Source: Lethocerus indicus | Taxonomy: Eukaryota > Arthropoda > Insecta > Hemiptera > Belostomatidae | Direction: 5' to 3' | DNA: 64,000 nucleotides | NCBI GenBank assembly: GCA_019843655.1 | Contig: JACDQD010000003.1 | Location: forward strand, 26,958,224-27,022,223 | Shown: in pieces, positions 1 through 64,000 of the stretch | How positions within the stretch are numbered: position 1 is the first letter of the stretch | Layout: the number at the start of each line of letters is the position of its first letter | Notes under the pieces: model-generated | The model's database searches: none | Told to the model about the DNA's origin: nothing | Seen by the model: the letters and a program-made list of their open reading frames with translations, nothing else | Position numbers and translations under genes: made by a program

Positions 1-1449
1 TGCCGTTCAGTTTTTTCGTCCCTTTATACGATTCGTCGAAACGATTGTTGGGGTGAACCTTGTTAAAATGTATGTGCGGAGGATATCAAGTGGGAGGATG
101 TTAGTCGGTATTGGTCCTTTCTCTGGGCGCCCCCTCTCTTGGATCTGGAATCGATCTTTTCCAGGGTGGGTTAAATGGGGCTGGAGCTCCTGCTGGAACC
201 TGCATGCAGACCTCTCTGCACCACACCTTCCCTCCTCTAATGCAGGCGCTACCGGTACTCCCCCTACTTTGGTTCAGCCCAATGGGATTTCGGATTCGTA
301 TTAACGATTTTTCATTTTTCACTGCCTCGTCTTCTTGCGCGTTCAACACTGCCTCGTTATATCTCAGAATGTCGAGGCATTCCTAGACAGAAATTGACAG
401 CCAGCAATTGGCTTCGAGCTCGAAAGTGTTTTGCAAGCTAAAACGTTGATGTTGTGTCTGAAATCGGGAAAAGTTTTCGGTCCTTGTCGTTGGTTCCGAT
501 TTACGACTTAAGGTTTATTCTATTGTAAATATATATAATAAATATGTTGTCCTTGTTGGCAAAGTTGGTATTATAGTCGAGTTTCTTCACTCGCCCTCAA
601 GATAGACCGATTTGGGCTTCTCGCCACAGTCAGTAGCGTCAGTAATGGTGACATGAAGCTTCAGGTGTGCAATGTTACTGATCTGTTATTATTGTGGTCT
701 CTTATTGTTAAAAAATGTATCATTTTTAAAAGTGTTTCCAATTTATAGATTAAATTAAGCGATCAAAATAAGAATAAAGAAATAGGTTTATGCCACTTGA
801 AAATGTGCGAAGTATTTTGCCTACGGAATCAGGTCGGGATAGGGAATCACCCGGGCGATAGATGAAAATGAAAAGTAGTTTAAATGAAAGTGCCCTTCAA
901 ATTTTATCCGCCTTTTTTGGCGTTGCGATGTATATTTGTTTTGAACAAGTGCTTGGGACCCGCCCACGCGCCAACGGTCGTCAGCGATCGCAGTCCGCGC
1001 CTAATAACCTAGAAAGAGTTTTATAGGTTTGAAACAAACACGGCGGAGGGGGGGCCTTTGCATTATTTCCACCCCGTCCCGAGTCTATTTCAGGAGCCAT
1101 CGATTGGAAAATGTGGCGTCACCGGTATTCGAGTCCTCTATAGTCTAGATCTATGCCCCAATAACCTCCCAACTAAACATGCCACCCCACCAATATTGTT
1201 TAGGAGCCTGTAAACACTTACAGGACCGAAACTTTTCGAACGGATTATTTATTTACTTCTACGCCTCGTTTGCATATTTTTCCTTAACGATGTATACGAA
1301 TGGGGTCTTAGTGGAGTATCGATGTGCGTGGATCACTAGAGGGCTAAAATCCGTTTTCAGAACCTTCTCCAGTAGCCCGAGTTCTACCGAGGTGCGGTTA
1401 TTGCTAGTCGAAAATTTGTCGGAACTATACCAAACGCAACCCTGGGACC
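1..1449. other. 5' flank of Phactr, no gene seen
   Basis: No coding region supported. Several short ORFs overlap on both strands near 50-390, which is typical of chance ORFs in a GC-rich patch, and none resembles a known family. The stretch near 960-1060 is GC-rich and could be promoter-proximal DNA for the Phactr first exon, but no TATA box or initiator stands out. A decayed foldback-element fragment sits at about 600-650. Confidence 0.5.
600..650 (+). repeat. Decayed foldback-element arm fragment
   Basis: The stretch with GACCGATTTGGGCTTCTCGC aligns base for base, with scattered changes, to the outer arm of the foldback family at 3560-3600 (GACCGGTTTCGGCTGCTCGC), followed by the same CAG-AGCG-GT-AGT order. 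Only about 50 bp survives. It shows that the family inserted in this locus more than three times. Confidence 0.6.
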
Positions 1450-15729
<14,280 letters not shown>

Positions 15730-15940
15730 CGTTTAGTGGCTCTAATGGATGAATCGGCCATGTCTACTACTAGATGTACAGTGTTATCTACTACAACTAC
15801 TCCTAATACTTTGCTAGTGTACATAAGATGCTCGCTAACATGCTGTCTGCACATTTAGAGTTTCAGCATTGAACAAACAAATTTTTTTACTGTTTGTAAT
15901 CTTTGTTTGTATATATATATATATACATACCAATATATAC

Positions 15941-15993
<53 letters not shown>

Positions 15994-17697
15994 AAGATAT
16001 TATGTTTAATAATAAGTAATTACAAAATGATGATAATAATAATACTTATTATTGTTATTATGGAAATAAAAACCATTCATAATTATGAATGGTCGATGGT
16101 ATGTGCGATTTGCGCAATTAAAAAAAATGCATATATTTCAAAGTCTTATTGAAAAAAATAATGGCTTTTTTTGTTTTTAATTGATTGTTAAATGAAAAGA
16201 ATTGTGTAATTTTCAGCTTTTATTTTTCTATCAATATTTTAAAAAATGAACTGGACAAAACTCTTTTCTTTCATTGCCCAATATATCAGGTGAAATTCAC
16301 TTGTTATTTGAAAACCTTGTGATTTTTTGCTAAGTAGTAGGTCATATATTATAAAAGTAAATCTGGTTTATGATCCACTTCCCTTTCATTACTGGTATAT
16401 TGCATACATATATATGTATACATATTAAATATCTGAAACCTCATTTTTTTATATATACATGTTAATTTGCCTCATTTTACCGCCATTTCATTGTGATAAC
16501 AATATAGGTAATATATATATATACATATATATTATAATAATTATATTTCTTTGCCATAATGTGATAACAGCATTATGTATGTTGTAAGCACTGGCATATA
16601 TATATAAATATTTGTAGTATAGTTTGTTGCAATTGTCTGTTTGTCTACTCACGTCATTTTTTTATATAATGTAATTTAAATTCGGTAACTAAAAATGTAT
16701 AAAATGAAAAAATTGCCAAAAATTGATCAACTATGTGTCTAATTGTTATTGAAATAAATTAACAAGAATTATTATTTTGACAATACCTTATTTAAAAATG
16801 AAAGCCGACGATTGTATTATCATTACTGTATTCTTTTGTACAAAGAAAATTCTAAATGGTAGATAAAGAAAATTTTGTAATGTCATTTTGGCAGTATTTA
16901 AAAAAATGACACTCGATTAGCCTTGCTGTCTTGAGAAAGTTATTCTAGAAAATATATCCAACTATCTAATTGATGGTTTATAAATAGGAAAGTAAAATAC
17001 TACTACACATACTTGTGTAATAAACCCATGTATATTTTCACTACAGTTTGCTATTGTAGATAATGTTGGTAATCGATTTTTAGGACATTGATTTCAAAGA
17101 GAACACCTCTGTATAAAATAAACTAGTGTATAAATGAGAAAAATTGAACACTTCTCCCTCCCGACATCGTTATCTACTATTTCTACTAGTGTAACTACTA
17201 TTTCTACTATTCTACTACTATCTCACACATACACACAACAACTAAACACAAGGAAGACTGTGTTGAAGTCACCTGTTAATAGATAGAAAAAAATACTTTT
17301 CTACAGTACTTTGTGTTGTACTCTGAGCCTCTGAGAAAATTCTAAAGAGGAAATATATTAAAACATTTTTCTTCAAATAGAGTGATCCTAAACATTTGAA
17401 TTGAAAAATCTTTTTATACTTTATTTCTGTAAATATTAAAAAAAAATAAAAAGACAATTTTTATTCCTTTCACAGTGTATAATTATGTACAAGTTATGTT
17501 TTAAATAAAAAAACTATACTGTTCTTATTTCAATACATAATTTTCAAAATCAATGTTGGTAGTTTTGTTTTATGTCTATGGCATTCATTTTATTCGGTAC
17601 CTAAATTGGGCACTATAATAGTGCTCAATATCTAACTGTGTATGCTTAATGTTAAGTTAATTATATTCATTCCTCTTGCCAGTTTAATTTTGTTTTG
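15730..17697 (+). other. Phactr 3' UTR and downstream AT-rich DNA
   Basis: No gene. A canonical AATAAA lies at 16065-16070, 336 nt after the stop, with further AATAAA copies near 16750, 17015 and 17118, so several 3' ends are possible. AT microsatellites at 15909-15990 interrupt the proximal UTR. Confidence 0.5.
15909..15990. repeat. Interrupted (AT)n microsatellite
   Basis: Two AT runs separated by ACATACCAATATATACATTT. It falls in the likely Phactr 3' UTR. Confidence 0.95.
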
Positions 17698-17927
17698 TGC
17701 TGTCACAAGAGAATTAAGCGCCTGCTCTCCAGAATGTTATCATTGTTACATTTTTGGGAGAAAGTTTTCACCTTTAAATGTATATTTTTAAATGGAATAA
17801 GGACAAAATGAACCACAGAGGTAACAATAATATTGTGTGGACTTACAACAATAAACTTTATTTATTCAAAAAGGTCCTCATAATAATGCCACTTAAATTT
17901 AAAATACACTGGATTATTTACACAACT
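17698..17927. repeat. 230-bp direct repeat, left copy
   Basis: Starts TGCTGTCACAAGAGAATTAA and ends TATTTACACAACT. It matches 19013-19242 without a difference that I can see. It contains an AATAAA. The TG start and direct orientation resemble a long terminal repeat, but I see no CA end, primer site, polypurine tract or target duplication. Confidence 0.85.
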
Positions 17928-18041
17928 TGAATTGGCTAAAGGAGAAGAGCTAACTAACTCAAGTATGCTCATTAGATTTTATTCATGTCTTAAATAATAT
18001 GTACAAGTTAAGAAAGGTATAAAAAGAAGGGTTTTAGATAG

Positions 18042-18409
18042 TGGCGATACTGGTGCTGGTAGTTCCATAAATCGCCACCAGGGGGCAGTACTGCACGGGA
18101 AGTGTCGTTACTGGCGCTAGTAGTTCCATAAATCGCCACCAGGGGGCGGTACTGCACGGGAAGTGTCGTTACTGGCGCTAGTAGTTCCTGAAATCGCCAT
18201 AAGGGGGCGGCACTGCACGGGAAGTGTCGATATTGGCGCTAGTAGTTCCATAAATCGCCACCAGGGGGCGGTACTGCACGGGAAGTGTCGTTACTGGCGC
18301 TAGTAGTTCCTGAAATCGCCACCAGGGGGCAGCACTGCACGGGAAGTGGCGATACTGGCGCTAGTAATTCCTGAAATCGCCACCAGGGGGCAGCAATGCA
18401 CGGGAAGTT
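18042..18409 (+). repeat. Six-copy 61-bp minisatellite with CTCF-like cores
   Basis: Exact 61-bp spacing of the core CGCCACCAGGGGGC at 18073, 18134, 18195 (changed to CGCCATAAGGGGGC), 18256, 18317 and 18378. Each unit also has CTGCACGGGAAGTG and, usually, CTGGCGCTAGTAGTTCC. CCACCAGGGGGCAG/CGG is the classic CTCF core. Units differ by only a few bases, indicating recent expansion or homogenisation. Confidence 0.9.
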
Positions 18410-18679
18410 ATCAAATTCTAACCGAGCGACCTCCTTGCATCTCATGTTCTCCTGATACAAATCCTGATACTTTTCCTGACCCGAAATATTATAATATCTA
18501 TGTATACGCCGATTTTTCGTTAATTACATAATAAACGAATCTGTTAAGGCTTGTAATCCATAAATTAGAAGGGAAAATGTATTTTTTTAAATTAAAAATC
18601 AATTTATTCGACTGCAGATTTTACCTATTATTTTGAAAAATATTTTATACGATGCTCGTCGTCTATTTGCCTGTGTCAC

Positions 18680-18812
18680 GGTCTGATGTTGTGGAGAACG
18701 TCCCAAGTGGCAAACAGTGACTACTGAAGATGGCGTGCGGCCGATCAACCTAATAGACCAAACCGGCAGCGAGACAGGAGACAGAAACACCACAAACCTA
18801 CGAGACTACAAC
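18680..18812 (-). repeat. Decayed foldback outer arm
   Basis: CTACTGAAGATGGCG, GCGGCCGA and GACCAAACCGGCAGCGAGA follow in the same order as the outer arm of copy 3 (CTGAAGATGGCGAGCAGCCG, GACCAAACCAGCGAGA), then CACCACAAACC as in the copy 1 end. No array accompanies it. Confidence 0.7.
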
Positions 18813-19012
18813 TATTGTTAATAAAAAATTACAAAACAGTTGAATTTTTACTGCCCTAATTTTTCATCCCTACAATTACTAGTCCGGCCGTGAAACTATT
18901 TAAATTGTCGACAAGCCGTTAATTATAATTATTTTACGAGTTCCATAACGATTAACGCCCCTTAACTTGTGCCTTCCAGTCAGATAATGTGAAGATATCA
19001 CATAAATAAGAT

Positions 19013-19242
19013 TGCTGTCACAAGAGAATTAAGCGCCTGCTCTCCAGAATGTTATCATTGTTACATTTTTGGGAGAAAGTTTTCACCTTTAAATGTATAT
19101 TTTTAAATGGAATAAGGACAAAATGAACCACAGAGGTAACAATAATATTGTGTGGACTTACAACAATAAACTTTATTTATTCAAAAAGGTCCTCATAATA
19201 ATGCCACTTAAATTTAAAATACACTGGATTATTTACACAACT
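19013..19242. repeat. 230-bp direct repeat, right copy
   Basis: Same sequence and orientation as 17698-17927. Flanks differ immediately outside both ends (AAGAT before, ATCGA after, compared with TTTTG and TGAAT at the left copy), so the boundaries are sharp. Confidence 0.85.
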
Positions 19243-20090
19243 ATCGACCAGTGACACATTATTAAATGATAAGCTTAATAAATTGGCAACTTGAAGGAAA
19301 AAACCAAACTTATTTTATTCACAATAAAAGTTAACATCTCTTTGTTCCTTCTTATTTTGTCAGCTCTTATGTTTACATAAGTAAATGTATGTTTTGTAAT
19401 TTGTAAATTTTATATTGCAGTATTAAGTATAAAAATTAGAAACAGTGTGGATGGTAAATTCGTACCTTGTTTGATTATAATAGTTGAGAGTGTTCACCTC
19501 TACATATGGCACGGTCATTATATGCAAATAAGTCTTAAGGCAGAATAATAAGAAAATTTGAATTGGGTATTAAAACTGATATTATATTACAAATTTTAAA
19601 AGTTATGATGATCAGTGCGTTTTAACCTTCTTATAATTTCCCAACCTAAAAAGTGTCATCAATTTTCAAGCAAAAAAACAAAAATTGATACAATAATTCA
19701 GTATCAATTCATATTCAATGTATAAATACATAAGTAACAAATCAGAAATTCTGATGCCATTCTCATCATACATAGATGTTACACGTATACGTATGCCAAT
19801 TAATATATTTACTTTTAACAAGTTCCAGAAATTACACATTTTCAGGCCTTGAATGATTTTTATAGGCAGATCTATCTTAAGAACCCAAAAGAGAGAAAAT
19901 GAATTTTAATAGGTAAAACTCAACAAAACCAAATAGTTTAGTAAGTACAACTGAAATGAAAAACGTTTGTTGGTATCACAAGAAAAATCTTCTTCTCTTC
20001 ATACAACAAACAGTTAATTGTAAGACGGGCATACTGCAAATATGGAAAATCATTTAACATGTTTAGAATAGCTGTTGTGTTCTCCGTGGG
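19243..20090. other. Intergenic, nothing recognised
   Basis: AT-rich unique sequence between the direct-repeat block and foldback copy 2. No ORF of note, RNA gene or repeat seen. Confidence 0.5.
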
Positions 20091-20591
20091 GTTGGAATAC
20101 CGTAGATTTCATGAATTTCTGTCTCCTCTAGTTGGTTTGGTCTTTTGCTAGAGCGGTTTCGGCTGCTCGCTATCTTCAGTAGCGGTTTCGGCGGTAGCCA
20201 TCTTCGGCTTCCATCTCCAGTTTGGATGTATTTTGGACATCCTCACTGCACTGTCCAGTGACAGTTCACTTGTACGTCTGTATATGTCTTGTTATTGTGC
20301 TTTGGGGGATGTTTGCCTTCTTTGGGTTGGGAAGGATTTTGTTAATCGGCCTATCGTCTTTGTTGGATTATCGGTCAAATATATATTTGATCACACAACT
20401 GGTCACAACTATTAGGTTCTGATTAACAAAATATATGACAGGAAACCTATCTGGTATTGTGTATTTACAATCATAAACGTTTTCCTGTTGATCCAAAATT
20501 AATTGAGAAAAATTTATTTTCAGTAATCAAATTAATCAGTGCAAGTGCACCAAACGAACTTTAGTTGAGTACATTTCCGCACCACTCTCAG

Positions 20592-20628
20592 GGGGCGCTA
20601 AAAAAAACGAACGATTTTTGTGAAACTA
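20592..20628. repeat. Palindrome switch point of foldback copy 2
   Basis: Between GGGGGCGCT and AGCGCCCCC lies A-rich AAAAAAACGAACGATTTTTG plus TGAAACT. Array units flip orientation here. The complement of the same segment is the switch point of copy 3 (27340-27385). Confidence 0.8.
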
Positions 20629-20629
20629 G

Positions 20630-21275
20630 CGCCCCCTGAGAGTGGTGCGGAAATGTACTTAACTAAAGTTCGTTAGGTGCACTTGTACCTAGAAACTAGC
20701 GCCCCCCTGAGTGTGGTGCGGAAATGTACTTAACTAAAGTTCGTTGGATGAACATGTACCGATAAACTAGCGCCCCCTGAGGGTGGTGCGGAAATGTACT
20801 TAACTAAAGTTCGTTAGGTGCACTTGTACCTAGAAACTAGCGCCCCCCTGAGTGTGGTGCGGAAATGTACTTAACTAAAGTTCGTTGGATGATTATGTAC
20901 CGATAAACTAGCGCCCCCTGAGGGTGGTGCGGAAATGTACTTAAAGTTCGTTGGATGAACATGTACCGATAAACTAGCGCCCCTGAGGGTGGTGCGGAAA
21001 TGTATTAACTAAAGTTCGTTAGGTGCACTTGTACAAAACTAGCGCCCCCCTGAGTGTGGTGCGGAAATGTACTTAACTAAAGTTCGTTGGATGAACATGT
21101 ACCGATAAACTAGCGCCCCCTGAGGGTGGTGCGGAAATGTACTTAACTAAAGTTCGTTAGGTGCACTTGTACCAATAAACCAGCGCCCCCCTGAGTGTGG
21201 TGCGGAAATGTACTTAACTAAAGTTCGTTGGATGAACATGTACCGATAAACTAGCGCCCCCTGAGGGTGTGGAAA
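20630..21275 (-). repeat. Tandem array of copy 2, about 10 units
   Basis: Complement of the foldback unit: CTAGCGCCCCCTGAG, GTGGTGCGGAAATGTACTTA and ACTAAAGTTCGTT. Units alternate between a GGTGCACTTGTACC type and a GGATGAACATGTACCG type, so the higher-order period is about 140 bp in places. One unit near 20940 and the last unit are truncated. Confidence 0.85.
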
Positions 21276-21609
21276 TGTACTTAGTCAGGACCTAATAGTT
21301 GTGACCAGTTGTGTGATCAAATATATATTTGACCCCTATATCGATAATCCTCTAAGACTTGAGCTGATTAACAAAATCTCTCTGTACCCAAATAAGGCAA
21401 ACAACATCCCCAAAAACACAATAAGAAGACCCACTTATATAAATAAACATGTTCAAGTGACAGTGATAGTGTCACACTATCCTTGTGGGAGGATGCCCAA
21501 AAAACATCCAAAGTGCTAAAGTGACTAACACCGCTACTGAAGATAGCGGGCAGCCAAAACCGCTCTAGCAAAAGACCAAACCAGGGAGAGGAAACAAACA
21601 TAAGAAATC

Positions 21610-24360
21610 TATGGTAATCTTTTAACATGTTTACAGACAGAAAGATAATGTCACTTTTATGCTTTATACGTGTCATTTCCCGGAGAAATGAAAAACCATT
21701 CTGTGTCAGAAACAAAGAAATAACTAACTCTGTGTTCAATAAGAATTTAAATTATACAAATAATGAAATAAATACCATTGTAAATGGTGAGAACTTGTAT
21801 AAATGTTTATGAAACATTTTCAGTTGCAATATGTACAAAGAGTTTATTATCAACCCCAAAACTACAGTAGAATCTCAATAATTAATTGTTCTCTGTACCT
21901 TATTACACCTTCATACTAGTTTAAGAGCAGTGTTTTTGTGGATGCATGCTGTCTCATAATTACATGGTTCAGGTCATATTTAACAACTAAGTTGTAAAAT
22001 CAGAAGAATTTTATATTATCTAAACAAAACAATAACATAATTATTCTACCCTCACTAGAAACCTTTACTAAACCTAGGAATTAAAAAATACAAACAAGAA
22101 AATAACATTTCTTGAAATTTCTTTTGTGCACTCCTCATTTTTCACAACAAATTATGAAGGTTCTACTGCAGTTCATTATAATTCCAATAAGAGAATAATA
22201 TAATACGATAGTAATTAATAACAAAACCATCACATTCTTTTAAATAGCTTATGTTTAAACTATGTAGTATATAGGATATACATGCACTATGTACATATTA
22301 TGTAGTTATGCACTTTGGTCTTGCTCCGACAATTATTTTATTACATAATAATTAACACAGATTATTTTATATATTACAAAAATATAGACCTATATTACAC
22401 ATAATTGTTTATAAATATTCTCTTCAAGTATGCAAACGCCTTGTGACATAAAGGTCATAAGGTCATATGCATTAGCATAAAGTTTCTCATTGCTCTTTAA
22501 TGGAAACAGAAAATAAAAACAACCACTCAAATTTAAACAATAAAACACAAATATTGTGTTCAAGTCAGCCTGAATTAAAAACAAAAAAGACGCACACACT
22601 GAATTCAATCAAGTTGTTTATGAAGAATGAGCACAAGAACACAATGTGTCAACTGTTCATTTGTACAAAATTTAAATTTACAAACTGCAAATTCCTGTCA
22701 ATACAATGGAAAATTATCAAATGAAAGTCCTCTTGGAGTGGTTACTGTGGATACAAATGTATGTTCCAAAGCAACATTCCTTACACAGAAAACATCTAAT
22801 GGAAGGGTAAGGGTATGATTCACAGAACAACAACACCACATATAATAATAATAATACTAATTTTTTTTTTAATTTTGTTCTACTATCTACTAAAAGTTCA
22901 AGAAACTTTGAATTCAGAATAAATAAAATAAAATGCATCCAGTAATATACTTAGGAAAAATTGAACTAAAATGATCAACATTCTTTCTATTCTTTCAGCA
23001 TAGCCAATAAAAATTAGGAGATGTATAAGCAGTGTAATTTATGAGGGTTTTGGTTTACAGTTAACTTACGTTCATGTTATGTTAACCTATGTCTAAACTG
23101 TTCAAGGGAATTATGAATTCTGTTCAGTGGAATTTAGGAAAGGAATTTCAATTGTTTTAATACACACAATACCCAATTAATATTTCTTGGAATATTTGTC
23201 CAGAATATTTATCCTGCTGCACAGCCAAAACAGATTCAATAATGTATATTATAATTTATGTCGTCAGGTTCATATAAAATTGTCAATTTCAGAATAAGTC
23301 CGATGGAAGGGCTCAGTCTGTAATATCGTAAAAAGAAATTCATTAGAGAACTTTCAGAAATTTGTAAAATGATTTCATTGCTTGCAGATATTTAACATCC
23401 AGCTGTAATATGATCCCCAGAAATTGACTCTTGCTTCTGCCCCCAAATTAAAGAAATGTAAGTCATACAAGAGAAATAAAAAAATGTGAGGTTTTTCATT
23501 GAAAACTGAAGTGTCACAGCATTGTTTCAAAAGTTTACCACTAATTCAAAAATGTTTGTGACCATGACAAAAGGTGAAGAGAAAGACAGGGTAATTAAAA
23601 TTATAGATTACTGTAATACAGGGTCCTGAGTACAGAGAATACTGTGCATAATATTTTCTTTCTGTAGATCATATATTATATTAAAACAGGTCAAACAAAG
23701 ACAAACACGAGAAAAGAAACTTATATTCAAATGATTGTAGTATGAGCAACTGTGGAAAACCTCCTTCAAGATCACAGGAAAAACAAAGGTGTGTTACTGG
23801 CATTTGTTAACTATTCGAAATATAATCAGAGAGATTATATAGAAAGGCAGTTAGCGTGACAGATAGTTTGCAGTAGAATATCCAAGAAGGGAATATTACA
23901 CTGCAGGAATAAATAATAATTCTTCTTTCTGCTCTATGTCTAAGAAGATGGAATTTTTGGTTTCACATATTAAAGGGGATTATTTCAAACCAAGAGGGAA
24001 TTTAATTAAACCAGGATTATATTAACAAAACAAAACTGGACTGGTGCCATTTCATGTAGGGCATGTAACGCCTTATATAATAAACGGGAAAAATAATATT
24101 AGATAACGCGAATCGGGCATCAAAGCTGTAGGTTGAATGCGGCTGACGGTCTTCAGGAGAGATATCTTCGGCCAGCCATGTCAATTAATAGTTTCTGGAT
24201 GTCGGCCTGACGGGGCTGCGGATTAAACGGTAATATTTTCGGACGGGGTGGAGAATGAAATATTTCCGATTGTCGCATTTTCAGCCGGTAGAGAAGAGAG
24301 GAGTGAGGAGGAGAGAGTTAGAGGAGAAAAGGAATAGATTGGGTCGGTGGGGTCTTAGGG
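21610..24360. other. Intergenic between copy 2 and Tpst, including Tpst 3' UTR
   Basis: The Tpst 3' UTR lies at the right end, read on the minus strand. An ATTAAA variant poly(A) signal on that strand is at 24006-24001, about 355 nt past the stop. I saw no closer canonical AATAAA on that strand. The rest is AT-rich unique DNA without gene or RNA signals. Confidence 0.5.
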
Positions 24361-24670
24361 TCACGCCGGGGTGGCCGGTGGGTCATCGTCCTGGGGCTGG
24401 GGCGGGGGCTGAGGGGGCGGCATGAGCAGCCTGAGGGCCTTCTCCTCCCAGAGGTGGGCCTGCTGGCGCACCCTCCGCGTGTTGTCGGCGACCAGGGTGT
24501 CCGGGGAGCCGTAGTTGGGCGGGTTGGCGCTCGGGTCGTAGCCCAGCCTGGCCAGCATCGGCGCCAGACTACCCATGTCCCGCACAACGTCCTCCGGCAT
24601 CTCACCCACCCACTTGCTCAGCGCCTCCACGTTCACCGGCTTTATCACCTGGTCCGACGATCTTTCCACC
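24361..24670 (-). CDS. Tpst exon 7 (C-terminal)
   Basis: Acceptor TGGCTAG (minus) ends at 24671; G completes the split Lys, then [38 protein letters not shown] and NPPNYGSPD. The stop TGA is at 24363-24361. After the conserved NTRRV the tail runs through [19 protein letters not shown], which differs from vertebrate tails. Strong G/C bias at third positions. Confidence 0.95.
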
Positions 24671-27600
24671 CTAGCCATCACACACAAGTATAGTTTTTAG
24701 TATTACAACATCCTAAGGCTAGAGTAGCCACCAGATTAGAAATACTTCATTTTTCTCTAATTACAGGAAACCCCCCGATTAGCGTGTTTATTCGATCCTT
24801 AAAATATACCACGTAACTCACAACCGCACTGATCACACCTAATAAGGGATGAAAATAATTATGATGAACCGGAAAAACCTTTAAAAAAAACTTTAAAAAA
24901 CTCGGGCATTCGGAATAAAAGGGGCGATTGAAACTTTATTTTTGGTAGAAAACTTTTCCGATTTCAATTGAGATCAGCAGAACTGTCAGAAGGCTTAAGG
25001 TTCTGTGTTGACTCTCCAATAATTACAAAGGTTTGCGCCGTTAAAATAAGGCGCACTGAGCAAAACTAATGCCGCGCGATATCGAACATTTGAGGCCCAT
25101 TAATTAGAATCGCATTTGACAAAACCGCACTAACAAGGATTTCCTATATGCACACAATATCTTGAGACATTTTTGAAGAAAAACGAATTATATTGGTACT
25201 GACTTTGAGAGGGAGACGCCCCCGGGCTTATTGATGTGGTCCTCGTGGTGGAGGACCGCGTCGTTCCAGGGTATCTCCAGGAACTCGAGTATCCTGGCCA
25301 GCCAAGTGGCAGGGTGCAGCACCAGCTGCTCGTAGTAGACGATCATGCACCTGGCGGACGATCGTTTATAATTTAACTTATTTACTCGTAAATGGCGCAG
25401 GTAAATACACGCAAAGAAACAACGTATCGAATGAAAAAATATGAGAGGACGGTTGAGAAGGACAGAGTACCTGGAGCGGCCGACCCCGACGCACTTGTCG
25501 TACATGACGGTGATGGCTTCGTTCCACTTGGTCATGCACTGCCGGTAGCTAGACAAGTCGAAACCCGTTATCGTAACCTGTACACACATAAAAAAGAGAC
25601 TCAGCTTATATTTTCAATGAGAAACCCGTATACTCGCACAACCTCGAAGAATTGAGCTATTTTCTACCATTAGTACCTTATAAAAGTTAATTTTTAAAAT
25701 TTCCCTCACTATTCTCCAACTCGTCGAATCCAATCAGTGCAGACAGGATATAGTTCCATCGTTTCCAGAGGATATCGTTTTAAACAAGCATTTGTTGGAG
25801 TAGTTGTTGTGGTCTGTTAATAAAAAAGTGTAGAGACGATGATGGGGCCTACCTTTCTTGATATGATGGAGTGTACAGTGGCTCTTCCGTCCCTGACCAT
25901 AAATATGAATTTCGAGTTTGGGAAGAGTGTAGAGAGGTAGTCAGCGCCCTTGAGGGTCAGCGGGTCCTTGTTGCAGAGCCGCTGGGCGGGCTCACCGTGC
26001 AGCGCTATCACCTCAAGGCAAAATGCCGCTATCGCTGCGTCTATCACCTGCAATCAATCATCATATATACATACTGTTTCTCATAGTGTTGCTTAAAAAC
26101 GCGCTACTAATACACTACAGGCTAGGCTAAGCACTTTATCGAACCGAGCGTGCTGCCTCGATCTAAACCCAGGCTATATCTATTTATTAACCTAAGAACC
26201 GAAGAATAGTTTATTTTAGAAGTTTTTCTGCTTACTACTATGGCGAGAAGCCGGAACTGGCCTAGTTCAGGACCAAATAGGCGAGTGCTGATTGAAAAAA
26301 GCAACGGTGATGACACTACATAAACGTCAAATATTACGTACTTACAGACTGCAAACTTGGAGAAGCATTATATTGGTCATAATCATACGGCTTACAAAAT
26401 ACAAAACCTGGTTTCAGACAACATTTACGAAATTATAAAACGAGCTTTGACGATATTTCACTTCCAAATAAATGACAGGAAACCTACCTAGTATTGTGTA
26501 TTTACGATCATACACGTTTTCCTGCCGATCCAAAATGTATTGAAAAAAGTTTCGTTTTTGGAATTTAGTTTATCGGTGCAAGTTCAGCTAATGAACATTA
26601 GTTAAGTACATTTCCGCACCACACTCAGGGGGCGCTAGTTTATCGGTGCAAGTGGACCCTACGAACTTTAGTTAAGTACATTTCCGTACCACACTCAGGG
26701 GGCGCTAGTGGACCCAACGAACTTTAGTTAAGTACATTTCCGCACCACACTCAGGGGGCGCTAGTTTATCGGTGCAAGTGGACCCAACGAACTTTAGTTA
26801 AGTACATTTCCGCACCACACTCAGGGGGCGCTAGTTTATCGGTGCAAGTGGACCCAACGAACTTTAGTTAAGTACATTTCCGTACCACACTCAGGGGGCG
26901 CTAGTGGACCCAACGAACTTTAGTTAAGTACATTTCCGCACCACTCTCAGGGGGCGCTAGTTTATCGGTGCAAGTGGACCCAACGAACTTTAGTTAAGTA
27001 CATTTCCGCACCACACTTAGGGGCGCTAGCGGAGCACTTTAGTTAAGTACATTTCCGCACACTCAGGGCCTAGTTATTACCGACCCAACGAACTTTAGTT
27101 AAGTACATTTCCGCACCACTCAGCAGCTAGGGGCGCTAGTTTATTGGTGCAAGTGGACCCAACGAACTTTAGTTAAGTACATTTCCGCACCACACTCAGG
27201 GGGCGCTAGTTTATCGGTGCAAGTGGACCCAACGAACTTTAGTTAAGTACATTTCCGCACCACACTCAGGGGCGCTAGTTTATCGGTGCAAGTGGACCCA
27301 ACGAACTTTAGTTAAGTACACTTCCGCAACACTCTCAGCTGGGCGCTAGTTTCACAAAAATCGTTCGTTTTTTTAGCGCCCCCCTAAGGGTGGTGCGGAA
27401 ATAATAAAGTTCGTTGGGTCCACTTGCACCGATTAACTTGATTACTGAAAATAAACTTTTCTCAATTAATTTTGGATCAACAGGAAAGCGTTTGTGTGAT
27501 TGTCAATACGCAATACCAGATAGGTTTCCTGTCATATATTTGGAAATCAGAACCTAATAGTTGTGACCAGTTGTGTGATCAAATATATATTTGACCGATA

Positions 27601-30165
27601 ATCCAACAAAGACGATAGGCCAATTAACAAAATCCTTCCCAACCCAAAGAAGGCAAACAACATCCCCCAAAGCACAATAACAAGACATATATACTGAAGA
27701 TGGCGAGCAGCCGAAACCGGTCTAACAAAAGACCAAACCAGCGAGAAGAGAGAGAAGAAACATATGAAATGTACGTGTTGGAATACACCCCACGCAAACC
27801 ACAAAAGAGATATTCTAAAAATAGAGACTTTAAAATAAATTGGGTATTAAACGATATCCTCTGATAGGGGTGTTCGAAAAACCAGTTGTTCGGCGACTCC
27901 GGAGAACACTGAAAGGTATTCCGGACGCTTAACTGGATTTCCGTGAATTTCCGAGATAGGGAAAACGAAGGTTCGGAAACACCGGGAGATGTACGGAGGC
28001 CGCTGTAAAGGAGGCCCGCTTTTACGCTGAAACTTTCCCCGTGTGCGGGGGTGGCAAAAAAAATATGGACGAAAGTTGTCGCTGACAAAATCAATAGGCC
28101 CCACTACATAACCGAACCATCTTCCGTTTAAAACTTGGCAGATTTTGCCCTGGAATTTAGCGTTATATCCGGCTCAAAGAAAAGCCACCGACGGGAAGGG
28201 AATGTATTGAAGGCGTTGGAATAGTTGGGCATTTGTTGATGCTCTTGTTGAGGGAAGAGAGGAGGAGAGAGAGATAAGGAGAGCTCGTTCGGTGCATAGG
28301 ACGTAGCTCCGTGTTCCCGTTAGGAAAACAGTAATTGAAATTATCTGGTGTAACGCCGATACCGGAGATAAATTTGTTCTAGGATACCTCGCTGTTCACT
28401 CCGGCTTCGTTTAGCCTCATACTTTCTTTTTTCGATTTCACCCAATGAGATCTCATCTGCAGTATCCGGGGTATCACTCTCGTTTCTTGGCCACACCTGT
28501 AACCGGCAAATGGACTAACTTAAGTAGCATGGAGTTACAAATAAGGCTCATAATAAACAATAACACAACATATATTTACATATATTTCTTGTTCAACTGT
28601 GATTTCTTCTAAAGCAATTATTGCATAGCATTTTTTCCCACAAGCGTGTGTTCAATACGATTTAAATAGTTCGAGCAAGAATTATATACTTGTATTTAAA
28701 GTATATAAGTGGTCAATACAAGAAAAGCTATAGTAATCGGAAAACTACCAGAATTGTGAATTGCGGGATGTAAGGGACTACGGCCAGTTTACTTAAAATT
28801 TCACAATAGTTTAATTATTGGAACTATCAAATATTTTTTGACGCTATAGAATGGCCTAAACCAGTAGGTTGGGTGTGCATCTTCCCGGACTAGGCATACG
28901 AACAGACATACTAATTAGTTACGCAAAATACGAATTTTGTTTTACAGCGACAAAGATACATACGTCATTGTTTCCTCCCTTTGTTTCTAGTTCAATAAAG
29001 TACGATATAAATAAATTTAATCCGTCTGAAACTAGACTAAATGTCGATTACCTGACGTCCGGATGGGCGTCGAGCATGGCCCGCATCAGGGTCGTACCCG
29101 ACCGGGGGACGCCCCCGATGAAGATCAACGGCATCATCCTGTCATAGTGGTACACTTTGTTATCCTTTCCGACTACATATTTCTGAAAAACAGAATAACA
29201 ACGCTCAACATTAAGCGTACACATAAAAAAATATACAATTTGATGAAATGGAGAAAGTAGGGTTATTCTTTTCAATGGGTTAAATACTTTCATATTTTGT
29301 TATCAAATACGTTTACCATTGGGCGGGTTAATAATAACACAATCGCTTCATATACAAAAGCATTCATGAGAAAAGTATTTTGTAATCAATGGGACAACGA
29401 AGTATCGAAATTATGCTATTATCGAGCGTCTATTCAAAAATCCAATTAAAACTTTTCAGGTAAACTAATAATGCTGTGATTTGATCACGCCGCGATTGTT
29501 GTTTAGCGCGAGTTGCAGGAGCTCGTTTGCTTCAAATTATCGTTCGCTTGTTTAATATAACAAATATTAATTTTCAATTTTTCATTAATAAAATTAATAA
29601 TAGTACAAGGTCGAGGAAAGTTTTGATTGAATGTGTTCAATAAATGATTATCGGGGGGTGGAGTTTGGAGTTTGTAGTAGCCAACTCTTTGATATTTGAT
29701 ATGTCTATGTTAATGGTGCTTTATATTGCAAGGGGAATAGAATTATTATATTATAGAATAGAATTCTGTAGAAAAAAAATTGTTTTACAGACGGCCAACA
29801 AACATTTACACTGCATACAACCAAACGGCACATTGATGACAGTGAAATTTGAATGAGAAGGTTTGAGGTATAACTTCAAATTAGACTTATCAATTTTGAT
29901 ATATTTATTATCTCATAATAGAGTTGTATCTAAAAAGGAAACTGTGCTGTGAGAAAATACACTGGTGAGATTGTTGGGCATGTTGGCCAGACAATAGTTC
30001 TCAGTTTATACTGGCTAGACACTTTCATAGTTGATGACTTACCTCTTTGGGTAGCATGAGAGGTCCGTTGTTGTAAACGCCGCAGATCTGTATCTTGTAG
30101 GTGACTAACAGGAAGACTGATAAAGCGGCCACGACCACTAACCACCTCCGCCCACCTCTGCTCAT
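24361..30165 (-). CDS. Tyrosylprotein sulfotransferase (whole gene, 7 coding exons)
   Basis: Type II Golgi enzyme that moves sulfate from PAPS to tyrosines of secreted and membrane proteins. Exons (minus): 30165-30043, 29182-29052, 28496-28388, 26047-25853, 25577-25471, 25350-25204, 24670-24361; the sum is 1122 nt, 373 aa (human TPST1 370, TPST2 377). All joins keep phase. Order: a short cytosolic tail MSRGGRR, a membrane anchor about 8-23, stem, 5'-phosphosulfate loop GGVPRSGTT (64-72), catalytic Glu in CGQETR (E89), CNKDP (146-150), 3'-phosphate motif [11 protein letters not shown] (171-181), [10 protein letters not shown] (226-235), and the conserved [10 protein letters not shown] (275-284). 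The Cys of CGQET and of LCNKDP can form the family disulfide. The C-terminal tail is Pro/Gln/Asp-rich. Foldback copy 3 lies in the 28387-26048 intron. Likely the Drosophila Tango13 orthologue. Confidence 0.97.
24671..25203 (-). other. Tpst intron 6
   Basis: 533 bp. Donor AA|GTCAGT, acceptor CTAG. No other feature seen. Confidence 0.8.
25204..25350 (-). CDS. Tpst exon 6
   Basis: Acceptor CGTCCGCCAG (minus) ends at 25351; AG+G makes Arg, then [37 protein letters not shown] and KPGGVSLS. 147 nt, phase 2 in and phase 2 out. YEQLVLHP and VLHHED are invariant blocks of the family. Confidence 0.96.
25471..25577 (-). CDS. Tpst exon 5
   Basis: Acceptor TGTGTACAG; encodes [35 protein letters not shown]. 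Donor CCAG|GTACTC, phase 2 out. The Cys pair flanking VGVGRSR (C215 and C223) corresponds to the second disulfide of human TPST2. Confidence 0.96.
25853..26047 (-). CDS. Tpst exon 4
   Basis: 195 nt, phase 0 both ends. Encodes [40 protein letters not shown] and [17 protein letters not shown]. It carries the 3'-phosphate-binding Arg and Ser of the PAPS site and the Lys of CNKDP. Acceptor ATTGCAG, donor AAG|GTAGGC. Confidence 0.97.
26225..26290 (-). repeat. Decayed foldback outer arm
   Basis: CTATGGCGAGAAGCCGGAAC and AGGACCAAATAGGCGAG follow the order of the copy 3 outer arm (GATGGCGAGCAGCCGAAACC, AGACCAAACCAGCGAG). Heavily diverged, so older than copies 2 and 3. Confidence 0.5.
26590..27345 (+). 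repeat. Tandem array of copy 3, about 12 units
   Basis: Units of about 70 bp: GGTGCAAGTGGACCCAACGA, ACTTTAGTTAAGTACATTTC, CGCACCACACTCAGGGGGCG and CTAGTTTATC. Two units lack the TTTATCGGTGCAA part, and two near 27030-27130 are scrambled. Units here are more alike than in copy 1. Confidence 0.88.
27340..27385. repeat. Palindrome switch point of foldback copy 3
   Basis: GCGCTAGTTTCACAAAAATC then GTTCGTTTTTTTAGCGCCCC: the complement of the copy 2 switch segment. Units to the right face the opposite way. Confidence 0.8.
28388..28496 (-). CDS. Tpst exon 3 (short, 109 nt)
   Basis: Found by looking for the missing catalytic segment. Acceptor ACAG (minus) ends at 28497; AG+G makes Arg, then [36 protein letters not shown], then donor GAG|GTATCC. 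It supplies the catalytic Glu (E89) and the Arg residues of TRVIPR. Vertebrate enzymes have CGEETR; here the first Glu is Gln, as I recall from other insects, while the catalytic second Glu is kept. Confidence 0.95.
28497..29051 (-). other. Tpst intron 2
   Basis: 555 bp, donor CAG|GTAATC. Nothing else recognised. Confidence 0.8.
29052..29182 (-). CDS. Tpst exon 2
   Basis: Acceptor CTGTTTTTCAG ends at 29183. Encodes [37 protein letters not shown] and [16 protein letters not shown] is the PAPS 5'-phosphosulfate-binding loop. Phase 0 in, phase 2 out. The ORF extends upstream of the acceptor, but that part is intron. Confidence 0.97.
29183..30042 (-). other. Tpst intron 1
   Basis: 860 bp, AT-rich; donor GAG|GTAAGT. 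Small ORFs on both strands are chance. Confidence 0.8.
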
Positions 30166-30186
30166 CCTGCTTGCTTCATGCTTCAC
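30043..30186 (-). CDS. Tpst exon 1 coding part with 5' leader
   Basis: Acceptor TTGCAG (minus) ends at 30187, so an untranslated exon lies further upstream. Start ATG at 30165-30163 gives [20 protein letters not shown] then VTYKIQICG, a type II signal anchor, ending LPKE at 30043, phase 0. A five-codon upstream ORF (ATG 30179-30177, MKQAG, stop 30164-30162) overlaps the main start as ATGA. Confidence 0.93.
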
Positions 30187-33100
30187 CTGCAACATCAAAA
30201 CCTCTATTAATTAATGTTTGTCTCTTTGTTGTACCTTTTTCGAAGAATAGCCGTTGAAAATAATTGCGGAATTTGTAGTTTTTATTTAACGACGGTCAAT
30301 CGGATTTTTGAAATTTCAACAGTAGAGAATACATATATTTAAATGTTAAATCGTACGTAATACCCGCTGACTGTATTTCAAACACTATTAATCAAACTAC
30401 TATCCCCGGTACTAAGTCCAAAATAAACCGACAGGTACGGAAAATTAAAAAAAACAACACAATAATAGCAACTGATAATAGACGAGGCGGAAACTGCGGC
30501 CGCCATTTATCAAACGAGCGTTGGCTAAATCCGCAGGGCAGGTACACAATGGCGGACGAGAGCGGACAAAAAGAAACCGTCAAATTTTCACAAAATGAAA
30601 ACCGAAATTTACGACCCCGTGTTTACGCCACCGTATACGTCGGACAGCCGCGACGCTATTAAATAATGTGGCCGCTCGTCGAGTCGGTCACGCCGTCCGG
30701 CATCGAGAAAAATCGGTCGGTCCCACCGGACTATAGTTCGGAGTCGAATAAACGAGCGGGGAGAAAAGCGTAGTTCAGTTTTGAGGTGGCCAAATTAAAA
30801 AAATGGGCCCGGATACGTGCCGGGGAGGCATCAAAATTTCACAATAAAAGGGCCACAGTACAGGGCGGCAGAAACGGAGAACATTATAATTTAAAGAAAA
30901 CGCGACTCGACAATACTCGAGGCTTTACCGGAGGGAGCGCAGACAACGGACCGCACCTCGGGCCCCGCTATTTTCCCCTTTCCGCGTCTTAACAATTTAT
31001 TCATTTCAAACGTTGCTTTGTCACTGACCGGTGCGCGATAAATAAATAAAGTTGAAGCATCTCGAGCAGAAAAACATTTGTACCTCGCAACAATACACGA
31101 TCAGCCGTCTCTCGTTAACGATGTTCGATTCGAATGCCCCGACTCGATATACGAAAAAAGTATCCAACGAGGGATTAAATGAAACGCGCATTTGAAAAGC
31201 CGTTTCATTCGTATTTAATTATAGATATGAACGGGCGGTTCTTTATATTGAAAATTTAATCTCCGAAACTGTAAGGGTCTACATCGGGATGTAATCAGGT
31301 GTGAGGTTAAGTTGGCGGGGGCCGGGAAAACGTTTCGCGTGGACCGGCGGTTAATTTGCATTCATAATGGGCTAAATGTGTGTAGGCGGGGGTAAATGGG
31401 CGGGAGTGACAGCTCCAGGTACAAGGAAATGCACTGAGGCCGTTAATGCAACTGCCTGCAATTGAGAGCCCAGTTAGGACAAAGCCACACAGAGACTGGA
31501 TCAACTGGTTATTAGTATTTGGTATGTGCCAGTGGTAGATTCTGCCGGCTGCAGGACCCCCCCCCCTGATCCCTATATAACTGAAGGCTAATTGCCACGC
31601 ACGCCGATTGTAACTGTAACTGCTGTAAGACACACACGTGTAATAGTGCACCACTTGAGGTAAACTACTTTAAAGTGGATTGGTAGCTCGCTTCGGAATT
31701 AACTCTTCTAATAGCTTATGCGGTCTGAAAATGTGGGTCGTATTTTTGTTAAATACATATTTAATATTCCAACGTATTTTTTTCAAATTTCCTCAATATT
31801 TCGTCAATAGGAAATCTGTTGAATTTTATAAGAATTCATAAAGATGATTCGTTTCATATAGACTAATAGCTCCAATAGTCCGTAAGTATAATTTATTTGT
31901 TCTCTAAGTACTGACGCGATAAGCATGCTGTGTACATTAAGCTCGATACAAACTGCCATAACAAACTTATCACTTAACCTAACTTAGCATAGACACACAA
32001 CTCAATAGTTCAAAACCTACGGCTCTAGCCACTGAGCAGTCCGACCCCCAATATATAACTCTATATGGAAAATAACATAGTTTTATGATCCCATATTCGG
32101 GTATATTGAGATTTAAGAAGTGTGGAGGGATAAGAGGGAGAGAACACAATGTCGAGGAAAGGGAAGTAACCGGCGCATTTTAAGTTACCGTCCAGGTAGA
32201 TACGAATGTTCGCCTGCCGCGTTTATATTTTCTCGTTTTCGAAAAAAACGTTCCGGCGATATTAAGCTCACATAATACATAATGTATTATACATTACTCG
32301 GGCTTCTAGCGATAATACAGCGGGTACCTCCCCGGCGGGGACATTCGCAAATAGCCCGCCCGCCTAATGCGCCCTCCCTCCCTCCACCACCCCTCGGCCG
32401 ACAAAACTTCTCAGAAAAAAAACCTTCTACGATAAGTCGGATAAGCACAGTTGCAAAGTGCTCAGCGACCCCTGGCTCACAATCCACGAAACCGCCAGTT
32501 TCAATTTTCAGACAGGAAAAGTTTGCAGCCGTTACCAGTATAGTAAAAAGTTTATAGGCAATGTTATTCAATTTTACTTTTTTCAGTTTCCTATTATAAT
32601 GTATAAGGAATGTGTAGTTTAAAAATTCCGGACCAGTCGAATATATATTTTTTTACAATCAAGAACCAGACATTTGTACCGGGAGAAGGAGACGCTAACT
32701 GAATTATGCGGAGGTCCCAAAGTGCCGCCATTAGGCAGTTTCCGAGTTACAAATTCAGCACAAACAGGCACGCACTCGCTCACCAAAAGCGCGCAATGTT
32801 TGTCCCATTGCATAAACATTTTAATAGGTCCCCGGGAAGGGACACATAACATTTTATGGCCAGGAGGCGGCCCACACATACGGCGCGCCTTCCATTTTTG
32901 AACGGCCTCAACTTTGCTAAATTTCAACAGAACCATTACTAACGAACATGCCCTCGGTAATTAGACACGCATATATACAGAGTGCGACCGAAGATCGTGA
33001 GAAGTCGAAACCAATGTTGCGTAAAACAAAACCAGCGATCTTGATAATAATGATCTTCCAAACCCTCGTGGGCCACCTGACGAGTGCTTCAAATTATGTC

Positions 33101-35199
33101 AAAACGTTCAACAAGAATTTCAAATAGTCATTGAGTGATGATTCTAATGTTTTATCTGACCAATATGCATACTGTACATATTCGGAGTCCCTAATAATTA
33201 AGTAAATATGAAACATACGTTTTGCCGTCTAATCATGTATTCATACCGTAATAAATGCGGCCCAATTACAGTGATTGTAAAAAACAATTAACAGTCGAAT
33301 GGACACATAATAAATGTTGATATTAAAAAGTAATAAACCATTAAACGGACTAAAACCCTAGCTAGTCGGGAATTGGAGCATATCTTTGCAAGGCAATGAC
33401 AATTTATGGCAGCATTAGTGCATTCAGCGCATTTTCAACTCGATTAATTTTCAAATGGAACTTTTATTTACCGCCGTTTACCGAATTTAAATGAACCACA
33501 GCATTATTTCCCTCTGCCGCTGCAATAATCATTATGGCATTACTAGAAATAATTAATTACATAACGTTAACGGTATATGAAGACCTGAGATATATACAGC
33601 CGAATAACAAACTATTCTATGAATTTAGAACAAGTTGTTCATTTAATATTTGTCATAAGAAATTGCTACTGTATTATTTGTACAACTAAAGTAACAGGGA
33701 AACTTCAACTTCATAACGATAAGAGGCTTCACTTTCAATGTTTGCAGGCCTATCTCTGTATTCCATACATAATCCGACGAAACAATCCCTTTTACAAAAA
33801 CGATAGCCAGATCAATACGGTATATTTCACATTGTTTTCATAGAGGTCCGTAAGCCGACTCATAAAAGATTCAACAGCCGATCCTGGGGGCTTATCGGCT
33901 ATAAATAATTCATAAATATATCCATACATACGCTATAAGACCAAAGAGTAGTGATTACGAGCTGCTCAAAACTCCCAAACTCAAATTACATTATATTTAG
34001 GTCTTTTAGCCCACAGTTCAACTTTTCAACATATTCCTTACGAAGTGGAACTAGTTCCTTCAAAAGTTTAGATTCCAATTTTACAGTTTGAATTTCGTCG
34101 GATTTACATGCTTTAAAAGTTTGGCAGAAGTCCCCACTGAACATTACTCCCTTTCAGGAACACTTGTCTCATAAGTGCATTATTACATTTGCATACGCAC
34201 GCTAATATAATAAATCTATAATATATGAAAGCTACAAAAATATCACTGCTATTCGGAATTAATTCCCAAATGTACAATTATCCGGGAATAATATACACAC
34301 GAACTAATGTTAATGAAAAAATCATTTCTTAAATAACCAGCAGTCTTATAATATTCAACATAACAGAATAGGGGCCATGTGGGCAGTACTCACGTGGCAG
34401 CTAGAAAAAAAAGCTCGGCTATATCGAGGCTTCGGTTCTTTATGTAAACAAAGTTTAATAATATTTTAAAAGCGGACAGCGGGGATACAACTGCTTCCCG
34501 CATCTCAACGCACTAGTAAATTTATAAATGAAAAACCGCCTTCCGTTCCTGTCCAGAAAAGAATAAGAAACGCCCGTTTAGGTAAAGCTGAGCAGAAGGA
34601 GCAGAGGAAAACACGCGAGAGCAGCCCATTAACGCCGGGATCCGGTTTTCCCTGCCGGGCGGAAATTCGTCCTCCACCACCTCCTTCTTCTCCTCCTCCT
34701 CTTGCTCTTCTTCTGCCCACCACACTCTGTATAGTAGTATACATCAAGGCGAGCGCATTTTCAGAACGCTGCATACCACGGCCGGCTCACTAATTGAACG
34801 AGGTAGCAATTCGTTAAGAGGAGAGACAATCGCCCAATAATTTTAACGGCCCGTCTAATTTATTCCAAGCTAATGAATGAGACCCCCTTCCTTCCCAGCA
34901 CGCTTTTTCACAACTGCTGCACCACGATTTCAATTGCACTCATATTCCTTCCGTATCCTAACGAAACGAATCGGGCATATGCATATGCGATACGCTTTAT
35001 TTAGTTCAATTCTGAATCCATTTTTCAAGACGAGATTCAATACTATATGTGACGCCTACACAAATTGCTTCCTTCTTTTTGCTTTTACAAGATGAATTAA
35101 TTTGCTGTTCATCATTAGTCTCGAATTATAAATAATTCTTCCATATATACCTTAAAAAATCTAATACATAATGTCCTTTGAATATTTTCTGAACTTTGT
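30187..35199. other. Tpst upstream DNA, no gene supported
   Basis: The region 30470-30970 is relatively GC-rich, with GCCGCCAT and its complement ATGGCGG (YY1-like elements common near starts), and may contain the Tpst promoter and untranslated first exon; the splice donor was not pinned down. A C-run of 13 sits near 31555-31567. ORFs at 31307, 32287, 32619 and 34505 have no family features. Confidence 0.4.
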
Positions 35200-35589
35200 T
35201 TCGTTTTGGAGAACATCGAAAAAAAAAACAGACCAATAAGGGTTACTAATAACAAGTTATGTTATTGCGGCAAATCCAGTTGAAAGTTTCTGATACACAA
35301 CTGACAAAACCATAGGACTGGAATGTAAACATAACAGTCTTACACGAAAACAGGTAAGCTTATGCAACAATGGGAGCTTATTCAAATTCAATCGAAGGCT
35401 TCCGATGACCAAGAGACGAATTCATAGGAGAAGGCAGTTTGTTTATGTTTAGATTCCAGTCCAATGGTTTGGTCAGTTAATTATCAGAAGCTTTCAACTG
35501 GATTCGTCCAAATAACATGCCGTGTATTGGATTACACTCATTTACCCTTATTGGTCTGTTTTTTCTTTTTCGATGTTCTCCAAAACGAA
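35200..35589. mobile_element. 390-bp inverted-repeat (MITE-like) element
   Basis: Ends TTCGTTTTGGAGAACATCG and its exact complement. Arms of about 140 bp share ACAGACCAATAAGGGT, AATCCAGTTGAAAG and GGACTGGAATSTAAACATAA in inverted order, with an unmatched centre of about 100 bp. No coding capacity and no clear target duplication. Unrelated to the foldback family above. Confidence 0.8.
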
Positions 35590-36710
35590 GAATATCTGCA
35601 AGATCTCCAATGTTAGTATTATGACCGAATTTTTTCTATTCTACTGTGATAATGCGTACAATTCATGAAAACGATTCGGGAAATTACTTTTTCCCCAATC
35701 GGGTCAATGTTGAATTCCCCGATCGAGTACCTCTGGTCTGCTCTAAGGTATAATTTAGCCCGAGGGTCGGTACTGCTAAGTACCGATAATTTATCGTTGG
35801 TATTGTCTAAAGGTTGGCTCTCCATCATAATTGATTGGGATCTATGCCCATTGCCGGAGTTGCTTGTGCGGTGCCCCTCTCTGGTTTTTATCTCTCTTTC
35901 TGACCCTGGAAGACTCATTATGCCCGATTGCCTCCGCCTACACCCAGGGGAAATACCTGGCCGGGATTTATTCATAGCTCGTCATATTCACCTTCGACCG
36001 TTATTATTACCTTATCTCTCGATTCTGTAGCCACTCTATCCCATTCCTCGGAGCTGGTATAAAACTTAGCACAGCAGAAAACCTACGCACAACAAGTCTA
36101 ACAAGTCATAGCACGAATAATTTAATTAAAACAAGCTCATACGGCCACCAAATACCGACTGGACACAATATCGTGCCACCCTTAGCTTCTTTTCATATGC
36201 TTCACATGCTATATATATGAAGAAATAAAGAAATTCAAAAAACAAATTACCAGGTTTTATCCAATGATATTAGACATATAAATCCCATTGTAATTCCAGC
36301 ATTTTACAACATTCAGTGCTATAATATGAACAAAAGAACTATAATTACTTTATGAAATATAAATATATACCGTAATGAAAACAAATCTAAAATACTATAT
36401 TGGGAATATGCAATTATGAAATATGAACTTGTTTATAGGTCAGGCTCTCGCAGTTACTCGATCGTCCGACGCTGCAATTACTGTCAGATGTGTAATTTGC
36501 CGCTATCAAAATCGTTCAATTTACCGGCCTTAGTGTAGAGAATTACGAACGGGACACTGTATTATTTGTACAAAAAATTAATGGAAAACGAGTCTTTCAT
36601 TAAACAGCAATAATTGGGAGGCTAGGTTTATTAAGGAGAATCTGGTCAACGGCCAAGTTTCGAAAATGAAGTCACTATGAAGCTCGGTTGGGGGGAAGTG
36701 ACTCCCTGAG

Positions 36711-36741
36711 AAGAAGAAGAAGAAGAAGAAGAAGAAGAAGA
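36711..36741. repeat. (GAA)n microsatellite
   Basis: About ten GAA/AAG triplets; the phenylalanine run in the overlapping minus ORF is a repeat translation. Confidence 0.95.
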
Positions 36742-39700
36742 GCGAGATAATCCAATCGGTCCCAACAACGGCCCCAAATGAATCGGTTCCAAAAAAGAGA
36801 AGAGCTCCGGTTAGGTCTTGGAAGTCTGCCTCTGTCCTCTTGATTTTTTCATTGTTCCTTTTCCCTTTTTTCATCACGTCTTGATTTTTTGTTTTTCATC
36901 TAAGACGACTATCCTCCCACCATTTATAGACTAATTAGATTTAGTCGGCGATACTGGGCGAGTTGCATAAATTTCGCCCGGAGCAATTATTCCCGAGCGG
37001 CGCGAATAAATATTCTCGACTATCTTTCGAGTTGAGATCTAGATTATCGTCGAATACGATTCAAGCGGATAGGAATATACATCGAGCAAGGTAATTTCTT
37101 CTATCTCTAATACCTCGAGGATGGCAATCCAATTTATTCTGGGCCACACGAAAAACTATAATTCAAGAACGAATTTATTCATTACTTAAACGATCGGCTA
37201 AATTTCCCAAATTATAGTAATTCTGGTACAATACTTCAATAGATTGATGGTCGGAAACATCGTTTAAACACTGAAATCTCTAGCACTGGGTATCTCTAGG
37301 TAACGTGTAAAAGTTGGTAACAGCTTTGAAATTATTATTCGTTTACCGCAGTCCCCAATAGACTTGTTTTAGTATGCTCGTATTTGTTTTAAATCTAGAT
37401 AAATATCTTTATTATTTCCAACAAGATGCGGCTCGTTCATATTTTAAGCCCCCAATATTATTCCGTACCGGGCCTCCAAAGGGAAGGATTATATCTAATT
37501 TTCCGCCGGGATTATGGTAGGGAAGCGGTAAATTTATTTGAAGGGTAAGCAGTGATCAATTGAGCGTAGGTCGGATGCGGTTCAGGGGACTGCTCCTCCG
37601 GGATCTAATCATGTCTTCACGGCTCTCTGCACCCTCCTCCAAAGGAAAACCCGCCTGACGTCTCGCACAATTATCTCCCCCCTTTAACGCCCCATCACCA
37701 ATTCAAATCGCGTTTATATTTTATTCCCCCTTCGAACGCCGATATTGAAATACAACCTCTTTTCCGAGGGGCGGTCGAAAATAGTACGCTCTCTTCCCAC
37801 CGCGACGACCCCGATCGAAAACTAAACGACACGAAACCAAACGAGTGAATTGTCTACTTCATTATAAATTACAACGTTAACATTAACCTTAATGTATTAA
37901 TATTTTAATACAACTACCCACTGGCCATTAAATAACGTGAAGTTTGATCAAGAATTATTCCCCAACTTCCGGTTTTGTCGCGTATATCCCGACCCAGGGC
38001 ACGAGTGGATCTGGCGCTCGCCATTCGAAACAGAGTCCGCGTCCATTCTATCCCAGTGAACAGCTGGGGGTGCCCCTTATATAACATCCCCTCGTCACCC
38101 TATTGGCTGTTCGACCGACCAATCGAAAAAGATCGTTCAATTACGTCAGCTGTTCAGGCAGTAACACCTGGCCTCTTCCTTATCCGACAGCCCTCCAAAA
38201 AATGTTTTCTATTCTTTCTTGTTTATTACACAACATTACTACAAATACAATTAGTTCATAACCGGTAACCGTAAAATTTGGTACATATTCCCTCTAAGAA
38301 ACGGTAACATTCGGGGGGATAATAGAACAGTGATCAGGTACATATATTAGGCGGTCAAGGCTGTAGAATGGGGGTGGCCTGTTTTATGAGGAAATCCCTT
38401 GGGGATGATTTAAACGGTGTGCGAGGAAGGGAGGGAGGTGGCCCTGAGAAATAGCCGGGGTTACACAGAAACTGTTACTGATAGCGACGTAAACGTGATA
38501 AATAAAGGAGCCGGCCTGATGGACGGTCGGTGGGTCCGGCAATCTTAATCTTCCGCAGGCCCCCAACCCTCGTCAATAGTTAACATCCCATCCTCCGCCC
38601 TTACCTCTCTCTACACTGACACGTCCCAAAACCACCACAACTCGAGAGTCCAATCAATATTGTATGTAATATATCACCGACCGGAACAGTTTTTCGTGCA
38701 ACTGTTTTCGGCCTTCCAATCCCATAGGTTTAAAAAATAACATACCCGCGACCGGTTCATTGAAACGCGGTCATGATTTACCATATCATAAATACGAATC
38801 ATCAGGTGCGCGACAAATAGCATATTATGTTACAGTTATTTTGTTTCGAATCGCGGGGCAATGATTCGTGCGAATGTTCACTATAAATTGCCCGTTCTCT
38901 CTTTCATTTGCTTCACTAATTATCATCATTAACGTTCGCTACATTTACTCGCCACGGGGTAGTTACGGCCGTAAATCTCGAGGTGATTCTAATTTACTCC
39001 TATATTGTCTATACTATTACATCGTTTAAGTATTCTGTACTCTAAGACACGAACTATATTTTTCTAGGTGTTACTGTTCCACTATGTTTTTTCCGATATC
39101 ACCACCTTGGTGGTACCAAGGAACTAAGCGGTATTTATAAACTTTATCGACACTAATAGTTATAAATCGGCCGTCCGGGCGTCATGTCGCTCACAGCGGA
39201 AGTCGTTGGTAGTGGACGCGGAGGTCCTCGGTTAGGGTTAATAACCGGTGAATGCAGAATGAACCGTGAAGGGCGGTCGGGCTTCGGGTGTCTATCGATC
39301 CTTGGGCGGCGGGCGACACCGCAGCCGGCCCAAGATGCACCAAGGTGTAAATCTGCCCGACTTAAGTAGAAGAGCTGAGCCTGGAAGGTGGCCGCATAAA
39401 TAGATATACAGCAATAATACAGGCCGTGGAGACGCCGTAAATTCGGTAGCAATGACCTTGCGAGGGCAGCCGGCCAAACACCCCCCCTCCCACCCACACC
39501 CAGACCTACCTACTTCATGGCACCGATAAATCTCACTACAAATTTAATAGAGTTACCGGTTTAGTGCCGTCCAACTGTCACATGACACTGACACGCTTTG
39601 GAAACGAGTCCTGGGCCCAGTAGGTGGGTGGATTCACCTTAGCCACCGCTGCCCAAAATCTTATCTCTTTTAACTTGTTAACACGTTAATACTCTTGTGT

Positions 39701-41086
39701 ATTCATATTTCATTCAGCGATACTTAAAAATTCAAAGTTCTCACAGAAAGTTTGAAAAGCGAGTTTCCAACTCACCGAATCCTTACAACTATTCAACATT
39801 GGCATTTTTCGTTTTCGTATCAAATAGTTCCTGTGCAATATTTTTAAAGGGCAAAAGATAAAGTAATGATGCGATCTCAATGGTTCGTGATCTATTGTCA
39901 AGGACGGGGAGTTGTTCGCGTAGAAATATTTATTGTTAATGGATCCGGATAAGGCCGAAGGAGGTGAAACGGATAGACAAAAATACTCGACAAGTAAGAT
40001 AAGCGGTTACTAAGCGCGGGGACACGTCCTGAGGCGTAGAGTGGGTTTTCAAAGATAACGGAGGCGACCCACGATCGGTTCATAATTCATGGGACTGGAC
40101 CAAATTGCCCGCGTAGGGAATAATGGATGCCCCTCCTTGCGTTAAACGGGGAAACTCCAGCGAAAGGGCCAAAGGACCAGAGGAAAAACTGCCCACTCAA
40201 TATTTAAACAGCGCTGGTCTTTACCACAATTTACTTGATTTGCACGGGCACCAATTTATCGCTGAGAAACGTAAATCCGACGTTACTTTAGTAAGCGTCA
40301 TGAATACCATTTGAAATTACATAGTGGTACATCAACAACGGCAATACAGGTTTGATTTATCAACTTATTCCCAGTAAACTAACATAAATTTTCTATATAG
40401 TTAAGTTAATATTAAGAACGAAAAGGTATATACTGGATCAAAACAGCCAAAATTTATGCACCGGTATGACATATGCACTTCACAATCTGGTCCATAAAGT
40501 ACGTACAAATTTCAAAATATTCATTCGATAACCCTCCTCCCTTCTGAAAGCCTTTATAATTCAAACCGAAAACCATTAGCATATTTTACTTACATTTTAG
40601 TGATGCACATGTTAATATATCTATATGGCTGTACGGGAGGGTAAGTAGAAGCACGAATTGATTTTGAATTTATTTCCATTATTGAATTTATTTGGAAGCT
40701 AACATTTTTTCTAATTTTTTTCGTACTCTAAAATTATATAAATTGGTTCAACATGAACTGATCGCCATTTTCGTATTGACGACTTACAGATACGATGGAT
40801 GCAACATTAAAAAATGCCATAAAAATAAAGTGATCATTTTCTGTGAGGATTTGGGCCATTGCCGAAGGTTGGGGATTGGTAATTCTGACGGAGAGAATTA
40901 AATTGAAAATTTGACTTCATCGCTATTTGAACTCGAGATTGAGTCCGAACATGAATCTCAAATCTGAAGACCGTTTTAAGCCGAAGGAGAGCAATGCGCG
41001 GAGCATTGCTCAGGTGAATGGGCGGCAGTATAAGACCGGCACTGGCTTAGCTGTTATCGGATTACCCGAGAGCTGTCTCTCCCTCA

Positions 41087-41088
41087 CG

Positions 41089-41119
<31 letters not shown>
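41087..41119. repeat. (CA)n microsatellite
   Basis: CA dinucleotide run with a TATA interruption. Confidence 0.95.
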
Positions 41120-42953
41120 CTATGCACAACCTGCCCACGTCTCCTATCTGGAGACCGGACAAACGCTCCTGGTTAATTATGCAATTACGCCAGCTCCACC
41201 GGGCTGTGGTAACGGCCATTAAAATGGGAACGACATCGCCAAGCCGCCCATTTTATCGACGTCCTCTTCCTATTTCTTCTTTATACAGAGAGCTGACACG
41301 ATACCGCAGGCGGCCTTTTAAGCCCGACATCTGTTTCTGTTTCTTACCGACAGACTCCCCTTAGAGCAAACGTACTTACATTCGAATTGATTACGAAATT
41401 GTGCGATTGAATAATTAACTATTTTTGTTGAACATAACGCACCTGAAAATTAACTTACACCAATTAATATGAAAACATCAATAATGAAACATAAATTTTC
41501 AATTCATTTTCAAAATCGTGTCTTAAAAAGAGACTAAAACAGAAGACAAGAAATATTTAGGAGCTTAAGGAGAGATTACTTGGAAGAGCATATCGTTGAT
41601 ACCTCAAAATATGTTGAGTAGTATCATTTGATCCTGCAGTATTCGATGCATCGCGTAGGTATGTAGAGTGTTTAATTGCATATTAAAGTACAAACGACCA
41701 AAAATGTATCCACAGAATTTATGAAAAAATTACAATTAATCTCTAGGTGCAGACACACGCATATTATATTGGATGGACAGGCCGGTACTGCCACTTATGG
41801 CCGTGCTTAATTTGTGTGCACCGCACCAGTGAGGGGCTCTTCAGAAAAGAGGCCTGTTCGTGGAGGGCCGAGGGTGGGAGTCAGCACATTGTTACTTCGC
41901 ATAGTAGACAACATTTGTTGAGCGTTTCGAAAATAAAATAGCGCGCACGATAATTATTTAACCTATATCGGCACATTACAAGGTTAAGTTTATACGCATC
42001 CCTTCCAACACACGACGAATTCGTTTTCGGTTGAATCTCATTAGGGAAAACATGACACTCCCTGAAGTTTTTTTTCAGTTAGTTCTTTGCCTCGTGTTTA
42101 AATTCTATGAGCAGAAGAGAATGAAAGATTGTCCAAGTTCTAGATATTCGCCTAATTTCGCTGTACTCCATTCTCAACTACACCGACAATAATCTTCTTA
42201 AAATCTTCTTAAATTTGCTATGTTAATAACCTCTAACAACTTTACTTCGCCGTGAGGCAACACGTTATTATGTTGGCCGACAGCAACGTTTGCATTCCCT
42301 GCCTTTCAAGTTAAATGCAGGAGAAGCGGCGTATAATTAAAAATCCTGCCCGTCCTTATAAAAAAAGCAACAAAAGCGCAAAGCTATCTCTCGGAGCGCG
42401 AGTGGAGGACTGGCATCCTTTTGGGTTCGGAAAAATCATATTTATGAGCTTTGTTGGAAAGAGTTATTGCTCCTTGGGGGCACTCCGTCTACCGGATAAT
42501 TGAGAGGGTTGTCTTCCCTCCCTAGCCGGTATATAATTGCCGGCGTTTCCAGTTAACGTAATAATTACCAAAGGGGAACAATATCGAGTGGCGCCGGCAC
42601 CCCAGATAAATCAACGGGTCGAGTTTAACAGGCGCCCCTATTATACCGCCTACCCGCATAACTCACTACCCGCTCAACAATATATAACCCGCAAATCCGC
42701 AAAAATCAAATACCTATACTATTAGGAACCAAGTAAAGCGCAGCTATTTTGAACGTTATTTCCGTATTAATGTAGGAAAACAGCATCCAAATATATGCGG
42801 AAATTCAATTTGGCAGTAGTTACGATAGGGCCACGGGAAAAAAGTTGAAGACCTGCTATTCTGTGACTGTGACCTACAATGTTTTCGTATGATCCAACAA
42901 GACAATCGACCAATTAGTAGAGCACAAGCTTTAATGTGCACTTCCCTCGTATA

Positions 42954-43108
42954 TATTGGAAGGGAAACTTCTCAGAAGAGCAAATGTTTGAATGAAACCT
43001 TCTCGGAAGAGCACATATTGGAACGAAAATTTCTGAGTAGAGCACACACTGGAATGAAGATTTCACAAAAGAGTAGATATTGGAATGAAAACTTCTCGGA
43101 AGAGCAGC
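42954..43108 (+). repeat. 31-bp tandem repeat, five units
   Basis: Units of 31 bp near TATTGGAATGAAAACTTCTC then GGAAGAGCACA, at 42954, 42985, 43016, 43047 and 43078, about 70-85% alike. 31 is not a multiple of 3, so a protein repeat is unlikely even though one frame stays open. Confidence 0.8.
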
Positions 43109-45662
43109 TTATTTTGTACAAATCTCACGTTTTTAAGATTTTGAAAATTTTCTTTTCATAAGGTTTATCGAGTCGGAGAGCAAGCTCAGTGCATACGTCT
43201 TAACAATTTGTTTTCAGTTGGATGAGCACAAAGTCTGGCGTTGAAGAATAATAATGAGAGGAGGGAACAATATCAGATTTTCTGAAATAAATCACGTAGC
43301 TTGGTATATATAATATTGGGGGGAGGGGGCGAAATATTAATAGTCATGAAGCCTTTCTGGAGGGTGGCGGGATTCAAATAGCTCGCGCCCCCTCATCCCC
43401 GTCCTCGAAATAAATTCACCGTCAGAGGACGCTGTAAGGCAGACGGGTCTGGGATCGGGGCCGGCTCCACTTTTCCCCGGCTATCACCTTCAACGACAAC
43501 TGGATTTCAGCCCACACCTCAACACGCCCTCCCGATATGTGAACAAATTTCATATCATTTATGCAGAAAGAACAACATTTCTAGTCGACGAAGATTGATT
43601 GCTCAATGCGACCGATAACAAGAAATAGGACATACTTGGAACGATAAAGAAATTAAGAATCGTGGACAAAAATATTCGCAATGTTGCGTCTCTGGATCAT
43701 CATTTAAAAAAATATCTAACCACATTGTAAATGGAGTTAGAATTTTAATTTATCGAGGCCTAAATAATAAATAACAAAATTCTGATAAATAACATGCTTT
43801 ATCATTTGTAATTTGGTACTTGCTTACTTTAAAAAGAGTTCTATTCAATACTTTACGAAAATATGAATTCCAATTCACTGTAGAGCACTCTGGATTTAAA
43901 TATTCAGGAAAGCAAACGGATACACTGGACTAGTAGAGCCCCCTCAAATGGAGAGGATTTATTAGAGCAACTTAACTGTGTGTGTTGAACGGGAGGTCAA
44001 AAACTACAACGTACTTTTCCCATGTTTTATAAATAGAAATATATATACACGAATCTTAATGCGAGTTGAAAACGAAACAGTATCTGAAACGGCCATATTC
44101 GCTAAAATATTCGTCTATAATAATAAACATTTCGTCATGCGAATGCTCGTAGCTAATGAAAAACATTGAATATTCTACCTGGACAAAATAGGCGTTTGAG
44201 AGGAGGTTGTGGCGCGGGACAGTCATTTGGCCGTATCGACAACTCCAACTCGGACTGACGCGTAATTTTCTGTCTCGCCCCGGGTTATAAGAGAACATGT
44301 CAAATCTTATTTTGAGTACGCTCTCAATATTTACGGCCGGCCGGGAAATGTCTCTGCGCCGGAGAAGAAACGAGCCGTTTTATGGCTCACCGAGCCAAGT
44401 AAACGACAATTAAAAAAAAAAAGATCTCTTTTACGGCTGACGAGGCCAGCGGCGTTTTACAGTCGACACTAGACTGGGAACTAGTCCGCACTAAAACCAC
44501 GCTATACTGCCTTCTATAAACATCACTGCCTTCTATTGCGATCAATCAGTCCTAACTACCGCCAACCAATAAACATATAAACGCTTAAAAGCAAAACAAA
44601 TATTAGTTTTACGGCGCAGTAAGAAATCTCAGTCCGGACGTTATGGTACAGGGGGTGGTTGACCTATTAATCTATCGACATCAAACATTCTCCTTTCACA
44701 CTACTACTAAGAACACGTGAAATTATCGGGCTCAGAAGAATGGCCATCTGCCCACCTTAGGACTAATACAGAGGTAGATTTCTTAGCTGAAGAAATATTT
44801 TTCTGTCAAAATATTAACTAAATTTGGGTCGCCAAGGTTGTTTTATACAGCGTGAAGTTTTATATGTAACTCACATATATTAATATAATACGACGGAGAG
44901 AACGAGCATATGATTTTGATTTCACCAGAAGGAATCGCGGAGGCGATTGTTATACGTATAATCACGGAACAGCTGATTATTGTGGAACAAATATCTAAGA
45001 CGAGTCTATTTCCGCTAACCTTCTGAATTCTGATTATATTTGTAATCCCGGATTTCTAGAGGATAATAATAGTAATCTAATAATTAAACATAATAGATAC
45101 GTTAAAACTATGACAACAAATACGTAAATTGTCAATTTCTCATATTCCATTGCATAATGATTTGGATGTAATAGATAATGTAGCCGCGTAAGGTGTACGT
45201 GTGGAGTGTGAGCAGTTAAAACACCTGTTGCAGGTATCCCCCTAACGATCAGGGCTTCTTGTGGTATTGTCAATTTCGCCAATTTAAAACGTGTGGTGAC
45301 AGTCATATCTTTGATAATTCAACTAACCCTGGCAGACCCCTATAAAATCCTATAAAACTAATTATCTATTCGTATTGTGTTCCGCGGAGGTTGGATTATT
45401 AAAGTTATGATTAGACAGACTAAAAGAGAAAATGAACGAGAGAAGTATAAAACTTTTACAGCAGGCTTCTTGAACCCTAAATACTTGAATTCTGATTAAA
45501 ACCCTCCGATGGCGTCACGATATTTATTGTCGGAGCGATGAGTTCCAATCAACGGCCGACTATAAAGGCGTCGCGGCCCGTTCGGCAAGATTGCCGCCCA
45601 TAAAAAATAGGGTGCGCCTATCTTAAAGCTAAAATCCTGCCGGTCTCCATTCTTTTTATTTT

Positions 45663-45685
45663 ACTCTCTCTCTCTCTCTCTCTCC
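45663..45685. repeat. (CT)n microsatellite
   Basis: CT dinucleotide run of about 23 bp. Confidence 0.9.
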
Positions 45686-48600
45686 CCCAGCCCCACTTTA
45701 AGACCACACAGTAATTTACCCCGGGTTGAAAACACGAGGGAGATTAGCCGTGGCGGAGGGGCGAGGTCGAAGGCGCGCGATAGAAGGAAAGTGTTAAGCG
45801 GTGGAAGAGGACGTGATGCGACTAATGATGGCTCAGTCAATCGAACCACGTCCACTATAAACACCCACCGCTTTATATCCACCGACCGCTGGCCTCCGCG
45901 TCACACACTGGCCGGCCACAGGCCACAGTGGACAAATAACATAATACGGTTACTTCGGATCTCTGTGCGTATACCCTCCTAATGAGACGCAAGAGCTAGA
46001 AACGTTTGTATACTCAATTCAGTTATTACTGTTATAACTGTAACAATTACAGTCCCAATACTTTAAGAAAATACCCAGTAATGATATTATCAATCCTCAA
46101 AATCAACATTTTTAATATTAACTCACGCTTAATCCACTTAGGATGAGGACTCAAGAAAAAAGATTCCGTTCAGCATTTTATTTTAGGAAAAATAAAAATA
46201 AATAAAACAATATGAACGAATGTTAATGTCACACTAGGAAAAGTGCCTATAATATGCTTTATTTTTTGTTATATTTACTTTTCCTCTCAATTCGCATAAG
46301 TTTCATTGTCGGCGCCCTCAGTACAAATAGAAACACGTTAGTTAAACGAGTCCGCCAAAATAATAAAATTATGTGGTTGCAGGTGGCCCGCGGTATTATT
46401 GTGAGGGCGTTGAAAGGAAAGCAGCTGGGGATGTAAGAGGTAGGGACAATGCGGAAGGGTGAGCCATTAATCAGCCACCGGAGGGGAAACAACGAAATCC
46501 CGAATTACAGCTCAATCGGAGAGACAAATTATGGTGTCGGCCGGCAGCCCACTCTCGCCCCGTGCGCCCCTCTTAGGCCCACCCAATACAAAAAGGATAT
46601 GAACGGCGTTCAATATAATTAAAATAAAGAGGACGAGTTCGCTGAATCTTTTTCAACTTCCCGCCATCGCCAGTAGAATTCCGTCAGCCAAACAGCGGTG
46701 CACCTACGCCTATTCGTTGCCGGTACCTCCTATTCCAGAAACGGGATGCTACAGTGGTAGTCAGTTCGGGACGTATTTATTAAAGGAAACACCGACCGAA
46801 TATTATCGTCGATGACGAAACGATTATTATACTAAAACTGGATATAGATAAACGGTTGTAGACAGAAGCGGCGATCTACGAATTAATAAGATTCGTTAGG
46901 TAGGACGCTAATTGAGATAATTGGATTAATTTGGCCCGTTACGTCTTGGTGACGCCATTGCCGGGCGGGGAATAATTCGAGTGTTTCGAGGCCCTTATAC
47001 CGCGTGCCGATATCCAATTAAGTCGCCCTTCATAATACGTAGGGGCCGGTGTTCGGTCCACAGATCCCAGGCCTCCATTAAACTCTATTTGCTTAAGTGG
47101 AATCTCCCCGCCGATTTTACTAATGAATTTGAAACACCCCGCCATAAATTTGATGATCTGAAGGAGCGATTGTTAACGCTGGGGGAACTGACGCCGCTTT
47201 CCCATTGCATTCACCTAAATTTGCATACCCAGATTTTATTCCATCTAATCTGGGAATGTAGCTGACCCGCTCCAAGGAGGCGGTGAAAACATTCCCTACA
47301 TTAACATTTTAAAACATTTATTTATTTTATTTCCTACCACATTCCTCCTCTCCAATGTCTACTCTCCTATCTTCGAAGGTTTTTTTTAAACCTCTCAGAT
47401 AATCTTAGATCTGCAAATCAGTTTATTCGGACTACCCTATCGTAAGCGGCACGATTGTACGGCCGAACCTACGAATACATCCTGCCTTATAGAACAGGGA
47501 CCTAAAACAGACGGGCATAAAATTAGACGTGATCCCACAGGTACCTTGCCTTGGATATTAAATTCCCTTTGCCAGTACCTTGTTTACTTAGGTTCAGAAG
47601 TACATCCTGGCGACAGAGTTTATACAGTCGACCTATTCGCTAAGGGCCGGCTCACTCAGTGTACTTTAGTGCCAGAGAAGGTAAAACAAAGGAAACATCC
47701 GAGAACTAAAAATAACGTCAACGTTTTTAATCCATTTTGAGAGTTCAGGCCCAAATTCCCATTCACACAACCACTAAAAACTATCTTTTGTACTCCAGAC
47801 GCATTTAGACCATTTCTAATCACTATTTCTCTTACGGTACAGAAAAGAAAAAACGCTACATAGTAATAATTTAAAGCAAATTTCCATCAGAGTTTGAGGG
47901 CGACAGTATTATGTTTACCAATAATCCTTAATACATCTATAAGATAATTAAAACATAATCGAACTAACAATTCTTCCTGTTCAATGATGATTTAAAAATA
48001 ATTAATCTGGTTTATACTTAAATGTCATAAAAAGTGAACACGGTAGTTACAGTAACAATTCACTTTCTAAAAAATAAACTGTATATTCCGGTAATTGGAT
48101 ATCTCTGTTCCAGGAAACTGGGATGTTATTTTTGCTCTAGGGCAGTCGAGCCACATTAATTGCAAATCTAGAGTCGTACATTATTACATGAACTAATTGC
48201 GAATGAACGGCACTTTGAAAATTGAATTCGATAGTAGTCAGCTATATTTAATTGGAAATTGATACCCGTTATACATTGCATAACTGAGTAAAGCGTTCAA
48301 TTAAGAGGAAAGCAACAATTATTGTAAAATATCGATCGCTAATTATACGCGTTGCTAAATTTTTATTCTCCGCCGAAGAAACTTTATACGAAACATTAAT
48401 ATTAAGGCGATATCGAGGCGAAAAAAAGTTATTTTCATCAAAACCAAATTACTGGGACACAATTTTTGACAAATGCATTCATATTTAAACCGGCAATATT
48501 TCATATAAAATAGTACACGCCTTGTTGCTAATCTCATTATTATTTGCGATTTTTATTGATCCGTAACATTAGTTCTGTGGTGGATTTGGGTTATTTCATC

Positions 48601-51600
48601 CGCAGTGAAATCAAGAATTAACGGTTATAAATTTCTCTAGGTTCTTTACGGTTTTTTGAAGTAGGTCTTCTGAGAGGGCCTAATTACGATTTTGTCTTTA
48701 ACGTTCAGGATTTTAATGGGAACTTTGTTTCCGAGTGTTGTCATTGTGTTTTCGGCGTTGGTGAACGATGCAAGATATCTATCTGTCCTACGACGAAATC
48801 CGCCCCATAATGGCTGTCGTCTTAATTAAAGTTCCCCCCACGCTGTTCCAAAGCCATCGCCCCTCTCTCATGTAAAAAAACTGTATGAAAATATTCGAGC
48901 TCTTCGAATTATTCTCGACGAGCAATTCGCTTTGTTTTGTGGAGGACGTTAGATTAAACATCGCCTTGTCATTCGCGCCTTTAAAAAAAAGGCGCCTCGG
49001 ACGAGAAAAATAATTCCGAAATGAACGCTGGAATCCATTTGGCCAATAACAAATTACGGGCAACGCGACGTTTCGGCGCTAAGAAAGCCAATCAAAACTT
49101 GTTTGTCTCCTTTCATTATTCATGAGATCGGCGGGGCTGGGTCTACATTAGGCCACCCCGGGGACAATAATTTAGACAATAACAATTAATCAATCGGTGT
49201 AACCGGCTAATGAAGAGAGAGCGCGCGCGCTCCCCCGTCACGGTAATTAATTTCAGGACCAACCGCGCCATAATTGTATATCAATTAATCATTCGCTAAT
49301 TGGTTCAATTTACTACTGCATAGTACGAACGGGCCTGGAGGACAAAAAGTTAAATCGACCTGAGAATTAGCCAATTTTAATTCTTCGCATTTAAATTCAA
49401 ATCTCAGATTAAACCTATTTTTAAACCAAATTCCATTTCTTTTAATTCCACCCAACCAGTTGCCGCAATAAACCATATGCACCTCCCAGAGCCATCTGCG
49501 ATCTATATTAAATTATTAATTTGCCGTAAACCTTTGCGAATTTTTCTTACACGCATATAAAATATACGCTAGATATTTAAAATTATTTTCGATACCCAGT
49601 CTGGTACTATATAAGGGCCGCCTAGTACGTTTCTAATCACTCTCTCTCTATTTCTGTTTTTATGCTGGCTTGATTCCAGGGTAATGAAAGGGCGTAAATA
49701 TCTCACAAGCTCCCAAACACAAACAGAATTCTTCCGACAATGGCAAAAGACCGGGACAGAAATGGAATGGGACAACGGACCGGGAGAGGAAACGGAAAAA
49801 CATACGCCCCTCACCCCTATTACATAACACTATTGCCTGTATACAATTGCTAACTCCTCTTATTCACTAAGCCGCTAAAAAATAGCAGCTTACCATATTA
49901 TTTTCCAAAACTGAATAATATATATAGTCTGATTCATAATAAACTGAAAATCAATATTTCATCGTGGTTTATTTGATTATCCCCTCCCAACTCACAAATA
50001 AATGACATACAATTTCCACCATTAACAGCATTCTTCAAAATATTAACTTTTGTTTTAAAGTTAAACACCTGTCAATTCAATCTCCACGGCAGCACGCGTA
50101 ATAAATAATATTCCTAATACCATATTTTTTTAAGGGGAAAAAAAGATAAGGGATATCCGGCATATTTTGTGCATCCTGTTACGGAAGTACGCTCCTCGTA
50201 TCACTCGGCGGCCCTAATCTCCCAACGAAAGCTTAACCCAACCAAAACTCTGTAGGTGCTGCTGAACCCGCGCTCACCAAAAAACTCGATACAATCCGGG
50301 GTTCACCGAAACGCGATAAGCCTCGTACCCAGCTCCGGAAAAAACATGTATCCCCCAGCCACCAACTCACTCCGCTCCCCTACATCCTCCTGTGTTGATT
50401 TATACATATTTTTAGCTCCCCACGTCGAAACCTAGTATACGGAATTGTAATTAGCAGGCCGGAGTTTACGAACTCGTTTAATTTAATCAGTTAAAATTCG
50501 CAAAATGAAATGATACATGTCGAAGTATTTAATTTTCACAAACCCTATCCTAGACATTTTCATGTAATTTGTTCTGAATAGTAGAAGGTGAATATTACGT
50601 ACATACACTTGAATACAGAATTACTGTTTAAGGAATCCATCATGAAGTAAAATAAATTATGCGTAGCTCTATCAGAACACGTTTTTGCAAAGGTATTTAA
50701 TGTCCAACGGTTAGTTAGTGCACTTCCAGTAGAAGAGAGACGCATTTTACATCTACAAATACCGCCCATTTTAATCTCTACAAAAGAAATAAAAATGATA
50801 ATACACTTGAAACGAATCGTTCGAAAACCCCAAGTTTTATTGGAGCGATGAAAAGATATGGCGGGGAAATTGTAAAGGAAAGCGCGAAATTGAATCTTGA
50901 AAAATAAAGACACCGAAGGGAAAAACCTGTTGTGCAGAGAGCGGCACCGGCTTCAATAAAAGGGAGTGTTTATTTGCAGTTTAATAGATCAGTTTCAGTT
51001 TTATTTGCAGATTCCGAATTGAACAGAACCAACGCCGGTACTGGGATTTGGATGCTAATTTCATAAAAGCGCCAACAAAAAAAGCGCAACCAGTTTCCAT
51101 GACAACTAATTCCAGAAAAATCGGTGAAGTAAATGAACAGCTCGTTAAATAACCAAAGCTCCAAAGAGAATTTACGCTTTTATTTAACAAAATAAATTAA
51201 TTAATAAAGGCACAACTGACGACGGAACAAGTGTTACGCAAAGTATAAAATGGTAAAGCGAAAAATCTCAGGTCAGGTGCAGGCCTTTAATACTCACGTC
51301 GGTCGACCATGGTGGAGGAATAAAAGTTTAATTCTGGCAAGTTTTAATTAGATTTAATTAAAACCGGTACGATTCAAGTACACGCCCGCCATATATTTTT
51401 TTGTAAAAACCTACAAACTACAGAAATGCGGCCCTAATTGATTGAAAACAATTGAAATGTTTTTATCTTAGAATTAAATTCCGTTGTTTTTTGCTGTTTT
51501 AAAATCGTTTAAACAGCCATTACACAAATTTTGGAGTGGAAATATATATAGCAGGTATGATCTTCATTAAAAAAATCTATTTATCTATAATGGGCATTAA

Positions 51601-54600
51601 GAATTATATATTTATAGTATCATATAAAAAAAATCTCTGAAGAATTTCTCAGGAAACTTAGTTTCATAACTCACAAGACTATAGAGGGCGATATATAGGT
51701 GCGGTGAGTGCTGAATAGTAAGTTCTTTATTGAAATAATATGAAAATTAGGCTTTAATATGCCGTCATGCGTGCTCCAAATTGAGGGTAAAGGTCGTTGC
51801 GATAGGTCTCGTTTTATACCTTTCCAAGAGAAGTTTTGCCCGGCGGTGACTAGCCTTTGAAATTGGCGCATTGAAGTTTCATAATACGGATCTGAAAGTT
51901 GGACTAAGTTCAAAACCGCGCAAGCCTCCCTAACAATTTCGAGCAGCAAAAGTTGGGTCCAAGGAGAACATTTTCTACAAGTCTCAGGAATACTTTTCCT
52001 GATTTAAATTTTGTTTACAAACAGTTTCTTTTTTGTAATTGATAAGGGCATTAGTTGTGAATGAATTCTATCGTGCTGCGAAAAAAATTAAGAAACCCAG
52101 TTTCTTTATCCACGAAACTACATCCGACTTATAGTCCAATAAAATTTGATAAACACAAAAAGAGTAGATAAGTAAAGAATTTAAGGATTAAGTTCGTTTC
52201 TGGGCCACTGAAATCAAATTCAAATGTTAATGCTGTTCAGTTTTCTCATTTCCTTGAAATGTAATGTATCCCTCCTAATACATATATTTTTCAATATTTC
52301 GAACGGAATTTAATTAGCCTGTACCACCCCATCACTCCTTTCCTCTCCCTCTGCCCCTCTCTCTCTCTCACTCCCTCCCCTTTCTCGGGGCAATTAATTC
52401 AGGCGAAAATTGAAATCGGGCCTCAATAAACGTGTTCAAATATTTACAAGCTAAATGAAACCTGATAAACGAGGGGAGGGGCCAGAAAAAATGATGAAAA
52501 TTAAGGCCGAAATATCGTTTTTCGACTATACACACGTCAGAATACGGAGAATAACCCGAACCGTAAATGTTAGCTTATAAATATGTAGGAAGACATAACG
52601 CGCCAAAATAATCAGCCTACTAGAGACAAAATATCCAGAATTACGTTGCGAAACTAAATTAAACGTAACACATAATGATAATGTTTCTTTTTTTATATTA
52701 AAAAAGATGTAACCCCTGCTCGTCATATTAGGAGAGTCTATACTTAAAATGATATTTCCTCTATTTAGGGTTTTCCAATATAAAGGCATAATTTGATTTT
52801 GTTTTATACTACTTGTTACATTTATCTTCCAATTATGTATCGCCGGACCGCTTTAACCATTTATACATTCTTTATATGCACATAGGATATTGTTTACAAT
52901 ATACAGATGTATTATACGCGCATATCCACCAAGTCCACCAAGGGGAAAGAATACTAGGAATGATTTTCCAATAAATCAATAAGAAAATAAAGAGCAAACG
53001 CACAAATAGGTCTACGACTAGAGGCGATTTTAATTAAGGAGGCGGGTTTATAAAAGTACGCCAACAAAATTCAGAGCCGGAAAGAAATGTCAGAATTACA
53101 AAACTGCCGTTGAAGAGAGCCGGAAATGAGGGGAAACCAATTAGTATTAGAACAGAATTGAACATTAAAGGAACTCTAAGGCGGGCCTGGAATATTTAAT
53201 AAGAGAGTATGCAAATCGAGAGAAACGTAGAGCACAATGAAGGCCGTAGAAAGAAACCTTCGAAAGAATAGAATCGGTAGGAGGCATAAAAGCGATCCCC
53301 CTAACAGGATTACGGCTTTTACAATAACTTTAATACCAACTACTTACAATAAATATTAGAGCATAATGTTTGGTGGATATTATAAATTAATTAATATTAG
53401 AATAATCACATTTACCCGGGACTGAAGCTATTCGAGAATTACCAAAAAAATGCTCTGCTTTAACTCGCGGACAAAACATCAGTGATATTAATCGATTAAG
53501 TTATTAAGATTTTAATTATCATAACATTTTCTTCCAGAAACTCGTTTAAATTTTCTGTTATCAACCGCGACCAGTGTGAATTTGAATTAATGCCAGATGG
53601 AAATATCTACTTAACTTGAACTCCGATAAACAGATACTGGATGAGCTGACAAACGCGTAAACCTAGGACAAGTGAATCTGAAAAATCATGTTTGAAGTTA
53701 ATTAGGTTGGAGTATGACCGACAAGCGATATTAACTTCGAGAAACCAACATAATATCCTACATCCGGGATGAAAAACGGACTACCGGGCCTGTAAATGTA
53801 ATGAACACGCGTACACTCCGATGTGCACAATACTGTACACAATGCAACGAGTCTGCACTCCTCAATAACGGAAAAGCGGAACACGAATCTCCTTAGAAGT
53901 AAACGTTTCACAGTGTACCAGCCCATATCTCCAGAAACACCAATTAAATCCAGTAGTATGAGAAATATACTGAGAGTCATTTACACAATAGTTCAGTAAC
54001 AGCCCTCATTTAACCAATGATACGCTTAATTTATAAACTGTACCACCGTTGTAGGCCATTAGTTACTATCTGAAACTGGTATTTTAACTACTTCGCTATC
54101 AGTTCACGACTTGGTCAGCAGGAGCTCCATATCACTAAGTTCGGTTAGTTTCAGTTTTACTTTCTCAAATAGGACTGGAAGTCTGGCTAACCATTTAAAA
54201 CATTATGATTGTGCTATAACAAATGGACACTGTTGGTATCGCAAATTTTTTAAATGCAAACAGAGCGCAAATTAAAAGTCGAAATGTTAAAGTAACGATT
54301 GAAAATGATCGATTAACTGAGATGACCGTATCATAAACAACTTGCAACGTTTGCCATACATTTTTTAAACAAAGAAACTACAGGAAATTTTCGGAATGGT
54401 CACTTAGGCAATCTACATAATTCCTCTAATGAAACTCTAGGAATTATCTGCTAAACGTGTAGTTTCTATATTTAGTTTATAGACCCTCAGCTGTTTATCT
54501 GTCTACTAATTAAAAACTAAAAGAAATTGGTTTGTGAGTCACCGGTATAATGCGCATACGGTATCTCATTCCGTAAAGTATATAATTGTGTAATCTGGCT

Positions 54601-57600
54601 TGAAATATTTGAGCTTATCAGTAAACGCCGTCAGTGCGTTCGTCTCTCGTTTTATGAGGAGGACAGCGGGGTCAAAAGTATATTATATACTCGGGGCTGA
54701 AACTCGTAATTGAATAAAAACCGTTTTATGGCCTCTTGGCGTAAGTAGTGTCCATCCGGCAGACTGCGTCCATTCCCCTAGATAGAGGGGCTGGGCTAAT
54801 ACATAGGAAACGCTAACCGACGAGATAAGCCGCCGGACCACAGCTTACAATTAGCACTTCAATCGGCCACACCAACTTCAGTATCCAGTTCCAACTTTCC
54901 CCATACCACACAACTCGCTCTACTGTACGCTTAATATTAATGAAACCATAGTTCTAAGAAACAAAAATCTGTAGAGCTTACAACGGGTTTTTTAAATCTC
55001 GTCCTAACAATAAAAAATTAACTAAATTGACCGTAAATATGGCATTAAATTTTTGCGAGCCATTTTAGTAAAGGCCAATACCATTTTCAATATACCCGAG
55101 TAGCATACAATACACAAACCCAATAACAGTACGCGTGACAGTGAGATATTATGTTTATCGGACGCGTACCTGAAATATAACCACCCGGGTTGAATATTTT
55201 CAAGGTGGTATCATTGCACCGTATCGGGTGGTACAATATTTCATCGGGGACGGTGACAGTCTCAATTCCCTACATTAAGAGAGGCGGTGGCGGCCTAAGT
55301 AGGCAAGCTCGTGCTCCATACAAGAGGACTTGAGGCCCCGGTGCGCTTAGCATACAATTAGCACTTCAAGAACACCGCCGCAGAGGGGTCCCTCGCCCTC
55401 CCTCCTCATATCTTGCCCCAGGACCAATCACCGACCGCCTTATATATTACAATGCGGCCATATATAGGTCGCCCCTCCAGTCCAGGATAATAAGTCCCTT
55501 CCGTCAGCATCCATTAGACCGGCTTTTCGCTACGTTTATTTCGTGGCGCCGCTCATATATTTTTTCGTTCTTTTGTACCATTAGCTTTATTTATAAATAA
55601 CAGTCATAAATGACAGTGATTTTTCACTCATTCGTAAAACTTTTCACAATAATACTGACAAAATTGAATTTTGAAATGGTACAATAGGATACATGGTAAT
55701 CTACTTGCTGAAGAATCGCCAGAGTACTTGCTACAAATGAAGGTTAAAATGTGTTATATCAAGTTAATAAATATATAAGTGTTCATTAAAAAAGCTTATA
55801 AAATGACGATTCCAGTTTAAAACCCCCAGGGTAAGATGGATGTTCCTTATTAATTGGTTAGTCATAACTCCGTAATAATTGAATTAACCACTAATTCCAA
55901 GCGTAAACTCCTCTTGGGGGGTCTCAAATAGAAAGCCAACCTTCATTAGTTAATGGAATGACTAGTTAATAGGGACATTTATTAGTTGTAGCAGTTGTTA
56001 TTAGTAGTAGGGTGGAGCTCTTAAGCTCCAGTACATTCATTACTGTTCTGCCTGTACAGTCGAAATTGCGTTCCTGAGTAATCCAGTAACGGATCGGTCA
56101 GCCCATTTCTGGGAGCTCCATCAAAGAGGACGCACGATCCGCGCGATACAAGAAGCAAGAAAAATGGAACATAAACAAGAAATAAAAGGCTGGAAGGACA
56201 TAAATAAAGGAGAGACGAGGAGGAGTTTGGCACGCTGACCCCCGCCCCTCCACAACAACGTATTGTGTATTTTATACGTATTTCCCCCCGGGGAACAACC
56301 ATTCTTTTTTTTTTAACAACATGAAATATAAAAGAAAGCTCAAAGCTATATAAATACTGGAGTGAAACTTGGACTTGAACCGTACCGAGATAAGAATGTG
56401 GTGGGTCCTTTTGTTTTGCAAATGGCTTACACGGTTTGGCCAATAGTTATGAGCATGTACAAGGGCTCTTCGATTTTCGCGGGCAGAGCAGAAAAATTTT
56501 ATATTCCAATGGTCTAAACAGATATAAATCAAAACTGTTCGTGAAAAAATAATATACTTATACAAAAAATTAGATTTTTTCGAGTCTTAAAAACTAGTAT
56601 TTTTAAAAATATATATCGTTGACTCTAACCCAGTAAAACAATTATGTGTTGATATATTGCTCCACAACAATCAATAACATTGTAGTTATATTAATTGTAT
56701 ATTAAATTTGTTATTTTATTTCATTTTTATTTTACTTTTTTTCATGAGGTTTCTTTAGAAAAATGGATTTTTAGTCGCAGAAACAAAATTATGGATGTTG
56801 GAAAATTGATTTTCAAATCAAAAATTTGTTCCTAAAACGGGAAAAGTCAGGCGTCAAATCGACACAGTGAAGACAACCCGGGTAATAGGACTTCTCTGTG
56901 CAGACGGGTCAGTGTGTCTGACAGTTTCGCAAATTGAACCCCGCCAACCCCACCGACCATAACTCGAATAAGTCGCGGAACATGTGATTTTTCTGCGCTT
57001 ATACTACACAAATACAGTAGTGACATTCGGTGAACGAGGGATGAACGGATTTGAACAGTTTCAATTCAGCCGGGACTGAAATATCTTGTTTAATTCTTGT
57101 CAAAAGTATAGTGCGACACTAAATAAAATTACATAAGAATTAGAAAATCTTCATCTGCCTTTAATAGATGTGGAAGGTAATGTATTAGCCTAGAGATGTG
57201 GAGATCAGAATCAGAAATAACGCGGCTCACATTTAGAATGAATAATAGCTGCGTTTTGTTTCGTCCTTAAAAACTAATTAGATATGGTATAACAAAATTT
57301 CTAGAAATGGGTAATTAAATAATGAACATTTAAAAGAAAATTCCGATTGTAAATTCATTTTGATCATAACTGCTAAATACTGTAGTAAAAAACCTTCGTA
57401 CGTTTATTCTTATTTATTTATTTATTTTACAACATTCATTTGCGTGTGGTGATTGGAACAATGAAATTTTCCAGCAATGTGCGGCAGCAAAGCCGAATTT
57501 AGGCCCGAGAGCGAGGGAATAGGGCTATCGGCATCATAAAGGGACAAAACAAGGGCTTAATCCGGCGCTAAATGTTTATGCGGCCCCGAACAAAACTTAA

Positions 57601-60600
57601 TTGAGGGGAATAGAAAGGGAACGACGGTGCCAGATGGGAATAGCCCACCCCATCCCCGCGATGAGGAAAGGGCATTGGATCTAACGCCGGCTTTGGTTTA
57701 GGCTTCAGCTTTAATCGCTTCTCATAAACCGAGCTTTACTGCGTCCTGTTCGCGCCCGAATGCCATAAGCGTCGCGGCCATTGCGGCGGCACAACTCCAA
57801 TCCATTGCTTGACATACGCCCAGACTACAGGGTACCGAATTAACAAATCTGCTACTATTCATGACTAGAGTTCGCTAAACATCTTTTAATAACGAATTAC
57901 GCTCTAGTTGCTATGACTATATTTTTCGATGATAAATAATTAATGCCACGGTAATAATCCTAAGTGGTTCGGGCCACGGATTGAGATCACTGTGCCTAAA
58001 GTGAATCACTGATTGGCGTGCAACTATTTCCTGAAAAAAACACCCGTGGTCGTTACACGGTTCAGCAAAATATTGGGCGCCCCGTTCACTTGTGACTGGT
58101 ACACTATTGAAACCTAGACTGAGTGCTGAATACACCCCGATAAAATGTAAACGGCAGATTAAAGTGGGAGCGGCCCCAAACCGGAAAGGGACATTGATCC
58201 GGAGCGGACGGTGGGCTTTGGTTAATTGACAGACAAGCAGGGGTTTACGGCTTCCGCTCCAGCCCGTTCCCAGATTCCAAATGTACTTACTACATTTCTG
58301 GTATTAATTTCCGTGACAAATCCGGTCCAAAATAGTTGAGAAAGCAGTTATAATTCTGATTTAATCAATACCGATTTTAAATGAACTTTAAAATTTATTC
58401 TATTCCAAAATTAACTTTTACTTCTAACTCCTGGCGCGCAGTGAGATAGTCGGATGATAATTCTTGATTACTTATGCCTTTCAATTTGGATTTGAACCTC
58501 ATTTCGCCACAGTTACGCTCCGACTCTTCATGCAAATAGCCGGGACGAGGAAATGAAGATTATGGAAATTAATAAATGTAAAGAAACCGAGAGAAGGTGG
58601 CCTGCATAATGAACACTGAATGTAATAACGGTTTCAAATACTAGGTGATGGATAATGCATTAGTTTAACATATCATTAGATGAAAGAATTAGGTTCCCTA
58701 TATTTTCTATATCCCTGCTCATGTCTAGTTGAGATATACTTTTCTGGTGATTACCCATTATTGTACTATTAAATGAGTCTCATTACTATTTTCTTTATCT
58801 AGAGTTCGCTATTTGTTATTATCATGGTGGAGTACGGCCCTTTTTAGACATTTTAACAACTGGTACGATCATATCAGCCGAGTACCACCCGTACGTATAA
58901 TAATGATATGGAAATGCGACTGGAACGATAACGATTCTAACCTTCCATTCCCTTTGTAATGATAAGACTGGCACATTTTACGTGACTTCCAAAGCCATTA
59001 CCGAGAAATTAAAAGGGAGAATAACGACAATAAGACACTAGATATGATCTTATGGGATACATATTAAAAACCCGGCCAAAATCTGTTAGTGCTTCTAATA
59101 GTTTGGCACCAACTATCTATTCAAAACTGTTACAATATTTTAACATCATTCTAATCTTTTAATCTAAATTACAAATGGAAACTATAAACCATTCATGACA
59201 ATCTAATCAATTTCAACTTTATGGCTACTTATGTTTTCCAATAAAAAGTAAATAATTAACAATGAATACTTGAATTCACTTATATTGTCATATGGAAAAT
59301 AGTTTAATGTTTTGTACAGACTACAAATCAATTCATTATTCAGTCGATATTGAAAAGTTTTGCAATAGAAAACCGATCAACTATCAATTCTTTGTTAATA
59401 TCCGCAATATAAGCTACTCCAGGCTCAAATCCAAATACCAAAGAATTAATTGTACTAGTAAGTTTGTAAACGGATATTTACAGAATTTGGGGTCTTGTCA
59501 GTGGCTGATTGAAGTTCATGGAAGGAAAGGCAAACTGCCCTAAAGAAAATATACGGAGGAGGGAGGCTCAACACAAACGCCGTACGCAAATAAAAATCCA
59601 CTCCGGCTAAAAGTTCTCCAAGACCCTTCCCGTTTGAGGCGGCGGGCCGTTCTATCGGCAAATAATATGTTACTTACTAAATAAAATGAGTAAATGTACT
59701 CCCTTAAGCTGGGGATTTCAAAAACTGTATTAAAAAAACAGTGACTACTGTGATGTGTACAGAAATCAGAGGGCGCGAGAGTGGGCAACCTCAGAGGTTC
59801 AACAATTAATTAGCAGTCGGTGGGCGAATTAATTAGCGGCCAAACGGGCACTGGGCTAGACCTAGACCCCTTCTTCACTCCCGGCTAGTTCCTAGTTTTG
59901 CAGATAAGCTAAACTGTTCTAGTTCGCGAGTAAATCACTCTATTTGATTTAAAGGGGCGAATCGTCCCCGGTTAGTTTAGTTAAACAACTAAAACCGAGC
60001 GGAGGTCCAACTATATACCTATTATACAATACTATACTATATTCATAGTGAACTGCGATTTCAAATTCGCCAATTAGTTTTAAAACGTAAAACTCCTCTG
60101 TTTATGAGAGGCCGAATAATAAATAAAATCTGCAAAGTACGGATATAAACTGTTCACATCTAAATCGCATTATTCATACCTCATTTCTACTTTTCGTAAG
60201 AACGGACAGGAGTAATCAAATCGTAACTACTCCATTTCATCAGACGACAACTGTTATTCTTACGTAACTTCCAAGAATAGATCCCTCCTATTAAGCGGTT
60301 GAGCTCAATTTTTAAACACTGACTTCAACACTAACGCTATTGACTATTGACTAATGATCCAATCACTAGCTGAACGTGTTCGTTGTACATCCAGGAATGT
60401 CGGAAAAGTCTGTTGGACTGCCACATAAGAGAGCCGTAGCGCTGAGAAAATCGGAATGGCGACGGGACAGAAAGTTGCTGTCTCCCGCAGGAAAGTTCCG
60501 AATTCCCATTTTCAGCTTTATTTGCCGTCCGGAACAATCCTGGATTGAGAGGCAGGTGAAACACACTGGCTGGAACAGTCGCTCAATGCGAACGGGCCCC

Positions 60601-63600
60601 ATTTTTATAGGCCCATGTGGAGCGGCGGCGGCGGCTCCATTCCGTCCCTTTCAGATTTCGCTTATTTTTCAAACCGGCCGACCCATCTCAGATTCGGCTG
60701 CCGAACAAACCCGTTTCGAAGCCCATTTATAACTGGGGCGTTTTACGTACGCCGGTCATGAAAACTCAGATTGCGCGTTTAAAATGGCGAACGTAAATAC
60801 TTTTTTCTCTCGCAGATATTTTTTATGTCGTAATAACTGAGTTGATGTTAAAATTTACGCTCCCAGTATTTTGACATTGACAAAATGATCACATTAAGAA
60901 CACTATTTACTCTTCATATACCTATATGTATATTTTTACGTTATTTATAAAGTCTACGTTGCTATAAAGCCGATTTCTCACGTTAAACGATTTCCACTGT
61001 ATCTTATTTATTACGTAATGTAGTATTATGTAGATTCTGGAGGCGAGTAAACCGATTATTACCTATATATAGGAACGATTTTCTTTCTTATTTCGTGAAG
61101 GTAATCAATACCTTAGCGAAAATGACAGAAGTAGGAATAAATTTCGTAACTGAAATTCCGAGAATAGTAAATGCTCTCGAAACTATTATTTTATTTAAAT
61201 AACTAACATTCCAATAACTAATTGATTCCAAGCGAGAACACAAAAGGCCAGTTAGGAACTATTTGAAGACAGAATGTTAGGAGTCAGACATATTCGAAAC
61301 AATAAAGGGGCAAATATTATTTATAGAACTGATTAGAGGTAATTTCTAAGCTCGGATATAGAATAGTTTAAGCGCCTAGTTGATAGGCGGAACGATGCCG
61401 GGGCAGACTAAACAATCGCCATTGCGACCCTTCATTAATAAAACATGTTGTACACGGGCCCCTTATGAATTACCTATATAGCTCTTGAAAGGCGACATTC
61501 CACTGCAAACCTCTCTGGTCCTACAGTCAGGTACAATCCACGAAGAATAGTAGATGATTATATACATCTGTACACTAACCGGTTATCCAAAATGCGTAAC
61601 AACACGTGTAAACTTGCAGTAAACATAAAAGTTATATTTTATATATAAAAAAATTTGGAAGAGTAAAGTGTATATCATAATATGCCGTATATTTTCCCTT
61701 CTTGTTAAGATTAGGAGGCATACGCCTATTTCATAAACCCGGTTAACAGTGTCGGTAACAGAGCATTCTTCTGATATACATAATATTGTTACTGTATTTC
61801 CACGCAGGATAATAACGCTTAAAGCGTAAATAAGTTAAAAGCGAATGAAAAGTTAGTAATATATTCAGGTGTATTAGTCTGGATCCTCAATACGCTATTG
61901 CAATATACTATCGCTGCACATAATAACAGTGTATTCAATGTGAAAACACAGCAGGGTTTGTAAACGGAAAAGTGACATTAAAAATAGTTTTTCTCGGCGA
62001 TAGCAACAGTCTGGGTGAGCCATGTTACGTTCACCAGGCAGGCATCGTTTCCACGGTTCAGTAAATCGCTCAAAAGGGGCCCTTCACTTTCTTCCCCCAC
62101 CCTTAAATATCAAGGAGGCAGAGGTATTTTGTTTGTATATTCCTACCCGGGCGAGTCGACCGATCGAGAAAGAACGCATTTTCAGCGCTGCGAACACAGA
62201 ATGCTTTTTCAAAGGCGGCATCCAGTGCCAACATACCGCACAAATAAACACTTTCCCACTTCTTACCCATGCTCCGTACCAAAGGTGTGTACATTGCTGC
62301 CACATGTGTCGAAAATATTTTTAGAGAAAGGGACAAATTCGACCGTCGTTCCCTTTTGTCGGGACTTTGTTTTAAATCAATACTACGACATTAACATATT
62401 CATTGAATGTTTGTTCAAAACCAATATGCCATTAATAACACAATGAAGTGCGTACAAGATTTTCATCTGTCTGTTGACCTTTACGAAGAACAATAAATAT
62501 GAATATTTAATACCGTTCGAGAAATAAAAACCCGTACGGACTATTCAAAAATAAACTCGAAAAGCGAAGGAATAGAATAGGCTTTGTGAGGTGAGACGGG
62601 TTTTCGAGCTATTTACAGGGGCGACAGAAGCTGAAAATAATCCGACGCAAAATTTAAATAGGGGAAATGAGTTGTCAAACTGCGACACGCGCGGCGAGAA
62701 CTTCCTCTACAGTTTTTGCGGTGTTGGAAGTTGGAAGAGTCGGGCTAAAGTTGTGCCGAGGCCAACTTCCCCTCCGTATTATGAAACACTAACAGTTTCA
62801 AAGTGTATTCACTAGAACTTGGCGCGGGGGCGGCGGGAACTTGTTACCGCGGAGCGGGACGCGAGTCGACTGGCGAGAATATGTCAAAATTTAAACGCGT
62901 TATCTTCAATTATTGACCGAACCGCCTGCCGGTTTACTGACGTTTACATGCGAAGTAACTTCATTGTACGTTTATTTACAAAAGAGTTGAAGTTACATGG
63001 AACGAAATTACTGGGAGTTTTACTGGGCCGAAAAACCAGTATTCGCATTGTCACTGAATCCTAGTACACGAAGCAATTCGTTTTGTACGCCACTTTCAAC
63101 TGTGTGGTTTTGTTTCTCGACAAAATATTTTCGAACGCATTTTTACGTAGGAATTTGTCAACAGATTCTCATTTTTGATTTATTATTCATCTAGGCACCG
63201 CGATACATACTTCCATTTTATACCTTGTTATATAATACTGATGCATATATTTATATTATACCGAAACTAAATTTCAATGAAGACCGTATAAATCTATTGG
63301 ACACAGAATTATTTCAAATGTTATCTCCCAAAACCCCCGAGCCGCACAAACTGAGTGTCGCCGGGAAAACGTTAACTATAACGGAATCAGAGTCTGTATT
63401 CTCTTCGGTAAGTTTTAAACGCGCATCATATATCATCCTCCCCGAAGCAGATTTCAATAAATCACCGCACTGTTACAGCGGTGCATAATATCCCGAGCTA
63501 AGCCAAAAGTTGTACGCCGAACAGATAAAAGTATCGTTTATCGAGAAACGAAAATTCGTGTCAAATCGATACGGGCGATTTCAGTAAACACGGACGAGAT

Positions 63601-63633
63601 ACATGAGAATAAAGGATATGAAGTCCGCTTGAG

Positions 63634-63690
63634 ATGGAGAGAGAGAGAGGAGGGGGGGGGAGAAGAAGAGACAGAGGGAGAGAGGGTGAG
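63634..63690. repeat. GA-rich low-complexity stretch
   Basis: GAGAGAGAG runs with a nine-base G run in the middle; purine-only on this strand. Confidence 0.9.
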
Positions 63691-64000
63691 AGAGAACGGT
63701 AGGAGCTAATTAAACCGATATGAGCTAAACCTCTTGGCGTGGACACTATCGGTTATATCAGGCGCCACCAATATAGCTCCTCCACAGTATCCACTTTGAC
63801 AGAATTCCCTGATACTTGTCCTAATGTTATTGCTCCCATTTTGAGTCCTCACCAACCAGCTATCAAACTGCACTGACCACTTATTGAAAAACAATTTCGG
63901 TATCATACCGGAGTATCCAATCTACTATATCTGGTAATTTCTGTCCCTCGTAATAGGGCGCATTATTATACACTGGACATTCTTGAGGGACGTACTGAAA

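Follow-up and report, generated by a model that had tools for sequence, protein, structure and literature searches.

The systems closest to the locus described here are the two-part CTCF site of vertebrates and a few natural or designed arrays of insulator-protein sites. In vertebrates, a core motif is combined with an upstream motif (PMC12885311, PMC11194110, PMC5504073), and the distance between the core and AGTTCC is equal in the repeat of the bug. The upstream motif is contacted by zinc fingers 9-11, occurs in about 13-15 % of human sites and is required for insulation at IL3; in the same paper, it is said not to be conserved in insects, on the basis of Drosophila data (PMC12885311). In three experimental CTCF sites, AGT likewise lies 14 nt before CCA (PMC11194110). 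A difference concerns the 5' triplet, which is TGC in the human sites printed there and AGT in family A, the repeat family of the bug array.

Among insects, the gypsy insulator of Drosophila comes closest as a precedent: this part of a retrotransposon packs 12 Su(Hw) sites into 340 bp (PMC2374998). Like the bug repeat, it is a compact array of insulator-protein sites in a mobile element, the sites in the present case being candidate CTCF sites. It differs in the protein, Su(Hw), and in the class of the element. Several repeat families of the bug contain the site, which is also present in foldbacks and in tandem copies of a unit of about 292 bp. CTCF motifs have likewise been spread by repeats in mammals, but the mammalian cases cited there are retrotransposed, whereas the bug motif is the repeat unit of a minisatellite (PMC7520972, PMC5504073).

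Clustered CTCF sites add up in mouse cells (PMC10497529), and designed arrays of such sites block enhancers in human cells (PMC7200164). One of these, the synthetic insulator STITCH, resembles the bug array, with its predicted sites, in being a compact array of CTCF sites, but it was designed with two divergent sets and its function was assayed, whereas the bug array is natural, points one way and is known from sequence (PMC7200164). Clustered predicted CTCF sites in an insect are also described for the Antp-Ubx boundary of a butterfly, where eight sites within 5 kb lie at a measured contact boundary and do not form a repeat family (PMC10945631). Among the titles and beginnings of abstracts listed from the open-licence literature, none deals with CTCF-site minisatellites in insects, which is weak evidence of absence, and a search there for foldback transposons together with CTCF found no paper.

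The 61-bp array and its cores

The window, i.e. the whole stretch of 64,000 nucleotides that was analysed, contains a tandem array of family A for which the preliminary description reported six 61-bp units, five with an intact CTCF-like core and one with a mutated core. Tandem Repeats Finder recovered this array (period 61, 6.0 copies, 91 % matches), with the previously given ends off by 2 bases on the left and by 1 on the right (Table 1). A scan of the window located CCACCAGGGGGC without mismatches starting at 18075, 18136, 18258, 18319 and 18380, and with two mismatches at 18197, where it reads CCATAAGGGGGC. CG precedes the core in all six units, and CGCCACCAGGGGGC is unbroken at a spacing of 61 bp in five of them, its counterpart in unit 3 being CGCCATAAGGGGGC. 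The array supplies 6 of the 11 matches to CCACCAGGGGGC with at most two mismatches in the window, compared to a mean of 1.58 and a maximum of 6 in 100 shuffled windows.

Five cores score 26.6-27.7 of 30.3 bits and the core of unit 3 scores 19.2 bits on MA0139.1, a CTCF matrix with column sums of 908-913, the vertebrate origin of which weakens the case for CTCF. The runner-up sites on this matrix elsewhere in the window reach 15.7 bits. These near-maximal scores, together with a second motif at the vertebrate distance and a CTCF gene in the genome, make the CTCF match stronger than had been claimed. The upstream AGTTCC, the copies throughout the genome and three further arrays of the window that have a weaker CTCAGGGGGCGCTAG core had been missed.

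Table 1. Positions of the features in the window
Feature	Position	Strand	Basis and remarks
Phactr, three RPEL exons and C-terminal exon	13808..15409	+	query search
Left 230-bp perfect direct repeat	17698..17927	+	genome search
Insert holding the family-A fragment	17928..19012		17927-18846 and 18844-18982 match the cluster at C3:33.79-33.86 Mb
Dispersed repeat of family A, fragment with left flank, array and right tail	17992..18696	+	blastn to loci L009-L028; flank comparison
61-bp tandem array, six units, family A	18040..18408	+	Tandem Repeats Finder; single orientation throughout
Unit 1	18061..18090	+	AGTTCC at 18061-18066, 8-nt spacer, core CCACCAGGGGGC; 19-mer 18072-18090, 26.6 bits
Unit 2	18122..18151	+	both site halves present; core 27.7 bits
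Unit 3	18183..18212	+	AGTTCC retained; core altered to CCATAAGGGGGC, 19.2 bits
Unit 4	18244..18273	+	both site halves present; core 27.7 bits
Unit 5	18305..18334	+	both site halves present; core 27.0 bits
Unit 6	18366..18395	+	core unbroken, 27.0 bits; AATTCC in place of the upstream motif
Right 230-bp perfect direct repeat	19013..19242	+	genome search
TPST exons	24469..29167	-	query search; Sulfotransfer_3 domain

The array is best interpreted as one member of a minisatellite family that is or once was mobile, appears to be built on a two-part CTCF site and is probably bound by the CTCF of the host, with a probability of roughly two in three. This interpretation builds on the sequence itself, the many arrays and occasional foldbacks in which it is dispersed, the constant distance of 14 nt, the fact that both motifs together are better conserved than the rest of the unit, and the CTCF gene of the host.

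Dispersal of the repeat

The genome searches covered 426.8 Mb in 209 contigs, and all counts are inflated by duplicate contigs, such as C133, 4,001 bp of which are identical to the window. The exact 14-mer core has 300 matches, compared to 3 for the reversed control, and a spacing of 61 bp is common among the first 100 of these matches listed. Twenty places drawn from these first 100, all on contigs C1-C3, were fetched (L009-L028). Their family-A copies have the left flank, the array and the right tail in common to varying extents; at L016, the homology covers about 960 bp to the left and about 650 bp to the right of the array, about 2.1 kb in total. Fetched loci with any units hold between 1 and 54 of them (54 at L013), or between 2 and 54 if both strands are counted. 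Being a piece of a dispersed repeat, the array is not private to the interval between Phactr and TPST. Since families A and C have segments of 34-56 bp in common, they may be one superfamily.

Drosophila foldback transposons have long inverted arms built of tandem subrepeats. This shape is found in only 4 of the 20 fetched loci (L010, L011, L017 and L019), which are palindromes with arrays in both arms, and the window copy does not show it. The repeat is not classed as a foldback transposon. Mobile amplification of the minisatellite would have multiplied the predicted CTCF sites, with the foldback copies carrying inverted sets of them, and the sites may have been kept either by binding or by homogenisation and amplification.

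The subterminal repeats of some DNA transposons are binding sites of their transposase. The conserved blocks could accordingly be sites for the transposase of the element itself or for another zinc-finger protein of the host, with an incidental likeness to CTCF sites. The location of the arrays in dispersed repeats, the four foldbacks with arrays in their arms and a related but poor core in the family B arrays of the window (8.2-15.7 bits for the best core per array) are in line with this, as repeat-borne copies could mark a transposase or shared descent. Both motifs, their spacing and the many tolerated variants of the core fit CTCF instead, and this alternative is considered unlikely.

Two further arrangements were observed outside the window. 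A tandem cluster at C3:33.785-33.864 Mb (L027, L028) combines a 164-bp repeat with a larger unit of about 4.7-4.8 kb. Two of these large units were seen in L028, each with a 61-bp array, which makes the cluster somewhat macrosatellite-like with CTCF-like sites. At C1:11120688-11124791, units of about 292 bp are repeated in tandem, each with one two-part CTCF-like site, and at least 14 sites are present.

The two-part site, its conservation and the CTCF of the bug

In the 20 loci, which were selected by their core, AGTTC starts exactly 14 nt upstream of 149 of the 156 CCRCYAGRKGGC cores. Up to a distance of 40, AGTTC has no other position relative to these 156 cores. In the window, this holds for 4 of 5 cores. 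Eight nucleotides separate the end of AGTTCC from the core, and the site consists of AGTTC, mostly after T, a 9-nt spacer and CCRCYAGRKGGC. The pattern AGTTC-N9-CCRCYAGRKGGC has 1,282 matches in the genome, duplicate contigs included, compared to 0 for the reversed pattern. The first 100 of these sites listed form 33 clusters on C1 between 2.5 and 11.6 Mb, 13 of which are single sites, and the steps among them include 57, 61, 63 and about 292 bp.

A genome scan with CCASYAGRKGGCGC, in which the upstream bases are left open, yielded 35 matches at 25 distinct places, compared to 9 matches for the reversed pattern. AGTT lies at a distance of 14 in 10 of these places, and at 7, 18 and 19 in 1, 3 and 1 of them, respectively. 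All 10 places with AGTT at 14 are among the 15 with CCAC[CT]AG, and the upstream motif is absent from all 10 places with CCAG[CT]AG. Fourteen of the 25 places were followed as L030-L043, namely every one of the 10 places that have AGTT at 14, together with 4 of the other 15. The motif is found at 14 in 20 of 30 and in 44 of 55 cases in this set, counts that lean towards the motif because of the selection, while the 10 of 25 places and the 149 of 156 cores were not selected for it. A binomial p for the 25 places was set aside, because it counts related repeats as if they were independent. Most of the places L030-L043 fall in other repeats, among the matches listed. L030 is a lone two-part site (with AGTTT) without a match to the other fetched loci; L041 also matches none of these and lacks the upstream motif, as does L043, which adjoins a repeat. 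An independent proof of the two-part site from single-copy places was abandoned, because these three loci are too few to decide.

At L035, AGTTC lies at 14 for all nine matrix matches, which were found without demanding this distance. The steps from site to site, taken from sites found with the distance-demanding pattern, are 40, 40, 63, 51, 65, 75, 52 and 50. The nine two-part sites at positions 545-1008 of this locus (C3:33264500-33266100) point in the same direction at uneven steps and a constant distance between AGTTC and the core. At positions 458-513 of L039 (C11:16887700-16888800), two two-part sites stand face to face with about 18 bp between their core 19-mers.

The fetched sites lie mostly in repeats related by descent, so the copies are not independent and the figures of the following comparisons are not clean probabilities. 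Of the 20 loci, all but L023 contributed units, and in these and the units of the window, 198 in total, the conserved blocks are at unit positions 13-27 (GGCGCTAGTAGTTCC) and 31-47 (core). For the shift test, one unit with an exact core was removed per locus, retaining 178 of the 198. The mask combining the core and AGTTCC has the lowest divergence of all 61 circular shifts, with 0.051 inside and 0.177 outside (0.074 and 0.167 when weighted by locus). For the core alone, 6 of the 61 shifts are equal or better (4 when weighted by locus), and for AGTTCC alone 3 of 61 with either weighting. Among 21 variant cores, the mean loss of matrix score is below that of random changes, the observed mean being reached in 1 of 400 simulations; several variants are nevertheless no or little better than random changes, including the frequent or recurrent CCACCAGGGGCA and CCACCAGGGAGC. 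In 30 units less than 75 % alike, from the set leaning towards the motif, conservation is 0.70-0.93 in the TAGTTC columns -15 to -10 and 0.33-0.60 in the spacer columns -9 to -3.

These modest positional tests leave room for a neutral minisatellite, in which the concerted evolution of one old unit would explain the likeness of the copies without any binding. Tandem arrays homogenise, as the 91 % matches of the window units illustrate. However, in arrays with differing steps (57, 61, 63 and about 292 bp among the first 100 sites listed), conservation is centred on the two blocks, which keep the CTCF distance, and a purely neutral origin is regarded as quite improbable.

The preliminary description had named the lack of a CTCF gene in the species as a point that would count against its interpretation. 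A CTCF gene is present on C10, with exons at C10:13314125-13320646 that are 65-97 % identical to Ranatra CTCF P0354, and 11 zinc fingers were counted by eye. CTCF is present in almost all arthropod transcript sets examined in one survey (PMC5094011).

The fingers were compared with human CTCF by eye at the helix positions -1, 2, 3 and 6, and the proteins of Ranatra (a partial record), Rhodnius and Cimex were also read. Finger 3 is identical to the human one at all four positions, finger 4 differs at position 6 (R to N) and finger 5 at position 2 only (Y to F). In finger 6, three of four positions are changed and Q-1 is retained, while finger 7 has two mild changes, S2T and V6I. Finger 9 retains R2 and H3, finger 10 retains -1, 2 and 3, and finger 11 retains only R6, with three of four positions changed. 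The changes in fingers 4, 6 and 11 weigh against the interpretation of the units as CTCF sites. At position 6 of finger 4, N is found in Lethocerus, Ranatra, Rhodnius and Cimex, and R in human CTCF and 10 other proteins compared by eye.

Finger 10 is presumed to face AGT, and finger 11 the 5' triplet. With this assignment, the triplet AGT of family A, in place of the human TGC, fits the diverged finger 11, and the retained and changed parts of the motif seem to agree with the retained and changed fingers. The CTCF of the bug would bind the units through fingers 3-7 at the core and fingers 9-10 at AGTTC.

A broader proposal is more tentative and is given somewhat less than even odds. It holds that the CTCF of the bug may read the two-part site as in vertebrates (TAGTTC-N9-CCRCYAGRKGGCGC), that a superfamily of mobile minisatellites may have multiplied this site to more than 1,000 copies, and that these repeats could represent a large share of the strong CTCF sites, acting either as loop anchors that are scattered and often inverted or as a CTCF sink. 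Mobile DNA may have spread chromosome-folding signals through the genome of this insect. If CTCF binds the arrays, they would be an insect case of mobile DNA spreading ready-made clusters of CTCF sites, parallel to that of gypsy and Su(Hw). They would also bear on two questions, namely whether the two-part site is older than the vertebrates and whether the CTCF sites of insects are able to anchor loops. With one orientation at the window locus, inverted sets elsewhere and between 1 and 54 units per fetched locus that has any, the arrays are natural test pieces.

The interval between Phactr and TPST

Exon searches placed Phactr and TPST in convergent orientation around the array, in agreement with the preliminary description. 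For the joined TPST exons, the match amounts to 92 % with Ranatra chinensis and to 81-82 % with further named Heteroptera, a comparison that places the source species near Ranatra within the Heteroptera, as a true bug and probably a water bug.

Because the six predicted sites point one way, the array could stop cohesin that extrudes from one side, and it might, as a speculation, block extrusion or enhancers between the two genes. A strong boundary specific to this interval had been suggested, and such a boundary, kept by selection, would be consistent with an intergenic array of six sites in a single direction between convergent genes and with the enhancer blocking by designed CTCF-site arrays in human cells (PMC7200164). 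The analysis does not support this suggestion, since the array belongs, as a fragment, to a dispersed repeat whose core and arrays are found at many other places, and the insert around it resembles a cluster on the same contig. Segments of 17927-18982 match this cluster (C3:33.79-33.86 Mb) at 93-97 %, including the array, and at 99-100 % over 18844-18982; the flanks of the array alone match at 98 %. This likeness of 93-100 %, together with the perfect 230-bp repeats on both sides, argues for a recent arrival rather than a long-kept local boundary, which is accordingly rated as quite unlikely, on a par with the neutral origin discussed above. The interpretation of the array as a mobile family of predicted CTCF sites is thereby strengthened, and that of a putative boundary of this locus, which has weak support, is weakened.

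A genome search with the 230-bp direct repeat found two copies at the locus and two on contig C133, and no other locus apart from this duplicate contig. The repeats were rejected as LTRs owing to this restriction and because inspection by eye showed no target duplication. They are therefore more likely the result of a duplication at the locus or of a repair event.

Three further arrays with 56/70-bp units and CTCAGGGGGCGCTAG cores (family B) lie in the window at 3897-4836, 20532-21283 and 26566-27400. They are not claimed as CTCF arrays in view of their core scores given above, and TTCC lies 10 nt, not 12, upstream of CAGGGG in 19 of 21 matched units. The arrays at 20532-21283 and 26566-27400 turn around a AAAAAACGAACGATTTTTGTGAAAC loop in the style of a foldback, and the latter sits inside an intron of TPST.
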